From: Saprospiraceae bacterium | Lineage (GTDB): Bacteria > Bacteroidota > Bacteroidia > Chitinophagales > Saprospiraceae | Assembly: GCA_021604865.1 (NCBI GenBank) | Contig: BQJU01000012.1 | Coordinates: forward strand, 62,001-126,000 | DNA length: 64,000 bases | Direction of reading: 5' to 3' | Part shown: in pieces, positions 1 to 64,000 of the stretch | Numbering within the stretch: position 1 is the first letter of the stretch | How the letters are laid out: the number at the start of each line of letters is the position of its first letter | Notes under the pieces: model-generated | What the model was told of the DNA's origin: nothing | Databases searched by the model: none | Seen by the model: the letters and a program-made list of their open reading frames with translations, nothing else | Made by a program: the position numbers and the translations under genes

Positions 1-1
1 T

Positions 2-313
2 ATAGATACTGTTTTTCAGTATCAGCATTTAGGGGGAGATATTTTGATTGGCTCTGACACGCCTTCACCAATCCTATTGGGAGGTGTAAATGCTATGGAT
101 GAATTCGAGCTATTTTATTGGAGCTATTATTATAGTTTTTTTGATGAAAACCTTAATCAACGAGAGCTTTCGCCGGTTGCTGTTGAACTAAGTTCGACAA
201 CAAATGATGAACCCAATCAATGGATTGAACAACTTATCTTAGATGGTACACTAGAAAATTTGGATACAATTGGCATCCAAGGGTTTAAGGTTCATTACAC
301 TCAAGAAAATTAG
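2..313 (+). CDS. 3' end of an unrecognised protein, cut by the window start
   Basis: The frame is open from base 2 and closes with TAG at 311-313, giving about 103 residues. A TTG at 44 could act as a start, but the frame continues upstream of it, so this is more likely the C-terminal part of a longer protein. The visible part is acidic and aromatic-rich (a run of Tyr, Trp and Phe near residues 35-50) and has no motif I recognise. No T9SS tail, membrane segment or catalytic motif is visible. It is on the strand opposite to the peptidase run that follows, so it ends convergently against the M49-like gene. Function unknown. Confidence 0.5.
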   Translation: MDTVFQYQHLGGDILIGSDTPSPILLGGVNAMDEFELFYWSYYYSFFDENLNQRELSPVAVELSSTTNDEPNQWIEQLILDGTLENLDTIGIQGFKVHYTQEN

Positions 314-339
314 CCTCAAGAAAATTTCTTTTATAGGTA

Positions 340-407
340 AGAGCTTGTTTGGAGCGGATTCGTCACGTAAATCCTTGATTTGCAAGGAGCAAGCTCCAAA
401 CATCTCT
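340..407. repeat. Imperfect palindrome, dispersed repeat family (copy 1)
   Basis: Left arm AGAGCTTGTTTGGAGC (340-355) and right arm GCTCCAAACATCTCT (393-407) are nearly reverse-complementary around a 37-base centre. Copies or half copies with the same arms lie near 4457, 7520, 18629, 27892, 43069 and 50577. It sits between the convergent cut gene and the M49-like gene. A second short inverted repeat (AAGGCAG/CTGCCTT, about 410-439) adjoins it. It may act as a hairpin or terminator for convergent transcripts, but no clear U-run follows. Confidence 0.55.
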
Positions 408-473
408 AAGGCAGAGAAGCTTTTATGCGCTGCCTTATCTACCTCTTTATCATTAGTTACCATTTCCAGTCAA

Positions 474-2132
474 CTACAAACCCAAAACCGCCTTCCCCTG
501 TTCAAATACCACATCCACCGGAATATTGGCTGCTGCCAACCTGTCGAGATCAGCCTGCAACTGACCGCCAATGACACCCATTTCTTTCACCAGGTTTTCA
601 ACGCCGGCATAATCACCATCGCCTTGCAGGGTCAATATTTTGGTAGAAAGTGCTGCCATGGCCTCTTCGAGTTTGTCAAAATTAACCCGATAAGTACCAG
701 TCGTTTCATCCCTGGTGAATGCACCGTAATCCTGAAAGAAATTGAACCGGATCATATTGGCTTTGCCATGTGCACTGGAGGCTCCGAAACGTACCGAGCG
801 GAAAATACCGGCCATGAAGGTGACATAATAGTCTTTAAGCTCGCCGGTTAGCTCTCCTTTTTTGTGCAATTGATTGATCATATAGAGTCCGAGAATATCG
901 GCCTTGCCTTCTTCTAATGCGGAGCTTAATTCCTTGAGGTTTTCCCGGACGGTGCCTTTGCCGTTGATGGTATTTTTGATGCCCAGGCCATGTGCTACTT
1001 CATGGAACATGGTATTGCTGAAAAAAGCATCAAAAGTGATGTGTTTGCGTTGGTCTTCCGCAATCAGTACATCTGCTATGGGTACCAGAATCTTATCAAA
1101 TTTTGCACGCATCGCGTTTTTGAGCTGTAGACGGCGTGTACCTTTTTTTAACTGGACTTCTTCGTCATTTGGTAGGTTGATGGCAATGGTTTTACTACCC
1201 GAATTACAATCTCCGGCATAGAAGACTACATCATAGGCATTCAGGTCGGCATCCGAGCCCGGTTTTTCTTTTTTGTACTCCGCAGGCACTGGCAATCCTG
1301 TTTGTAATTCTGGCAGAAAGGCTGCATATTTTGCCAGGCGATCACTCCATTCCATATCCTTGATCAATACATAACACTCATGTGCGGCCCTATAACCAAA
1401 TAGCTGGTCTTCGTAGGTCTCAATGGGGCCGATGACCACATCAATGGGATTGGTTTTGGCATCCATCCACGCCAGATCGCTGGGTTGATATTCATCGGTT
1501 AGCAAAGCCTGGGCTCGCAATTCCAGGTATTTTTTAAAATCGGCATTTTCCGCCAAATCTGCGGCTTCACTCAACAATTGTGACGCCTTGCTTACTTGTT
1601 CGGCAAACATCTCGCGATAAGGTACGGTCACCAACTTGCCCTGGTCATCTCTACGCAAAAAGCTATACAACCCGACTTTATCGGTCAATTCAGAGGTTTC
1701 AAATTCTTCTTTGGTCAGGTCGGTAGGGTAGAAGTTTGCCCCGGCGGGTTTTGGCCCAACACCAGCTACAAAGGGCTTATTGCCATCCAGTCGATCCCAG
1801 GGCCCATAATTGATTTCAACAAATTTTTTGGTGTCTTCATCCTCTATGCTATTCAACAACTCTTCTTTATCGCCATAAGCTTCGTACCAAAACAATTCAT
1901 TCATAATATCTCCGGCATCGATCAATTTGCCAACCATCTGCCGCTGTCCATCCGAAAGATGGCCTAAATCAGCCGTCAACTTAACGGATACATATTTGGC
2001 CAGTTTGGCTTGCATTTCTGTCATTTCCGGTTGTGATTCGGTTGTTTCTTCTGCATTTTCTTTTGGCGTATTGGTACAGGCCAAAAGAGTACAAAGACTT
2101 AGGAATAAGAGATAAATAGTGGGTTTTTTCAT
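474..2132 (-). CDS. M49-like (DPP III-related) zinc metallopeptidase lipoprotein
   Basis: A 552-residue exported lipoprotein: the hydrophobic N-terminus ends in a lipobox LLAC (Cys19), followed by an acidic Glu/Thr-rich linker. The zinc site is visible as HEVAHG near residue 377 (HEXXH) with a downstream EEGKAD segment supplying the third ligand. Classical DPP III has HEXXGH. The HEXXH-G plus EE-x-KAD arrangement instead resembles the DPP III-like half of plant NUDIX-DPP III fusions and a bacterial sister clade. The role is probably removal of dipeptides or processing of peptides in the periplasm. It is the last gene of a minus-strand run of exported hydrolases; the S9 peptidase gene upstream is 41 bases away. 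Family confidence is high, substrate unknown. Confidence 0.85.
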   Translation of the reverse strand: MKKPTIYLLFLSLCTLLACTNTPKENAEETTESQPEMTEMQAKLAKYVSVKLTADLGHLSDGQRQMVGKLIDAGDIMNELFWYEAYGDKEELLNSIEDEDTKKFVEINYGPWDRLDGNKPFVAGVGPKPAGANFYPTDLTKEEFETSELTDKVGLYSFLRRDDQGKLVTVPYREMFAEQVSKASQLLSEAADLAENADFKKYLELRAQALLTDEYQPSDLAWMDAKTNPIDVVIGPIETYEDQLFGYRAAHECYVLIKDMEWSDRLAKYAAFLPELQTGLPVPAEYKKEKPGSDADLNAYDVVFYAGDCNSGSKTIAINLPNDEEVQLKKGTRRLQLKNAMRAKFDKILVPIADVLIAEDQRKHITFDAFFSNTMFHEVAHGLGIKNTINGKGTVRENLKELSSALEEGKADILGLYMINQLHKKGELTGELKDYYVTFMAGIFRSVRFGASSAHGKANMIRFNFFQDYGAFTRDETTGTYRVNFDKLEEAMAALSTKILTLQGDGDYAGVENLVKEMGVIGGQLQADLDRLAAANIPVDVVFEQGKAVLGL

Positions 2133-2173
2133 CCTATTTTTAGTTTAATTTAATGAGCAATTTGGTTGAATTA

Positions 2174-4192
2174 TTATTTATAACGTTCAAACCAGCCCAA
2201 AATATACGCTACTTTATTGATCAAATTACTCGGCCGGTTGGCAATGCCATGGCCGGAACCCTGTATGCGGACCATGGCTGATTCCACTTTTCGCAATTGT
2301 AATGCTGCGTAATACTGCTCCGTTTCCGAAATGGGAGTGCGGTAATCTTCTTCCCCTGTTAACAGCAGGGTAGGGGTGTTTACATTACCCACCAGAGAGA
2401 TTGGAGACCGGGCGTGATAATGCTCCACATTTTCCCAGGGATAACCCGGAAACCAATAGCGGTAAAAAAAGGCCGGATTGTCAGCATTCAACACAAAACT
2501 ATACCAGTTAATGACTGGTTTGGCCACTACTGCTGCCCGAAAGCGATTTGTTTTACCAATAATCCAGGCAGTCAGTACACCGCCGCCACTACCACCGGTT
2601 ACATAGAGGTGATCTTCCTGGATATAGCCTTTGCTAATGACTGCATCTACTCCTGATATCAGGTCATCATAATCCTGTCCGGGATAATTGTGGTGAATCA
2701 AATTGCCAAACTCCGACCCGTAGCTACTACTGCCACGCGGATTGGTATACAGCACCACATATCCAGCTGCTGCATACAATTGCACTTCGGCAGAAAACCG
2801 CCAGCCATAATTGGCAAAGGGCCCACCATGAATTTCCAGGATCAGGGGATATTTTTTATTGGGATCGAAGTTGGGTGGTTTGCAAATCCAACCCTGGATT
2901 TTACGCTGGTCAAAAGAGGAGGTATACCAGAATTCTTCTACCTCTCCCAGCTTTTTAAACTTAAACAAATCATCGTTTAGCTGCGTAAGCTGTTTACCAG
3001 AAGTACCGTTTATATTGGCTGTAGCCAAATCTGCCGGATGCCCGGGATTGGTAATGGTAAATGCAATATGGCCATTTCTTGCTGCCGAATAACTGCCGCC
3101 ACCGTATGGACGCCCCAAGGATAATCCGCCTAATTCTTTTGCCACAGTTTGGCGTTTGCCATTCAAGTCGACCACCTCAATTTTACTATGACCTTCATCA
3201 TCGTATTGGAACAAAATTTTATCACCAGACCATTGTAGATCATTGATGTTTCGATCCAGGTCGGCAGCCAGTCGGCGAACTTCTTTGCCATTGGCATCCA
3301 TGATATTGAGCTCGGGATTTTGGTAGCCTTGATATTGATCTTCATAACCGGTGAAGGCAATCCATTTACCATCTGCTGAAATGACTGGGTTATTGTCCGG
3401 ACCTTTGCGGCTAGTCAGGGCAGTAAGGTGACCACTGCCAATGTCGATCCTGTAAATTTCGGAATTGGCGGGCTCATAGATCCAGTTGTCATGGCGATTG
3501 GCCGAAAAGAGAATGGCTTTGTTGTCCGGTGTCCAGCAATAGTCGCCATTGTGGTTGAAATCACCAGTCGTTAATTGACGCGGATGACCACCATCTTTGG
3601 AAAGCAGGAAAAGGTGTGTAAATTCCTTTTTCAAATAGCCTGCCCCATCCGAACGGTATTTAAGCTGGTCAATGTATTTGGGTGGATCAATCCATTTTGC
3701 ACCCTCTGGCTTTGTGGGAAGCTCGACTAATGGTGTTGACTTTGCCGGTACAGTCATGGTCATACTAATCCAGTTGCCATCCGGAGACCATTGGATATTG
3801 CCAGGTGAATGGGTTAAATTGGTGAGTTTTGTTTCCGCTCCTGTTGCCAACCAGCGTAGATAAATCTGTGCAGATCCGTCTTTACTGGATATATAGGCCA
3901 GCTGTTTCCCATCCGGAGACCAACGGGGAGAACCATTGTTGTCATTGCCACTGGTCAATGGTTGATTGTCCGCACCATCAAAGCGAATCATCCATAAATT
4001 TGACCGATTGCCATCGGTCATAATGTCTTTGAAATTACGGACGTAAACGATGTGCTCTCCATCGGGAGAAATTTGTGGATCACTTACGTATTCCAAGTCA
4101 AATACATCGAGTAATTCGAATTTTTCCTGTGCAAGAAGCTGGCTGGAAAAAAAGAGTAGAAAAACCAGAAAGCTTAGGATTTTGGTATTCAT
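2174..4192 (-). CDS. S9 family (prolyl oligopeptidase/acylaminoacyl-peptidase type) serine peptidase
   Basis: A 672-residue secreted peptidase. The first ~21 residues form a signal peptide ending LLAQ. Residues ~30-400 are a PD40/WD40-like beta-propeller with repeated SPDG-x-x motifs. The C-terminal alpha/beta-hydrolase domain carries the nucleophile in GGSGGG (Ser535), Asp616 in TGEEDYRTP and His648 in GSGHG. This is the architecture of DPP IV/acylaminoacyl-peptidase enzymes, which cleave short peptides after the propeller filters out large substrates. It lies 41 bases upstream of the M49-like gene on the same strand, suggesting co-transcription and a shared role in peptide use. Exact specificity cannot be read from sequence. 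Confidence 0.93.
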   Translation of the reverse strand: MNTKILSFLVFLLFFSSQLLAQEKFELLDVFDLEYVSDPQISPDGEHIVYVRNFKDIMTDGNRSNLWMIRFDGADNQPLTSGNDNNGSPRWSPDGKQLAYISSKDGSAQIYLRWLATGAETKLTNLTHSPGNIQWSPDGNWISMTMTVPAKSTPLVELPTKPEGAKWIDPPKYIDQLKYRSDGAGYLKKEFTHLFLLSKDGGHPRQLTTGDFNHNGDYCWTPDNKAILFSANRHDNWIYEPANSEIYRIDIGSGHLTALTSRKGPDNNPVISADGKWIAFTGYEDQYQGYQNPELNIMDANGKEVRRLAADLDRNINDLQWSGDKILFQYDDEGHSKIEVVDLNGKRQTVAKELGGLSLGRPYGGGSYSAARNGHIAFTITNPGHPADLATANINGTSGKQLTQLNDDLFKFKKLGEVEEFWYTSSFDQRKIQGWICKPPNFDPNKKYPLILEIHGGPFANYGWRFSAEVQLYAAAGYVVLYTNPRGSSSYGSEFGNLIHHNYPGQDYDDLISGVDAVISKGYIQEDHLYVTGGSGGGVLTAWIIGKTNRFRAAVVAKPVINWYSFVLNADNPAFFYRYWFPGYPWENVEHYHARSPISLVGNVNTPTLLLTGEEDYRTPISETEQYYAALQLRKVESAMVRIQGSGHGIANRPSNLINKVAYILGWFERYK

Positions 4193-4235
4193 GCTGTTGT
4201 TTTTGCAGCAAAATACTGAATTACGGTCCTGATTT

Positions 4236-4394
4236 CTATTCTTTAGGATACAATTTTATATTTGGGAGATAATGGAAGTCTTTAATATTGTATGTGTGAA
4301 TTTCTATTTGATGAATAATGGCTGTTGCACCAATTATTGCATCTTCATTCCTATTAAAAGCATGAATAAAAATGTTTGTGTCACAAAGCACCAT
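4236..4394 (-). pseudogene. vapC: VapC-type PIN-domain toxin remnant with internal deletion
   Basis: A 52-codon ATG-to-TAG frame translates to a start MVLCDTNIFIHAFN followed almost directly by DAIIGATAIIHQIEIHTYN and KDFHYLPNIKLY. The first part matches the N-terminus of a PIN nuclease with its first catalytic Asp. The second part matches the C-terminal third of Bacteroidota VapC toxins, with the usual DAIIGA helix and the TYN-KDF strand. About 75-80 middle residues, including the central acidic residue(s), are missing, yet the join is in frame. Full PIN toxins are about 125-135 residues, so this is a relic unlikely to be an active RNase. No intact antitoxin is visible beside it. Family assignment comes from recognition of the two blocks; no search was run. 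Confidence 0.7.
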
Positions 4395-4456
4395 TGTTAA
4401 TTCCAATCTCGATTCCAGGATTTATTTCTTCTAATTGGATTTGTCAAAAGTCCAGT

Positions 4457-4500
4457 TAGAGCATGTTTGTAGCCCAAAACCGACCCCCAAACAAGCTCTA
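4457..4500. repeat. Imperfect palindrome, dispersed repeat family (copy 2)
   Basis: Arms TAGAGCATGTTTG (4457-4469) and CAAACAAGCTCTA (4488-4500) pair with one mismatch around a GC-containing loop with a C5 run. This is the cleanest copy of the family in the window. The surrounding 4193-4561 gap otherwise holds the VapC relic and the promoter region of the S9 gene. Confidence 0.6.
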
Positions 4501-4561
4501 GGTTTTTATGTTTTGCATGTGAATTAACTTTCTTTTTGCTGGTTAAACGTTTAGAAGAGGC

Positions 4562-5794
4562 TTAAAACTCCACAGGAAACTCCAACTCCTCTTCCCCTCT
4601 CTTCACCACCACAATCGTTTTATCCCCGGTTTTAAACTTACTCAGGCCTTCCATATAGGAGTACATATCTGTGACTTCCACATCACCCATTTTGATAACG
4701 ACATCCCCGTTTTTTATGCCAGCCTTGGCAGCTACTCGTCCATCCAGCACCCCGTCAATACGCATGCCTTCACCCTGATAAACATAATCGGGCATAACAC
4801 CAAGGGTGACTTTGAAGCGGGCCACTTTTTTGTCGGGATCCTCGTCTTTGGTTTTACTAAAGGCCACTTTTCCTTTGGCATCCAACTTTTCGATGATCGC
4901 CAGCATAAAATCGCTGACGTCAATGATGCCCGGGAAGTTGACCAGGGCAGCATCATCAGCAGGTTTGTGATAATCAGAATGCTGGCCGGTAAAGAAGTGT
5001 AATACTGGGATATCTTTCAAGTAAAATGAAGTGTGATCAGAGGGGCCAATGCCTGAGTCGGTGGTTTTGATCTGGATATCGGCTACTTTGATTTTCGGAA
5101 GGATTTCTTTCCATAAAGGAGAAGTGCCAACGCCATTGATGGCCACTACCTTTTCGGCATTTAGCCGACCTACCATATCCATATTGAGCATATAGTTTAC
5201 CGTGCTGAGGTCGATCGTTGGGGCATTCACAAAGTTTTTGGAACCAAAAAGGCCCAATTCCTCTCCAGAAAAGGCAATGAATAGATAATTGTTGTTTTTT
5301 GCCTTTCCAGCTGCCAGGATTTTAGCCAGGCGTAACATTGCAGCCACACCACTTGCATTGTCATCGGCACCGTTGTGGATATCTGGTTCTCCGGCGTGCA
5401 ACGACCCCATGATGCCATGACCCAGGTGATCGTAATGAGCCCCAATGACGATAGTGTTTTTGGCTCCATTATCCAGGAACCCAACTACATTGCGGCCGGT
5501 GCGATCTTCACCCTTTTCAATATGTGGGTTGTCTTTATAATTAAAGTCAAATTCCTGATACCAGCTACCGTCTTTTCCTTTGGGCTTTAAGCCCATTTGA
5601 TCATAGCGAAAGGCGATGTATTCTGCTGCCAACATTTCACCAGGTTTCCCGGTTTCGCGGCCTTCCAAATAGTCAGATGCCAAATAAACAACATCGGTTT
5701 TGATGTGCATCAGGTCACTGTTTATTTGAGCTTTACTAAAGGGGAGACCGATCATTAAAAGGGCAAAAAGGCTATAAAATATTTTAGAATGCAT
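4562..5794 (-). CDS. M28 family zinc aminopeptidase with C-terminal PDZ domain
   Basis: I take the ATG at 5794 because it begins a clean signal peptide (MHSKIFYS... to SKAQ); the frame extends nine codons further upstream. The M28 fold is shown by GAHYDHLG (His120), GADDNASG, EELGLFGS, NMDMVGRL and SDHTSFY, which together supply two zinc sites and the general base. The last ~90 residues form a PDZ domain (GVLDG-RVAAKAGIKNGDVV), which usually binds peptide C-termini. It probably acts in the periplasm or at the surface, trimming N-terminal residues from peptides. It lies between the GH20 gene and the S9/M49 genes on the same strand. Gaps (96 and 369 bases) make separate promoters possible. Confidence 0.92.
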   Translation of the reverse strand: MHSKIFYSLFALLMIGLPFSKAQINSDLMHIKTDVVYLASDYLEGRETGKPGEMLAAEYIAFRYDQMGLKPKGKDGSWYQEFDFNYKDNPHIEKGEDRTGRNVVGFLDNGAKNTIVIGAHYDHLGHGIMGSLHAGEPDIHNGADDNASGVAAMLRLAKILAAGKAKNNNYLFIAFSGEELGLFGSKNFVNAPTIDLSTVNYMLNMDMVGRLNAEKVVAINGVGTSPLWKEILPKIKVADIQIKTTDSGIGPSDHTSFYLKDIPVLHFFTGQHSDYHKPADDAALVNFPGIIDVSDFMLAIIEKLDAKGKVAFSKTKDEDPDKKVARFKVTLGVMPDYVYQGEGMRIDGVLDGRVAAKAGIKNGDVVIKMGDVEVTDMYSYMEGLSKFKTGDKTIVVVKRGEEELEFPVEF

Positions 5795-5890
5795 AAGGTT
5801 GTAATTTTTAGTTGCGAGCAAATTTCAGGTAATTCTATTGACTTTCCAAAAGATAGTGCATCAGGAAGGTCTGTGTAATGTCAGAATTTT

Positions 5891-7516
5891 TTAATGTACC
5901 TCCTTTGTGGTGTCCTGGCTAGCCCATGGCACAAGGTCTGAAGGGTAGTAATTGATGTCCATCGCTTCAAATCTGGCTTTTTGTTGTCCCAGCCGTACTT
6001 TGTATTCTTCCCAATCATTAGGTCCTGCCGACCAGGCAATCTCCGCATAACCCGGCAGGCGGGGAAAGACCATATATTCGATTTCTTCCATATTGGTAAT
6101 GGTTTCTGTCCAAAGCGGTGCTTCAACACCCAGGATGTTTTCTTTTGTAACCCCCTCTACCAATGTAGCCGGATTCCAAATATAGCCACTATCCACTTCA
6201 ATATAGCCAGCCCAGTGCAGCCCCCATTGAGTCGTGGAATCGTATTGCATGTCCATATATGCTTTTTTTGCGGGGGAGATGATGACTTTTGCACCCTGAG
6301 CCACTGCTTTTTGAGCATTTTCGGCTTTCGCCCAATATTGAGCAACGGAAGTAGGGTTCAAACGGGCTTCGGTTACCTCATCCCAGCCGATCATCATCTT
6401 GCCATGTGTCTGCACAATATCCTGTACCCGATTGATGAAAGGGATATAATCTTCCAATGCCGTAACATGAGATTCATCTCCACCCACGTGAATATACGGA
6501 CCAGGCGTAAGGGCAGCCAATTCCCGGATCACATCTTCAATAAAGACGTAAACAACTTCTTTTTTGGTACAGAGGGTGCTGAAACCTACATCGGTGCCTG
6601 TATATAATTTGGTGGCTTTGCCATCACAGTTTAGTTCGGCATAAGAAGACAGGGCAGCATTGGTATGACCCGGCATATCAATTTCCGGCACAATGGTGAT
6701 GTACCGCTCTTGTGCGTAATTGACCAGATCGGTATATTGTTCTTGGGTGTAATAACCACCCTCACCTCCGCCAACCTGCGTTTGGCCACCATGTAGTGTT
6801 AAATTCGGCCAGGATTTGATTTCAATGCGCCACCCCTGGTCATCGGCAAGATGCAGGTGAAGGATGTTCATTTTATAAGTGGCAATCAGGTCGATAAAGC
6901 GTTTTACATCGTCGACCTGGAAAAAATGGCGGGATACATCCAGCATTGCACCCCGATAGGCATAACCGGGATAATCGCGGATAGTGCCGGTGGCTATTTC
7001 CCAAGGACCTTCCTGAGGAGTGCCAAGTTCTATTTTAGCTGGCAGTAGTTGGCGGATGGTTTGGATGCCCCGGAATAAACCCGCGGGTTTGGGAGCTGAT
7101 AATTTTACCTGTTCTTCGGAAATGGACAATTCATAACCTTCATCACCATACTGGCCCTTGTCTCCTGTCAATGTAAGATAGAAATGCCCGGAGGCAGGGG
7201 CCTCTTCAGTAGCTTGTACTTGCATACCAAATCCGGTAGCGGGCTTAAGCTTCTCAGCCAGGTAGTTGCCAATTTGTTGTAATTCCGCTGTATTGCCCTG
7301 GAGGTAAATTACGGTTTGGTCATTAATGGCAAAAGAACTTCCCGTGGCTGTCAAGGATACTGGTTTTGGAATTAGATTTTCCTTAGCCAGATCTTTTGGT
7401 GTTGGCGGTGGAGTATTAGTACAGGATAATACTGCAAACATGACGACCATTGTCAGTAGTTGAATGCATGTTGTGTGTTGTGTTTTGTTACGCATTTGCC
7501 CGTTTTTGTAATTCAT
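5891..7516 (-). CDS. GH20 beta-N-acetylhexosaminidase lipoprotein
   Basis: A 541-residue lipoprotein with lipobox AVLSC near residue 32. Residues ~45-175 look like the GH20b accessory domain. The catalytic TIM barrel starts with GYAYRGAMLDVSRHFF and carries the acid pair Asp347-Glu348 in HVGGDESH, the substrate-assisted GH20 mechanism that removes terminal GlcNAc or GalNAc. Likely substrates are chitin fragments, glycoproteins or peptidoglycan muropeptides. An in-frame ATG seven codons downstream (7495) is an alternative start; neither has a strong ribosome site. A dispersed palindromic repeat lies only a few bases upstream of the 7516 start. Members of the neighbouring peptidase run could act on the same extracellular glycopeptide material. 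Confidence 0.93.
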   Translation of the reverse strand: MNYKNGQMRNKTQHTTCIQLLTMVVMFAVLSCTNTPPPTPKDLAKENLIPKPVSLTATGSSFAINDQTVIYLQGNTAELQQIGNYLAEKLKPATGFGMQVQATEEAPASGHFYLTLTGDKGQYGDEGYELSISEEQVKLSAPKPAGLFRGIQTIRQLLPAKIELGTPQEGPWEIATGTIRDYPGYAYRGAMLDVSRHFFQVDDVKRFIDLIATYKMNILHLHLADDQGWRIEIKSWPNLTLHGGQTQVGGGEGGYYTQEQYTDLVNYAQERYITIVPEIDMPGHTNAALSSYAELNCDGKATKLYTGTDVGFSTLCTKKEVVYVFIEDVIRELAALTPGPYIHVGGDESHVTALEDYIPFINRVQDIVQTHGKMMIGWDEVTEARLNPTSVAQYWAKAENAQKAVAQGAKVIISPAKKAYMDMQYDSTTQWGLHWAGYIEVDSGYIWNPATLVEGVTKENILGVEAPLWTETITNMEEIEYMVFPRLPGYAEIAWSAGPNDWEEYKVRLGQQKARFEAMDINYYPSDLVPWASQDTTKEVH

Positions 7517-7519
7517 TAA

Positions 7520-7558
7520 AACATGTTTGGAGCACAGATTGGCCTACAAACATGCCCT
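7520..7558. repeat. Imperfect palindrome, dispersed repeat family (copy 3)
   Basis: Perfect 8-base arms CATGTTTG (7522-7529) and CAAACATG (7547-7554) with GGAGC beside the left arm, as in the other copies. It abuts the start of the GH20 gene in the 171-base divergent gap before the OmpA gene. The rest of that gap is AT-rich and should hold both promoters; a TTACCCTTTG stretch near 7658 is a weak -7-like match for the plus-strand gene. Confidence 0.5.
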
Positions 7559-7687
7559 TTATTATAAATGAAAGATCATTTCACCTCAAAAAATGAAAAA
7601 TTTCCCTCCTTCCAAAATAATTCCGAAATTGAGTAGTTGGAAAATAATGAGTTTTTAATTACCCTTTGCTAATCAAAAAATTGAATC

Positions 7688-10600
7688 ATGTACGCTTTAC
7701 TACCCTCCAAAAAACTATTTGTTAGCTTTTTTTTACTATTTGTATCGGTCTTCATCTTTGCTCAAGCGGGAAAAGGACTCAAATTACTAGAAAAAGGACA
7801 ATATGAGGCTGCAAAAGAGGAATTAATCAGCAGTCTTAATAACGAAAAAGAAAAACCCATTGGTCTTTATGGTTTAGCTCAGCTATACCTGGTGCCTGAA
7901 TTTTCTGGCTACGAACCCGATTCAGCCATGAATTACATCACTCAGGCAGATCAGGTTTATCGGAAAATGGATTATAAACTAAAAAACAAAATTCAGAAAG
8001 ACGCCAATACCAGTCTTTTCAGAAAGTTCAAGAAGAAAATTGTAGAAGAAGCCTCTACGCGTGCCGAGGATCAACATACGGTGGAGGCTTACCAGCACTT
8101 TCTGGACCACTACCCAAAGCCAGGATACAAGTTACAAAATGGTGCCACCAAAGCCAGAAATGAATTGGCCTATGAAGCTGCTGAAGCCGAGGGCACCTGG
8201 CAGGCAATGGAAAAGTTGCTTGATCAATACGGTGGTAGCCTGAAAGAAAAAAGCCCTGGTATGTTTAAAAAAGCTGAAATGAAGCTCTTTGAAGGCTACT
8301 TAGCAGAAAATGGCCTGGTCGCTTACGATTCATTCGCTCAAAAATACCCCAAAAATGTATACGTCCGGGATAGTTTGATGGACCAGTTTTTAGTGCTCGC
8401 TAAATCAGATGACCCTGCTGATTATACCGCTTTTATCAATAGCAATGAAGGTAGCCCTTATGTAGCATTGGCCACGGATAGCCTGGCCAGCAAATTGATC
8501 AAAAAAGGAGATCAAAAAACATTGCTTCCCTTCATTGAAGCCCATGCAAAACATGAACGGATTGATCAGCTCAAGCGGGCTTATTATCATGCTTACCTGT
8601 TGGATAATCAAAGCCTGAAGGCCGTGGAATGGTTTACACAACGCTATCCCGATTATCCGTTTCCCGAAGAGTTGGCAAGGGATAAAGAAAAATACCAGCA
8701 TCTTGAATTTGACAAGTTGTTGGAAAGTGAAGAGATGGAAGAGGTGAAACAATTTATGGATCGCTACCCGGATTATCCACGGATTAACCAGATGTGGAGT
8801 CACTTCTATCAGTTGTATAAACTCAAAAACCCGCTACCGGATGCACTGGATCGTTTTGTGGAAGTTTATCCGAAATTCCCCTTCCAGGACCGGATTGAGG
8901 CAGACAAAGTGCTTGCCCAAAAAGCCTATTTTGCTTCCTTAGTAAAGGGGGATGATTGGGAGGCATTGGCCAAAACGATCAAAGATAACCCAGGTGATGA
9001 TCAGCTAGATGCTGCCTGGTCACGGCTATATGAATTGTATCCACGAGGCAATGACCCGCTTACTGCTTTGGAGCAATTTCAGACCCGCTTTCCCGGTTTT
9101 CCAATGCAGGAAAAGCTACAAAAAGACATGGCGAAGTATAAACTCGCTCGTGAAGAGGAAGATTATAATCGCCTTGTGGATGCGGATAAACTAAGTGATT
9201 ATTATGACTATCTGGATCGTTACCCTTCCGGAGAAAAACAAAAGCAGGTCATGCACCGCCTGGTTGAAAAGCTACAACAATCAGACAGCCAAGGAGATCT
9301 GAAAGATTACCTGGAACGTTATCCCGAAAGCACTCAGCGCACGCAGATACTGACCCGGCTTTACGATCTGGTTGCTGAAAATAAAAATCTGAATGAAATT
9401 GTAGCCTTTGAAACTCAATACCCGGATTTTCCGGATAAACAACGCCTGGAGCAAGACAAAGAAGGGGCTACGGTGAGTATGCGTGATTTGGGTAGTTATT
9501 CTGAGGAAAAAAAGCCGCTTTATGAAAATTACATCAAAAAGAAAGCCCCTTCCAAAGAAGCGATGCTGGTGGTGCGCCGAATGATTCAGGGGGATCTGAA
9601 AAACAAACAGTGGTCAAGTGCAATTGATAAAATTGAAGACTTTAAGCCCTATTTTAAGGATGACAAAGCCTTTAATGAAATTTACACCATTTTAAGTGCG
9701 CCGGACCAGGGTATTAGCCCGGAAGATATGGGCGAAGGCATCAATACGGACAAAGAAGAATATGCTTCCGCAATGTCAACAGACGGCAAACTATTTTATT
9801 TTTGTCGGAACATGCGAGGCATATTGGGGGCCAATGAGGATATTTATATTTCCCGTAAGGTGGATGGAGAATGGCTCGATGCAAAGGCTATTGATGAACT
9901 CAATACGAAGGGCAATGAAGCCCCCGAAGGTGTCTCAGCAGATGGTAACCGGATGATCCTCTTCAGGAACGGTAAACTCTGTTATACCGACAAAACCGCC
10001 ACTGGCTGGTCTGATCCTATAGAACTACCGGCAACTATTAACAAGGACGACTGGCAAGCCGATGCGCGCATTACCGCTGATGGCAAAGCGATCCTCTTTT
10101 CCTCGGGACCAAGTTGGGGACAAAAAGATATCTATGTTTCAGAATTGTTGGCCGATGGGACTTGGGGGCCTGCAAAAAGTTTAGGGCCAATGATCAATAC
10201 CGAAAAAACGGATCGCTCTCCCTTTTTGCATCCAGATATGAAGACCATGTATTTTAGTTCTGAAGGCCGCCATGGCTTGGGTGGACTCGATGTTTATGTA
10301 ACCAAAAAACTGGACGACACTTGGACGAACTGGAGTGAACCTCTCAACCTCGGTACTTCGATCAATACGGTGGATAACGATTGGGGGTTTAAAGTGACTA
10401 CGGAGGGTGATTACGCCTATTTCGCCGTAGAATCTGATAAAGGGTCCAGTGACATTTTTCTGGTCAAGGTGCCGGAAGTTTATCAACCGGAGCGGGTATC
10501 CACTATTGCTGGTAAGCTGGTTGGCATGGACGGCCGGCCAGTTGAAGCGGAGATCGAATGGATAGATTTGATGACTGGTGAGGTTGTTCAGATTACTCGT

Positions 10601-11116
10601 AATGATCCGGAAACTGGTGATTTTTTTGCCACCTTACCGGATGCAGGGAAGTTTGGATACAGTATCAGGAAAGAAGGCTTTTTTCCCCTTTCGGGAAATA
10701 TAGACGTGGGCGAAGGCGAAAATAAATTTGAATTGGAAGAGGAAATGACCCTGGCCACCGTGAAAGAAATGAAAGAGAAAGAAATTAAGATACCTTTAAA
10801 TAATTTGTTTTTTGAAACGGCAAGTTTTGACATTAAAACAGCCTCTTTTCCCCAATTGGATCGATTAGCTTCCTGGATCCAGGAGAATGATCTAGCTATT
10901 GAGATTCAGGGACATACCGATAATGTAGGTTCAGAGACGAATAACCAGCAATTGTCAGAGAATCGAGCCAAGGCCGTACGCGAATATCTAATCAACAAAG
11001 GCGTGGAAGAAAGTAAAGTAGCTGCTGCCGGGTATGGAGAGAACAAACCGGTAGCCAGTAATGATACCGAAAAGGGTAGGGCTAGCAATCGCCGGGTAGA
11101 AATACAGTTGAAATAA
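7688..11116 (+). CDS. Large TPR / PD40 propeller / OmpA envelope protein
   Basis: A 1142-residue exported protein. A signal peptide (to about FAQ, residue 26) is followed by a long helical region (~30-640) of TPR-like repeats with recurrent RYP-DYP turns. A PD40-type propeller region (~690-925, repeats such as S-DGK-LYF and SSEGRHGLGGLDVYV) is followed by a carboxypeptidase-regulatory-like beta domain (~940-1010). A C-terminal OmpA domain (~1035-1142) contains GHTDNVG and the NRRVEI end, which binds peptidoglycan. The domain order resembles T9SS PorE, but the N-terminal helical part is much longer than usual. It most likely bridges outer membrane or secretion components to peptidoglycan. It stands alone, converging on the PiT-like gene through a hairpin. 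A second, shorter relative lies at 50711-53038. Confidence 0.85.
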   Translation: MYALLPSKKLFVSFFLLFVSVFIFAQAGKGLKLLEKGQYEAAKEELISSLNNEKEKPIGLYGLAQLYLVPEFSGYEPDSAMNYITQADQVYRKMDYKLKNKIQKDANTSLFRKFKKKIVEEASTRAEDQHTVEAYQHFLDHYPKPGYKLQNGATKARNELAYEAAEAEGTWQAMEKLLDQYGGSLKEKSPGMFKKAEMKLFEGYLAENGLVAYDSFAQKYPKNVYVRDSLMDQFLVLAKSDDPADYTAFINSNEGSPYVALATDSLASKLIKKGDQKTLLPFIEAHAKHERIDQLKRAYYHAYLLDNQSLKAVEWFTQRYPDYPFPEELARDKEKYQHLEFDKLLESEEMEEVKQFMDRYPDYPRINQMWSHFYQLYKLKNPLPDALDRFVEVYPKFPFQDRIEADKVLAQKAYFASLVKGDDWEALAKTIKDNPGDDQLDAAWSRLYELYPRGNDPLTALEQFQTRFPGFPMQEKLQKDMAKYKLAREEEDYNRLVDADKLSDYYDYLDRYPSGEKQKQVMHRLVEKLQQSDSQGDLKDYLERYPESTQRTQILTRLYDLVAENKNLNEIVAFETQYPDFPDKQRLEQDKEGATVSMRDLGSYSEEKKPLYENYIKKKAPSKEAMLVVRRMIQGDLKNKQWSSAIDKIEDFKPYFKDDKAFNEIYTILSAPDQGISPEDMGEGINTDKEEYASAMSTDGKLFYFCRNMRGILGANEDIYISRKVDGEWLDAKAIDELNTKGNEAPEGVSADGNRMILFRNGKLCYTDKTATGWSDPIELPATINKDDWQADARITADGKAILFSSGPSWGQKDIYVSELLADGTWGPAKSLGPMINTEKTDRSPFLHPDMKTMYFSSEGRHGLGGLDVYVTKKLDDTWTNWSEPLNLGTSINTVDNDWGFKVTTEGDYAYFAVESDKGSSDIFLVKVPEVYQPERVSTIAGKLVGMDGRPVEAEIEWIDLMTGEVVQITRNDPETGDFFATLPDAGKFGYSIRKEGFFPLSGNIDVGEGENKFELEEEMTLATVKEMKEKEIKIPLNNLFFETASFDIKTASFPQLDRLASWIQENDLAIEIQGHTDNVGSETNNQQLSENRAKAVREYLINKGVEESKVAAAGYGENKPVASNDTEKGRASNRRVEIQLK

Positions 11117-11123
11117 ACCTATT

Positions 11124-11177
11124 GGGCACAGAGGTAGTAGATCAGTATCAATAAATTGCGCTACTATCTCTGCGTCC
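11124..11177. terminator. Bidirectional hairpin between convergent genes
   Basis: CAGAGGTAGTAG (11129-11140) pairs with CTACTATCTCTG (11161-11172) with one G-U type mismatch, and the flanks GGGCA/CGTCC extend the stem imperfectly. It lies 12 bases after the OmpA gene and 20 bases before the end of the convergent PiT-like gene. There is no long T-run, so termination is inferred from position and symmetry. Confidence 0.5.
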
Positions 11178-11197
11178 ATTTTAAGTTTCGCTGACCT

Positions 11198-12148
11198 CTA
11201 AGTCAACCACTTCATCACATACACCAGGGCAATACTAACGACCAAACCAAAAAATACCTTGGCCAGATCAGAGCCGACCATTTTTAAGGTTTTGGCGGTA
11301 ATTTTGTGCTCCAGCCGTATGCGCAATCCTATTTCCCGACCTGCCAGTAAGCCGATAAAAACCCAGGTGGTACTCATTGGTATATTATTCAGTTCTTTGA
11401 AGTAGAGTAGTACCATTCCATAAGCGAAGTCAATAATCGTTGCCGATCGGATATCCACTGTATTGGTTTTGGCTTTGACAATCTCCTGGATAGAACCGCC
11501 CCGGCCATAAAAGATATATGCCAACAAGACCAATAGGATACTTAATGAAATGATGATATCAAAACCACTTAATGATCGGGGCAGGTAAACAAAAATATTG
11601 GCAAAATCCTGGATGAGCCATTGCGACCATAAAAATCCGGTGGAGCCCCATTGCAAAACAGTCCATATCCGGTTTTCCCTTTTGGTAATAGGGTTATCGA
11701 TGAAGTATTTCTCTACCAGCTTCGAAATCAGCAGGTATATGATGATGGCTACACCAAATGCCAGCAAATATCCTTGTACAGATTTGATCACCATATCATC
11801 CAGGTTCTTCGGATTAAAGAAGGTTAGGATGAGAAAGGAGGTACTTACCGGAATTCCCGTACGGGTCAGTAACATCAAGGTGATGGGAGGGAGTAGGTAG
11901 GGCCAGCTGAAGTTTTTGGGTAGAGGGTATTTTTCCAATCGGCCATAAGACACGTCGCCAGTATAATGATACCAACCATAGAGCAGCGTTGCGGTTAAGA
12001 TACTTCCAGCAAAAAGCCAAAGGAAATACCAGGGACGGTCTTCATTTGAACTTAGAAAGGTACCCAGGGTTTGAATACTGTCATTACCTACAACAGAATA
12101 GCCGGCCATGATAAACCCGAACCACATTATGAGCAGTGTGACATCCAT
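11198..12148 (-). CDS. Divergent PiT-like (phosphate permease-related) membrane protein
   Basis: A 316-residue polytopic membrane protein with about eight hydrophobic segments. Two sequence signs recall inorganic phosphate transporters of the PiT family. GNDSIQTLGT at 21-30 resembles the PiT GANDxxNxxGT signature, and the halves carry GIPVSTS (98-104) and NIPMSTTWVFIGLLAG (near 257-272), like the PiT P-x-STT element. The protein is shorter than canonical PiT (~400+) and lacks the exact signature, so substrate is uncertain; phosphate or another anion is an inference. No PhoU-like partner is adjacent. It follows the TonB receptor gene on the same strand but is separated by a terminator-like hairpin. 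Its leader contains two inverted repeats. Confidence 0.55.
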   Translation of the reverse strand: MDVTLLIMWFGFIMAGYSVVGNDSIQTLGTFLSSNEDRPWYFLWLFAGSILTATLLYGWYHYTGDVSYGRLEKYPLPKNFSWPYLLPPITLMLLTRTGIPVSTSFLILTFFNPKNLDDMVIKSVQGYLLAFGVAIIIYLLISKLVEKYFIDNPITKRENRIWTVLQWGSTGFLWSQWLIQDFANIFVYLPRSLSGFDIIISLSILLVLLAYIFYGRGGSIQEIVKAKTNTVDIRSATIIDFAYGMVLLYFKELNNIPMSTTWVFIGLLAGREIGLRIRLEHKITAKTLKMVGSDLAKVFFGLVVSIALVYVMKWLT

Positions 12149-12162
12149 GTTTTAGTTGGTCT

Positions 12163-12236
12163 TTAGCTGCTTTTTTCTTAAAAGGCGAAAGAGCAGCTAA
12201 GATATTCAATATCCTGACATTATTTTATCTGTCAGG
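12163..12236 (-). promoter_or_regulatory. Leader with two inverted repeats upstream of the PiT-like gene
   Basis: TTAGCTGCT (12163-12171) pairs perfectly with AGCAGCTAA (12192-12200), and CCTGACA (12213-12219) with TGTCAGG (12230-12236). Both lie within 90 bases upstream of the PiT-like start, so they could be a structured leader or operator. No known riboswitch class is recognised. Confidence 0.3.
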
Positions 12237-12304
12237 AAAGGATTTCCCCATATTAAAAACTGATGAATAAATGATGATCTTGGGTTTTCTGTGAAAAGGT
12301 TAAA

Positions 12305-12329
12305 GGGCATCGCGAAAAACACGATGCCC
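12305..12329 (-). terminator. Terminator hairpin after the TonB receptor gene
   Basis: GGGCATCG (12305-12312) and CGATGCCC (12322-12329) form a perfect 8-bp GC-rich stem about 33 bases beyond the receptor stop on the minus strand. It is followed in that direction by a T-rich stretch (TTTAACCTTTTC). Confidence 0.6.
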
Positions 12330-12361
12330 AGTATTTGTTAAAAGCAGGTTGTGCTAATAAA

Positions 12362-15238
12362 TCAGAACCGGTAACTGATGCCCATTCCAAAGTCACGGCC
12401 AAGCTTATAATTTTGTAAAGTGTATTCCTTTCCACGGAATTCCATGGTCTGTTGCCGCGCAGGGTTTAGCAAATTGCGGGCACTTAATTTCAAGCTAAAT
12501 CGTTGCGTCAGTGTTTTACTGATGATCAGGTCAAGAGCAGGCGCTGATTCTTCAAACACATCCGGATCTGCCGCTTCACTGATGATAGCTAATCGGCGTC
12601 CGAAAACGTTGTAAGCCAGGGTAGCATCCAACCCAATATCCGCATTGTTATAGTTTATGGATGCATTCACCAAAAATGGTGATTGACCCTGGAATTGGCG
12701 GGTCTCTCCCTTGGCCGGGTTAAATTCATCAATAATAGCCTGTTCCATATCGGGTATATCAACGATGGATTTGATCAATGAAAAGTTGGTGGAAAAACGG
12801 AAGTCCCTCAACACAGGTGCAATGAAGTCCAATTTTTTTCTGAATTCAAATTCAAATCCATATACAGTGGCCTGGTCTACATTAATGTAGCGAATTAGCG
12901 GGTTAGCAGACTCAGGAACAAAAGCGGTTACAATTGGATTGTCAAATGCCTTGTAATAAACACTGGCTGCAAAAAGTTCTCCGGCACGAGGGAACAACTC
13001 CCAACGCAAATCCACGTTTTGGATCAGGGTGCGTTCCAGGTTTGGGTTTCCCTGAATGCGATTGCCTCCGCCGTAGTCAAATGAAATAAAAGGAGCCAGT
13101 TCACGCATATTTGGGCGGGCCAGTGTTTGGGTGCCCGACAAACGCAGGTTGGCATTTTCGCTTAGTTTATAAACCAGGTTCAATGCGGGCAAAATGTCGG
13201 TTTGTTGAATGGTGCCTTCGGGTAATGATTCATCCTGGCTCTGCACATAAATGTCGGTATTTTCAACCCGAGCTCCGGCAATGATTTTCAACCGGCTGAT
13301 GTTATAAACAACCATAGCATAACCGGCTGCAATTTTTTCATAACCATCATAACTATTTTCTTTGGTCGGTTTTTCGAAGGGCAATGCCCATAGGCCGATC
13401 GTATAACGTTCGGTTTCAGGGTTGAACTCAGTAATGCCCAGATTTTCTTCTGCAAAAACTGATTCAGGGTCATCATTTGTATAGTTACGCAAAGTGGTGG
13501 GAATATTTACCTGAAAAACCCGATCCTGGAAAGATCTGGTTTTGTCAGAGTAGGTGCCCCCTATTTTAATATGGTTCGATGAGTTGCGGGTTTTGAAAAA
13601 AGGAATCGTTATATCCACCTTTCCGGAATATTGCTGATCGTCCAGATTTCTGTAAAAGTGGAAAGGCAGGTCAAATTCCGCAGGAGAAATGGAGTTCGTT
13701 CTTGTTCCATCGGATTCGTCAATGCGGTAGGTGTTGCTGAACTGGCGGAAATTGGGGTCCTTTTGCGCGAATTTGACCAAACCGCCAGCCCATTCAATTT
13801 TGAAGCCCCTAGCACCCAATACATGCTCACCTGCGAGCTGGTAGTTTTGCAAATTCCTTTCCTGCCAGCGAAGCGCGCGCGTTTGGAAGGCGCCATTACC
13901 GGAAATAATAGCTGGAAAACTACCTTCCAGCACACGATTATCCTGACTGCCGATATTGTTGATAATAGAAATGAAAGATAGCTTGTTGTTGCCGCCAAAT
14001 TTATAGGAAAGATTCAGCATACCACCCGTAGTGACCGCTTCTTGTCCGCGGGTATCCGTTAAATTCCGGAATACATTCAGATCGGCTTCTGGGTCAGTCA
14101 ATTCAAAAAATGCATCCCTGCCGTTACCGTACTGCTCAAAGCTCCTACGATAGTTCAGGCCAACCAACAGCCCCAATGGATTATCATTTTTACCAATTAA
14201 AAACTGGTTGCCAAGAGAAAAATCAATGTTGTGATCCAGGAAAGAAGACTTGGTAACCGGAGCCCTTTCACCATTCAAGGATTTGATGCCCTGGTCGAGT
14301 AATTCAGCCTCATACTTGTCGCGACGGGCACGAATAGGCGTAGAAGTAGTTACCGTATCCAGGTATGAAGAATTTTGAAGAATGGCCGGAATGTCCCGGG
14401 TACCATCGTCAAAACCCAGCCAATCAGTATTGCCACCGGTGTGGGTCAGAAAATCATCCCGCAAAGAAGACTGTGTATTATAGGTAGCGGAAACACTTGC
14501 GGTAAACATAAAGCGTTCCGGAAAACTTTTGGTTTCAAGGTTCACATTTCCGCCCGTAAAACTTCCCGGTTGATCGGGAGTGAAAGATTTGGAGACAATG
14601 ATATTGTCCAGCAGATTAGAAGGGATCAAATCGAGCTGAATGACATTCCGGTATGGATCCGTACTTGGCATGATCAGGCCGTTAAGTTGAGCGCTGGTAT
14701 ACCGGTCGCCAAGGCCACGTACAAAGATATACTGGCCACCCACTACAGAGGCGCCGGTCACTTTGCTCATCGTTTCCGCAGCAGTACTGGTACCAAAGCG
14801 GCTCATTTCCTGGCTTGAAATTCCATCTTGAACCGTCAGCGCTTTCCGCTGAAGCGCCAGGATGGCATTCTCGCTATTTTGAATGGCTTGCGCTTTGACC
14901 ACAACTTCTTCCAGCAATGCTCCCTCAACACCCATTGCAATGTCGAGAAGCGTTACTTCACCCGCAATAACGGTTACATCTGTTACGGTTTTTGCATTGT
15001 AACCCACGTAGGAATATTCCAGTGAATAGCTGCCCGGGGCAAGCTTTAATTCGTAAATTCCATCCAGGTCGGTTTCCGTGCCAACCATCGGGTTGGTCTC
15101 CTTAACCAGTACGTTGGCGAACATCAATGCTTCGCCGGTTTCCACATCAGTCATCGTACCTCTGACAGTGCCCTGTTGGGCAAAAGTAGCTGCTTGTAAA
15201 CCACTCAAGAAACATAAAAGGAGAAGAAAATTCTTCAT
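12362..15238 (-). CDS. TonB-dependent outer membrane receptor
   Basis: About 958 residues from the ATG at 15238, which begins a clean signal peptide (MKNFLLLL...TFAQQ); a start three codons upstream is also possible. A carboxypeptidase-regulatory-like domain (~22-110, GTVRGTMTDVETGEAL) is followed by a plug (~125-250, EVVVKA, then VRGLGDRYTSAQLNG) and a large beta-barrel ending in aromatic Phe (GMGISYRF). These are energy-coupled receptors for ligands too big or rare for porins. There is no SusD partner, so it is not a polysaccharide SusC/D pair. It sits 119 bases downstream of the duplicated T9SS protein gene and beyond it the MauG-type gene, all on the same strand, suggesting one uptake or processing system. 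Ligand unknown. Confidence 0.93.
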   Translation of the reverse strand: MKNFLLLLCFLSGLQAATFAQQGTVRGTMTDVETGEALMFANVLVKETNPMVGTETDLDGIYELKLAPGSYSLEYSYVGYNAKTVTDVTVIAGEVTLLDIAMGVEGALLEEVVVKAQAIQNSENAILALQRKALTVQDGISSQEMSRFGTSTAAETMSKVTGASVVGGQYIFVRGLGDRYTSAQLNGLIMPSTDPYRNVIQLDLIPSNLLDNIIVSKSFTPDQPGSFTGGNVNLETKSFPERFMFTASVSATYNTQSSLRDDFLTHTGGNTDWLGFDDGTRDIPAILQNSSYLDTVTTSTPIRARRDKYEAELLDQGIKSLNGERAPVTKSSFLDHNIDFSLGNQFLIGKNDNPLGLLVGLNYRRSFEQYGNGRDAFFELTDPEADLNVFRNLTDTRGQEAVTTGGMLNLSYKFGGNNKLSFISIINNIGSQDNRVLEGSFPAIISGNGAFQTRALRWQERNLQNYQLAGEHVLGARGFKIEWAGGLVKFAQKDPNFRQFSNTYRIDESDGTRTNSISPAEFDLPFHFYRNLDDQQYSGKVDITIPFFKTRNSSNHIKIGGTYSDKTRSFQDRVFQVNIPTTLRNYTNDDPESVFAEENLGITEFNPETERYTIGLWALPFEKPTKENSYDGYEKIAAGYAMVVYNISRLKIIAGARVENTDIYVQSQDESLPEGTIQQTDILPALNLVYKLSENANLRLSGTQTLARPNMRELAPFISFDYGGGNRIQGNPNLERTLIQNVDLRWELFPRAGELFAASVYYKAFDNPIVTAFVPESANPLIRYINVDQATVYGFEFEFRKKLDFIAPVLRDFRFSTNFSLIKSIVDIPDMEQAIIDEFNPAKGETRQFQGQSPFLVNASINYNNADIGLDATLAYNVFGRRLAIISEAADPDVFEESAPALDLIISKTLTQRFSLKLSARNLLNPARQQTMEFRGKEYTLQNYKLGRDFGMGISYRF

Positions 15239-15291
15239 GATTTGCAAAATTGATTTTCAATTGTAGCCCTAAAAAATAACTTTTTAAATGT

Positions 15292-15329
15292 CCGAAACTC
15301 CAGGCGGTTTTATTCGCCTGAAGTCCCGG
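15292..15329 (-). terminator. Hairpin between the T9SS protein and TonB receptor genes
   Basis: On the minus transcript the 15-base arms (15315-15329 and 15292-15306) pair along their whole length with three G-U pairs around an 8-base loop. A U-rich tract (UUAUUUUUU) follows after about 12 bases. It may be a terminator or attenuator reducing read-through into the receptor gene. Confidence 0.5.
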
Positions 15330-15356
15330 TGTTTTATCCTATATAAAGTGTGGTGA

Positions 15357-18300
15357 TTAATTATTCACCACCATTTTTTTCGAAATTACAGTACCTTCAC
15401 TGATCAGCGTGTACACGTACATACCCGCTGGAAAATTAGTTGTATTTACTTCCAGGGTGTGAGCACCTGCCACCAAACGATCATTATCGATCAGGCGGCT
15501 TACTTCGCGTCCATTGAAGTCCGTAATCACTATTGTAACGGTTGATGTTGTTGGCAATTCAAATACAATGGTTGTTGTACCATTAGCCGGGTTAGGACGG
15601 TTTTGTGTCAAACGGAAGCCATTGTCTTCTATGACCAGGTCCTCCACATCAACCAGTGTTTCATAATCGCCATAACAGATGGTTGGATCCTGTACGTTAT
15701 ATTCAGAAAGTGCTGTCCACCCTGTGGTCCAGGTACATCCCTCACCAAAAGCTCCTTTGAAGTTTACCGTAGAGAAAAACCCATCTTCCGGATTGGCGGC
15801 CAAATCAGTATACGCCGGACCGGCTAAATCAGGACGAAGGTCTAAATTGCCATCTGCCTCGCGGGAAATGCCACCAAGTTGTGGATCCTGAACCGTATTA
15901 TCATTTGCATTCAGGTGGTCAATCAAAAACTGACAGGTAGGATCTTCTGCATCAGAAGTGGCCTGAATCAATTCACCGGCAACAAACTCATCACCATTGC
16001 CAAAGCCGAACCAGATATTATTGGCCAATACCAGCTCTCCTGCTTCCATGTATTGACGGCTGTCTACACCAGAAGCACGGTCTTCCACCTGGATGGCAAA
16101 ATTGGCAAAATCCGTAAAAATGGAATTGAAATATGAGCCACGGCATCCATCGCGGAATAAGAGCGCATGTTCGTTAGCTGCTGCACTGCCGGTACCAGTA
16201 CCAACATAGGTAGCATTGTAAATCAACGGGTTGGTAGAAGGAGCGTTGGCATCGGGTTTGGCGCCATCCATTTCTGCACCATTGTCGCCGTCATCAGCAC
16301 CCTGCAAAGCCAGCCAAAACTGGCCACGTCCGCGCCAGCCGGTATCGAAGTCAAAAGCATCGTCACCGCAAAAGGCTGAAACCATATATTTCAGGTCAAC
16401 AGTGCCACCAAAGAGTTCTACACCATCGTCAGAATTTCCAATGATTTCCACAAAACTAATGTCAGTGGAAGATCCTACCGCACCCAGTGTAAGTCCGTTA
16501 ATTTCGTTGCCTGGAGCCAATTCAGCACCACCGTGGCGGATGGAAACATATTTCAATATGCCAGAGTTGTCAGCGTCGTTGTTACCACCATAAAGAGAAC
16601 GGGCATCCGTTTCCGGCAATCCTTCAACAACTACTTCGGCTGTTTCATCAGTGATGTTTGCATTTCCCAATAGGATCAAACCACCCCAAAGGCCGCGGTC
16701 ATCCACAAACATATCCGTAGGGTCATTTGGATCGTCTATTTCTGCTGTGAAAATAATCGGGTTTTGAGCAGTACCGATGGCACAGATTTGCGCACCACGG
16801 GTAATGATTAAAGTTGAAGCAAGGTCGTTAGACGAAGGAGTTTCTTTTCCTTTAATCACTGTACCTTCTTCAATCATTAGTTTTCCACCTTCTTCCAGGT
16901 AAACAAATCCATCCAGCAGGTAAATATTGTCATTGGTCCATTGGTAGGTCTGGCCTCCCTGTAAATCGTTATCCTTAATCGTGATTTCTTCCTGACCAGG
17001 AAGGAATCCGTAATAATCAAGCGCTGTCCAATCCCGGATCCAAAGGGTTCCACCAAAGGCGCCTTTAAAGCCAACTTCAGTATAGAAATCATCATTTGGA
17101 TAATTTGCCAGGCCATTAAAGGCAGGGCCATCAGTGGCAGGTCTTGGATCAAAATTGCCGTCACCCTGGCGGGAAATACCGCCCAGTTGCGGGTTTGTTA
17201 CTGAATTATTATTGGCAGTCAGGTGATTAATCAAAAACTGGCAGGTTGGATCTTCTGCATCAGCAGTAGCCTGGATCATTTTTCCGGTTTCAAAGGTATC
17301 TCCATTGCCAAATCCGAACCAGATATTATTGGCGAGTACCAACTCGCCACCTTCCATGTACTGACGGCTGTCAACCCCAGAAGCACGGTCTTCCACCTGA
17401 ATGGCAAAATTGGCAAAATCTGTAAAAATGGAGTTGAAATAAGAACCACGGCAGCCATCGCGGAATAAGAGCGCATGTTCGTTAGCTGCTGCACTTCCGG
17501 TTCCGGCACCAATATAGGTAGCATTGTAAATCAATGGGTTAGTAGATGGTGTATTGGCATCAGGTTTGGCACCGTCCATTTCTGCACCATTGTCGCCGTC
17601 ATCGGCGCCCTGCAAAGCCAGCCAGAACTGGCCTCGTCCACGCCAGCCGGTATCGAAGTCAAAAGCATCGTCTCCGCAGAAAGCAGCAACGGCATATTTT
17701 ACATCCACCGTTCCACCAAAAAGCTCAATTCCATCGTCAGAATTGGCAAATATTTCTACGTGTTCAATAATTGTTCCATTGCCAATACCGGCTAAGGAGA
17801 GTCCATTAATTTCATTGCCTGGGGCCAACTCTGCGCCTCCATGCCGAATGGAAACATAACGCAGAATCCCGGAATCGTCGCCGTCATTAGAGCCACCAAA
17901 CAGGGACCGTTGATCTGTTTCCGGCAATCCTTCTACCACTACCTCATTGGTTTCGTCAGTTATTGTTGCATTGCCCAGAAGAATCAAGCCTCCCCACAAT
18001 CCCCGGTCTTCAGGGAAAAGCAATGGGTCATTCTCATCCAGGTTGTCGGTTTCAGCAGTAAAAATAATTGGCTGTGAGGCAGTACCATTGGCAATAATTT
18101 TTGCGCCACGGGTAATAATCAGGGTAGAAGCCAGGTCATTGGAACTAGGCGTTTCTTTTCCCTTAATTACTGTGCCCGGTTCTATAGTGAGCGTACCACC
18201 TTCTTCCAGAAAAACAAAACCATCCAACAGATAGGTTTTGTCACTGGTCCAGACATAAGATTGTCCACCCAGAAGGTCACCATCTCTAACTGTAATCGTT

Positions 18301-18362
18301 TGGGCGTTAACCTGCATCAGGCAGGTCATCAGAAGCACTAGGAGCGTGTAAACTTTTTGCAT
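15357..18362 (-). CDS. Secreted T9SS-tailed protein made of two near-identical ~435-residue halves
   Basis: A 1001-residue protein with signal peptide (MQKVYTLL...VNAQ). It contains two tandem copies (about residues 20-450 and 459-890) that each start with a D-x-D-L-x-GGQ-YxWT segment. Each copy continues through LLDGFV-LEEGG, PGTVIKGKETPSSN, a right-handed beta-helix-like core (GGLILLGNA, SIRHGGAEL, SDDGIELFGG), DAFDFDTGWRGRGQF and ANEHALLFRDG. The C-terminus (~918-1001, NRPNPANGTT...GMYVYTL...KKMVVNN) is a type A T9SS sorting domain, so the protein is exported and probably anchored at the surface. Related single-copy proteins are common next to TonB receptors in Bacteroidota; their function is not established. 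The gene lies between a MauG-type peroxidase and a TonB receptor. Confidence 0.88.
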   Translation of the reverse strand: MQKVYTLLVLLMTCLMQVNAQTITVRDGDLLGGQSYVWTSDKTYLLDGFVFLEEGGTLTIEPGTVIKGKETPSSNDLASTLIITRGAKIIANGTASQPIIFTAETDNLDENDPLLFPEDRGLWGGLILLGNATITDETNEVVVEGLPETDQRSLFGGSNDGDDSGILRYVSIRHGGAELAPGNEINGLSLAGIGNGTIIEHVEIFANSDDGIELFGGTVDVKYAVAAFCGDDAFDFDTGWRGRGQFWLALQGADDGDNGAEMDGAKPDANTPSTNPLIYNATYIGAGTGSAAANEHALLFRDGCRGSYFNSIFTDFANFAIQVEDRASGVDSRQYMEGGELVLANNIWFGFGNGDTFETGKMIQATADAEDPTCQFLINHLTANNNSVTNPQLGGISRQGDGNFDPRPATDGPAFNGLANYPNDDFYTEVGFKGAFGGTLWIRDWTALDYYGFLPGQEEITIKDNDLQGGQTYQWTNDNIYLLDGFVYLEEGGKLMIEEGTVIKGKETPSSNDLASTLIITRGAQICAIGTAQNPIIFTAEIDDPNDPTDMFVDDRGLWGGLILLGNANITDETAEVVVEGLPETDARSLYGGNNDADNSGILKYVSIRHGGAELAPGNEINGLTLGAVGSSTDISFVEIIGNSDDGVELFGGTVDLKYMVSAFCGDDAFDFDTGWRGRGQFWLALQGADDGDNGAEMDGAKPDANAPSTNPLIYNATYVGTGTGSAAANEHALLFRDGCRGSYFNSIFTDFANFAIQVEDRASGVDSRQYMEAGELVLANNIWFGFGNGDEFVAGELIQATSDAEDPTCQFLIDHLNANDNTVQDPQLGGISREADGNLDLRPDLAGPAYTDLAANPEDGFFSTVNFKGAFGEGCTWTTGWTALSEYNVQDPTICYGDYETLVDVEDLVIEDNGFRLTQNRPNPANGTTTIVFELPTTSTVTIVITDFNGREVSRLIDNDRLVAGAHTLEVNTTNFPAGMYVYTLISEGTVISKKMVVNN
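15697..18305 (-). repeat. Intragenic tandem duplication (two ~1.3 kb units)
   Basis: The segments about 17008-18305 and 15697-16990 align along their length with an offset of about 1.31 kb. Long stretches differ only at third codon positions, for example the stretches starting near 16140 and 17455. The amino acid sequence between them is nearly identical in the middle (the GDDAFDFDTGWRG and NEHALLFRDG regions), while loops vary. Confidence 0.85.
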
Positions 18363-18628
18363 TGAAAATTGATTTTTTGTTTCAATTAATTTCGCTGCAA
18401 GATTACGATCCCAAAATAAACTGTTGATTAATTGTAGTTTAATTAATTGTTAATTGTTGGCGTAAATTACTTATAGTCAATGTTTTATGTATGTTTCAGG
18501 GGGTGGTTTTTTTTCTTTTTTCTCTTTAAAACTTTTCTTTTTTTTCAAAGAAATTTTCCTGACACTATGGAAAAGGAGTCAAAGTAAATTATAGGTTAAA
18601 TTAAGATTAGGAAAGGGTTAAATTTTGA

Positions 18629-18669
18629 GTACTTGTTTGGAGGTTGGATTTGGGCTACAAAACATGCAC
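18629..18669. repeat. Imperfect palindrome, dispersed repeat family (copy 4) in a 341-base gap
   Basis: ACTTGTTTGGAGG (left) and CTACAAAACATGCAC (right) match the family arms with several changes. The enclosing gap (18363-18703) is otherwise very AT-rich, with TTAATTAATTG-type runs near 18425-18455 and long T-tracts near 18505-18550. It should hold the minus-strand promoter of the T9SS protein gene. No further gene is visible there. Confidence 0.45.
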
Positions 18670-18703
18670 AGAGAATAATTTATGGCGTTTTGCAAAACAA
18701 ACG

Positions 18704-19912
18704 CTAATGAATATTCCCACCTACCTGAAGACCACTAGGAACAGCTTCTGGAATTTTTTTATCAAAGCTATCATCATTTAGGGAATTCAAAAAAGAAATA
18801 ATCGGCCCCATATCCTTTACTTTGATGGTAATCTCGTTAACCAAAGGATCGAGTTGTTCTTTTGAGACAGATTCATTTCGAGTTTTACCACCCGAAATGT
18901 CTTCATAAAACTCCAATACCCTTTTTAGGGTAGGGATGCTGCCATTATGCATATAGGGAGGGGTAAAGCTTAGATTGCGCAAGCTAGCAGTACGAAAAGC
19001 AAAGCGTTCTTCAAAACCATTATCTGGTGTTGGCAATTTATCATTTTCCGGTATTCCCAACACATGCATTTTATAATCGGAGAACATGGGGCCATTGTGG
19101 CAATTGGCACAGCCCACTTTTTTAAATAATTCAAAACCCTCTTTTTCAGAAAGAGAAATGGCACTGTTGTCTCCACGCATATATTGATCAAAGCGAGAAT
19201 TATTGGTCACTAAGGTCCGTTCGAATGCAGCGATCGCTTTTCCTAAATTATTAATGGTTACGGCCTCTTTTTCCAAAAAAGCATCGGCAAAGAGCTGTCG
19301 GTATTTGGGAATATCATTTAAACGCGCCACCACAACATTCAAGATCTCCTCTTCTTCATAGCCATGCCCTCTCATTTCTTCAAAGGCTTTGATTGGCTCT
19401 AATGCCTGACTTTCCAGGCTTTGCACCCTTACATCCCAAAACATTGGTGCCTTCTCGGGGGCATACTCATTGTCAATATTTATACCATTAAAAGCCGTAT
19501 TGAGAATGGTGTGGGCATTGCGTTTCACAAAAGGAATGTCATTGGGCTCCTTAAAGACGCGTTTACTGGAAAACCCTTTTCCATTTACGCCAATAGAAAT
19601 GTCCAGAAATTCTGCATAACCATTTTCAGGGTGGTGGCAGGTAGCACAAGCAACATCCTTATTTCCCGATAAGATGGGATCAAAAAAGAGTAACCTGCCC
19701 AACTCCACTTTTTGTGGAGAAAGAGGATTGTCTTTTGGTGATTTTATCTTTGTAGGCAAGGCAGAAATCCTACTTAATGCCTTTAATTCAGCTAATTTTT
19801 GTGCTTTTTTTTCATTTCTCTGCAGTTGTTCGGGTTCTGGCCCCGGGTTGGCACAGGTTGCCAATAGAAGCAGGAGGAGAAGTATGCAGAGAGATGGAAA
19901 AGTCCTTCTCAT
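18704..19912 (-). CDS. MauG/CcpA-type dihaem cytochrome c peroxidase lipoprotein
   Basis: A 402-residue lipoprotein (poly-Leu signal, lipobox LATC with Cys20). Two c-type haem sites are visible: CATCH at 89-93 and CANCH at 268-272, in the spacing typical of the bacterial dihaem peroxidase/MauG family, with the helical segments LGRLLFFDP and AIAAFERTL around them. Classical members reduce H2O2; MauG-like members instead oxidise residues of partner proteins. Being a lipoprotein, it is tethered in the periplasm or at the outer membrane. It is the first gene of the minus-strand set with the duplicated T9SS protein and the TonB receptor, hinting at oxidation or redox processing linked to uptake. 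Which activity applies cannot be decided from sequence. Confidence 0.9.
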   Translation of the reverse strand: MRRTFPSLCILLLLLLLATCANPGPEPEQLQRNEKKAQKLAELKALSRISALPTKIKSPKDNPLSPQKVELGRLLFFDPILSGNKDVACATCHHPENGYAEFLDISIGVNGKGFSSKRVFKEPNDIPFVKRNAHTILNTAFNGINIDNEYAPEKAPMFWDVRVQSLESQALEPIKAFEEMRGHGYEEEEILNVVVARLNDIPKYRQLFADAFLEKEAVTINNLGKAIAAFERTLVTNNSRFDQYMRGDNSAISLSEKEGFELFKKVGCANCHNGPMFSDYKMHVLGIPENDKLPTPDNGFEERFAFRTASLRNLSFTPPYMHNGSIPTLKRVLEFYEDISGGKTRNESVSKEQLDPLVNEITIKVKDMGPIISFLNSLNDDSFDKKIPEAVPSGLQVGGNIH

Positions 19913-20147
19913 TAGGAAGCGTGATTTTTAACTCAGGCATTTTTACAGGCAAAAACAGAGGCTCGTGCTCCTGCTTACAGAACTAAAAATAGCCTATTTA
20001 ATCCTAAAAGCCAAAGATTTTTAACGCTGAGTTAAATTTGAATTTACATTCAGTTAACATTGAATTGGCGTTTTACCTCATTATGGTCTCTGCAAAACGG
20101 CGTTATTAAAACAGAAGAAGGGTTATGGCACTGAACTTAGGTTATCG

Positions 20148-20179
20148 TTTGGCAATGATTTTGTCATTATTATACTTTT
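20148..20179 (+). promoter_or_regulatory. Candidate Bacteroidota promoter for the FG-GAP protein gene
   Basis: TTTG at 20148-20151 is followed after 19 bases by TATACTTT (20171-20178), close to the TAnnTTTG -7 element. A start near 20185 would give a leader of about 95 bases. The rest of the 367-base divergent gap (19913-20279) shows no gene. Confidence 0.4.
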
Positions 20180-20279
20180 TAACAAAATACTGACTTCCGG
20201 ATTACTTTTTATCAACAATGGTTTGGCTGCTCTCTAGAAGTGCCGTATTTTGACCAACTAATAACAAACTATCTAACTA

Positions 20280-23111
20280 ATGACTAAAAATTATACCCTA
20301 TTATCGCTCTTGTGTTTTGTATTAATGACTATACAACTAAAGGCACAAGTCAGTTTCTCCAATGCGAATGATCGTTTTGTAAATTCGGATTTCCATAGCG
20401 GCGTAGCCATTGCAGTAGTGGATATGAATGCAGATGGATTAGACGACATTGTTCGGTTATCTCAGGGCCGCTCACTGGAAATTGAATATCAGAACTCTGG
20501 TGTAGGCCAGTTCACCAATTTTGTATTTGGCGCCATTTCCGATCAGAGCCAGTGGAGTATTTGTGTTGCTGATGTGGACAATGACGGTTACAACGATGTG
20601 TTAACAGGAGGCCGATATGATGATATCAAATACGTCAAAGCGATGCAGGAAGGAACGGCTTTTGAAATGAGCGACCTTCCGGGACCAAGCATGTTTATCC
20701 AGGGATCCAATCTTGTAGATATCAACAATGATGGATATATAGACTTTTTTGCCTGTAATGATGATGCTGAAAGTCGTATTTGGAGTAATGACGGAACAGG
20801 CAACTTTGTAGCAGCTGACGAGTGGATCAACATGGCCACCGTACCTTCATCAGATAACTCGGGAAATTACGGCAGTATCTGGACAGATTTTGATAATGAC
20901 GGAGACCTGGATTTGTATATTGCAAAATGCCGTCAGGGTGTCGGTGACTCAACTGACCCGAGAAGGATTAATGCCCTGTTTGTTAATACCGGAGGTGGCG
21001 TTTTTGTTGAGGCAGCAGAAAATTACAACCTGAAAATAGGTGCCCAATCCTGGACGGCTGATTTTCAGGATATTGACAATGATGGAGATATGGATTGTTT
21101 CATCACCAATCATGATGTACCCAGCATGTTGCTGGAGAATGACGGTGCCGGGGTTTTTACAGATATTACCGAGGGTAGCGGCATCAATATTGGTGGTCTT
21201 CCTATACAAGGGGTTATGCGAGATTTTGACAATGATGGGTATGTCGATATTTTGGTAGCTGGTTCCCGGAATTACCTATTCCATAACAATGGAGATAAAT
21301 CCTTTACGGAGGTTACTGGCTTGTTCAATAATGAGGATATGGAGTCCTTTGCATTAGGCGACCTCAACCACGATGGTTTTATTGACATTTACGGCGGTTA
21401 TGGCCAGGTATATACAACGCCAAGTAATATAGATGATGTATTGTGGCTCAACAATGGCGAAAGCCAAAATAACTTTCTGACCATTAACCTAATTGGACAA
21501 CAAAGCAACCGCAATGGTATCGGTGCTCGTATCAATATTTATTATGATGAAGCGGGCATTCAGACGCGGGAAGTACGAGCTGGTGAAAGTTATGGCATCA
21601 TGAACACGTTGTCCCAACATTTTGGCCTGGGTACCCATTCTTTAATAGACTCTATGGTCATTAAATGGCCAAGTGGTACTGTTGACCGTTTTCTCAACTT
21701 GGATGCCAATCAGTTTCTAACCATTATTGAAGGCAATTGTATTTCTCCTCAAGTTTCTATTGAGGTAGAAGGGACCACTACGATTTGTTCAGGTGAAACC
21801 GTGACTTTGACAGCACCTGAGGGCTTCAATTATACCTGGAGCAATGGGGAAAGTAGCCAAGCCATTCAAGTAGGAGAAGAAGGTAGTTACAATGTTACCG
21901 TTACGGATGAATCGGCATGTTTTGGTATTTCCACTAGCATTACTGTAATTGTTGATCCGGATGAGACACCTAGTCTATCGGCCCTTGGAGATATCGAATT
22001 TTGTGCCGGAGGTTCCGTATTGCTGGAAGCTTCTGAAGCCAGTAATTATAGCTGGTCAAACGGTGCCAACACCCAAATTGCAGAAATTACCGAATCCGGA
22101 GAATATACAGTTACAACCCAAGGTTTGTGTGCCGCCTTTACTTCAGCACCTATTTCGGTGCATGTATTGGCCTCTGATGCTCCTGGAATTGATATTGCAA
22201 CTTACGCGGATGGTCAGGCGGAACTGGCTGTTACTGGAAATAACATTTACTGGTATGAAAGCCCGGATGCTACCGAGTCTTTTGCGCAGGGTAATACATT
22301 GGTCACCCCAGTGGCTGGAGATACCACCTTTTATGCTCAAAATCACGAGGTTTATCCAGGACCGGTTTCAGCTTCAGGGATGTTAGAACATGCCGGCAAT
22401 AATTACAGTGGCAACCAATACAATGGAGCCGTTATTTTTGATTGTTTTAGCCCGTTTACTTTACGTACGGTTACGGTTTACACCGATCAGGCAGGTACGA
22501 GAATCATTGAATTGACAACTGCTGCCGGTGATGTATTACAAAGCAGAGAAGTCGAGGTTGCTGTGGGTACCCAAATCATCAACCTGAATTTTGATGTAGA
22601 ACCAGGACTCGGATTATGGCTGACTACAAATGAGGCTAGCAATCAGACTAATTTTGGTTATGCAAGCCCCCGCTTTCAGCGCGCAAGCGAAAATGTCAAC
22701 TATCCATACGTAGTAGATGAGGTATTGTCGATCAACGACTCTAATCTGGGGTCTGATCGTTATTATTATTTCTTCAATTGGGAAGTTAAGGAACAGGACG
22801 TAGTTTGTATCAGTCCATTTACCGAAGTATCACTGACCGTTGTTGATACAAAAGAACCTTTTACCTATACCCAATTGTCCCTTGCGCCTAATCCGACTTC
22901 CAGTAAAATTGACTTGCAATTGCCGGTGCTTAGTGGTACTGAATTACCACTCCAAATTCTGAATGCTACCGGACAAGTTGTGAAAACAGTCAGTCTACAA
23001 CAAGCAGTTAGTCATCAGGAAATAGACTTGAGTGAACTGGCCAGTGGCATGTATTGGCTACGCTTACAAGATGGCCGGACTACTTATGCAGCTAAAGTGA
23101 TTAAACAGTAG
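20280..23111 (+). CDS. Secreted FG-GAP/VCBS-ASPIC repeat protein with T9SS tail
   Basis: A 943-residue protein with a signal peptide ending LKAQ. Residues ~30-395 hold seven calcium-binding DxDxDGxxD-type motifs (DMNADGLDD, DVDNDGYND, DINNDGYID, DFDNDGDLD, DIDNDGDMD, DFDNDGYVD, DLNHDGFID) of an FG-GAP/VCBS propeller. Residues ~410-485 match the ASPIC/UnbV (CRTAC1) domain (NRNGIGARINIY, SQHFGLG, VKWPSG-like). Two Ig/PKD-like modules with YTWSNG and YSWSNG follow (~500-630), and residues ~863-943 are a type A T9SS sorting domain (LAPNPTSSKIDLQLP...MYWLRL). It is probably a large surface adhesin or binding protein. It stands alone and ends at a strong hairpin shared with purE. Confidence 0.9.
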   Translation: MTKNYTLLSLLCFVLMTIQLKAQVSFSNANDRFVNSDFHSGVAIAVVDMNADGLDDIVRLSQGRSLEIEYQNSGVGQFTNFVFGAISDQSQWSICVADVDNDGYNDVLTGGRYDDIKYVKAMQEGTAFEMSDLPGPSMFIQGSNLVDINNDGYIDFFACNDDAESRIWSNDGTGNFVAADEWINMATVPSSDNSGNYGSIWTDFDNDGDLDLYIAKCRQGVGDSTDPRRINALFVNTGGGVFVEAAENYNLKIGAQSWTADFQDIDNDGDMDCFITNHDVPSMLLENDGAGVFTDITEGSGINIGGLPIQGVMRDFDNDGYVDILVAGSRNYLFHNNGDKSFTEVTGLFNNEDMESFALGDLNHDGFIDIYGGYGQVYTTPSNIDDVLWLNNGESQNNFLTINLIGQQSNRNGIGARINIYYDEAGIQTREVRAGESYGIMNTLSQHFGLGTHSLIDSMVIKWPSGTVDRFLNLDANQFLTIIEGNCISPQVSIEVEGTTTICSGETVTLTAPEGFNYTWSNGESSQAIQVGEEGSYNVTVTDESACFGISTSITVIVDPDETPSLSALGDIEFCAGGSVLLEASEASNYSWSNGANTQIAEITESGEYTVTTQGLCAAFTSAPISVHVLASDAPGIDIATYADGQAELAVTGNNIYWYESPDATESFAQGNTLVTPVAGDTTFYAQNHEVYPGPVSASGMLEHAGNNYSGNQYNGAVIFDCFSPFTLRTVTVYTDQAGTRIIELTTAAGDVLQSREVEVAVGTQIINLNFDVEPGLGLWLTTNEASNQTNFGYASPRFQRASENVNYPYVVDEVLSINDSNLGSDRYYYFFNWEVKEQDVVCISPFTEVSLTVVDTKEPFTYTQLSLAPNPTSSKIDLQLPVLSGTELPLQILNATGQVVKTVSLQQAVSHQEIDLSELASGMYWLRLQDGRTTYAAKVIKQ

Positions 23112-23147
23112 AAACAAGAAAGGAGATTTTCGGAAAACTGTTTTGGG

Positions 23148-23181
23148 AAAACCGGTATCGAAGTGATTTGATACCGGTTTT
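23148..23181. terminator. Bidirectional rho-independent terminator
   Basis: A perfect 12-bp inverted repeat, AAAACCGGTATC (23148-23159) and GATACCGGTTTT (23170-23181), with a 10-base loop. A/T tracts on both sides suit termination of both the FG-GAP gene and the convergent purE gene. Confidence 0.8.
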
Positions 23182-23236
23182 CTCGTCCTCGCACCATTCA
23201 ATCTTAATGGCTAGAATTAGGATTTTCGCAGACCCC

Positions 23237-23743
23237 TTATGCCTTCTTATACGCCTCGTATCCCATTTCGTCAAGGCGCTGGTATTTTTTTGCAACACCT
23301 TCTTCAAGTTCCTTTTTAAAGGTGACAATCCTATTCTGGAGGTTTTTGTCAGAGGCACCCAGGATTTGGGCGGCCAGAATACCTGCATTTTGGGCGGCAT
23401 TAAGGGCTACGGTAGCTACCGGTACACCATTGGGCATTTGAAGAATAGAAAGTATCGAGTCCCAACCATCAATGGAATTGGAAGATTTTACCGGTACACC
23501 AATAACGGGTAGGGGAGAAAGCGCAGCCACCATTCCAGGTAGATGAGCGGCCCCACCGGCACCGGCTATGATGACTTGGATACCACGATCGTGCGCCTCT
23601 TTTGCAAAAGCAAACATTCTATCTGGCGTACGGTGCGCCGAAACAATGGTGATTTCAAAAGCCACCTCTAGTTTTTTTAATACATCTGCTGCCTGTCGCA
23701 TCACCGGCAAGTCAGAATCAGAACCCATTATAATGCTGACCAT
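23237..23743 (-). CDS. purE: N5-carboxyaminoimidazole ribonucleotide mutase
   Basis: A 168-residue class I PurE. The signature regions [40 protein letters not shown] and the C-terminal [14 protein letters not shown] are all present. It converts N5-CAIR to CAIR in de novo purine synthesis, downstream of a PurK ATPase that is not in this window. Length is standard. It is a single gene here with a short leader next to a large repeat; purB and purU lie 17 kb away. Confidence 0.97.
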
Positions 23744-23799
23744 ATTGGAATTGGTTATTTTTTATTTTTAAATCGGTTGAGCCGTCTACCATTTCGGGC

Positions 23800-24128
23800 G
23801 TGTACGGGAAAGTGTTTTTTTTCACCGCAGAGGTGAACACGGAGTTTCGCAGAGTAATTTTTTTGGTATTCAGTATTTTATGCATTTCCCCCGAATTGAA
23901 AAGTCTAAATAGGACACATTTTACTGGACACTCCTCCCATTTCCGCCCTAAACCTCCTAAACCTTCTAAACCTTCTAAACCTCCTAAACCTTCTAAACCT
24001 TCTAAACCCAAACACCCCCTATAGTCTCTATATGCACACTCTCCTAAACCTTCCCTAAACCTCCCTAAACCCTTCTAAACCTCCCTAAACCCTTCTAAAC
24101 CCCTTCTAAACCTTCCCTAAACTCTTCT
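23800..24128. repeat. Composite dispersed repeat with 9-bp TAAACC minisatellite (copy A)
   Basis: Block 1 begins GTGTACGGGAAAGTG (23800) and runs through a T-tract into ACCGCAGAG...CACGGAGT. Block 2 is GACACATTTTACTGGACA (23913-23930). From 23947 a 9-base minisatellite (CTAAACCTT/CTAAACCTC) runs to about 24128, turning more irregular downstream. The same three parts in the same order occur at 47767-48117. No gene is visible in the 23744-24188 gap; the frames through the array only spell KPSKPPKPS or GLEGLGG repeats and are not treated as coding. Confidence 0.8.
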
Positions 24129-24188
24129 AATCCTATTCAACCCTACAGCTCCTCTTTTCCAATCTCCACCTAAATCCTAAAACCTGTC

Positions 24189-25364
24189 CTACCTATACAC
24201 CTGCACCGGAGCTAAATCTTCAGAAAAGTCCCTAACATCCATATAACCAGGAGGAATAACAATTTCCCCTTTGGTATCAATAAAGGCGATGCCACGATAG
24301 ACGGCCGTCCGGGCCAAGCCATCCTTAAAGGGCCATGCTAGCCCGAATTGAGCACGCGTGATCAATTTGCCCTGATTATCTAGATAACCCCATAAGCCAT
24401 CAAGTTGATATGGAGCAATACCTTCGGAAAAACTATACAATTGATCAAAACTTATAGGTATAACTACTTCGCCAAATGCGTTAATTAGTCCATATTTACT
24501 ACTCAATTCAACACCCCACAAGCTATCACCAGCATACCAAAGTTGATCGTATTGAGGTTCTACTACAAAATTCCCCGTTGCATCCAGCAAGCCAAACTGG
24601 GTATCTTTTTTAGCAGGTGCAATACCTAGATTAAAATCAAAGGCCGACACAAAGGTTGGTTTAATAGCCCATTTCCCAGACTTGTCAATATAACCGTAAA
24701 GGCCCTCGGATTTGACTCTGGCCAACCCATCAGAAAAAGGAAAAGCTTTTTCGTATTTTGGTTCCAAAAGAACCGTTCCTTTGTTTTTGATCAGTCCGTA
24801 TTTGCCATTTTTTTTAATCCTTGCGACCCCATTTTCGAAAGCCGAAGCCTGGTCGTACTGCGGCTCAATCACTACCTTGCCTTCCCGATCGAGGTAACCA
24901 AATAGTTGGTCTTGTCTAAAACTGGCCAGCCCCTCACTGAAGTCTCCCAATTCGGCATATTCAGCAGGGATTACCCAGGCCCCCTTGAGATTGATGTACC
25001 CCATTTTATGGTCATAGGTCTGAACGCGAGCTAGGCCTTCTGAAAAGGACCAGGCACCCTGAAATTGAAGGGGAATAACAATCATTCCCTGCTTATCGAT
25101 ATATCCCCACCGTCCTTTCTTGCGGACAACCGCCAGTCCTTCTGAGAAATTCCGAGTTTCATCAAAATTGTCGGTTATGACTAGGGCTCCACTACGGTTG
25201 ATGTATCCCCACTTGTACTGCGCTTCTTCATAATCTTCTTCGATAGGAGGAAGTTGGGCTGGGCCATTTTGAACTGTGTTTTCTTCCTGAGTCGCCGAAT
25301 CGGGTTGACAGGAAGTCAATAAGAAGCTGAATAAAAAAAACAGGTAAGTAATAATTTTAATCAT
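24189..25364 (-). CDS. WG-repeat lipoprotein
   Basis: The ATG at 25364 gives a proper lipoprotein signal (MIKIITYLFFLFSFLLTSC) and lies 13 bases after the nrtR stop; a longer frame upstream would overlap nrtR and lacks a signal. The mature part holds ten WG repeats of about 37 residues, each with an aromatic-G-Y/L-I/L-D/N core (WGYINRSG, WGYIDKQG, MGYINLKG, FGYLDREG, YGYIDKSG and so on) followed by IEPQYD/FSEGLA. WG repeats form beta-rich scaffolds whose partners are usually unknown. Its location after nrtR and pncB suggests co-transcription, but a functional link to NAD metabolism is not shown by the sequence. Confidence 0.85.
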   Translation of the reverse strand: MIKIITYLFFLFSFLLTSCQPDSATQEENTVQNGPAQLPPIEEDYEEAQYKWGYINRSGALVITDNFDETRNFSEGLAVVRKKGRWGYIDKQGMIVIPLQFQGAWSFSEGLARVQTYDHKMGYINLKGAWVIPAEYAELGDFSEGLASFRQDQLFGYLDREGKVVIEPQYDQASAFENGVARIKKNGKYGLIKNKGTVLLEPKYEKAFPFSDGLARVKSEGLYGYIDKSGKWAIKPTFVSAFDFNLGIAPAKKDTQFGLLDATGNFVVEPQYDQLWYAGDSLWGVELSSKYGLINAFGEVVIPISFDQLYSFSEGIAPYQLDGLWGYLDNQGKLITRAQFGLAWPFKDGLARTAVYRGIAFIDTKGEIVIPPGYMDVRDFSEDLAPVQVYR

Positions 25365-25377
25365 AAGCAGACCTAAA

Positions 25378-26094
25378 TTATATCTCAAAATCAACACCCC
25401 GTTTAATGAGATCATCATATTTGTCACGGGCAAGTTGTTCGTATTTTTCCTTATCAAAACTGTACAAAACGGCAGGTCGATGGGCCACACCTTCCTGTTT
25501 TCCAACTTCATTTAAAACGCCCATTTTAAGGATTCTTGTTCTGAAATTGCGCTTATTTAACTCTTTTACCCCCAAAACGGTTTCGTACAGACGCTGCAAT
25601 TGAGACAGTGTAAACTGTTCAGGCAGCAATTCAAATCCAATGGGCTGATATCGAACCTTTGCCTGAAGCCTGTTGATGGCAACCTGCATGATCTCATTGT
25701 GGTCAAAGGCCAAATCAGGAATATCATCAATCTCAAACCATTTGACTAGGTGCGCATCGGAGGCAGCTTGCACCGGATGTTCTGCCAGGTTAACCAGAGC
25801 GTAATAGGCAACACTAATCACCCGGCCACGTGGATCTCTGCCCCGTTGGCCAAAGGTATATAGTTGTTCAATAAAAACATCTTTCACACCAGTTTCTTCC
25901 TCCAATTCCCGCAATGCAGCATGTTCCAAATCTTCCTCCATATCAACAAATCCACCGGGTAATGCCCATTTGTATTGAAAGGGAGCATGTCCACGTTGAA
26001 TCAGTAAAACTTTAAGCTTACTACTTTGGTCAAATCCAAAAATGACACAATCAACAGTTAAGGCCGGCCTTGGATATTCATAAGTATATGGCAT
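25378..26094 (-). CDS. nrtR: NrtR-type NUDIX transcriptional regulator of NAD metabolism
   Basis: A 238-residue protein: an N-terminal NUDIX domain (~10-140) with an intact box [23 protein letters not shown], followed by a C-terminal winged-helix-like region (~155-235, with [21 protein letters not shown]) typical of NrtR/ADP-ribose-responsive regulators. NrtR proteins usually repress NAD salvage genes and release DNA on binding ADP-ribose. Here it lies 46 bases downstream of pncB on the same strand, the classical context. The intact NUDIX box leaves open a hydrolase activity on ADP-ribose-like compounds. An inverted repeat in the gap to pncB is a possible operator. Confidence 0.85.
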
Positions 26095-26108
26095 TATTTT
26101 ATTTTTGT

Positions 26109-26136
26109 ACTTCTTTACCTTTTCTATAAAGAAAGT
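26109..26136. promoter_or_regulatory. Inverted repeat between pncB and nrtR, possible operator
   Basis: ACTTCTTTA (26109-26117) and TAAAGAAAGT (26127-26136) form a near-perfect palindrome in the 46-base gap, 15 bases upstream of the nrtR start. It could be an NrtR operator for autoregulation or simply an mRNA hairpin. Confidence 0.35.
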
Positions 26137-26140
26137 ATTT

Positions 26141-27589
26141 CTAATTTAATTCATGTACTGCAATCAAGTTACTTTTTCTTTTCTGCAGCTTTTTCTCCAA
26201 ACCTGTTGGATAGGGAGCCTGGACATCCTGAAATAAGCTTTGTTGCTGAAGACAATAGTCTCGAATAGCCGTCAAATCAGGGCTTTGATAGATTAATTTG
26301 CCATTTCTAAAAATCGGAACGAGTAAATCTTTGCTTTTTTTCTCTTCAAAGTTAAAAACTTTCGTTGTTTGTAGATCAGAGAAAGTATGTTCCGTTGTCC
26401 CATTGACTGTATTGTAGATCATATCACCTATTGGAGTATCCATCGAATCAAAATATCGCCGAATTTGTAAAACTCCAGGATTGGAGACTTTAATGGCTTG
26501 TTCAGATAACTTTATTTTGTAATCCCAATTGCCAGCCAGGTTGCGCAAAGCTGCTAATTTATAAACACCGCCCAAAGCGGGTTGGTCATACCCAGTCACT
26601 AAACGGGTACCAACGCCCCAGATATTAATTTTGGCACCTTGTTTTTTTAATTTTGCAATCTTGTATTCATCCAGGTTATTACTGGCTACAATGGCAGCAT
26701 TGGGGAAGCCCGCCTGATCCAATAACTCCCGAGCAGCAATACTTAAGGTTGCCAAATCACCGCTATCCAGGCGTATGCCCAACATTTCATGGCCTCTTTT
26801 CCGTAGCTCATGGCCTACAATTATAGCATTTTTGACGCCTTCAATGGTGTCATAGGTGTCTACCAGAAAAACACAATTATTGGGCAATTGCCGGGCATAA
26901 GTCCGAAATGCAGTGAGCTCATCTTCAAAACACATTACCCAGCTGTGAGCATGAGTACCTTTTACAGGAATACCCAGAATGCGACCCGCCATCGCATTAC
27001 TTGTCGCATGGCATCCGCCAATGTATGCAGATCGGGAGGCAGTCATGCCACCATCTATTCCCTGGGCTCGTCGCAATCCAAAGTCAAGCACCTCATCTCC
27101 TTCAGCTGCTTGAACTATACGGGCAGATTTGGTCGCAATCAGGGTGGAAAAGTTAATCAGATTGAGGAGGGCAGTTTCTATTAGCTGTGCCTGGAGTAAT
27201 GGCCCCTGAACCCGAACCAATGGTTGATGTGGAAAAACCACCGTGCCTTCCGGAACAGCATCAATATTGCAGCTGAAATCCATGCGTTGTAGGTAGTTCA
27301 GAAAACTTTCATCAAAGAGTGGCCGATTATCGGCACCTCGTAAACCACCAAGGTATTGAATATCCTGAGTGCTGAAGCGGAATGCCTGAAGGTATTCTAC
27401 CGCCAATGCCAACCCAGCGGAAATGGCATAAGGATGTTTAAACGGAGTACTTCGGAAGAAGTGATGAAAAACAGCCTCCCGGTTGTATAAGCCACTTTGC
27501 CAATATGCATAGGCCATAGTGAGCTGATACAGGTCGGTAAACAGCCCTAAAGATTGGGGCACCAGGTGGCGCAAATGTGAAGCATTCAT
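26141..27589 (-). CDS. pncB: Nicotinate phosphoribosyltransferase
   Basis: A 482-residue NAPRTase. It opens with [17 protein letters not shown], and the core shows [20 protein letters not shown], the GTHAHSWVM histidine region, [14 protein letters not shown] and [16 protein letters not shown], all hallmarks of the family. It makes nicotinate mononucleotide from nicotinate and PRPP, the entry step of NAD salvage. It heads a minus-strand set with nrtR and the WG lipoprotein. A TAgtTTTG -7-like element lies at 27606-27613 on the minus strand. Confidence 0.96.
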
Positions 27590-27605
27590 TTACTTAGCTT
27601 TAATT

Positions 27606-27613
27606 CAAAACTA
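27606..27613 (-). promoter_or_regulatory. Candidate -7 element of the pncB promoter, in a 344-base gap
   Basis: CAAAACTA on the plus strand reads TAGTTTTG on the minus strand, matching TAnnTTTG, about 17 bases from the pncB start. A good -33 TTTG at the right distance is not seen. The 27590-27933 gap also holds a palindrome TTCATTGG/CCAATGAA (27686-27708) and a half copy of the dispersed palindrome (CTCCAAACATGATCTA, 27892-27907). No gene is visible in it. Confidence 0.3.
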
Positions 27614-27933
27614 AGGTATGGGCTTTTTATAGACTCTCCAAATAATTACCGTTAAATCTGATAAAGTTTTTACTGACATTGCCAATTCATTGGTAGAGCG
27701 CCAATGAACGGGTTGCAATATTCACCGGGAAGGCACCGTTTGCCAAAAGGCGAAAACGTGTGATACAACTTTATGGGTAGTGAAGTGGTCTTTTAGGAGG
27801 GGGAATGGTCGACTATTCAGCTTTCGCAGAGCTTTGGCGAAGCAAGGAATGTTGTATTCATCGGCTTTTCATTTTTCACATTTGTGATACCTCCAAACAT
27901 GATCTAACCCTGCTTGACTCGAAAAAATCTTTT

Positions 27934-28524
27934 ATGCATAAATATACTTTTGTTTTTTTTCTTTTATCAATAGTTCAATTTGTCCAAGCCAATGATACCT
28001 TGCCCCTGCCCGAATTGGAGCAGTTTCAATTGCAACCTGCAGCGAATGGCTGGCAAGAATTGATTTCCTATGAAGGGAAATTCCGATTGTTGGTGCCAGG
28101 CACGGTGCAATTAAAAACGGACAGTATTACCACTGAAATTGGCAATCTGGCGTATCACACCTTTGTATACCAGCCAGAAGAGAAGACCGCGGATAATTTG
28201 TTGTACTTGCTTAGTTATTGTGATTATCCAATCAATACGGTTCATTCAGATTCAACGGAGTTGGTTTCGGAATTTTTTGATGCTACCGTCGAAACTGCAG
28301 TTACCAGTGTTCATGGTGTATTGCTTTACAACGATGAGTTGTTTTTAAAAAAATACCCCGGACGGATTTGGCGGATCGATTATCTGGATGGTAAAGCAGT
28401 TATTAAAAATCGGGCTTTTTTGGTCAATAGCCGATTTTATTCCCTCCGGACCATTTCTTTGAAAGAAAAAAACCTGAATCCTTCCAGTGATCAATTTTTT
28501 GAATCCTTCCACATATTAGATTGA
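27934..28524 (+). CDS. Unrecognised exported protein
   Basis: A 196-residue protein from the ATG at 27934, chosen because it starts a signal peptide (MHKYTFVFFLLSIVQFVQAN); the upstream extension of the frame is not signal-like. The mature part is beta-rich with an acidic N-terminal segment (LPLPELEQFQLQP), a GKFRLLVPGTV motif near residue 60 and an IDYLDGKAVIKNRAFLVN stretch near 150-170. I do not recognise the family. It lies 86 bases upstream of coaD on the same strand, so the two may share a transcript. Confidence 0.7.
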   Translation: MHKYTFVFFLLSIVQFVQANDTLPLPELEQFQLQPAANGWQELISYEGKFRLLVPGTVQLKTDSITTEIGNLAYHTFVYQPEEKTADNLLYLLSYCDYPINTVHSDSTELVSEFFDATVETAVTSVHGVLLYNDELFLKKYPGRIWRIDYLDGKAVIKNRAFLVNSRFYSLRTISLKEKNLNPSSDQFFESFHILD

Positions 28525-28610
28525 TTTTTATCAAAGAACCAATTTTCTTTGGAAGAAGGGAAAAAAAATCCGTAACTATGGGCTTAATCAACCAAACAAG
28601 ACCATATTAA

Positions 28611-29069
28611 ATGACTAAAATTGCCGTTTTTCCCGGTTCATTTGATCCTATCACTGTTGGTCATGTAGACCTTGTGTCCCGGGCGCTGCCGCTTTTTGAT
28701 AAAATCATTGTGGCCATCGGGACCAATACCCAGAAAAAGTACCTGTTTGATCTCGATCAGCGCATCAGCTGGCTGGAGGCTGTATTTGCCAACGAACCCA
28801 GAGTTGAGGTCGATCAATTTGAAAATCTGACTGCGCATTATTGCCGAAAGATTGGGGCCGATTATTTGCTTAGAGGTTTACGCAACGCTTCCGACTTTGA
28901 TTATGAAAAAACCATTTCACAATTGAATAATATTATTGGCGAAGGTTTGGAAACCATTTTTTTGATCAGCCAGCCTGCCTATTCTCATATCAGTTCGACT
29001 ATCGTGAGGGAAATTATCAAGGGCGGGGGAGATGCAAGTCCCTTTTTGCCTAAGGAAGTTGTGATATAA
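28611..29069 (+). CDS. coaD: Phosphopantetheine adenylyltransferase
   Basis: A 152-residue CoaD. The nucleotidyltransferase motif PGSFDPITVGH is at 8-18, followed by ADYLLRGLRNASDFDYE, the substrate-binding segment, and a late SSTIVREI motif. It joins ATP and 4'-phosphopantetheine to give dephospho-CoA, the penultimate CoA step. The length is typical. It is followed after 87 bases by pruA, which has its own promoter candidate. Confidence 0.97.
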   Translation: MTKIAVFPGSFDPITVGHVDLVSRALPLFDKIIVAIGTNTQKKYLFDLDQRISWLEAVFANEPRVEVDQFENLTAHYCRKIGADYLLRGLRNASDFDYEKTISQLNNIIGEGLETIFLISQPAYSHISSTIVREIIKGGGDASPFLPKEVVI

Positions 29070-29090
29070 TGAACGAAAAGACCGCTGGGA

Positions 29091-29122
29091 TTTGATTGTT
29101 CTGATCGCAAGTCTTAGCTTTG
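29091..29122 (+). promoter_or_regulatory. Candidate Bacteroidota promoter for pruA
   Basis: TTTG at 29091-29094, a 20-base spacer and TAgcTTTG at 29115-29122 match the -33/-7 consensus closely. The pruA ATG follows 34 bases after the -7 element. Confidence 0.6.
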
Positions 29123-29156
29123 CATCCATTTTCTAACCAATAAGGAAATCATTGCC

Positions 29157-30788
29157 ATGGCAAATGCGATTTTTGATGTACCAAAAGCTATAAACGAGCC
29201 TGTATTGTCTTATGCGCCGGGATCACCGGAAAAGCAAGCAGTAAAGGATACGATTACCCACCTGAAATCACTGGAACTGGATGTTCCAATGTATATCAAT
29301 GGGCAGAAAGTCACGACCGAAGATAAAGTCAGGATTTTTCCACCCCATGAGATTAAACATACCCTAGGGTATTTTAATAAAGGAGAGGCGGCTCATGTGC
29401 ATCAGGCTATTGATGCGGCTCTTGCTGCCAAATCAGCCTGGGAAGATATGCCTTGGCAGGAAAGAGCTGCCATATTTCTCAAAGCTGCTGACCTGCTGGC
29501 CGGGCCTTATCGGGCAAAGATGAATGCGGCTACCATGCTGTGCCAATCCAAAAATGTCTATCAGGCAGAAATTGACTGTGTTGCGGAACTTTGTGACTTC
29601 TTTCGCTTCAACGTCGAATTCATGACCCAGATTTACATGGAACAACCCGAAAGTCCTGCTGGAATCTGGAACCGTTTGGAGCATCGGCCGTTAGAAGGGT
29701 TTATTTTTGCCTTAACACCCTTTAATTTTACCTCCATTGCAGGCAACCTTCCAGGTGCTCCTGCTCTGATGGGGAATACCGTAATTTGGAAACCTGCTGA
29801 AACGCAAATTTATTCTGCAGTTGTTATTATGGAGATATTTGAAGCTGCAGGACTGCCCCCAGGCGTGATCAACCTGATCTATGTAGATGGGCCGATGGCA
29901 GGGGATATCATTTTCAGCCACCCTGAATTTGCAGGATTGCACTTTACCGGCAGTACCAAAGTTTTCCAACACCTTTGGCAAACGATTGGCAAAAATATCA
30001 GTCATTACAATAGCTACCCTCGCATTGTAGGCGAGACTGGTGGCAAAGATTTCGTGATGGTTCATGCCTCTGCTGAAGCCAAAGAAGTAGCAACAGCCTT
30101 AGCACGCGGAGCCTTTGAATTTCAAGGTCAAAAATGTTCTGCTGCCTCGCGTGCCTATATTCCGCAAAGCTTATGGGGGAATGTTAAAGAATATCTACTA
30201 GCAGATATAGCGTCTTTTAAAATGGGAAGTCCAGAGGATTTTACTAATTTTGCCAACGCTGTCATCGACGAAAGAGCCTTTGACAAAATTTCCGGATACA
30301 TTGCGCAAGCCAAAAAGGATGCAAATGTAGAAGTGATTGCAGGAGGTGGGTATAACAAATCGGAGGGGTATTTTATTGAACCTACCGTTTTGCTCGCTGA
30401 AGATCCGCAATATCGGACCATGTGTGAAGAGATTTTTGGCCCCGTACTGACCATTCACGTTTATGAAGATGATCAATACGAGGAAATGCTGGAAATACTG
30501 GATAAAACATCACCTTATGCTTTGACGGGTGCTATTTTTTCCAGAGACCGGCAAGCTGTTGTGGTGGCAACCAATAAATTGCGCCACGCTGCGGGGAATT
30601 TCTATATCAATGACAAACCTACAGGTGCTGTCGTCGGACAACAGCCTTTTGGCGGTGCCCGCGCTTCGGGGACCAACGACAAGGCGGGTTCTATCCTGAA
30701 TCTTTTCCGGTGGGTATCTCCGCGTACTATTAAAGAGACTTTTGTGCCACCAACGGATTATCGCTATCCGTTTATGGCTGAAGAATAG
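29157..30788 (+). CDS. pruA: L-glutamate gamma-semialdehyde (delta-1-pyrroline-5-carboxylate) dehydrogenase
   Basis: A 543-residue aldehyde dehydrogenase of the P5CDH branch, as shown by the N-terminal extension, the substrate/NAD segment TPFNFTSIAGNLPGAPALMGN, catalytic Glu293 in GETGGKDFV and nucleophile Cys327 in GQKCSAASR. It oxidises glutamate semialdehyde to glutamate with NAD, the second step of proline breakdown. No proline dehydrogenase gene is adjacent, so putA/proDH must be elsewhere. It ends at a good rho-independent terminator. Confidence 0.96.
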   Translation: MANAIFDVPKAINEPVLSYAPGSPEKQAVKDTITHLKSLELDVPMYINGQKVTTEDKVRIFPPHEIKHTLGYFNKGEAAHVHQAIDAALAAKSAWEDMPWQERAAIFLKAADLLAGPYRAKMNAATMLCQSKNVYQAEIDCVAELCDFFRFNVEFMTQIYMEQPESPAGIWNRLEHRPLEGFIFALTPFNFTSIAGNLPGAPALMGNTVIWKPAETQIYSAVVIMEIFEAAGLPPGVINLIYVDGPMAGDIIFSHPEFAGLHFTGSTKVFQHLWQTIGKNISHYNSYPRIVGETGGKDFVMVHASAEAKEVATALARGAFEFQGQKCSAASRAYIPQSLWGNVKEYLLADIASFKMGSPEDFTNFANAVIDERAFDKISGYIAQAKKDANVEVIAGGGYNKSEGYFIEPTVLLAEDPQYRTMCEEIFGPVLTIHVYEDDQYEEMLEILDKTSPYALTGAIFSRDRQAVVVATNKLRHAAGNFYINDKPTGAVVGQQPFGGARASGTNDKAGSILNLFRWVSPRTIKETFVPPTDYRYPFMAEE

Positions 30789-30832
30789 TCTTGCTTTGGC
30801 GAGACAATCTTGCTAATAACAAATTGAAATTG

Positions 30833-30864
30833 GGTATCTCCTGTCTCAGGAGGTGCCTTTTTTT
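30833..30864 (+). terminator. Rho-independent terminator after pruA
   Basis: GGTATCTCCTG (30833-30843), a 3-base loop and CAGGAGGTGCC (30847-30857) pair fully in RNA with two G-U pairs, followed directly by seven T residues. Confidence 0.85.
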
Positions 30865-30884
30865 AATTTGCGAATCTGGGTAAT

Positions 30885-32012
30885 ATGGACCTGTTTAAAA
30901 AAATGGCAACGGCCCTTTCTTCACTTATGATTGCCCTGCTTTTTGGGGAAATCTTTCTGCGACTGATTGCACCATTGCCATCCGCTAATCACCATCAATT
31001 ATTTTGTGAGTTTGACGATACCCTGGGGTGGAAGAAAATACCTGATTTCACTGGAACACACCGGACGGAGGAATATGAGGTACAAGAATATTTTAACAGC
31101 AAGGGATTGCGGGGCCCGGAATTTACCTATCAAAAACCTACAGACCATAAAAGGGTATTAGTATTGGGGGATTCCTATGTTGAAGGCTATATGGTTTCCT
31201 ATGAGGAGACCTTTTTGCAGGTTTGTGAAGCCAAATTACAAACGCGTTGCGCCCCGGAAAAATACCAGGTCATCAATGCTGGAACAGGTGGGTATGCCAC
31301 CGACCAGGAATTGCTCTTTTATCAACAAGAAGGCGTCAAATATCACCCGGATATCACCGTGTTGATGGTTTGTATCAACGATATCTGGTTTAACAATCAA
31401 CCAAAATACTGGCGCGGTCAAAAGCCACTTTTTAGGGTAGAGGCAGATAGTATCAGGCTAACCAATGTTCCGCTTCTGGCACCTGAAGATTTGGGAGGAA
31501 TCGCCCGCCTGAAACGCTGGTCACTGGAAAATATCCAACTGGCCCGCCGTTTGAAAATTCTTAAAGACAAAATCGAAACGGCTACAACAGGAGTTAAAGT
31601 GCCTGAAGATTTGAAGGCCTATCAGCGAACTTATGATGCTGATTTAGCTGCCGCCTGGACTATTACGGAACATTTGCTAAAGGCCTTGAAACTTCAGGCG
31701 GATAATATCGATAGCCGTTTTATCATTGGATTCATTCCTGAAAAGGAAGCCATTTATCCCGCAACCTGGGACGCATTTAAAACCCAATACGAGATAACAG
31801 ATCAGGATTACGATCCCCTACGCCTGCAAAAAAAACTGGAGAAGATATGCAAGGAAATGGAAATACCATTCTTTGATCCGACTCCAGCCCTGACATTGAC
31901 TTCAACTGCAAATCCTCAAGAAGATTTGTATTATGAATTTGATAGCCATTGGAATGCAAAAGGCATGCAGGTAGTAGGAGAGGCACTGACTGAATTTTTG
32001 GGATGTATGTAG
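30885..32012 (+). CDS. Membrane-anchored SGNH/GDSL hydrolase-like protein
   Basis: A 375-residue protein with an N-terminal hydrophobic segment (~8-27) that may be an uncleaved anchor. The SGNH blocks are visible: LVLGDSYVEGY near 95 (block I Ser), INAGTGGYATDQE (block II Gly), VCINDIWF (block III Asn) and DSHWNAKGM near 353 (block V Asp/His). This type acts as esterase or acyltransferase on cell-surface glycans or lipids. It begins 20 bases after the pruA terminator and appears to be a single gene, converging on the DoxX-like gene. Substrate unknown. Confidence 0.8.
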   Translation: MDLFKKMATALSSLMIALLFGEIFLRLIAPLPSANHHQLFCEFDDTLGWKKIPDFTGTHRTEEYEVQEYFNSKGLRGPEFTYQKPTDHKRVLVLGDSYVEGYMVSYEETFLQVCEAKLQTRCAPEKYQVINAGTGGYATDQELLFYQQEGVKYHPDITVLMVCINDIWFNNQPKYWRGQKPLFRVEADSIRLTNVPLLAPEDLGGIARLKRWSLENIQLARRLKILKDKIETATTGVKVPEDLKAYQRTYDADLAAAWTITEHLLKALKLQADNIDSRFIIGFIPEKEAIYPATWDAFKTQYEITDQDYDPLRLQKKLEKICKEMEIPFFDPTPALTLTSTANPQEDLYYEFDSHWNAKGMQVVGEALTEFLGCM

Positions 32013-32028
32013 CATCAACTTAATGAAA

Positions 32029-32415
32029 TTACTGCTGGACTACATCCGTCAGTTTTGCCAATACAAATGCACTGATGGCCATAACGATGTCTCTCACCGC
32101 CACATCCAGGTATTGACCACTAAATACCAAACTTAAGGCGATAACAATCAACCAGGCTGAAACCACATAGGCACCAATTTTTGTTTTGACAAAAACCAAT
32201 ATTCCAGCTACAATTTCAATCACGCCAACCACCATCATAAAAGCTCCTGCACTGATCGGCAACATTTCTGCAACAGCAGGGTGTATATAACTCTCCCATT
32301 GGGTAAGTAGGTTTAGAAACTTATCTGCACCGGCTGCAATAGGCACTAAAGCAAAGGTGTATTTTAAAATGAGCCAGAGATTTTGAACCTCTAATTGTGG
32401 TGTTTTCGTTGTCAT
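32029..32415 (-). CDS. DoxX-like small membrane protein
   Basis: About 128 residues with four predicted membrane helices (roughly 15-35, 55-80, 85-103 and 108-125). The pattern (LVPIAAGADKF near the first helix, MMVVGVIEIVAGI in the second) fits the DoxX/DoxD-like family, whose members are linked to redox or stress functions without a clear reaction. Start chosen at 32415 (MTTKTPQL); an ATG two codons upstream is possible. It is divergent from the ECF sigma gene, and the shared 195-base region contains striking inverted repeats, so both may be controlled together. Confidence 0.7.
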   Translation of the reverse strand: MTTKTPQLEVQNLWLILKYTFALVPIAAGADKFLNLLTQWESYIHPAVAEMLPISAGAFMMVVGVIEIVAGILVFVKTKIGAYVVSAWLIVIALSLVFSGQYLDVAVRDIVMAISAFVLAKLTDVVQQ

Positions 32416-32431
32416 GATCATTAAATTTTGT

Positions 32432-32590
32432 TTCTTTGAAAATCACTGAATTTGTCAAAGAAGGTTAACTTGAAATTTTGCTCATTAGATGAGGGTTGAC
32501 AACTTTTGTTACAAAAAATGTAACTTTTTTCTCGTTTTTACATCAAATACAAAAACGTTCTTTGACAAATCACAAGATTTGTCAAAGAAC
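32432..32590. promoter_or_regulatory. Divergent control region with repeated TTCTTTGACAAAT palindromes
   Basis: GTTCTTTGACAAATC (32557-32571) and GATTTGTCAAAGAAC (32576-32590) are perfect 15-base arms with a 4-base spacer, ending 20 bases before the ECF sigma ATG. A second, slightly damaged copy of the same palindrome lies at 32432-32462 near the DoxX start. Between them is GTTAC/GTAAC (32508-32524). The paired sites flanking a divergent promoter suggest an operator for a dimeric regulator, although a strong mRNA hairpin is also possible. Confidence 0.55.
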
Positions 32591-32610
32591 CTAACAAAAA
32601 GGATAGGGAA

Positions 32611-33273
32611 ATGGAGATCTTACATAGGCAGACCTTGCAACTAGATGATAAAGAAATCGTAAGTCGCATTCTTGAAGGGGAAAAAGAATTGTATGAAATT
32701 CTATTGAGGAGATACAATCAGACCTTATTTAGAGCGATCAGAAGTTACATCAATGAGCAGGTTGATGTTGAAGATGCCATGCAAAACACCTATCTGCGGG
32801 CTTATGAAAAACTAAATCAATATCGGGGAGAATCGGCCTTCCATACCTGGCTAATAAGAATTGGCATTAATGAAGCCCTTAAACACCTTCGAAGTCGGAA
32901 AAAACGACAAAATCTATTTTCCGTTAATGATGAAGACCATACGAGTAACATCATTCAATTGTCAGATCAAAAAATGATGAATCCTGAAATGAAAGTCATT
33001 CAAGGTGAAACCAGGCGATTAATAGAAAAAGCTATTGATCAGTTGCCCGAAAAATACCGGACAGTCTATATGTTGCGCGAGGTAGAAGGCATCCCTAATA
33101 GTGAAATTGCTGATTGTCTCGATATTTCTGAAAGTAATGTCAAAGTAAGGTTGCATCGTGCAAAAACCTTGTTAAAGGAAACACTATACAACCTTTCTTT
33201 GACAACAGAAGTATTTGAGTTTGGCAATACCCATTGTGACCTCCTGGTCGCTCGGGTTATGCAGCTGATTTAA
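32611..33273 (+). CDS. ECF-type RNA polymerase sigma factor
   Basis: A 220-residue sigma factor. Region 2 spans ~20-95 (DVEDAMQNTYLRAYEKL, FHTWLIRIGINEALKHLRS) and region 4 ~145-195 (LPEKYRTVYMLREVEGIPNSEIADCLDISESNVKVRLHRAK). It has a somewhat longer tail (~195-220) than minimal ECFs. Such factors direct RNA polymerase to stress or envelope genes. No anti-sigma gene is adjacent; the next gene is convergent and only six bases away. Control may instead run through the large inverted repeat immediately upstream. Confidence 0.93.
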   Translation: MEILHRQTLQLDDKEIVSRILEGEKELYEILLRRYNQTLFRAIRSYINEQVDVEDAMQNTYLRAYEKLNQYRGESAFHTWLIRIGINEALKHLRSRKKRQNLFSVNDEDHTSNIIQLSDQKMMNPEMKVIQGETRRLIEKAIDQLPEKYRTVYMLREVEGIPNSEIADCLDISESNVKVRLHRAKTLLKETLYNLSLTTEVFEFGNTHCDLLVARVMQLI

Positions 33274-33279
33274 TCGGAG

Positions 33280-34647
33280 CTAATTCTTCCACGGAAGGTC
33301 ATTTACCCTGTTTCCGACAATAGTCCCCAATGCTGTACCGGCATCTGAATCAATTTGAAAGTGAACACCGAGTGGAACACGGCTATAGGCATTTTCAAGG
33401 GCCATTTCATGAAAGCTGGTAAACGTTCTGGGTGCCCCTCTAAATTCTGTTCGGTCTTCGTGGCTTCTATCCACAAAGGTATAAGACGCTCCAAAAATTC
33501 CGGTTAACACCTCTGCCGCTGCCGCCGAGAAGGTAGCGTGGCCTGAAGGATAAGTAGGGAAATTGGGGGTATAATAACCGCCAGAACCATCCGGACACAT
33601 AATGGTATTCCACTCTGAATCACCCATATAGTCTCTGATGTAGTCAATAGGGCGAAGACAATTGTGATTGTATTTTTCTCCCCAACATTTTACACCAGCA
33701 TCACTTAAAGCCATGCCTACTTTGGCATAAGTGAAAACGGCTTTAACCAAATTGAGCTGTTCCAGGTCAACAAGTTGATTCGTAATGCTGATCCATCTAC
33801 CGGAAGGTGAAAAGGTGAGAATTGGGCAATCATCGCTCCAAAATTCTGCTATCCAATAATCTTCCTCTTTTTCTCCCTGTTTAATCTGATTTACCAGAAG
33901 ACGGGTTTCCATAGCTTCTTGATAAATCGCTGATTGTTCACTGGTTGAGAAGGGATGTGGCGGGCCAACTACATCTCCATCCTGGGCAGCAAATGTCCGT
34001 ACCTTTCCCCAGTGTGGCAGCAATGCAGGTAAAAAATCGGGATAGGTAGGTTTCCAAAGATCGATACCGGTAGGGGGCGTATAATCTGGATCGTTATTCT
34101 TGTGGTAACCTTCATGCCCCCAGGTATCATTAGCCGACCAATCGTAGATATCCTGGGCTATTTGTTTGCCAAAGGCATAAGACCTTTGATAGACATCAGG
34201 AGCTACTGAATTGCGCAATTCGAGTTTGATATCATTGGATTGACTCAAAATGTCAAATTGTTGTTCGGCAGGAGCAGTGGGAAAAAATAGCTGAAATGCT
34301 TTCTCATAAGCTGCATGTAACGCAGTTTCCCAGTGAAATTCAAGATCTGAATCTGGGGCTTCCAATTCCAAACCTGGAAAATAACCTGAAAATGAACGAT
34401 ATTCACCGTCAGTGCCATGTACAATCGCCTCATAAGCAATTAGCCCGATATAGCCGCTTGTTCTTGCGGAAACAGGTGGCTTGTAACCAGGTGTGTAACG
34501 TTCAACTTCCAGGAACAGACGGTTCCAACTTAGAGGGACTTTACTGGTAAAATTAGCAGCAGGTTGAGAGTCCTTATAATAATTTTCCTTTTGGCAGGAA
34601 AACATCATTGTGGCAGCAATGCACGATAAAAGTAAAATCTTCTTCAT
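33280..34647 (-). CDS. PAP2 / vanadium-haloperoxidase-like lipoprotein
   Basis: About 455 residues from the ATG at 34647 (MKKILLLSC...MMFSC), 11 bases after the upstream gene's stop; an earlier start at 34662 would overlap that gene. A lipobox precedes the mature part. The vanadate/phosphate pocket motifs are present: LRPIDYIRD, PSGHATFSA (His near 370) and SRVPLGVHFQIDSD, in the order of the PAP2/haloperoxidase superfamily. It could be a phosphatase or a halide oxidase; sequence alone does not separate these. It forms a likely two-gene unit with the small lipoprotein upstream. Confidence 0.82.
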   Translation of the reverse strand: MKKILLLSCIAATMMFSCQKENYYKDSQPAANFTSKVPLSWNRLFLEVERYTPGYKPPVSARTSGYIGLIAYEAIVHGTDGEYRSFSGYFPGLELEAPDSDLEFHWETALHAAYEKAFQLFFPTAPAEQQFDILSQSNDIKLELRNSVAPDVYQRSYAFGKQIAQDIYDWSANDTWGHEGYHKNNDPDYTPPTGIDLWKPTYPDFLPALLPHWGKVRTFAAQDGDVVGPPHPFSTSEQSAIYQEAMETRLLVNQIKQGEKEEDYWIAEFWSDDCPILTFSPSGRWISITNQLVDLEQLNLVKAVFTYAKVGMALSDAGVKCWGEKYNHNCLRPIDYIRDYMGDSEWNTIMCPDGSGGYYTPNFPTYPSGHATFSAAAAEVLTGIFGASYTFVDRSHEDRTEFRGAPRTFTSFHEMALENAYSRVPLGVHFQIDSDAGTALGTIVGNRVNDLPWKN

Positions 34648-34658
34648 ATTCGCAAAAT

Positions 34659-35162
34659 TCAATTGGTTTCACATTGTTGGTTTAGGATACTATCATAAAG
34701 AATGGCGTACCGATTGGCACTTTGTGGATCTTTTTGGTTGACCTGGTTAAATAGGTCCATCCTTTGCTGTTCCAGATCCAGAGACCGCTCATTCATGTTG
34801 TGGATTCTGGTTACCATAGAGGAATCTTCGCTTTCCATCTTGCTCAATTCCATTTTAATGGAATAGTCAAGTTGATCATAGGTTTGAAACATCCGAATCA
34901 GGTCGGCATTTCGCACTGCCAACATATTGTTTTTTTCTTCCAATGGCATATCGGGAGGTAAATGCTGATCAAGCAGATTATTCATATTATCCCATTTGCT
35001 GGAAATACTATCCCTCATGGATTGGTAAGTGCAAAGAATTTCTTTTTGCTTGTGTGCAAGCAATAAAATTTCGTCTTTGGAGGGTACTTCGGGGGATACC
35101 TGACAGCCAGCTGCCAAGAGAAGTGCAAGACAGAGTAGTCCGTTTCTCATTTTAATATTCAT
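34659..35162 (-). CDS. Small unrecognised lipoprotein
   Basis: A 167-residue lipoprotein (lipobox LAAGC, Cys20). The mature part is strongly helical and charged, with Met/Gln/Asp-rich coiled-coil character (~40-150). No known motif is recognised. It lies 11 bases upstream of the PAP2-like lipoprotein on the same strand, so they are probably co-transcribed; a chaperone or anchoring role is only a guess. An in-frame ATG at 35150 is an alternative start. Confidence 0.7.
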   Translation of the reverse strand: MNIKMRNGLLCLALLLAAGCQVSPEVPSKDEILLLAHKQKEILCTYQSMRDSISSKWDNMNNLLDQHLPPDMPLEEKNNMLAVRNADLIRMFQTYDQLDYSIKMELSKMESEDSSMVTRIHNMNERSLDLEQQRMDLFNQVNQKDPQSANRYAILYDSILNQQCETN

Positions 35163-35570
35163 GGGTATAATATATAGCGTTGTTAATTACCTTGATAGTT
35201 TGGGAAGCTTTGGCAATAAAAATGACTCTATTTAATCCAGCATAATTCCCGACACAACAAGGGCATTAAATTATTAGATGCAAAAGTTGAACGTTGGTTA
35301 CAAAAAAATTGATTTTTCTTCACAAAAAAATAAATGAATGTCTTATTTATACCTAAATAGCCTTATTTTCTTGGAATAAGTAGCCAGGAAAAGGGCACTA
35401 GTGGGTAGCCGGTGTTTCTATTTTCACAAAATTATAATAGGTATAAAGCATTTATACTTGGGAAAGGATTTTTTGTTTCAAAAAGGGATACAAATTTTTG
35501 GGATAAATATAAATATGCGGTTAATTTTAAAAAAAAATGCATATTTGTCGGCCTATAGGAGTTGAAAAAA
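35163..35570. other. AT-rich divergent intergenic region without a visible gene
   Basis: About 400 bases with A/T runs and repeated TTTATACC/GGTATAAA-like words (near 35350 and 35438). It should contain the minus-strand promoter of the lipoprotein pair and the plus-strand promoter of aguA. CATATTTG near 35540 is a near match to the -7 element. AGGAG at 35557-35561 is a clear ribosome site for the ATG at 35571. No coding frame or RNA gene is supported. Confidence 0.5.
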
Positions 35571-36596
35571 ATGAGTGTTATGTCCATCCGTCTTCCCGCA
35601 GAATGGGAGCCACAAAGTGCCGTCCAGTTTACCTTTCCACATAAAGATTCCGACTGGAAAGATTATCTGGAAATGGTCATACCTTGTTTTGTTGAATGTA
35701 TAAACGCAGTGGCCAGGTTTCAAAAGGTTTTGGTGGTTTGCCGGCAGCTTACTGATCTCGAACCTTATTTAAGTCGGGTTCACAATGACCGCTTGATTTT
35801 GGTGGAAATACCCTCCAACGATACCTGGGCCCGTGACCACGGAGCGATCACCGTATTTGAAGAGGGGCAGCCGGTTTTGCTCGATTTTATGTTTAATGGC
35901 TGGGGGCTTAAGTTTCCGGCAGACCGAGACAATCTGATCACGGGGCAACTGTTTAGAAAGGGTATTTTTAAAACTGAAAAATTGAGACTTGGCGGCCTTG
36001 TCCTGGAAGGCGGAGGCATAGAGAGTGATGGACAAGGAACATTGCTGACCACCGTTTCCTGTATGTTATCACCCAATCGGAATCCACACTTGAGTCAGTC
36101 AGACCTGGCATCTCAATTGAAAGCTTTATTTGGATTGGAAAGGATACTGTGGTTGCACCATGGCTATCTGGCCGGTGACGATACAGATGCCCACATCGAT
36201 ACCCTGGCCCGATTTTGTAATCCTGAAACTATTGCTTACGTGCAATGCACAGATCATAAGGATGAACATTTTGATGCTTTACGCCAAATGGAGCTGGAAT
36301 TGCAGGCTTTTAAAACTATGGAAGGGCAATCCTATCGGTTGGTTCCATTACCCATGCCAACAGCCTGTTATGATGCAGATGGAAACCGGTTACCGGCTAC
36401 CTATGCCAATTTTTTAATCATCAATGAGGCCGTCCTGTTACCAGTTTATGGTGTGCCCGAAGATGAACAGGCACTGGCGCAACTTCAGTTATGTTTCCCT
36501 GAGCGAATAATCTTGCCTATCAACTGCCGGGCACTAATCGAACAACATGGATCGTTGCATTGTATTAGTATGCAGTTTCCGGAAGGCCTCGTTTAA
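35571..36596 (+). CDS. aguA: Agmatine deiminase
   Basis: About 341 residues from the ATG at 35571, nine bases after AGGAG; a TTG three codons upstream is less likely. Family landmarks are MPAEWEP-like start (RLPAEWEPQSAV), NDTWARDHGAI, DFMFNGWG, EGGGIESDG, HGYLAGDDTDAHIDTLARF and the C-terminal catalytic Cys in GSLHCISMQ (near residue 331). It hydrolyses agmatine to N-carbamoylputrescine. The amidase for the next step is 33 bases downstream, giving a complete agmatine-to-putrescine unit. Confidence 0.93.
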   Translation: MSVMSIRLPAEWEPQSAVQFTFPHKDSDWKDYLEMVIPCFVECINAVARFQKVLVVCRQLTDLEPYLSRVHNDRLILVEIPSNDTWARDHGAITVFEEGQPVLLDFMFNGWGLKFPADRDNLITGQLFRKGIFKTEKLRLGGLVLEGGGIESDGQGTLLTTVSCMLSPNRNPHLSQSDLASQLKALFGLERILWLHHGYLAGDDTDAHIDTLARFCNPETIAYVQCTDHKDEHFDALRQMELELQAFKTMEGQSYRLVPLPMPTACYDADGNRLPATYANFLIINEAVLLPVYGVPEDEQALAQLQLCFPERIILPINCRALIEQHGSLHCISMQFPEGLV

Positions 36597-36629
36597 AGTA
36601 TGTTTTGCAGTCTTTAGTAATTTACGCCT

Positions 36630-37514
36630 ATGTCTATTTTGAAAATTGGGATTGTTCAGCAGTCCAACACCGAATCAAGAGAAGAAAATATAGCCAAGAG
36701 CCTGGCCGGCATTAAAGCTTGTGTCGAAAAGGGTGCAGAATTGGTCGTTTTGCAGGAACTACACACCGGAATATACTTTTGCCAGGTAGAAGAGGTTGAA
36801 AAATTTGACCTTGCCGAGCCAATTCCCGGGCCTTCTACTGAAATTTTTGGGCGAGCGGCGAAGGAACACAAAATAGTATTGGTTACTTCCCTATTTGAGC
36901 GCCGAGCGCCAGGTATTTACCACAATACGGCAGTCGTTTTTGAAAAAGACGGCCAAATTGCGGGTCAATACCGCAAGATGCACATTCCGGATGACCCCGC
37001 TTATTACGAGAAATTTTACTTTACCCCAGGAGATAATGAATTTCGGCCAATTGATACTTCCGTTGGCAAGTTGGGCGTTTTGGTATGCTGGGATCAATGG
37101 TATCCTGAAGCGGCCCGTTTGATGGCTATGGCAGGCGCTGAATTGCTCATTTACCCCACCGCAATTGGTTGGGAGTCAACGGATACACAGGAAGAACAGA
37201 ACCGCCAATTTGGCGCCTGGCAAAGTATACAGCGCGGACATGCAGTAGCCAATGGTTTGCCATTGGTCGCCGTCAATCGTACGGGTTATGAGCGCGACTG
37301 GTCGGAGGTGACAGGGGGCATCCAATTTTGGGGGCAAAGTTTTGTAGCCGGACCACAGGGAGAAATCCTTTATCAAGCTCCAATAGATCAGGAAGTGAAT
37401 GAGGTGATTGACATTGATAAAAATAGAACAGAAGCCGTTAGGCGTATTTGGCCATTCTTTAGAGATCGGCGAATTGATGCTTATGGCGGATTGATAAAAC
37501 GGTATATTGATTAA
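36630..37514 (+). CDS. aguB: N-carbamoylputrescine amidase
   Basis: A 294-residue nitrilase-superfamily enzyme with the Glu-Lys-Cys triad Glu43 (LQELH), Lys116 (YRKMH) and Cys153 (VCWDQWYPE). The segment PDDPAYYEKFYFTPGD and the C-terminal WPFFRDRRIDAY are typical of carbamoylputrescine amidases. It releases putrescine, CO2 and ammonia. It is co-linear with aguA and likely co-transcribed. Confidence 0.95.
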   Translation: MSILKIGIVQQSNTESREENIAKSLAGIKACVEKGAELVVLQELHTGIYFCQVEEVEKFDLAEPIPGPSTEIFGRAAKEHKIVLVTSLFERRAPGIYHNTAVVFEKDGQIAGQYRKMHIPDDPAYYEKFYFTPGDNEFRPIDTSVGKLGVLVCWDQWYPEAARLMAMAGAELLIYPTAIGWESTDTQEEQNRQFGAWQSIQRGHAVANGLPLVAVNRTGYERDWSEVTGGIQFWGQSFVAGPQGEILYQAPIDQEVNEVIDIDKNRTEAVRRIWPFFRDRRIDAYGGLIKRYID

Positions 37515-37577
37515 AAAACTACTTGCCCCTTTGATAGAAAAATAAGGAGTAAGTTCGGCTTATTATTTTGTGTGCAT

Positions 37578-37585
37578 TATATTTG
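37578..37585 (+). promoter_or_regulatory. Candidate -7 element for the fatty acid hydroxylase gene
   Basis: TATATTTG matches TAnnTTTG, 35 bases upstream of the ATG at 37621. The -33 position has only a weak TTCG. Confidence 0.4.
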
Positions 37586-37620
37586 CACCTTTACAATTGT
37601 TACTATCTGATATTTGTCCT

Positions 37621-38574
37621 ATGAATAAAACAAAAATTACGCTGGAGCAGATCATGAATATGGAGCTGCCTCCTGTTATTGTATACGCGATTCCAGTGAT
37701 GTTAAGCCTTGTGGCCATTGAATACTTTATACGCGTTCACAAATTCCGAATGAATTATGATGGAAAGGATGTTTTTGCGGCTGCCATGGTTGGCGTCGGG
37801 AATTTATTATCCAGTGCAGCCGTAAAATTCGGCTTGTTTGCCATCATTTTGTTTTTTTATAATTTGGTGCCCTGGGCTATTCCGCCTACCTGGTGGTCCT
37901 TTGTGCTTTGTTTTATTGCAGTGGATTTTTTCCGCTATTGGTCGCACCGAATTTCTCATGAACAGCGATTCTGGTGGGCTTCACATGTAACCCACCACTC
38001 ATCAGAACAATATAATTTCTCGGTTTCTTTTCGTTTGTCCTGGGTACAGCACATCAAGATTATCTTTTTTATTCCCGTGGCATTGATGGGGTTTAATCCC
38101 TTTGTGTTTTTTATTGTGAATCAGCTTGCCGTGCTCTACCAATTCTGGATTCATACCGAACTCATCAACAGACTACCGGCACCCATAGAGTTTATCTTTG
38201 TGACTCCTTCCCACCACCGGGTACACCACGCAACAAATGGGAAATACCTGGATAAAAACTATGGTTCTTCATTAATTATCTGGGATCGGATGTTTGGCTC
38301 GTTCAAAGGAGAAGAAGAAACGCCAACCTATGGTATTCTCAAGCCTGTTAACTCCTACAATCCGGTCTATCTAGTCTTCCATGAATGGATTGATATTGTA
38401 AAAGATATGAAACAATACCGTTCGGCTAAAGCTTGGTGGCGTATCCTCTTTGGTAGTCCCAATATGACACTGGATAAGGATGCCAACTATGGCGGAATGG
38501 CAAAAGAACCTGCAAAACTTGCAAATTCTGAGAATCCTATAAAGGAAAAACAGTTTCAGGATCAGGCGTTCTAA
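37621..38574 (+). CDS. Fatty acid hydroxylase / sterol desaturase superfamily membrane enzyme
   Basis: About 317 residues from the ATG at 37621, which follows a -7 element; the frame continues upstream but is not likely translated. Several membrane helices are visible (~18-35, 50-85, 90-110, 155-185). The di-iron histidine clusters are HRISHE, HVTHHSSE and HRVHHATN, with an additional His in the membrane loop. Members hydroxylate or desaturate lipids with O2. It ends nine bases from the convergent NUDIX gene. The substrate, perhaps a membrane lipid or hopanoid/carotenoid-like molecule, cannot be read. Confidence 0.88.
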   Translation: MNKTKITLEQIMNMELPPVIVYAIPVMLSLVAIEYFIRVHKFRMNYDGKDVFAAAMVGVGNLLSSAAVKFGLFAIILFFYNLVPWAIPPTWWSFVLCFIAVDFFRYWSHRISHEQRFWWASHVTHHSSEQYNFSVSFRLSWVQHIKIIFFIPVALMGFNPFVFFIVNQLAVLYQFWIHTELINRLPAPIEFIFVTPSHHRVHHATNGKYLDKNYGSSLIIWDRMFGSFKGEEETPTYGILKPVNSYNPVYLVFHEWIDIVKDMKQYRSAKAWWRILFGSPNMTLDKDANYGGMAKEPAKLANSENPIKEKQFQDQAF

Positions 38575-38583
38575 AGTGTTGAT

Positions 38584-39162
38584 TTACAGTTGTTGCTGGA
38601 GTTTTAGCTTGCCTGAGAGCAACCACAATTGTACCTTTTGAAGGGCCATTATACTTAATGCATCTGTGATCTCTCCACGATCGATCATGGCAATGGTCTC
38701 ACTGAAGGGAAGTTTACGTACCCGCAATTTTTCCGTGTCTTCCGGTTCTGCCTGACCAAAACTCAGGCCTCTGGCCAGGTAGGCAGTTCCTGCTTCATCG
38801 GTAACGGAATTGGAGGTGTGGAAAAAGAGGAGTTCCTGCCAATGCCGGGCTTCGATGCCTGTTTCCTCTTTCAGTTCCCGTTTGGCAGTATCCAAAGGGT
38901 CCGTTCCTTTAGGACATCCACCTTCGGGAATTTCCCAGCTGTATTGGTTGAGGGTATAACGATATTGGCCTACGAGCCAGGTATTGCCAGCCTCATCAAT
39001 AGGAACGATGCCTATAGCCAGGTTTTTAAAATGTACCACGCCATAAATCCCTGCGCCTCCATTGGGATTGGTTACCTCCCGATGTGTGACCTGCAACCAA
39101 GGATTTTCATAAACGGTATCAATGGAATGTGTTAGCCAAGGATTTTGAGACTGCTCTGACAT
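38584..39162 (-). CDS. ADP-ribose pyrophosphatase-like NUDIX hydrolase with altered box
   Basis: A 192-residue NUDIX protein. Alignment of the box GGCPKGTDPLDTAKREL-KEETGI with the ADP-ribose pyrophosphatase pattern shows Thr in place of the first conserved Glu, while the catalytic REL-EE part is kept. Upstream IVPIDEAGNTWLVGQYRYTLNQYSWEIPEGG is typical of the ADP-ribose/sugar nucleotide group. It probably cleaves nucleoside diphosphate derivatives. It lies 119 bases downstream of the rhomboid gene on the same strand, with a small hairpin (39233-39247) between them. Confidence 0.85.
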   Translation of the reverse strand: MSEQSQNPWLTHSIDTVYENPWLQVTHREVTNPNGGAGIYGVVHFKNLAIGIVPIDEAGNTWLVGQYRYTLNQYSWEIPEGGCPKGTDPLDTAKRELKEETGIEARHWQELLFFHTSNSVTDEAGTAYLARGLSFGQAEPEDTEKLRVRKLPFSETIAMIDRGEITDALSIMALQKVQLWLLSGKLKLQQQL

Positions 39163-39281
39163 CTATAGTGCTTTGTAATAATATTTAGACAGGATTTACT
39201 GGCTGTAATCCAATAAAAAAAGATTCCAAGAGGCTCAGCCCCTGAGCTGATATCTTCAAGTTGACAACAATAGACCCATTA

Positions 39282-39920
39282 TCAACCACCAAATGCCCCC
39301 GGTCCAGCCATCAGTCTACCCATAATTTCATTCAACATATCCGGTTTCATGGCGACAATGGAAACAATGGTAAAAAGCAGGCCATAAACAGCTCCCCAAA
39401 AGTGGGCATTGTGGCCAATGTTGTCGGTGCCTTTTTTGTCCATGTAGCTGGAATAGAAAAGATAACCTACCCCAAGAATAAGCGCAGGAAGAGGAGGAAA
39501 AATAAACCATTGCCAAGGATCGTAAAGAATGTAGCCAAAGATCAGTGCTGAAGTGGCCCCGGATGCACCTACTGCGCCATAGGCGAAATTGTCCTGATAG
39601 CGAAAATAAGTGGGAATAGAGGCAATGATGATGGCGCTTAGGTAAAATATAATATAAACAATTTTACCAATTCCAGGTCCAAAAATGAAGGAGAAAAAAC
39701 CCTCCATAAATTCGCCGAATTGATACAGGACAAACATATTGATCAACAGATGTGACCAGCTTCCGTGCACAAATCCACTGGTCAGAAAACGGTAAAATTC
39801 TCCGTTTTGCTTAATCAATGCAGGGCGAAAAGTCAATTGTTGCATCATGGCCGGATTGTTGAATGCCTGATAGGAAATCAGGGAGGTCATGACGACTAGA
39901 ATAAGCGTTAAACTGATCAT
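39282..39920 (-). CDS. Rhomboid intramembrane serine protease
   Basis: A 212-residue polytopic protein with about six helices. The nucleophile is Ser120 in GASGATSA; the partner His is in GHNAHFWGAVYG (His173). The L1 region contains FTSGFVHGSWSHLLINM (His52 and His57 with Asn61), as in GlpG-like rhomboids. It cleaves membrane-spanning substrates within the bilayer. It begins three bases after the rlmH stop, so the two are co-transcribed. Confidence 0.93.
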   Translation of the reverse strand: MISLTLILVVMTSLISYQAFNNPAMMQQLTFRPALIKQNGEFYRFLTSGFVHGSWSHLLINMFVLYQFGEFMEGFFSFIFGPGIGKIVYIIFYLSAIIIASIPTYFRYQDNFAYGAVGASGATSALIFGYILYDPWQWFIFPPLPALILGVGYLFYSSYMDKKGTDNIGHNAHFWGAVYGLLFTIVSIVAMKPDMLNEIMGRLMAGPGAFGG

Positions 39921-39923
39921 ACT

Positions 39924-40397
39924 TTAGCTGTTGTGATAGGGTTCGTTTTTTAAAATGGTCAAGGCACGGTATAGTTGTTCCACAAAAAAGAGTCTGACCA
40001 TCTGATGAGAGAAAGTCATTTTGGAAAGTGCAATTTTAGCATTTGCCCGTTCGTATAGTGGGTTTGAAAAGCCATAAGCTCCTCCTACCAGAAAGATTAG
40101 CCGACGATGAGAGCGCTGTAATAATTGCTCCAGGTGTTTTGCAAAATCTTCCGAGCTATACATTTTCCCTTTTTCGTCGAGCAAGATAAGAAAATCCTCT
40201 TTTTTAAGCTTATCTAAAATCATTTCCCCTTCTTTTTCCTTCAGTAGTTGCGGACTGAACTTAGCCGCATTTTTTACATCGGGCCAGGTTTCAATATTAA
40301 AGGGCAAATAACGCTCCAGCCGTTTTTGAAAAATAGAAATCCCCGTGTCAAGATAGGATTCATTGGTCTTTCCGATTAACCACAAGGAAACTTTCAT
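39924..40397 (-). CDS. rlmH: 23S rRNA pseudouridine-1915 N3-methyltransferase
   Basis: 157 residues from the ATG at 40397 (MKVSLWLIGKTNESYL), the standard RlmH size; the frame extends 42 codons upstream but that part is not RlmH-like and overlaps purU's leader. The SPOUT knot signatures LVGGAYGFSNPLYERA and LSKMTFSHQMVRLFFVEQLYRA are intact. It methylates pseudouridine 1915 in helix 69 of 23S rRNA on assembled ribosomes. It is divergent from purU (65-base gap) and leads the rhomboid gene. Confidence 0.95.
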   Translation of the reverse strand: MKVSLWLIGKTNESYLDTGISIFQKRLERYLPFNIETWPDVKNAAKFSPQLLKEKEGEMILDKLKKEDFLILLDEKGKMYSSEDFAKHLEQLLQRSHRRLIFLVGGAYGFSNPLYERANAKIALSKMTFSHQMVRLFFVEQLYRALTILKNEPYHNS

Positions 40398-40462
40398 AAG
40401 GAAAATTGAGTCAAGCTTAAAGCTTTTAATAGTTTTGTATCGAATTACAATGGTAAGGAAAA

Positions 40463-41323
40463 ATGAAGAAAAATACAGCGATTTTATTGATTCATTGTCC
40501 CGACCAAAAGGGATTGATTGCATCAGTAACAGAATTTTTGCACAACAACAATGGCAATATCATTGATCTTGAGCAGCATGTAGACCATGAGTTGTTGCAG
40601 TTTTTTATGCGGGTGGAATGGGAACTGGATGGTTTTGCCATCCCCAATGAAAAGATCGACGACTTTTTTGGCACCTTGATTGGACGGAAATTTAACATGG
40701 AATGGCAATTGCATTTTACCCTGAAAAAACCACGCATGGCCATTTTTGTCTCCAAGATGTCTCATTGTCTATACGATATCCTGCAGCGGTATATGTCGGG
40801 AGAATGGGATGTAGAAATCCCAGTGATTATCAGTAACCACAATAGCTTGAAATATATCGCCGACCGGTTTGGGATCAACTTTCAGTTATTTGAGCTTAAT
40901 AAAGCAAATAAAGCAGCGCAGGAAGCTGCCGAAATTGAATTGTTGCAATCCTTGGATGTCGATTTTATTGTCCTGGCTCGATACATGCAAATATTGTCCG
41001 ACGATTTTGTGTCGCATTTCCCCAACCGGATTATCAATATCCATCATTCCTTTTTACCTGCTTTTAAGGGCGCAAGACCCTATCATTCCGCTTTTAATCG
41101 GGGAGTGAAAGTGATTGGAGCCACCAGCCATTACGTCACGGCTGATCTGGATGAAGGCCCTATTATTGCTCAGGATGTCTGTCGGGTTTCTCACAAAGAC
41201 GCCATTCCGGATCTGATTCGAAAAGGCAAGAACCTGGAAAAGGTGGTCCTTTCAGAAGCTATTTGGACACAGTTGCAACGCAAGGTATTACCCTACCGAA
41301 ATAAGACGATTGTGTTTGATTGA
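40463..41323 (+). CDS. purU: Formyltetrahydrofolate deformylase
   Basis: A 286-residue protein: an N-terminal ACT domain (~5-80, CPDQKGLIASVTEFL) and a formyl transferase-type catalytic domain (~90-286) with ISNHNSLKYIADRF, LARYMQILS, INIHHSFLPAFKGA and GATSHYVTADLDEGPII, which contains the catalytic His and Asp. It hydrolyses 10-formyl-THF to formate and THF, balancing one-carbon units and supplying formate for purine synthesis. It converges on purB with 28 bases between them. Confidence 0.95.
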   Translation: MKKNTAILLIHCPDQKGLIASVTEFLHNNNGNIIDLEQHVDHELLQFFMRVEWELDGFAIPNEKIDDFFGTLIGRKFNMEWQLHFTLKKPRMAIFVSKMSHCLYDILQRYMSGEWDVEIPVIISNHNSLKYIADRFGINFQLFELNKANKAAQEAAEIELLQSLDVDFIVLARYMQILSDDFVSHFPNRIINIHHSFLPAFKGARPYHSAFNRGVKVIGATSHYVTADLDEGPIIAQDVCRVSHKDAIPDLIRKGKNLEKVVLSEAIWTQLQRKVLPYRNKTIVFD

Positions 41324-41351
41324 TTATGCCGTAGCACGTTCCAAACAGGTA

Positions 41352-42689
41352 CTAAAACCCTTTGCCTACATAGTTATGGGGACTAATGCGCTTCATTTCT
41401 TCTTTGATGGTATCCTTGACAGCAAGTTGGTCAATAAATTGGTGGATATCCGCTTTGGTGACAGCGGCCTTGCCACGAGTAAGGGTTAGTAGGGCTTCAT
41501 AAGGTTTGTCGAAACCTTCCCGGCGCAGGATATTCTGAATGGCTTCGGCCACCACCATCCAGTTATTGTCCAGATCCATTTCCAATTTAGCCGCATTGAG
41601 CAATAATTTACCCAATCCCTTTTGAATGGCCTTAAACGCAATGATGGTATGGCCAAAAGGCACACCCAGGTTGCGTAAAACCGTGCTATCCGTTAGGTCT
41701 CTCTGCAGTCTGGAAATGGGTAATTTGTCCGCCAAATGGGTGAAAATGGCATTGGCCAGGCCTAAATTACCTTCCGCATTTTCAAAATCTATAGGATTCA
41801 CTTTGTGCGGCATGGCCGACGATCCGATCTCGCCTGCTACCACTTTCTGCTTGAAATAATCCATAGATATATAAGTCCAGATGTCCCGGCTGAGGTCGAT
41901 AAGAATGGTATTGATGCGTTTCATGGCCTGGAAAATAGCAGCCAGGTTGTCGTAGTGCTCAATTTGTGTGGTGGGGTGAGATCGCTCCAACCCCAGATTG
42001 CTGGCCACAAAATTATCGCAAAAGGCCTTCCAGTCAATATCGGGATAGGTGACATAATGGGCATTAAGGTTGCCAGTAGCGCCACCAAATTTTGCCTTAA
42101 AGGAAATCGACTTTAATTGTGCCAATTGCACCTCCAATCGTTCAACAAATACGTGAAATTCTTTTCCCAGGGTAGTAGGGGAGGCCGGTTGTCCGTGGGT
42201 TCGGGCCAGCATCGGAATTTCTTTCCAATCATTAGCAAGTTGGTTTAATTGATTGCTAAGATCATCGAACAAAGGATAATAGACCTGCTCAATGGCGTGT
42301 TTGAATAGGAGAGGGGTAGCCGTATTGTTGATGTCCTGGGACGTTAAACCAAAGTGGATGAACTCCTTGTATGCACCTAAGTCCAATTGATCAAAAGCTT
42401 CCTTGATGAAGTATTCCACCGCTTTAACATCATGGTTGGTGACTTTTTCGATTTCTTTGATCCTTTCCGCGTCTTTCACATCAAAGCGGTTGATCAATCT
42501 AATCAAATCATCAAGCTTCTCCAGTGGCATTGCCTCCAATTGTGGTAGCGGAAGTTCCCGCAAAGCACTGAAATAATAGACTTCGATCAACACCCGATAT
42601 TTAATCAAGGCATATTCCGAGAAGAATTCAACCAGTTCATTGGTTTTGGAGGCATACCTACCGTCAATAGGAGAAATAGCTTTAAGCAT
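41352..42689 (-). CDS. purB: Adenylosuccinate lyase
   Basis: About 445 residues from the ATG at 42689 (MLKAISPIDGRYASKT); a start three codons upstream is possible. The fumarase/aspartase superfamily signature GSSAMPHKVNPIDFENAEGN is present, along with THGQPASPTTLGKE and EFIHFGLTSQDINNTATPL. It catalyses two steps of purine synthesis, releasing fumarate from SAICAR and from adenylosuccinate. Its predicted promoter (TAcaTTTG on the minus strand at 42704-42711) would give a very short leader. Confidence 0.96.
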   Translation of the reverse strand: MLKAISPIDGRYASKTNELVEFFSEYALIKYRVLIEVYYFSALRELPLPQLEAMPLEKLDDLIRLINRFDVKDAERIKEIEKVTNHDVKAVEYFIKEAFDQLDLGAYKEFIHFGLTSQDINNTATPLLFKHAIEQVYYPLFDDLSNQLNQLANDWKEIPMLARTHGQPASPTTLGKEFHVFVERLEVQLAQLKSISFKAKFGGATGNLNAHYVTYPDIDWKAFCDNFVASNLGLERSHPTTQIEHYDNLAAIFQAMKRINTILIDLSRDIWTYISMDYFKQKVVAGEIGSSAMPHKVNPIDFENAEGNLGLANAIFTHLADKLPISRLQRDLTDSTVLRNLGVPFGHTIIAFKAIQKGLGKLLLNAAKLEMDLDNNWMVVAEAIQNILRREGFDKPYEALLTLTRGKAAVTKADIHQFIDQLAVKDTIKEEMKRISPHNYVGKGF

Positions 42690-42703
42690 GGCAATCATTT
42701 TTG

Positions 42704-42711
42704 CAAATGTA
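42704..42711 (-). promoter_or_regulatory. Candidate -7 element of the purB promoter
   Basis: CAAATGTA on the plus strand reads TAcaTTTG on the minus strand, 15 bases from the purB ATG. A CAAT about 22 bases further upstream is a weak -33 partner. Confidence 0.4.
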
Positions 42712-42776
42712 AAAAACTGGTCATTTATTCCGGCAATTTGTGGAGACTATCCCTTCTTTCCACTTTCTTGAGTATA

Positions 42777-42808
42777 TTTGGATTTAATCTAAATAAGAAT
42801 TACATTTG
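42777..42808 (+). promoter_or_regulatory. Strong-looking Bacteroidota promoter for the 51-residue protein
   Basis: TTTG (42777-42780), a 20-base spacer and TAcaTTTG (42801-42808) match the consensus exactly. The ATG of the small gene is only 18 bases after the -7 element, so the leader would be about 10 bases. Confidence 0.65.
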
Positions 42809-42825
42809 CAAATAAAATGGCATAA

Positions 42826-42981
42826 ATGAGCAGGAACACCCAGTCGGGAAAAGCTGATTTTCGTCCCGATACCCTTCGTTTACCTTTTCCCTTACCTGTG
42901 GTACAAGGGAAGAAATTAAAGAAAAATTGCTGCAAGAAGTATAAAAAAGGCAAACGTTGCAAACGTTGTCCAAATGGGTGA
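42826..42981 (+). CDS. 51-residue basic Cys-rich protein
   Basis: An ATG-to-TGA frame of 51 codons. The N-terminal half is Pro-rich (RPDTLRLPFPLPVVQG). The C-terminal half is packed with Lys/Arg and four Cys: KKNCCKKYKKGKRCKRCP. The CC...C..CP pattern suggests metal binding or nucleic-acid/ribosome contact. Short proteins with a similar KKCCKKYKKGKRCK-like end are familiar to me from Bacteroidota, but without an assigned function. It has a near-consensus promoter directly upstream and is divergent from purB. Its size makes it easy to miss by gene callers. Confidence 0.7.
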   Translation: MSRNTQSGKADFRPDTLRLPFPLPVVQGKKLKKNCCKKYKKGKRCKRCPNG

Positions 42982-43096
42982 CGTATATTCGCGGCATAAA
43001 AGTATGATTGGAGTTTGATCAATAACTTAGTTACGTAATCTAAATCTGTTGATTTCATGACAAATCCACTCCAAACAAGCTTTAAAGCCGGTTTAT

Positions 43097-44578
43097 ATGG
43101 AAGAAAATCAGTTTGGAAAAGCTTTTATCCTGCTCCTGTCATGTGTGCTGATCTTATTGCTTTATCCCATATTGCATAGCAATATACCCTTCCTTCAAGA
43201 ACATTTCCGTACCTATTCTGCCACTTCCTGGTTGCCACAATCTACGGCCCCTGTGGATACACTCATTGAGCAATCCGTAGGGGATACTCTGGTATTGATA
43301 GATACGGTTCCTGAGGTTCCAAAATATAAAGGTCACCAGTATTTAGCCGATTTTTATGCCTTGCTTCAAAGCAACAGCGAACAGATTAGGATCGCCCATT
43401 TTGGAGATTCTTCGATTGAGGGCGATTTGATTACTCAAACGGTGCGTGACAGCCTGCAAAAAAGATTTGGAGGTAATGGTGTAGGTTTTGCCCCTATTAG
43501 TTCCCCCATTTACGGCTTTCGCCGAACCCTGAATTTGCGTTTTTCGGAAGGCTGGTACGAATGTGTGCTTGGCGAGAAAAACCTTCAGGAATTGCCACGT
43601 GGCTACCTGGGTAATTACTTTACCGATTGGGATCCCCCCATTGAAACCCCGGATTCATTGGAGGCAGAGATCACCACACCTAAAGATTCCACCGTATTGG
43701 ATACAACAGTTACCCTTCCCATCGACACTATAGAGGAGCAGGAAACGGCCAATTGGGTAAGGTATACGGCCTCCCGGCGTTTTGCAAAGACCAACATTTT
43801 CAGCACCAGCCGCCTATTTTATGGTGCCCCTGTTGCCGATTCTCTAGGTCATACTCAGAAATCCGGTTCCGTTCAGGTAGCACTTAAGGATGAGGCTAAA
43901 TCAATCGCCTTAAATCAGGGAGGTGCCATTAATGTAGCCCAACTCAGTACAAGTCCCTGCCGGCGTATTCAGCTCAACTTTAATATACCGGACCGGCAAC
44001 CCATTTACGGGGTCAGTCTCGAAAGCCAGCGTGGGGTTATTGTCGATAATTTACCGACGCGAGGAAATTCTGGAGGCTGGCTGATGTATCTGAATGAAAG
44101 CATTTTAAACGAATTTCAGGAGCAATTGGATGTTGATTTGATTATGCTTCAGTTTGGGCTGAATGTGCTCAATGCCAAAATGGAGGATTATAGCTGGTAC
44201 AAAAAAGAAATGAAGCTGGTGATTCAGCATATACGCAGGGGATTTCCCGGAGCTAGCATTTTGGTTATTGGCCCTTCCGATCGAGGCATCAAAATCGATG
44301 GTCGTATGCAAACAGACCCCAGTGTACCGAGAATCACGGATATACAACGACAGGCAGCCGAGGAATCGGAAGCAGCTTTTTTTAGTATCTATGAAAATAT
44401 GGGTGGTTCTGGAACGATGGCCAAGTGGGTAGACGAGGAAATACCACCGCTAGCTAATTCGGATTATACCCATTTTAATTTTGCCGGTTCGGAAAAAGTA
44501 GGAAAACTTTTCCTGGAATTCCTGCTTTCCGGCTATGAAGATTATCTTCGCGAACAACAAAATGACTCGGAGCAATGA
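43097..44578 (+). CDS. SGNH hydrolase-like protein, first gene of an O-acylation operon
   Basis: A 493-residue protein with an N-terminal membrane segment (~9-26) and a Pro/Thr/Asp-rich linker. Block I is IAHFGDSSIEGD (Ser near 107), followed by a long insertion and beta-rich middle, then LMLQFGLNVLNAKMEDY (block III-like) and a late YTHFNFAGSEKVG (His block). The catalytic blocks are thus spread over a large protein, as in AlgX/AlgJ-type or PatB-like acetyl-handling proteins. The last codons overlap the next gene (ATGATG junction at 44575). It probably works in the periplasm with the MBOAT protein two genes downstream. Confidence 0.8.
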   Translation: MEENQFGKAFILLLSCVLILLLYPILHSNIPFLQEHFRTYSATSWLPQSTAPVDTLIEQSVGDTLVLIDTVPEVPKYKGHQYLADFYALLQSNSEQIRIAHFGDSSIEGDLITQTVRDSLQKRFGGNGVGFAPISSPIYGFRRTLNLRFSEGWYECVLGEKNLQELPRGYLGNYFTDWDPPIETPDSLEAEITTPKDSTVLDTTVTLPIDTIEEQETANWVRYTASRRFAKTNIFSTSRLFYGAPVADSLGHTQKSGSVQVALKDEAKSIALNQGGAINVAQLSTSPCRRIQLNFNIPDRQPIYGVSLESQRGVIVDNLPTRGNSGGWLMYLNESILNEFQEQLDVDLIMLQFGLNVLNAKMEDYSWYKKEMKLVIQHIRRGFPGASILVIGPSDRGIKIDGRMQTDPSVPRITDIQRQAAEESEAAFFSIYENMGGSGTMAKWVDEEIPPLANSDYTHFNFAGSEKVGKLFLEFLLSGYEDYLREQQNDSEQ

Positions 44579-46056
44579 TGGGATTGAAATATTGGTTATC
44601 TATCTTAAGTACCTTCTTTTTTTTACAACCGGAATCGCATGATCACCTGCTTATTGCTCCTGGTGAGTTTGTAAGTGTTGGGGTAGATACATTGCCGGCG
44701 TATTGGCAAACTGAATACCCTTTCCTCAATCTCGATGCCAATGAGGTTGTTTTTCCGGAACAGCTGGCTTCTTTTTTTGAAAAGCTCAGACAATTGGAAA
44801 ACGGGGAAATTGAACGCCTGAATATTGTCCATATTGGCGATTCACATGTACAGGCTGATTTTTGGACTGGAAAAATGCGTCAGAAATTTCAGGCCCGTTT
44901 TGGCGCCGCTGGCCGGGGATTGATCTTTCCCTACCAATTGGCAGGAACCAACAATCCATTGGATTACCGCATCACCAGCAATACGGATTGGATCGCCAGA
45001 AATAATGCCTTTAAGCCTGGCTTCCCAATGGGGATCAGTGGCATGAGTATTCATACCACAAAGCCGGATTTTACTATGGAAGTGCTGATTAAAGATTCCC
45101 TGGGTGATGGCCGATTCAACAAGGTCACGTTTTTTAATGAGAAAACAACCAGCAGCCTGGATTTTGCCCTGAGTTTTGGTGATCCTCAACCCAAAGAAGA
45201 AAAACCAGTCACAGTGCAACGCAAAATCCATCGGGTACGCTCGGGAGATACCCTTTATGACTTGGGCCGCAAGTATGGCGTACGGGTAAAAGACCTGCAA
45301 CGATGGAATGGAATTCGTGGTAGCCGCCTGAGTATTGGACAAAAGTTAGTGGTCAAAGGAGGCACCGTGAAGCGTGCCAAACCAAAAGTCAATCACAACA
45401 AATTGGGCCTTTTATCGAACTCAGAATACCCCATCTTTGAAGGTCCCAATGCACTAGAATTTGATACCCTTCTCTACCGCCTACAAATTCAGGGAGAACG
45501 GCACAATAATGAGCAAAAGGAAGCATTGATTTATGGTATCTCTCTGGAAAATACACGGAATAATGGTATTGTTTACCACAGTATTGGTGTAAATGGAGCA
45601 ACGCATTTTCATTTTAATCAGGCCAAACATTTTGCCAAAGACCTGCCTTGGTTGGAGCCCGATCTGATCATCGTTTCTCTGGGTACAAATGAATCCGTAG
45701 GATCAGATCCCGACCTTCATAAATTTGCTGAGGATGTGGATCTTTTTTATCAAAATATAGCCGACAATTGTCCGGACGTTCCAGTTCTAGTAACCACCAA
45801 TTCCGATATTTTGCGAAAGCGAAAATACCCTAATGAAGGGACCAAACCCATCAAGGAAGCATTGGTGCAAAAAGCCGGAGAGAGTGGTTTTGGACTGTGG
45901 GACTTGCACGAATTGATGGGCGGGCAGGGAGCCATCAGGGCGTGGCAAAAAGCTGGACTAGCCCACACCGATTTTATTCATTTTACGGAAGCAGGATATA
46001 CGCTACAGGCGGATCTGTTATTTGCAGCACTAATAAAGGCCTATGAGCAGTATTGA
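44575..46056 (+). CDS. SGNH hydrolase-like protein with an inserted LysM domain
   Basis: A 493-residue exported protein (N-terminal hydrophobic segment ~4-18). Block I is IVHIGDSHVQADFW near 84-97. Between this and the later blocks lies a LysM domain at ~217-262 (HRVRSGDTLYDLGRKYGV...SRLSIGQKLVV), which normally binds peptidoglycan or chitin-like glycan. SGNH blocks resume with IVSLGTNESVG (near 380) and FIHFTEAGY (near 475). It overlaps the upstream SGNH gene by four bases and the MBOAT gene by 14, so the three are one operon. A role in placing or removing O-acetyl groups on a wall glycan is likely. Confidence 0.83.
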   Translation: MMGLKYWLSILSTFFFLQPESHDHLLIAPGEFVSVGVDTLPAYWQTEYPFLNLDANEVVFPEQLASFFEKLRQLENGEIERLNIVHIGDSHVQADFWTGKMRQKFQARFGAAGRGLIFPYQLAGTNNPLDYRITSNTDWIARNNAFKPGFPMGISGMSIHTTKPDFTMEVLIKDSLGDGRFNKVTFFNEKTTSSLDFALSFGDPQPKEEKPVTVQRKIHRVRSGDTLYDLGRKYGVRVKDLQRWNGIRGSRLSIGQKLVVKGGTVKRAKPKVNHNKLGLLSNSEYPIFEGPNALEFDTLLYRLQIQGERHNNEQKEALIYGISLENTRNNGIVYHSIGVNGATHFHFNQAKHFAKDLPWLEPDLIIVSLGTNESVGSDPDLHKFAEDVDLFYQNIADNCPDVPVLVTTNSDILRKRKYPNEGTKPIKEALVQKAGESGFGLWDLHELMGGQGAIRAWQKAGLAHTDFIHFTEAGYTLQADLLFAALIKAYEQY

Positions 46057-47755
46057 TTGGTCGACAATCACAGAATTGCTGGCCTACCATCCTAGCCGAC
46101 CATTGTTGTTCAATAGCGTGCGTTTTTTGGCCCTGTTTCTGGCATTTTTTAGCTTGTACATTGCCTTACGCCGCCGCCTCAATTGGCGACTAGTCTATAC
46201 GCTGGCTTTTTCCCTGTATTTTTATTATCTATCCAGTGGCTTTTATTTTTTTATCCTGCTGTTGTCTACGGTAGTAGACTTTACGCTTGGACATTTTATT
46301 TACCGCGCATCCAATAAAACTCGAAAACGGCTTTTTCTGGGTTTAAGTTTGGGCCTGAATCTCGGTTTATTAGGGTATTTTAAGTATACCAATTTCCTGA
46401 TCGACCTATTTAATGGAAGCCTGGGCACCCATTTTCATTTTCAAGATATCTTTTTGCCCGTTGGCATTTCCTTTTTTACCTTTCAAACCCTGAGTTATAG
46501 TATTGATATTTATCGGGAAAAGCTGATTCCGTTAACGGAGGGTGTACACGGTTTACCATCACTATTCCGCAATTTTTTAGATTTCGCCTTCTTCGTTTGT
46601 TTTTTTCCTCAGCTGGTAGCAGGCCCGATTGTCAGGGCGGCAGACTTTATTCCGCAGATCCGCAAACGGTTGGCACTTACCGAAGTACAATTGGGGCAGG
46701 GGATTTTGTTGATAGCTGGTGGTTTGTTCAAGAAGGCTGTGATTTCTGATTATATCAGCGTCAATTTTGTAGATCGGGTCTTTGAAAATCCAGTCCTTTA
46801 TTCCGGCCTTGAAAATCTACTGGCTGTATACGGCTATGCACTACAGATTTACTGTGATTTTTCCGGCTATTCGGACATGGCAATTGGACTGGCTTTGTTA
46901 CTGGGGTTTCAACTTCCTGAAAATTTCCGCACCCCTTATCAATCCAAAAGCATTCAGGAGTTTTGGCGCCGATGGCATATATCCCTGTCCACCTGGTTGC
47001 GGGATTATCTATACATCTCCCTAGGAGGTAACCGGAAAGGTGGTTTTCGAACTTATGTCAATTTGATGATCACGATGTTACTTGGAGGATTGTGGCATGG
47101 TGCCAGCTGGGTCTTCATCCTGTGGGGTTTTCTTCATGGAATAGGGTTGGCACTAGATCGATTTTTGAAAAACAGGGGCAAATTTTTTGAGCTTGACGCA
47201 ACCCGGGCCTTGGTGGTTTTGTTGTTGTTACATCTGGTTGGACAGGGCCTGATTTTATGGCAATATGCCGATGATCCGGAACTATTGAATGCCTATACCC
47301 GTGGCAATGTGCAGATGGGCTTGTTTTGGATCACTTTATTTGTAATTGCTCAAATAATTACCCAACTTAAATGGAGTAAAAGGGTTATCAATGATAGTGT
47401 GAGCAAAATTCTGGTTTTTCATTTTGTTTGCTTTTGCTGGATTTTTTTCAGGGCCGGCGCACTAGCTAATCCTATGCCACCGATGCAAACCGCTGGAGAA
47501 GTATTGGGCCAGCTGATGACCAATTTTCAGTTGGAACTGCTGCCACAGGTACTCGAGGCCTACAAGCCTGTCCTTTTCCTAATGTTGTTGGGGTATCTGC
47601 TGCATTTTCTTCCCCGTAATTGGGCAAATGCTTTTGAAAAGTCCTTTATCCGGTGGCCCCTTATTGGTAAAGCTACGTTTTTAGCAGCAGTCATCTGGAT
47701 TGTCATCCAAACGGCCAGTTCAGAAGTGGTACCCTTTATTTATTTTCAATTTTAA
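46043..47755 (+). CDS. MBOAT family O-acyltransferase (AlgI/DltB/PatA type)
   Basis: A 570-residue polytopic membrane protein with roughly 11 or more helices. The MBOAT core is visible: PVGISFFTFQTLSYSIDIYR, FFPQLVAGPIVRA, YCDFSGYSDMAIG, SIQEFWRRWHISLSTWLRDYLY split over the cytoplasmic helix region, and the invariant His in GGLWHGASW. Such proteins pass acyl groups across the membrane to SGNH partners that load them on alginate, teichoic acid, cellulose or peptidoglycan. Its start overlaps the LysM-SGNH gene. The downstream gap contains the composite repeat. Confidence 0.93.
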   Translation: MSSIDWSTITELLAYHPSRPLLFNSVRFLALFLAFFSLYIALRRRLNWRLVYTLAFSLYFYYLSSGFYFFILLLSTVVDFTLGHFIYRASNKTRKRLFLGLSLGLNLGLLGYFKYTNFLIDLFNGSLGTHFHFQDIFLPVGISFFTFQTLSYSIDIYREKLIPLTEGVHGLPSLFRNFLDFAFFVCFFPQLVAGPIVRAADFIPQIRKRLALTEVQLGQGILLIAGGLFKKAVISDYISVNFVDRVFENPVLYSGLENLLAVYGYALQIYCDFSGYSDMAIGLALLLGFQLPENFRTPYQSKSIQEFWRRWHISLSTWLRDYLYISLGGNRKGGFRTYVNLMITMLLGGLWHGASWVFILWGFLHGIGLALDRFLKNRGKFFELDATRALVVLLLLHLVGQGLILWQYADDPELLNAYTRGNVQMGLFWITLFVIAQIITQLKWSKRVINDSVSKILVFHFVCFCWIFFRAGALANPMPPMQTAGEVLGQLMTNFQLELLPQVLEAYKPVLFLMLLGYLLHFLPRNWANAFEKSFIRWPLIGKATFLAAVIWIVIQTASSEVVPFIYFQF

Positions 47756-47766
47756 AAATGAAGGGA

Positions 47767-48117
47767 GTGTACGAGAAAGTGTGTTTTTTTTACCGCAGAG
47801 ATGCGGCGAACGCGGAGTCTGTTGCGCTAATAGATTGGTGCTCAGTGATTTATGTGTTTTATCAGGAGTGGAGGATTCTGAGCAAGACACATTTTGCTGG
47901 ACATTCCCAAAATGAAAACAAATGCCCACCTAAACCCCCTAAACAATGCTAAACCCTCTAAACCCCCTAAACCCCCTAAACCCCCTAAACCCTCTAAACC
48001 TACTAAACCATGCTAAACCATACTAAACCCCCTAAACCATACTAAACCCCCTAAACCATGCTAAACCATACTAAACTATACCAAACCCCCTCCAAACCAT
48101 TCTAAAAAACCTTCTAA
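47767..48117. repeat. Composite dispersed repeat with 9-bp TAAACC minisatellite (copy B)
   Basis: Block 1 begins GTGTACGAGAAAGTGTG (47767), followed by a T-tract and ACCGCAGAG...ACGCGGAGT. Block 2 is GACACATTTTGCTGGACA (47886-47903). A minisatellite based on CTAAACCCC and CTAAACCAT units runs from about 47929 to 48117. Order, spacing and orientation match copy A at 23800-24128. No gene is supported in this 373-base gap. Confidence 0.8.
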
Positions 48118-48128
48118 ACTATAATTAA

Positions 48129-48764
48129 ATGAAACGTCAAATATCCCAATGGAAATTTTTTTTACTACGGTTGCGTCGCTTTTTTGTCACCACAGTTTTA
48201 GGGGGCATTGTTGTGATTTTACCGCTTTCTATTTTTATCCTCCTGGTGCGGTTTGTTTTTGATATTGCGATCAATTTACTTGCTCCGATAAGAAGCCTGC
48301 TGGGTTTTTCCAACAATGTAAACGAATGGCTGATCAACCTGATCGCCTTTAGTTTGGTCACCCTTTTATTTTTCCTGATTGGTTTAGCGGTGCGTACAGG
48401 TTTTGGTAGAGAGATTTTTGCTTTTATTGAAGAAAACTGGTTGATTCAATTGCCTTTTTACGGTACGGTGCGGGATACGGTTCAAGCATTTTTTGGCAAT
48501 AAAAAACCTCCATTCAGTAAGGTGGTGTTGGTAGATGTATTTGGAAGTCCTACCCGCATGACTGGGTTTGTCACCGATGAACACGAAGGCGGAATGATTA
48601 CGGTATTTGTCCCTACAGGCCCGAATCCTACGAATGGCTTTATCTTCCATGTCAAGCCAGACCAAATCGAATATCTGGATGTAAAGACCGAGGAGGCTAT
48701 GCGCACCATCATTGGCGTGGGTGTGGGGTCTGCAAACCTCTTTAACCGGATCAAGTTGAGGTGA
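48129..48764 (+). CDS. DUF502 family membrane protein
   Basis: A 211-residue protein with two N-terminal membrane helices (~20-45 and ~65-90) followed by a soluble domain. LQLPFYGTVRD-like (IQLPFYGTVRDTVQAFF), KVVLVDVFGSPTRMTGFVT and VFVPTGPNPTNGFIF are typical of DUF502 proteins, which resemble plant COV1 membrane proteins. Biochemical function unknown. It stands 12 bases after the minisatellite and upstream of the DUF1573 gene, which has its own promoter. Confidence 0.88.
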   Translation: MKRQISQWKFFLLRLRRFFVTTVLGGIVVILPLSIFILLVRFVFDIAINLLAPIRSLLGFSNNVNEWLINLIAFSLVTLLFFLIGLAVRTGFGREIFAFIEENWLIQLPFYGTVRDTVQAFFGNKKPPFSKVVLVDVFGSPTRMTGFVTDEHEGGMITVFVPTGPNPTNGFIFHVKPDQIEYLDVKTEEAMRTIIGVGVGSANLFNRIKLR

Positions 48765-48826
48765 TTAACAACTCGTTAACAATTATTTCTTCCTCATTAA
48801 CAGGCAATTCTGAGAGAAACAGTAAT

Positions 48827-48856
48827 TTTGTGACTGTTGATGTAAAAATATTTTTG
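48827..48856 (+). promoter_or_regulatory. Bacteroidota promoter for the DUF1573 lipoprotein gene
   Basis: TTTG (48827-48830), an 18-base spacer and TAttTTTG (48849-48856) match the -33/-7 consensus. The ATG at 48894 is 38 bases downstream. Confidence 0.55.
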
Positions 48857-48893
48857 AAAGCGTATTTTGATAACAAAAAAATCTAAAGTTAAG

Positions 48894-49430
48894 ATGTTAA
48901 AGCAAATTAAAGTTGGTTTTATGGCTCTTGTAGCCGTCGCATTTTTAGCAACTAGCTGCCAGAGTGGCAACAAAGACATTAAGGATGATGCACGTGCAGC
49001 AGTAGAAAACAACGCTGTCCAGCCTGCTGATCCAAATGCACAGCCTGCTACACCTGAAGCTTCTGTTCCTGTGGGCCCTACTACAGTAATGGAATTCACA
49101 GAAACAACTTTCGACTTCGGAACGGTACAAGATGGAGAGCAAGTTTCTCATACTTACAAGTTTAAGAATTCAGGTAGCGAGCCGCTGATCCTGAGCAACG
49201 CAAAAGGAAGCTGTGGTTGTACGGTACCTAAGTGGCCAAGAGAGCCTATCGCTCCTGGTGGGGAAGGAGAAATTACTGTTGAATTCAACTCTAAAAACAA
49301 AAAAGGTAAGCGTAACCAGAAAGTGACGATTACTGCCAATACGAATCCTCCTCAATCTTTCATCTATTTGACTGGTGAAGTAGAAGGTGGCGAAGATGCT
49401 ACGCAGCCTAATATCCAGGTTACGCAGTAA
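48894..49430 (+). CDS. DUF1573 domain lipoprotein
   Basis: 178 residues from the ATG at 48894 (MLKQIKVGFM...ATSC, Cys22), chosen because it lies after the promoter and starts the signal. An Ala/Pro-rich linker (~25-65) precedes the DUF1573 Ig-like domain (~70-165) with TTFDFGTVQDGEQVSHTYKF and the Cys pair in GSCGCTVPKWPREPIAPG. The domain is common in secreted Bacteroidota proteins; function unknown. The gene is monocistronic, ending in a strong terminator. Confidence 0.9.
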   Translation: MLKQIKVGFMALVAVAFLATSCQSGNKDIKDDARAAVENNAVQPADPNAQPATPEASVPVGPTTVMEFTETTFDFGTVQDGEQVSHTYKFKNSGSEPLILSNAKGSCGCTVPKWPREPIAPGGEGEITVEFNSKNKKGKRNQKVTITANTNPPQSFIYLTGEVEGGEDATQPNIQVTQ

Positions 49431-49468
49431 GATTAAAAGAGAAATCAGTTTAAATTAACTGTAGATTT

Positions 49469-49510
49469 GCCCGTACTAGGAAAACCTTAGTACGGGCTTT
49501 CTGTTTTTAT
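49469..49510 (+). terminator. Rho-independent terminator after the DUF1573 gene
   Basis: GCCCGTACTA (49469-49478) and TAGTACGGGC (49488-49497) form a perfect 10-bp stem, followed by TTTCTGTTTTT. Confidence 0.85.
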
Positions 49511-49539
49511 CCATAAATTGGCGGGAACAAATCACCTTC

Positions 49540-50406
49540 ATGATGAAGCAATATCTTTCTCTGGTCAAATTCAGCCATACCATTTTTGCATTACCCTTTG
49601 CAATGGTGGGCTATTTTTTGGCGACCCTGGAATTAAATACAGGCTTTAGTGGCTATACCTTTCTTTTGGTGTTGTTGTGCATGGTTTTTGCACGTAGCGC
49701 TGCTATGGCTTTTAATCGTTATCTGGATCGCAGTATTGACGAGCGAAATCCACGAACGGCTAGTCGGGAAATTCCTGCCGGCATAATTTCGCCCCGTTCT
49801 GCCTTGACCTTTGTGGCCATTAATAGCCTCCTTTTTATGGCAACTACCTGGTTGATCAATCCGCTATGTTTTGCCCTTTCGCCAGTAGCATTGCTGGTTA
49901 TTCTGGGGTATAGTTATACCAAACGATTTACTTTTTTTTGCCATTTTGTTCTAGGTCTGGGATTGTCTTTAGCTCCCATTGGAGCTTATTTGGCAGCTGG
50001 CGGAGGTTTTGATCTATTGCCGATTCTCTATTCTGCGGTGGTCCTCTTGTGGGTATCGGGATTTGATATTATTTACGCCTTGCAGGATGATGAATTTGAT
50101 CGGTCTCAACAGCTGCGCTCCATTCCTGTCAGTATGGGCCGGGAAGCTGCCCTGCGATTATCTTCCGTTTTGCATGTTTGTTGCGCCATTTTATTGCTGG
50201 TAGCTGCCTACCTGCTCGATCGAGCCTTTCCGGAGTTTCAATGGTTGCACTGGGTGGCCAGTGTATTGTTTGTCAGCCTGTTATTTTACCAACATACCGT
50301 TGTGAAACCAAACGACCTGAGCAGGGTAAACCTGGCATTTTTTACCACCAATGGAATAGCCAGTCTGCTATTTGGTACCCTGTTTATTTTAGACGTTTTC
50401 ATATAA
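49540..50406 (+). CDS. UbiA family prenyltransferase
   Basis: A 288-residue polytopic protein with eight or nine helices. The two Asp-rich motifs of the family are NRYLDRSIDERNPRT (near 67-81) and YALQDDEFDR (near 179-188), which bind the prenyl diphosphate through Mg2+. YSYTKRFT and RSIPVSMG are also typical. It resembles 4-hydroxybenzoate polyprenyltransferase, but many Bacteroidota use menaquinone, where a close relative (MqnP) prenylates in the futalosine route. No other quinone gene is nearby, so the acceptor is unresolved. Confidence 0.88.
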   Translation: MMKQYLSLVKFSHTIFALPFAMVGYFLATLELNTGFSGYTFLLVLLCMVFARSAAMAFNRYLDRSIDERNPRTASREIPAGIISPRSALTFVAINSLLFMATTWLINPLCFALSPVALLVILGYSYTKRFTFFCHFVLGLGLSLAPIGAYLAAGGGFDLLPILYSAVVLLWVSGFDIIYALQDDEFDRSQQLRSIPVSMGREAALRLSSVLHVCCAILLLVAAYLLDRAFPEFQWLHWVASVLFVSLLFYQHTVVKPNDLSRVNLAFFTTNGIASLLFGTLFILDVFI

Positions 50407-50532
50407 AATCAGCTTCCCCACTTGTATTAAAGCGTATACCTTAGTATCTTTATCATGGCGATTAGTCTTAGAGCTTTTTAGAAAGGTGCCCTATGGCCTA
50501 TAAAATCTTGGTTAAATATTTGCCGAAGTTAG

Positions 50533-50592
50533 CGTAAGTTTGGAACTCATTTCAATTTGGTTTTAATACAAACTCCCTCCAAACCTGCTCTA
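50533..50592. repeat. Half copy of the dispersed palindrome within a 304-base gap
   Basis: CTCCAAACCTGCTCTA (50577-50592) matches the right arm of the family, and AAGTTTGGAACTC (near 50536) resembles a degraded left arm. Just before the next gene is a tetranucleotide tract ACAGACAGACAGATAGATA (50690-50707). No gene is visible between 50407 and 50710. Confidence 0.4.
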
Positions 50593-50710
50593 TAGTCAGG
50601 ATCTCCCCCCAGAATGACGGCTTCAGCACGATCAGTTGATTTTTCGCCAATTATTCGCCTTCCTGAATTGCTTACCAAAAAACACTTACAGACAGACAGA
50701 TAGATAAACT

Positions 50711-53038
50711 ATGAGAAATCTAAGCGTAATAGCAATGATCAGCCTTTGCCTATTAATGGCTAATGGCGTCTGGGGACAAAAGGCTAAACTGCGAAAAGCA
50801 GAGCGGGCCATGGAATCTTTACAGTATAAAGATGCCATTGATCTCTATCAACAAATCCTTGAAAAACAGGAACTGGCTACTGCTAAAGTTCGGTTGGCAG
50901 AAGCTTATCGAAAAATTAATGATTTCCCACAAGCAGAATATTGGTATGGGCAGATTGTAGAGCTGCCCCAGGCGGAAGCCATTCATTTTTATTATTATGG
51001 CTTAATGTTACAGCGCAATGGCCGGTGTGAAGAAGCCAAAGAATGGTACGATCGGTTTATCCGTCTCAAACCTTATGATCCACGTAAGGCCGTATTGAAG
51101 CGTGCCTGTGAGTATCAACGTGAACTCATGAGTCAACGTGCCCAAAAAGTGGAAGTCAAAGTACTGGAATTTAACTCTCAATATGATGATATAGGCCCTG
51201 CTTTTTATGAGGACGGCCTTATTTTTGGTTCTGTGCGTTCCGAATCGGAAGACCAGGGTAGTTCTCTATTCTTCCATTTGTATTATGTTGCCCCTGATTC
51301 TTCTTTCGAGGATACCGGGTATGAACAACCACCCTTCGGTACCCCCCGGAAATTTTCTGCTGAACTTGACTCTAAGGCACACGAGGCTATCGTTTCTTTT
51401 AGCCGGGATCAGCAGGAAATTTTCCTCACCCGCAATCGACTACTTAGGAAAAAGGACCGCGATGGGGCTATTCTGCGACTGGAGATCATGCATGCCAGTC
51501 GACTGCCCAATGGGACATGGGGAGCACTTAAACCTTTGCCTTTTAATAATGATGATTATTCCATTGCCCACCCGGCCCTCAGTCCTGATGGCAAGCGGCT
51601 ATTTTTTACTTCCGATATGCCGGGAGGTTTTGGCGGAAAAGATTTGTATGTCAGTTTCCGAGAAGAAGAAGAATGGGGATTGCCAATCAACCTGGGCCCT
51701 AAAATCAATACCGAAGGTGATGAGTTATATCCATTTTTTCACGCTGATGGTCAGTTGTACTTCTCCTCTGACGGACATGTTGGCCTGGGCGGACAGGACA
51801 TATTTCGCAGCAAGGAAGCTGGCGAAAATGAATGGGGAGCCTTAGAAAATCTAGGATATCCAATAAATACGGGTTTTGATGATTTTAGTATCATTGTCGA
51901 TGAAACCGGCGGGCAAGGGTATTTTGCCTCTAATCGTAAAGGGGGGGCTGGAGCAGATGATATTTATAGCTTTCGCGAAAATGGGGAGCTGGCCGTTGTG
52001 CTGGTCAAAGCTGCTAAATCAGGAGATCTATTAGAAAACCCCATTTTTGTAGACAGCAAATCTAGCGATACGCTCGAAACCAATACGGATGGAGAATTGG
52101 TATTACGGCTTAGGCCTGGTGAATGCAGGCACATTACGGTCATGGCACAAGATTTTCGGTCAACCGATATAGACCTATGTGCGACCGATTTTAAAACGGT
52201 CGAATTTAGAGAAATTATCCTGGAACCAGTCCCAAAAATTGTTCCTGAAATTATCCCTGAACCTGAGACTGAACCGGTACCGGAGTCTGATGCTAACGAT
52301 AAGCTAAATCGTTTGATCGTTACGATTGTTGATCAATATACCAACGCAAAAATTTCTGCAGCAAATATTCACCTGATTGGCCAGGGATGTGGTAAGGATG
52401 CCTATGAGAAGACCGATAATGATGGACGCTATATTTTTAATGTGGCAGCAGATTGTTGTTATCAGCTTCGGGTAGAAAAGGTGGACTATTTTGCCAGCAC
52501 TATTGAAACGCCGGTTTGTATTGGTGGTGCAGAAAATAATCCCCGCGATGTCAATTTGGAAATTAGTTTACAAGCCTTTCGGCAAACGACTATGCCGGAA
52601 GCTGCTCCAACGGCTAATCATACCCCAAAAACGAAAATCCCTTTTAAGATCAGTGAAAAACGTTATGCCGGGGATAATTCGATTCCCTATCTGCTCAATA
52701 TTTATTACGATCTGGGCAGAGCAAGTGTTCGGCCGGAGGCGCTTCCCGAATTGGACAAGCTGCTGAAACTGATGAAAGACAATCCTAAACTCATCGTAGA
52801 AATTAGCTCTCATACGGATTCACAAGGGCCTTCTTCCCTCAACATGAAATTGAGCCAACGGCGGGCCACAGCCATTGTCAATTACCTCATCAAACGTGGT
52901 ATTAATCGCCGACAGCTAGTGGCCAAAGGTTATGGTGAAAGCCGGCTGGTTAATAATTGTAGTGATGGAGTTGACTGTAGTGAAGAGAAACACCAGATGA
53001 ATCGGCGTACGGAGTTTAAGGTATTGGGGCAATTGTAA
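50711..53038 (+). CDS. PorE-like TPR / PD40 / carboxypeptidase-regulatory / OmpA protein
   Basis: A 775-residue exported protein (signal MRNLSVIAMISLCLLMANGVWGQ). TPR repeats cover ~22-135 and a PD40 propeller ~150-430 (LSPDGKRLFFTSDMPGGFGGKDLY, SSDGHVGLGGQDIF, ASNRKGGAGADDIYSF). A beta-sandwich like the carboxypeptidase regulatory domain lies near ~535-640, and an OmpA C-terminal domain at ~662-775 (SSHTDSQGPSSLN, NRRTEFKV) binds peptidoglycan. This order is that of T9SS PorE. A Pro/Glu-rich linker (~505-530) separates the halves. No PorP/SprF gene is adjacent, so assignment to T9SS is by architecture only. Confidence 0.85.
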   Translation: MRNLSVIAMISLCLLMANGVWGQKAKLRKAERAMESLQYKDAIDLYQQILEKQELATAKVRLAEAYRKINDFPQAEYWYGQIVELPQAEAIHFYYYGLMLQRNGRCEEAKEWYDRFIRLKPYDPRKAVLKRACEYQRELMSQRAQKVEVKVLEFNSQYDDIGPAFYEDGLIFGSVRSESEDQGSSLFFHLYYVAPDSSFEDTGYEQPPFGTPRKFSAELDSKAHEAIVSFSRDQQEIFLTRNRLLRKKDRDGAILRLEIMHASRLPNGTWGALKPLPFNNDDYSIAHPALSPDGKRLFFTSDMPGGFGGKDLYVSFREEEEWGLPINLGPKINTEGDELYPFFHADGQLYFSSDGHVGLGGQDIFRSKEAGENEWGALENLGYPINTGFDDFSIIVDETGGQGYFASNRKGGAGADDIYSFRENGELAVVLVKAAKSGDLLENPIFVDSKSSDTLETNTDGELVLRLRPGECRHITVMAQDFRSTDIDLCATDFKTVEFREIILEPVPKIVPEIIPEPETEPVPESDANDKLNRLIVTIVDQYTNAKISAANIHLIGQGCGKDAYEKTDNDGRYIFNVAADCCYQLRVEKVDYFASTIETPVCIGGAENNPRDVNLEISLQAFRQTTMPEAAPTANHTPKTKIPFKISEKRYAGDNSIPYLLNIYYDLGRASVRPEALPELDKLLKLMKDNPKLIVEISSHTDSQGPSSLNMKLSQRRATAIVNYLIKRGINRRQLVAKGYGESRLVNNCSDGVDCSEEKHQMNRRTEFKVLGQL

Positions 53039-53090
53039 TTGGTTTGAGTTAGAAAATTGGGTCATTATCGGATGGGCACATGGTTGGTCA

Positions 53091-53253
53091 CTAGTGGACA
53101 TTCCAAGATCCATTCTTATCCTCATTTTCTTCCACCACTTCCAGTACTTTTCCTTCAAATTCCAATGATGAAAAGTCTTCCTTATCCAACCAGTATTCAG
53201 AGGTGATCAATTTGTATTTTGAGTCCTATTTGATATGGTCACCTATTAGAGAT
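53091..53253 (-). pseudogene. Decayed open reading frame fragment
   Basis: On the minus strand 44 codons spell DSKYKLITSEYWLDKEDFSS...KNGSWNVH, ending with TAG at 53093-53091. No start codon opens this piece. Immediately upstream, in the same frame, SLIGDHIK precedes an in-frame TAG (53228-53226). The composition is that of a real acidic protein end, so this looks like the tail of a gene broken by a stop codon and lost upstream. Family not recognised. Confidence 0.4.
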
Positions 53254-53258
53254 TGCCG

Positions 53259-54623
53259 CTACCTGATTTTGACGAGATTAAAAGTTTGAGTTTCGGTTGG
53301 TGATTGAAGAACCAGAAAATAATTTCCAGCGATAAATTTTGATACTTCGGTGATAACAGTTGAGTGGTTTGAACCGTTCATGTCCACGGCGGTGTCATAT
53401 TTTAAATGGCCGATAGCGTCGTAAATTTTAATAATAGTCCTGCCGGTGGATCGTCCATCATTAACAATATTCAAAATCGTATTCATCGGATTCGGATAGA
53501 TGGAAAAGTGTGTTTGACGATCCTGTTCTATATTGACGACTCTTATTTCACTGTATGAAAAGGTGCCATCAAAATCCGTTTGTTTGAGTCTATAATAGTT
53601 GATACCGGCAAAAGGATTTTTATCGGTAGATTGATAGGATATGGATTGATCCGTATTGCCCGCACCATCAACTTCTGAAATGGCTTCAAAGCGAATGCCC
53701 TCTTTGGAACGTTCTATGGTAAAATAATCATTGTTGATTTCTGTGGCCGTTGTCCAAAAAAGGTCCACTTCTTTCCGGTTATTGACAATGGCTTTGAAAT
53801 CAAGTAATTCCACGGGTAGGGGAGCACTCATCTCTTTAGCTAAAGTAATGGTGTAAAGAGAAGAAATGCCAGAAGTTATCACCCAGTTTTTTTCGGCATT
53901 GCTGCCTTCAGAACCTAAAGAGGTCCACGGAGCATTGTTGTATTGCCAAAGCTCCAGGCTGTTCTCGTCCAATCCATCTAGTTCTTCCTCAAAGTAATGC
54001 AAACGCAAAGTGGCATCCAGGTTATTATTATTTTCAGGTTCAAACTCATACACCCGAAAAATACTGTTGCCACTTTCACTTAGCTGCTGGACATGACTGC
54101 GGCGAATGGTAGTAGAACCAAGTGATGCCATAGCGGTTATTTCGGCTCCTAGATTACCGGGATTTTCTTCGGAAGGCATATCCAGAACAAGCGTTTTAAT
54201 AATCGCGCCGCCTTCTGTTCCGGTGATTCTGTTATCGGAGGTTTCTCCAAGTATAACCCCACCCAATACGATATCGCTATAATTCAGTATAAGTAGCCCG
54301 CCGTCCATTCGTAAGTCTCCATCCACCTGAATATCAAAATCAAGCCGGACATCATTGCTGCTTTTTGAGATGATTAAGTTATTAAAAGGGGTCACCGCTG
54401 TGCCACCAATGGTGGAATTTTCTGTGGCTGTAGTTCCTGTCAAATAAACCGTACTGTTGCCACCCTCAAAATTTCCGTCATTAATGAACTTGCCATCCTG
54501 GATGACAATTTTCGGGCTATTATTGACAACGACATTTGCGCCGTTGCCAATAAAAAGCCCGCCTTGTGCCATTAAAAAACCAGGTAAAAGGGAAAGGAGG
54601 CATAAATATTTATAAAAAGTCAT
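53259..54623 (-). CDS. Secreted protein with T9SS type A sorting tail
   Basis: A 454-residue protein with a signal peptide ending FLMAQ. The N-terminal half is rich in Gly/Asn and beta-helix-like (GNGANVVVNNSPKIVIQDGKFINDGNF). The middle (~265-360) resembles the fibronectin-like module that often precedes T9SS tails (PLPVELLDFKAIVNNRKEVDLFWTTATE, NYYRLKQTDFDG-FSYS). The last ~75 residues (FSIYPNPMNTILNI...GNYFLVLQSPTETQTFNLVKI) are the type A sorting domain, cut on export through the outer membrane. It follows the S74-tailed surface protein on the same strand (206-base gap); both may be surface proteins. Confidence 0.88.
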   Translation of the reverse strand: MTFYKYLCLLSLLPGFLMAQGGLFIGNGANVVVNNSPKIVIQDGKFINDGNFEGGNSTVYLTGTTATENSTIGGTAVTPFNNLIISKSSNDVRLDFDIQVDGDLRMDGGLLILNYSDIVLGGVILGETSDNRITGTEGGAIIKTLVLDMPSEENPGNLGAEITAMASLGSTTIRRSHVQQLSESGNSIFRVYEFEPENNNNLDATLRLHYFEEELDGLDENSLELWQYNNAPWTSLGSEGSNAEKNWVITSGISSLYTITLAKEMSAPLPVELLDFKAIVNNRKEVDLFWTTATEINNDYFTIERSKEGIRFEAISEVDGAGNTDQSISYQSTDKNPFAGINYYRLKQTDFDGTFSYSEIRVVNIEQDRQTHFSIYPNPMNTILNIVNDGRSTGRTIIKIYDAIGHLKYDTAVDMNGSNHSTVITEVSKFIAGNYFLVLQSPTETQTFNLVKIR

Positions 54624-54645
54624 GGGATAATAATTTTAATGGTTG

Positions 54646-54800
54646 GAAGAAATGTTGCCGCAATAGTTAATTAGGGTGCCCACTTTTCATTTTTCATTTT
54701 TCACTTTTAATTGTATTGGATGACTTCGCTATGGCTCCGTCACCCGAAGGAAGAAATGGGGTAGCAATAGTTATTTAGGGTGCTCACTTTTCGCTTTTCA
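54646..54800. repeat. Local direct repeat of about 51 bases
   Basis: 54646-54697 and 54750-54800 share GAAGAAATG, GCAATAGTTA-TTAGGGTGC-CACTTTTC and TTTTCA blocks with about eight differences. They are separated by a short TTCG/CGAA-containing stretch and followed by a CTCTCACTCTCT-rich tail. They occupy the gap between the T9SS protein gene and the S74 protein gene. Confidence 0.6.
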
Positions 54801-54829
54801 CCCGCTCACTACATCCCCCTCTCACCCTC

Positions 54830-57373
54830 TCACTCTCTCTCCCTCTTTAAAATCTCCAACTCCGCCCTAAATTCCTCCATAGTCGCTTTTAAAACATCCA
54901 ATTCGTTGGTTCTTTCCTCCAGTTCTTTTTGTTTTTTGTGTAATTCCTGGATAGCTACCAGAGCCACTCCTGCCGGGTCGAGCGTGGAAATAGTGGTTTC
55001 ATTTGCGCCAAGCCCAAATAGGTGATAGAAATCTTGAGCCATGGGCCCGACGTGTTTTGTGTTCTTATTTTCTTTGATGTAATTCCATTGGGTAACCGGC
55101 AACTGGCTGACTTTTTCTAATATTTCGGCACTATTCAAGGGAGTAATATTTTCTTTGACATTGCGATCGGAAGCGTTAGTCCAGTGCCCGCCTGAAGATA
55201 AATTAGCGGTAGTGACCGAAAAAGAAACTATTTCATCAGCTTCAGCATTTTTGCCAAATCCAACTTTATCAATATTGGTCCCAATTACGGCTGTATTGGA
55301 AGTAGTCACCTGGACATCAAAACCTAATCCGATGGTGTTATAATTTAGAAGTAAGGTTCCTGCATTATATCCAATCAATGTATTTCGATAACCCGAACTG
55401 ATGGATGCACCGGCATTGCTTCCAACAAGCGTATTAAAAACACCTGAATTTAAACCTGAACCCGCATTATTTCCAATAATGGTATTATTCGTACCCGAAA
55501 AACTACCTCCGGAAGCGGCAAAATGGCCTACCACCGTGTTGCTGCCATTGCCGCTGTAATGCTCGCCGGCATGGGCACCGATAAAGGTATTGTTATCACC
55601 ATCTCCCGCTGATCCTCCGGCCATTAAACCAATCATGGTATTTTCAGTGCCATTTTCAAAAGTCCTTCCTGCCCCCCGGCCAATGAAAATATTATCACTG
55701 TCCAGGTTGTCGAGCCCTGCCTGATAACCGATGCAAACATTGTTACTACCCGTTACATTATTTCTGCCTGCCCCTGTTCCGGAATAATAATTATTACTGC
55801 CTGAAGTGTTAGCATAACCTGCCTTGTAACCGGCAAAATGATTGAAATTGCCGGTATTTGATAACCCGGCCTCAAAACCAGAAAAATAATTAAAACTGCC
55901 TGCAGTATTTGCCCGGCCTGCTTTGTAACCAACAAAATGATTCTCATTGCCGGTGATGTTGGCTTTGCCTGCCTCGAAGCCAGCAAAATAATTGTCACTA
56001 CCTGTGGTATTGGAATAGCCTGCCTCAAAGCCTATAAATTGATTCGAAGAACCGGTGGTATTGGAATAGCCTGTTTTGTAACCTGAAAAATAAAGAGAGC
56101 TGCCCGTGCTAAAATAACCTGCCTGGTGGCCGGAAAAATAATTGTTGCTACCTGTTGTATTTGTATGCCCTGCATCATAGCCGGAAAAATGATTGCCGCT
56201 GCCCGTAGTATTGGAAGTTCCTGTCAGATAACCCAAAAAATAATTATTACTACCCGTTGTATTAGCCCCGCCTGCCAGGTAACCCAGAAAATAATTCCGA
56301 ATTCCTATAGTATTGGAGGCCCCTGCTGAAGTCCCAATCATAAGATTATTGTTGCCGGTGGTGTTGGCTTGTCCGGCATTATAACCAATAAAGAGATTGT
56401 AATAACCTGTGGTATTGCTTGTCCCGGCCTGATAACCAATAAAGGTATTTCTGCCAAAGCTTGAATTATTGGCATACCCGGCAGCTTTTCCGATGAATAA
56501 ATTAAAAGAGCTGGTTGTACCGTTTCTACCGGCATCGGGGCCAATAAAGAGATTGGTATTACCCGAAGTGTTGGAATATCCGGCCTGATAACCGTCAAAA
56601 TGATTGCCGGAAGCAGTGGTATTATTATACCCGGCAAAATAGCCGGTAAAGGTATTGCCGGCACCGCTGGTATTGTTATACCCTGCATTATTACCAGTAA
56701 AGGTATTCCCACTTGTTGTCGTTTTAAACCCTGCACCCCGTCCTAAATAGGTATTGCCGGATCCTGTGACGTTAAATCCACCTGCATTGTTACCCAAAAA
56801 GGTGTTGTGGATACCTAGTGTAGTGGAATAACCGGCATATACGCCAACAAAAGTGTTCTCATTTTCTACGCCGTCTCCGATACCGTCATCGTTGTGCCCT
56901 GCATCACTACCTAAAAAAAGACTTCCCCCCGGAGCATAAGCGTGCAGCGTTTTCCCATCATGACGCATCACTTCTATGCCTTTGACATCAAAACGGATAA
57001 TATCTTCATCCGGACTTTTTTCTATCTGGATTTTGGTATCCTGATCAGCATCCTCCAATTTCATTTTTTTGAAGTCTTCCCAGTTGCCGCTTGTGAAATA
57101 CCAAAAAGACTGGCTATCAGTATCATAAACCAACATGCCATCTGCAGGACTACCACCGTTAATGAGTACCCTTTCCGCACTTGTCATACGGGGAATGAGC
57201 AAACCCTTGCTGGTTGATTTTAAATCGAGGATGGCTCCTGCATTTGGGATAGAGCCGTCATCATTGATGCCAACAGTACCCTGTGCGGAAGCATCTGGGA
57301 TACTGGCAAACATCAATGAAACAAGAAACATTAAGGGGAGTAATTTTCTCAAGGAAGTAAATAGTATGTTCAT
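54830..57373 (-). CDS. Repeat-headed surface fibre protein with S74 intramolecular chaperone domain
   Basis: An 847-residue protein with signal peptide (to about DASAQ). The N-terminal part (~30-135) is the TVGI-DDGS-PNAGAILDL module common in Bacteroidota. Residues ~150-700 consist of more than 20 degenerate repeats of about 22 residues of the form GY-AG-xNTTG-xNxFxG, resembling YadA-like trimeric heads. The C-terminus is a peptidase S74 domain with the self-cleavage dyad SDRNVK (Ser735, Lys740), followed by a coiled coil (~800-847). S74 domains trimerise fibres and then cut themselves off. No phage genes are nearby, so this is a cellular adhesin or fibre rather than a tail spike. Confidence 0.88.
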   Translation of the reverse strand: MNILFTSLRKLLPLMFLVSLMFASIPDASAQGTVGINDDGSIPNAGAILDLKSTSKGLLIPRMTSAERVLINGGSPADGMLVYDTDSQSFWYFTSGNWEDFKKMKLEDADQDTKIQIEKSPDEDIIRFDVKGIEVMRHDGKTLHAYAPGGSLFLGSDAGHNDDGIGDGVENENTFVGVYAGYSTTLGIHNTFLGNNAGGFNVTGSGNTYLGRGAGFKTTTSGNTFTGNNAGYNNTSGAGNTFTGYFAGYNNTTASGNHFDGYQAGYSNTSGNTNLFIGPDAGRNGTTSSFNLFIGKAAGYANNSSFGRNTFIGYQAGTSNTTGYYNLFIGYNAGQANTTGNNNLMIGTSAGASNTIGIRNYFLGYLAGGANTTGSNNYFLGYLTGTSNTTGSGNHFSGYDAGHTNTTGSNNYFSGHQAGYFSTGSSLYFSGYKTGYSNTTGSSNQFIGFEAGYSNTTGSDNYFAGFEAGKANITGNENHFVGYKAGRANTAGSFNYFSGFEAGLSNTGNFNHFAGYKAGYANTSGSNNYYSGTGAGRNNVTGSNNVCIGYQAGLDNLDSDNIFIGRGAGRTFENGTENTMIGLMAGGSAGDGDNNTFIGAHAGEHYSGNGSNTVVGHFAASGGSFSGTNNTIIGNNAGSGLNSGVFNTLVGSNAGASISSGYRNTLIGYNAGTLLLNYNTIGLGFDVQVTTSNTAVIGTNIDKVGFGKNAEADEIVSFSVTTANLSSGGHWTNASDRNVKENITPLNSAEILEKVSQLPVTQWNYIKENKNTKHVGPMAQDFYHLFGLGANETTISTLDPAGVALVAIQELHKKQKELEERTNELDVLKATMEEFRAELEILKRERE

Positions 57374-57492
57374 GACTGTAATAAATTGATTTGAAAACGC
57401 TCTAGTTAATTTCCGGACAAAGTTGCAGGCATTAGTTTTGGGATTCGTTTAATGATTCTCTAAAAAGTGTAAAAAAGTATTAAAATCAAACT

Positions 57493-58050
57493 TTAAGTCC
57501 GAGAGGTAAGGCTTGTGCTTAGTTTGACCAAATTCCACCCCGCAATCCCACCGCAAATGAGGATTAATATCCATTTTGACAAGGTGAAAAATGAGGTAAC
57601 TAAGGCCAGAAAAAAATACTGTTCGGGGAAATTGATTAACATCCAGATGATGCCCCCATTTTCTAGCCAATTGGCCAATAACAAGGCGACTGGTAGCCAA
57701 AGCAAGTATTTCATTTTGATAGAAAAATTCCTCGATTTTAAGGAAGACCAGATCAATAGAAACCCCAGGAATGCGGCTATTACAATGGAAAAAACCATAT
57801 CAGCGGTAAGTTCAACCACTAAATAAAGGTTTCGGCCTCTTTCTCCGTATGCACTCAGCATTGCGTACACTTTGGAGGGTGGATAATACAATAGCTTATC
57901 GATTAAGCCCGTTTCATGAGAATATTGTTTAATTTGTTTGGTCGCTTCAGGCATAATGAAAAGACTCATGATCAAAAAAAGCAACGCCAAAAGTAGGGTG
58001 TTCTTTAAGGATGCTGTTTTTTTGATGTAGCTTAGTTTTTTGGAATTCAT
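57493..58050 (-). CDS. Unrecognised four-helix membrane protein
   Basis: About 185 residues from the ATG at 58050 (MNSKKLSYIKKTASL); the longer frame from 58086 adds a polar stretch. Membrane helices are predicted near 15-35, 78-100, 108-126 and 145-170, with a soluble loop (~38-72) between the first two. I recognise no family. It is divergent from the response regulator gene (128-base gap), so shared regulation is possible but unproven. Confidence 0.6.
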   Translation of the reverse strand: MNSKKLSYIKKTASLKNTLLLALLFLIMSLFIMPEATKQIKQYSHETGLIDKLLYYPPSKVYAMLSAYGERGRNLYLVVELTADMVFSIVIAAFLGFLLIWSSLKSRNFSIKMKYLLWLPVALLLANWLENGGIIWMLINFPEQYFFLALVTSFFTLSKWILILICGGIAGWNLVKLSTSLTSRT

Positions 58051-58178
58051 GATGTGCCTGTTTTGTCTTTTCAGTTGCCCCTCCAAAAATGGGCCTTCTG
58101 TCTATATGATTGGGTTAAGGAAAGACAAAAAAGGATAAAAAAGGATAAAAGTAGTTTAGGAAGAATTACATACTAATT

Positions 58179-58868
58179 ATGACAAAACCACATATTTTAT
58201 TTGTAGATGATGAGCGGCAATTCAGCGCTATGACAAAAGAGTATCTGGAAGCAAAAGGTTTTGGCGTGACCTTGAAACACAGCGCGGATGATGCCATAGC
58301 TTCCTTCAAAACACATCCTTATCACCTCTGTATTTTTGATGTTAAAATGCCGATAAAAAATGGCTTTAGCCTTGCAGAGGATATCAGGGCCTTGGATGAA
58401 AATATTCCAATTGTTTTTTTGACCGGCCAAACCCAAAAGGAATACCGGATAAAAGGACTAACAATTGGTGCTGACGATTATATCACCAAACCCTTCAGTG
58501 TGGAGGAGCTTTGGCTTAGGGTAAAAGCAATCCTTAAAAGAGTGTCTTTCCAGGAAAAGAGGCAGCCCGTGCAATTTGAAGTAGGCAAATATTCCTTTGA
58601 TGCCAATTCCCGGGAGTTATACCTGGACCTGGAGGTGATTAAGTTATCCGCGATTGAAGCCAAATTACTTCAGTTGTTTTGTGAAAACATAAATGGTCTG
58701 GTAAAACGAGACTTTGCACTGAATCGAATTTGGCAGGATGAAGATCACCTCAAAGGCAGAAGCCTTAATGTTTATGTGAGCAAACTCAGATCATTCCTGA
58801 ATAAAGATGATAATATTGAAATCCTGAATGTTCATGGCGAGGGCTACCGGATGGTGGTGAAGGGGTAG
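58179..58868 (+). CDS. OmpR/PhoB-type response regulator
   Basis: A 229-residue regulator. The receiver domain (~1-120) has the acidic pair Asp10-Asp11, phospho-acceptor Asp54 (CIFDVKMP), Thr in FLTGQT and Lys in ITKPF. The winged-helix domain (~130-229) has the recognition region LKGRSLNVYVSKLRSFL and the GEGYRM hairpin. It has no kinase gene beside it on its own strand; the hybrid kinase and Hpt genes lie just beyond a repeat-rich gap on the opposite strand and are plausible partners in a phosphorelay. Confidence 0.93.
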   Translation: MTKPHILFVDDERQFSAMTKEYLEAKGFGVTLKHSADDAIASFKTHPYHLCIFDVKMPIKNGFSLAEDIRALDENIPIVFLTGQTQKEYRIKGLTIGADDYITKPFSVEELWLRVKAILKRVSFQEKRQPVQFEVGKYSFDANSRELYLDLEVIKLSAIEAKLLQLFCENINGLVKRDFALNRIWQDEDHLKGRSLNVYVSKLRSFLNKDDNIEILNVHGEGYRMVVKG

Positions 58869-59358
58869 GGTGGTTTGATGCTGTGATGTTACGATATGGT
58901 GAAAACAGGAATATGGGTAGGGACAATCCTTGTGGTTGCCCAATTACACAGGTGAAGAGAATGAGGAATACATCTCTTTGCAGCGTAATCTTCAATTAAA
59001 AGGACGATTTGTGGAATATCGAAATCTGAATACATGTTTATTTTTGGACAGGATTAAGAGGATTTACAGGATTTTTTTTGGAAAATAAATTTTCCAATAT
59101 ATCGATTATCACCTACCGCCTAAAACCTTTTCTAAACCTGTTTTACAGATCGCTTCGCTGTCAGAAGTCAGAAGTCAGGTGTCAGGTGTCAGGTCGCTAC
59201 GCTGTCAGAGGTCAGACTTGCTTAGACATCCAACTATTCATCCTATGCAAGCCGGCCTAAACCTTTCTAAACCCTCTAAACCTGTCTTCCTCAAACCTCC
59301 ATAATTCTTTAAACCCTACTGCCCTCAAACCTACAACCTACCGCCTAAAACCTACCCC
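58869..59358. repeat. Repeat-mosaic intergenic region
   Basis: This 490-base gap between convergent genes holds several repeat types. There is a GGGACAATCCTTGTGGTTGCCC palindrome (about 58919-58940), an AGGATTAAGAGGATTTACAGGATT triplet of AGGATT words (59050-59075), and a GTCAGAAGTCAGAAGTCAGGTGTCAGG-type heptamer cluster (59157-59215). Next come TCGCTTCGCTGTCAG and TCGCTACGCTGTCAG boxes and a degenerate TAAACC array (about 59105-59135 and 59253-59352) related to the minisatellites at 23.9 and 47.9 kb. No gene or RNA is supported. Confidence 0.6.
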
Positions 59359-59685
59359 TCATTCACCAAACTCATCATCAATTATTAACAACAATTTATC
59401 TTCCAATTGGACCAATAAGCCTGGAATCAAAAAGGTATCACTTTTTTCTTCTGCCAATTGTTCAATTTTAGAAGCCCATTCAGCAGATTGTTCCAAGCCT
59501 AAATATTTGCATTGACTTTTAATGGCGTGAGCAATGATGGAAGCCTGTTCCCAGGATTCATTAGTTATACTATATTTCAATTCGGCCAATTGATTAGGTG
59601 TTTGGGTTTTAAAAATCTCCAGAAATTTTTGCACCATCTTTTCGTCCCCACCCATTAAGGAGTTCAATTTGCTTCGGTCAAGCAT
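59359..59685 (-). CDS. Hpt (histidine phosphotransfer) protein
   Basis: A 108-residue all-helical Hpt domain. The phospho-accepting His53 sits in IIAHAIKSQCKYLG; Ser replaces the usual Gly of HxxKG. The helix patterns before (FLEIFKTQTPNQLAELKYSI) and after (AEWASKIEQLA) are typical. It overlaps the hybrid kinase gene by eight bases, so translation is coupled. It most likely carries phosphate from the kinase's receiver domain to a separate response regulator. Confidence 0.88.
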   Translation of the reverse strand: MLDRSKLNSLMGGDEKMVQKFLEIFKTQTPNQLAELKYSITNESWEQASIIAHAIKSQCKYLGLEQSAEWASKIEQLAEEKSDTFLIPGLLVQLEDKLLLIIDDEFGE

Positions 59686-62600
59686 CTTCTTGTTTTTGAT
59701 CCAATTGGTACATTTTTCTAATTAGCTCTTCTCCGTCAATTGGTTTTGTAATATAATCATTCATACCTGCATTTTGGCATTTTTGCAATTGTTCGGCGAT
59801 GGCACTGGCCGTAACTCCAAGGATGGGAATATTTCTGATTTTCGGGTTTTCAGATTTTCGGATGATCCTGGTGGCTTCATAGCCATCCATGACTGGCATT
59901 TTGACATCCATAAGGATCATATCAAAAGATTTTTCGTGTAATTTATCCAAGGCAATCTGACCATTTTCTGCCAGATCGATTTCTACGCCCTCGATTTGTT
60001 TTTTCAGCAATTCCACCACCAGCATTTGATTAAAATAGGTATCTTCTACCACCAATACTTTTAAGGAATCAAAAGAATAGTGGTTGTTTTGATGAGGAGC
60101 CTTTTTGCTTTCGACTGAAGATTTTTCAAAGGCCAGATTAAAATAAAGTTTGGTTCCCTTCTCCAATTCACTTTCTATCGTGAGTTGTCCACCCTGTTTT
60201 TCTACCAACTGTCGGGCAATGCTCAGTCCCAGGCCAGTTCCTTCTCTTTGATTTGAGGAGCTATTCTCAGCCTGATTGAAGCTTTCAAAAATAGAATCCA
60301 TTTTATCTCTGGGTATACCAATCCCGGTGTCCCCTATTTCAAAATAGAGTTCAACACTTTGTGCAGATTCATTGATTTTATGGATAGACAACCAAACCCG
60401 TCCTTCGTTTGTGAATTTGAGTGAATTGCCTAGTAAATTGGTCAATATTTGATTTAAGCGAATTGCATCACCCCGTAATTTTTGAGGTACCTCAGGGCCA
60501 ATATTTATGTCGAATGTTATTTGTTTTTCTTCCGCCTGATGTTGTATGGTATCCTTCAACTGCATTATCGTATCCTTCAAGTCAAAGGGCTTTTTCACAA
60601 AGGTAAATTTTCCGGCTTCCAGTTTGGTGTGATCTAAAAGGTCATTGATGATGGTCAGCAGGTTTTGGGAAGATTGTTGGATGGCACCAATAAATTTAGA
60701 TTGTTTTTCATCTTGTTTCCTGTCCAGGGCCAGTTTGCTCAGCCCAATAATCGCATTCATTGGGGTGCGAATTTCATGGCTGATGTCAGCCAAAAAGCGG
60801 GTTTTATATTCGGCTGATTGTTCTGCCAATTCTGTTTGCCTTTTAAGCGCAAGCTGATGTTGCCGGTTTTTTAAAAGGGCATAAGCAATTGACAGTAACA
60901 CTAAAACAATCAGGGCCTTAAACCAAAGTGTTTGCCAATATGCAGGCGTTATGACTAAATGAATGCTCAATCCTTGCTCGTTCCATACACCATCGCTATT
61001 GGCAGCGATCACCCGAAAGTTGTAGTTGCCGTGATTGAGATTGGCATAAACTGCTCTGTGCTCACGCCCCAGATCTTGCCATTTCTCACTATAACCTTCC
61101 AATTTACAGCGGTATTCATTAGCCTCAGGATTGATATAATGTAATCCTGAGAATTCAAAAGTCACGTCGTTCTCATCATGCGACAAAATGATATCTGTGG
61201 TGTTTTCAAATGATTTTTCCATTAGATAAGATTCGTCTTTGACTTTAAAATCTGTCAATACAATATTGGGCACTTCCCGGTTATTGGTAATTTCATCCGG
61301 ATGAAAGGTGTAGACGCCATTTAGACTTCCCAGAAAAATACGTCCGTCTTCTGAGAGAAATTTCGACTTGGAAATAAAATTTTTAACCTCTTTTGAAAGT
61401 AAATAATTCTGAAAGGTTCTCGTTTTATGATCAAAACGGGAGAGGAACCGATTGCCGCATATCCAAATTTGGTCTTTCTGGTCTAATAGGACAGTATTCA
61501 ATTCACTTTCTGCCAGGCCATCTCTTTTATTATAGATATTGAATTCCTTGGTTTTGGTATTAAAATTAGTGAGCCCAAATAAGGTAGCTAGCCAGATATT
61601 ACCATCTGCACTGATCACAATGTCTTTTACTGCTCCTTCCAGAATTTTTTGTTGCTCAGGGCCTGGTCTGAATTGTTCAAACTTTTCGGTTTTTTTATCA
61701 AACCGCCCCAGGCTGTTGAAATAGGTATAATACAACCATATCTCATCAGATCCATATTGTTCAAAAATGGCTACTTTATTGGAAGCAGCATCGCTGATAT
61801 CATTGGTGGGGATATACCAGTTTCTTTTATAGGTGGTCAGGTTTAATTTGCAAAGCCCAACGGAGGTACCTAGCCAAACCAGGTTTTTATCAGCATTATC
61901 TGCAACCATTTTATATACTACTGCCTGGGAAAGGGTATCACCCAAGGGAACTCGTTTGAAGTTTTGCTGGCCTGCAATCAACCTATAAATACCACTATGT
62001 TCGACGGATGTCCAAATGCCTCCATTAGGGTCTTCCCAAAACCAGGAGCCAACGGTATATTCGGCTGTATCTTGTATGATTTCTACTTTTTTGCCCTTCA
62101 GTTCGCTTTTCTGAATTTTAAAGACCCCTTCCGGTGTTTTTGACCAGATCGTTCCTGCCTGATCTTGCAAAACCCGAATGATTTGGTTGGAATTATTGTC
62201 AAACCCGGTATCATTTTGATGTAAATGGAAGCCCGAGTTATCCAATTTTATTTTGCACACCCCATTGGCCGTACCTACCCAGATATTCCGAAATTTATCT
62301 TCCAGGATACAAAATACTTTATTGTTACTCAGGCTATTAAACTGGTTGGCTTCATAAACAAAGTAGTTGAACTTTTGCAGCCTGATGTCATAGACCCCCA
62401 TACCTTTTTCATCAAAAGAAACCCATATATTGCCCTGGCTATCCTTGAGGAGGTAATCTACAGGAAGGCTTTCCAATTCAGGAGGGAGAAAGGTCTTTTC
62501 AAATGTTTTTGTCTGCGCATGCCATCTAATCAATCCACCCTTTGTGCCCAGTAGAAAGGAACCCTGTTTTTCTTCGAGTAAACAATCAATCCTTTTATTA

Positions 62601-63262
62601 TAAAGGCTATTGGCATTTGGATCTGGTAATAAGTGCTGAAAGTCAGCATCTGCTACATTTAATTTTAACAAACCATTGGAGGTTCCAGACCATATTATTC
62701 CCTGGTGATCTTCTAAAAAGGCGGTAATAAAATGAGTGTTATTGAAATTTTCTTTAGGCGTTATTTTTACAAATTGTTTTTTAGTCTTATCAAACCTGAG
62801 CATGCTTCTATTTGAGGAAACCCACAGATTTTCACGGCTATCTTCAAATATCTTCCAAACCTGGTTGCGGATTTTTGTTTCCTTATCCGCTGGAAAGGGT
62901 TTAAATCTTTGAAACTTCCCCGTACGTCGGTCTAATAAATCCAAACCATTTGCTGTACCTACCCAAATATTGCCTTCCCGATCTTCAATTAGGGACTGTA
63001 CATACGGATTCGAAAGAGAGGTGCTGTCCATAACGTCATGGCGATAGGCTTTAAATTGATAACCGTCATAACGAAACAACCCTTCACAGGTGGCAAACCA
63101 CAGAAAACCAAAATGGTCTTCAATGGCTTCTTCAATAGCACAGTTTGGCAAACCCTGGTTGACGCTGATCCTTTCAAAACGCAGCTTGTCAAATTGAGCT
63201 GACAAAGACAGGCAACTGAACGTGAAGAAAAATAAATGGATGATATGGTTGAAAAATTTCAA
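59678..63262 (-). CDS. Hybrid histidine kinase with periplasmic propeller sensor
   Basis: A 1194-residue kinase. After a signal peptide (to LSAQ) the periplasmic part has two-component-regulator propeller repeats (~30-680, W-GT-NGL-type motifs) and a Y_Y_Y domain (~700-770). A membrane helix (~779-799) leads to a HisKA domain with His829 in DISHEIRTPMN. Next are an HATPase domain (N box near 905-940, DTGIGIPRDKM near 980) and a receiver domain with Asp1119 in ILMDVKMP. There is no AraC-type DNA-binding domain, unlike classical HTCS, so output needs the overlapping Hpt gene. The start is TTG at 63262; upstream in frame is a stop and no ATG. Confidence 0.93.
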   Translation of the reverse strand: MKFFNHIIHLFFFTFSCLSLSAQFDKLRFERISVNQGLPNCAIEEAIEDHFGFLWFATCEGLFRYDGYQFKAYRHDVMDSTSLSNPYVQSLIEDREGNIWVGTANGLDLLDRRTGKFQRFKPFPADKETKIRNQVWKIFEDSRENLWVSSNRSMLRFDKTKKQFVKITPKENFNNTHFITAFLEDHQGIIWSGTSNGLLKLNVADADFQHLLPDPNANSLYNKRIDCLLEEKQGSFLLGTKGGLIRWHAQTKTFEKTFLPPELESLPVDYLLKDSQGNIWVSFDEKGMGVYDIRLQKFNYFVYEANQFNSLSNNKVFCILEDKFRNIWVGTANGVCKIKLDNSGFHLHQNDTGFDNNSNQIIRVLQDQAGTIWSKTPEGVFKIQKSELKGKKVEIIQDTAEYTVGSWFWEDPNGGIWTSVEHSGIYRLIAGQQNFKRVPLGDTLSQAVVYKMVADNADKNLVWLGTSVGLCKLNLTTYKRNWYIPTNDISDAASNKVAIFEQYGSDEIWLYYTYFNSLGRFDKKTEKFEQFRPGPEQQKILEGAVKDIVISADGNIWLATLFGLTNFNTKTKEFNIYNKRDGLAESELNTVLLDQKDQIWICGNRFLSRFDHKTRTFQNYLLSKEVKNFISKSKFLSEDGRIFLGSLNGVYTFHPDEITNNREVPNIVLTDFKVKDESYLMEKSFENTTDIILSHDENDVTFEFSGLHYINPEANEYRCKLEGYSEKWQDLGREHRAVYANLNHGNYNFRVIAANSDGVWNEQGLSIHLVITPAYWQTLWFKALIVLVLLSIAYALLKNRQHQLALKRQTELAEQSAEYKTRFLADISHEIRTPMNAIIGLSKLALDRKQDEKQSKFIGAIQQSSQNLLTIINDLLDHTKLEAGKFTFVKKPFDLKDTIMQLKDTIQHQAEEKQITFDINIGPEVPQKLRGDAIRLNQILTNLLGNSLKFTNEGRVWLSIHKINESAQSVELYFEIGDTGIGIPRDKMDSIFESFNQAENSSSNQREGTGLGLSIARQLVEKQGGQLTIESELEKGTKLYFNLAFEKSSVESKKAPHQNNHYSFDSLKVLVVEDTYFNQMLVVELLKKQIEGVEIDLAENGQIALDKLHEKSFDMILMDVKMPVMDGYEATRIIRKSENPKIRNIPILGVTASAIAEQLQKCQNAGMNDYITKPIDGEELIRKMYQLDQKQEDA

Positions 63263-63344
63263 CAGAATCGATTGTATTTTTTAATCGAGTCCAATTTACG
63301 TTTTTCGAAACAACTCTAATAGGTTTATGAAGTGGGACTATTAT

Positions 63345-63378
63345 AAAAAAGCCGATACCTGATAAATCAGATACCGGC
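63345..63378 (-). terminator. Rho-independent terminator (minus strand)
   Basis: GCCGATACCTGA (63351-63362) and TCAGATACCGGC (63367-63378) pair with two G-U type positions around a 4-base loop. On the minus strand a run of six T residues follows. It would end transcripts of the upstream T9SS gene before the kinase gene. Confidence 0.75.
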
Positions 63379-63534
63379 GAGTTCATTTGTTTGGGGAGCT
63401 TTGGCTAAAGCTAGTATTGCTTCTTATCTAAAAGTAAATTTGTTCCAACGTTCTTTATTTAATTAGGCTTGTTTTGCAGGGGACATGACGAGGTTAAAAC
63501 GGATAGCCTCCCATCGCTGGCGCGTTCCTTCACT

Positions 63535-63556
63535 CGAATGTCCAAAGGGACATTCG
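63535..63556 (-). other. Perfect hairpin downstream of the last gene
   Basis: CGAATGTCC (63535-63543) and GGACATTCG (63548-63556) with a 4-base loop, about 50 bases beyond the stop of the 63607 gene. CCCATCGCT occurs twice around it (about 63510 and 63579). The 63263-63606 gap contains this hairpin and the terminator and no gene. Confidence 0.5.
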
Positions 63557-63606
63557 CCCTACGAGATCGCTCAGTCATCCCATCGCTCTGCCCCTGCGCA
63601 ATAAGT

Positions 63607-64000
63607 CTATTCTTTCACCAACTTCACCGTGCCTACTTTCCCGTCTGCTAAAATGTTGACGAGATAAATGCCTTTAGGTAGTGATTGCAGGTTGACGTCA
63701 AATTTGTTTTCTCCAGCCGAGAAGTTTACTTCACTACGCAGCAAGGATTGACCGAGCAAATTGGTCACATTGCATTTTCCATTAGCAGCATTGTCTAAGG
63801 ATATCTCTATCTGGGTAAGACCGCTGGTAGGATTTGGAAATACGGAGAAGGTCAATTTCTCTTGTTGAACATTGTTTGCACCCGTACTGGTATTGGTATG
63901 TACCCGTGAACCGTTGTTGAGCCAGAGACCCCATTTGTGGCCCAGGATCAGGTTGCTTGGATTGCCCTGTGGTGCCATTTGGTTGGGCCCTAATTCTTGC
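63607..64000 (-). CDS. C-terminal part of a T9SS-secreted protein, cut by the window end
   Basis: The frame is open to the right edge (about 130 visible residues) and ends with a stop at 63607. Residues FSVFPNPTSGLTQIEISL...GKCNVTNLLGQSLLRSE...LPKGIYLVNILADGKVGTVKLVKE form a type A T9SS sorting domain of about 80 residues. Upstream is a segment (NPSNLILGHKWGLWLNNGSRV) belonging to the cargo. The cargo function lies outside the window. An internal ATG at 63978 is not a convincing start because the frame continues beyond it. Confidence 0.85.
   Translation of the reverse strand, partial: QELGPNQMAPQGNPSNLILGHKWGLWLNNGSRVHTNTSTGANNVQQEKLTFSVFPNPTSGLTQIEISLDNAANGKCNVTNLLGQSLLRSEVNFSAGENKFDVNLQSLPKGIYLVNILADGKVGTVKLVKE

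Follow-up and report, generated by a model that had tools for sequence, protein, structure and literature searches.

Two composite repeats in a 64,000-nucleotide (nt) stretch of a Saprospiraceae bacterium genome (hereafter, the window) are each a meeting of two repeat families: a MITE with IS256-type ends and a resident minisatellite built on the heptamer CTAAACC. We consider it probable, at about two chances in three, that the MITE inserts preferentially, and mostly one way, in the resident arrays. In our model, an IS256-type transposase, not found in the genome now, would have moved the non-autonomous MITE in trans, with each insertion duplicating 8 bp of target. The intergenic target would be a minisatellite comprising a module designated G, a CTAAACC run and often a second module, T. 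The MITE would have entered a G module, mostly the first, or landed just before it, repeatedly and independently, and nearly always on the array's strand, so that the array now appears as the MITE's tail. A preliminary description of the two loci had proposed a mobile or amplified unit of two conserved blocks with an evolving tail. Both blocks are real, amplified, formerly mobile and non-coding, but they belong to a single 139–146-bp element, block 1 as its left end and block 2 as its right, and the array is not its tail.

Copy A of the MITE (139 bp) occupies positions 23796–23934 on the forward strand (profile match C12:85796-85934, model positions 1–145, E 1.6e-30; hereafter, contigs, loci and genomes of our survey are designated ‘C’, ‘L’ and ‘G’ with a number), with left end GGGCGTGTACGGGAAAGTGT and right end ...ACACATTTTACTGGACACTCC. 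Its left flank TACCATTT (23787–23794) and right flank TCCCATTT (23935–23942) are identical at 7/8 positions, probably as a decayed target-site duplication. The CTAAACC array follows at 23948–24112 (+), with 14 exact heptamers, spacers of mostly 2–4 bases and one longer interruption. What had been taken for a tail continues into another conserved module: T-like sequence spans approximately 24130–24200, and the core of this distal T module, CCTACAGCTCCTCTTTTCC, is matched with zero mismatches at 24142–24160 (+; C12:86142-86160). Copy B (146 bp; 47763–47908, +; profile match C12:109763-109907) runs from GGGAGTGTACGAGAAAGTGTG to ACACATTTTGCTGGACATTCCC between two identical copies (8/8) of the target-site duplication AAAATGAA. 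The left one (47755–47762) overlaps the final base of the upstream stop codon, and the right one (47909–47916) sits between the MITE and the array, which argues directly against the array as the tail of the unit. The array itself (47930–48067, +) also has 14 exact heptamers, and its degenerate units reach approximately 48125, directly before the next start codon.

A 20-mer end pattern with up to three mismatches finds four sites in the window, against 0.12 expected in shuffles: 23797–23816 (+) and 23915–23934 (−) in copy A, and 47764–47783 (+) and 47888–47907 (−) in copy B. Tandem Repeats Finder calls the arrays at approximately 23947–24122 and 47929–48106. Both searches bear out the location, order, orientation and spacing first given for the two copies, and no open reading frame (ORF) of at least 100 amino acids crosses either one, in agreement with the original remark that no coding capacity is evident. 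The neighbours of copy A are genes for AIR carboxylase (PurE; 23237–23743, −; PF00731, E 7.8e-65), whose best hits are from an uncultured Saprospiraceae bacterium (77% amino-acid identity) and Lewinella cohaerens (77%), and for a WG-repeat protein (24189–25511, −; PF14903, E 1.4e-103). Those of copy B encode an MBOAT acyltransferase (46043–47755, +; PF03062, E 7.7e-32) and a DUF502 protein (48129–48764, +; PF04367, E 2.2e-16). Elsewhere in the window, an ORF at 54830–57373 (−), with a predicted protein of 847 amino acids, contains, at 55967–56707, tandem repeats with a 51-bp unit (17 codons) that fall into three groups.

Beyond the window, the two blocks are the ends of one MITE of approximately 145 bp with imperfect terminal inverted repeats (TIRs) of 20–22 bp (left end GGGAGTGTACGAGAAAGTGTG; right end, read inward, GGGAGTGTCCAGCAAAGTGTG). 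A profile search recovered 71 copies, full or partial and in a few cases short and weak, from a sample of 1.45 Mb in 52 pieces of the 7.97-Mb genome, many of which were picked for holding copies. With copy A as the query, the genome gives at least 40 matches (40 of 84 first candidates scored). The end pattern with up to two mismatches occurs 101 times, against 2 for a backwards-read control. At one mismatch, a stringency that may miss diverged relatives, it has 70 matches in this genome and one each in 4 of the 297 other genomes of the family, all of which are from other genera, and the reversed control gives one match in one of the 298. The left end has no exact match in viral contigs, and among the papers listed by our literature searches no title or abstract opening mentions the MITE family or CTAAACC arrays in Saprospiraceae. 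Complete-ended copies span 131–155 bp, and the family is old and diverged (mean identity 77.3% among the 56 copies long enough for a tree).

Target-site duplications, suggested at the outset as something to look for at the edges of the unit, are found at the ends of the MITE. Among the 35 copies with both ends complete, taken from 49 unique matches in the first loci, 15 have 8-bp flanks that agree at 7/8 or better (0.32 expected) and 6 have perfect 8/8 duplications (0.03 expected), where the expectation pairs left and right flanks across different copies and one- or two-base offsets are allowed in both. The other 20 fall below 7/8, and include the array-linked copies C28, C37, C71:34864, C77:34743, C43:35621 and C12:15313. 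The MITE site at C43:35621 has a paralogous empty site at C43:4622, on the same contig and beside another MITE, where no duplication is visible by eye. At two separate loci, L022 (C71:31521-31789) and L067 (C11:45876-46105), MITE copies stand in a head-to-tail pair in which the first breaks off at model position 124 and the second begins there; the tandem on C11 looks like a nested insertion.

These duplications also weigh against reading the family as a conserved structured RNA or terminator repeat instead of a transposon, an idea to which we give hardly any credence. Three copies, each folded on both strands, do reach z scores of −3.2 to −5.6 in five of six cases (−1.9 in the sixth), but the consensus fold of 31 copies retains the TIR stem only, with changes on both sides in 1 of its 16 pairs, and the window has no Rfam match at the gathering threshold. 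CGCAGAG-type repeats occur near PF13366 (GxxExxY) genes. As a candidate partner for the MITE, PF13366 was rejected: of its six matches in this genome, none lies at a locus with the MITE core pattern.

The right end of the MITE resembles the ends of IS256 elements in relatives, and our assignment of IS256-type ends is based on this likeness. It aligns at 18 or more of 25 bases in 8 of 30 IS256 loci of the family, compared with 0 of 80 control loci, the best of which reaches 17. In six of the eight (L302, L306, L307, L308, L309 and L311), the match starts at positions 1380–1394 of the locus, which puts it some 110–120 bases beyond the match to the transposase. L309 aligns best (20/25) and has ends GGAGTGTCCATTGAACTGTGTC and GGAGTATCCATTGAACTGTGTC and its own 8-bp duplication, ACTTCTTA, in a genome with seven equal-score PF00872 matches. 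The control comparison covered the right end; the left end gives a weaker result, with a best match of 18/25. A PF00872 search found no IS256-type transposase in the genome that carries the MITE; across the family, the profile matches in 37 of 150 genomes. IS256-family elements make 8-bp target-site duplications and have the subterminal motif TGTAAA (PMC7780238, in excerpt). The ends of the MITE lack this motif and carry TGTGTT and TGTGTC instead. The IS256 loci of the family themselves have TGTGTAA or TGTGTC, several of them TGTGTC like the MITE, so the motif varies in this clade, and we therefore speak of IS256-type ends, membership of IS256 being not proven. Compared with IS256 elements, the MITE has a similar right end, GGAGTGTCC...TGTGTC, and the same length of target duplication (PMC7780238, in excerpt), but it has no transposase gene, measures only about 145 bp and has no autonomous partner found in the genome. 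Its 8-bp duplications and IS256-like end point away from REPIN, which are RAYT-dependent. We infer that an IS256-type enzyme transposed the MITE in the past.

The CTAAACC arrays are a separate family with its own architecture, in which a proximal module G (...GGAAAGAGCTACTCCGTTCTAAACCACC-TTTCCGCC) is followed by CTAAACC heptamers that short spacers keep apart; a T module is often present at the distal side. A three-heptamer array pattern matches 257 times in the genome and never in the backwards-read control. Counting as an array complex any module-G match or any cluster of at least three heptamers, we find that the sample contains 38 complexes; 24 have a MITE within 600 bp and 14 do not, although some of these 14 lie near the end of the sampled sequence and a MITE could lie beyond. 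Conversely, 26 of the 71 MITE copies have a complex within 600 bp and 45 do not; one of the latter, C47:23195, weakly matches module G in the flank to its right and has a T-module match nearby. The T-module core has 74 matches with up to three mismatches (28 in the reversed control). The 50 with up to two fall at about 35 places, and at 12 of these a MITE lies no more than approximately 650 bp away (counted by eye). On C25, eight G modules stand with no MITE. Four runs of at least three G, the G-quadruplex motif, occur in 4 of the 38 complexes, and runs of two G in 35.

The arrays also reach much further across the family than the MITE. Array patterns, with differing spacers, are present in 39 of 298 genomes and 27 of 112 genera, against 16 of 298 genomes for the reversed control, which gives at most 9 matches per genome compared with up to 257; among the loci listed, a few resemble coding repeats. 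The MITE end pattern is found in 5 of 298 (this genome counted in both surveys), and other genera have the array pattern without it. In genus g93, loci L276 and L277 (genomes G092 and G179) hold CTAAACCC arrays whose units, 13 bases long, pair with GGGTTTAG units to the left and so form intergenic inverted repeats.

This independence of the two families removes the array from the unit as first described, and it makes very unlikely a composite mobile element in which MITE and array move together. Fixed order and orientation would suit such an element, as would two related MITEs, on C37 and C125 (0.895 identical), that share the same junction at position 17 of module G. However, the target-site duplications lie directly at the MITE ends, the 45 copies mentioned above have no array complex, and in the tree the array-linked copies form no overall cluster. 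Of the 56 copies in the tree, 21 are array-linked (labels used 500 bp and a stricter array list), and mean identity is 0.772 among linked copies and 0.774 to the others. Most of the meetings therefore look independent.

The meetings are also non-random. Contigs C2, C4, C8, C12 and C15 have 257 intergenic spaces of at least 100 bp, of which 14 hold a MITE and 9 an array; both are present in 5 spaces, against 0.49 expected (p 2.5e-5), and in the 110 spaces of at least 300 bp both are again present in 5, against 0.74 expected (p 1.1e-4). With the blocks and the array meeting at 24 complexes within 600 bp of a MITE, their co-occurrence extends beyond the two loci of the window, and the parts are not scattered independently of one another.

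Their arrangement is polar. In 22 of the 24 MITE-linked complexes, CTAAACC reads outward from the MITE. Outward-reading arrays number 17 on the right and 3 on the left, another 2 enclose the MITE, and the remaining 2, on the left, read inward. On the stricter array definition, 19 of 19 are outward. Linked arrays are on the strand of the MITE in 21 of 24 cases (p 2.8e-4), outward arrays favour the right over the left by 17 to 3 (p 0.0026), and same-strand G modules number 40 downstream of MITEs and 4 upstream. Copy B, C77:34743 and C110 keep the polarity though they have no G-module match. Replication direction was considered as a cause and dropped: orientation is unrelated to local GC skew (15 of 34 arrays and 33 of 64 MITEs), so the direction of the fork offers no explanation. 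The polarity itself is demonstrated.

The polarity could come from the surrounding genes if MITEs and arrays merely crowd by chance into long intergenic spaces. The right end of the MITE faces the 3′ end of a gene in 47 of 63 copies, and in 16 of 20 cases the next gene on the array's right runs on the opposite strand (approximate counts from genes called by a simple codon-score script, with 63 of the 71 copies placed). Background intergenic spaces also show a weak outward C skew, of about −0.07 and +0.03. Still, this explanation has very little to recommend it, because the association persists in spaces of at least 300 bp and the polarity of 22 in 24 holds under other gene arrangements, copy B being an example. 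Moreover, the flanks of array-less MITEs (46 copies) have C skews of −0.25 on the left and +0.21 on the right, or −0.18 to −0.22 and +0.21 to +0.23 in intergenic space, several times the background and similar at gene 5′ and 3′ ends. Flanks of array-less MITEs such as C18:90123, C57:38868 and C75:14066 have, by eye, a further family of low-complexity words, CTCACC or CATCACC on the right and GGTGATG on the left, also C-rich outward.

The case for insertion into resident arrays is made at individual junctions. At C65:22815, the target-site duplication CACCGTTT lies inside a module G; the locus reads GTGTAAACCACCGTTT, MITE, CACCGTTTCCGCC, and the unbroken sequence TTGTAAACCACCGTTTCCGCC is present in a paralogous array at C74. 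At C116, a 7/8 duplication also falls within module G. Five of the 26 array-linked MITEs, one with only a weak match (E 0.033), and none of the 45 others have a same-strand module G on the left flank. On the right, the MITE meets module G at its position 17 (C28, C37 and C125), 20 (C18) or 14 (C71). Choice of a dispersed repeat as target has precedents, as five of seven copies of ISRm5, of the IS256 family, are at REP repeats, where IS elements of several families are likewise found (PMC1525189, in excerpt). For the polarity, we infer that strand-specific targeting would be responsible.

Three sets of observations run against the insertion reading. Random entry into multi-unit arrays predicts modules on both sides of the MITE, and simple targeting does not explain the 40:4 asymmetry of G modules. 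Several array-linked copies have no target-site duplication, and no match to module G is seen at copy B, C77:34743 or C110. At C4:81373, C112 and C110, the array stands in place of the right part of the MITE. These unexplained points make a real rival of the reverse order of events, in which the MITE came first and the array, a secondary product, grew later at its right end by slippage or repair synthesis. We regard this as possible but a good deal short of probable. It would account for arrays that lie mostly to the right and outward, for the scarcity of upstream G modules, for the three truncated MITEs joined directly to an array and for copy B, where unrelated sequence lies between the target-site duplication and an array with no G module. 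It does not sit well with the 14 of 38 complexes, some of them close to where the sampled sequence stops, that lack a MITE inside 600 bp, with T modules at about 35 places of which 12, by eye, have a MITE nearby, with the eight G modules of C25, with array patterns in genera that have no MITE end pattern or with target-site duplications inside array modules at C65 and C116.

Mirrored arrays are found elsewhere in the family. In four of the five genomes of genus g19 (Haliscomenobacter), we observe 46–127 palindrome matches per strand per genome (0–1 in the control). The core GCTACCGC-N-GCGGTAGC stands between mirrored arrays of GGTTGAG/GGTTTAG and CTCAACC/CTAAACC, and other arrays there are built of GATGAAA or the longer word GAGTACATGAG. 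At the 53 loci examined (L268-L270 and L320-L375, mostly in genomes G124, G198 and G280), the flanks are C-rich outward, with C skews of −0.71 and +0.70. Mirror identity over the first 30 bases (40 stretches) is 0.71, against 0.43 with arms swapped between loci. Local alignment of the flanks averages 25.5, against 17.2 for swapped pairs, and one of 53 loci exceeds the 99th percentile of swapped pairs, few doing so because the loci share words. The palindromes are predicted to fold into strong hairpins. Mirroring was also sought at the flanks of the MITE in its own genome and is absent there (8.63 versus 8.93 swapped, none above the 99th percentile; 70 of 71 copies scored), and for this reason we do not treat the palindromes and the MITE as one phenomenon. 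Because outward polarity is common to MITE flanks and Haliscomenobacter palindromes, it is conceivable, though we think it doubtful, that outward growth of CTnAACC-type arrays, starting at intergenic inverted-repeat cores, takes place throughout the family, with cores that differ by genus. On this tentative scheme, the core would be the IS256-type MITE here and the GCTACCGC palindrome in Haliscomenobacter, whose arms are mirrored on both sides. If true, the MITE would act as a seed from which unique flanking sequence becomes a directional minisatellite.

Several known systems resemble parts of this arrangement. MITECca01 of Cardinium, also in Bacteroidota, is similarly lineage-specific, non-coding, IS-derived and mostly intergenic, but its parent, an IS982-family element, is still present, and the excerpt of PMC9769881 does not mention a tandem array. 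BrickBuilt of Porphyromonas gingivalis, again in Bacteroidota, is an intergenic MITE tied to a minisatellite; unlike here, its 23-nt repeat is internal, with the leader on one side and the tail on the other, and its ends are IS5-like (PMC4596501, in excerpt). The array in our case is outside the right end of the MITE and, in copy B, outside the target-site duplication as well. ISPsy8 and ISRm5 insert repeatedly in a dispersed intergenic repeat, REP, ISPsy8 doing so at a fixed point (PMC1525189, in excerpt), whereas the target here is a tandem-array module and not a palindrome, the inserting element is a MITE, and there is more than one insertion point. The GGGNATC heptamers of Xanthomonas and Nostoc likewise form intergenic arrays that are G-rich on one strand (PMC4692102, in excerpt), but the CTAAACC arrays rarely have the G3 quadruplex motif and are framed by modules G and T.

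A puzzling composite repeat is resolved here into two families, one of MITEs, which are elements of an ordinary class, and one of independent minisatellite arrays, and the polarity between the two is real. The MITE–array meetings amount to about two dozen natural replicates that set strand-specific choice of arrays by transposons against the birth of arrays from transposons. Their polarity bears on how bacterial minisatellites are born.
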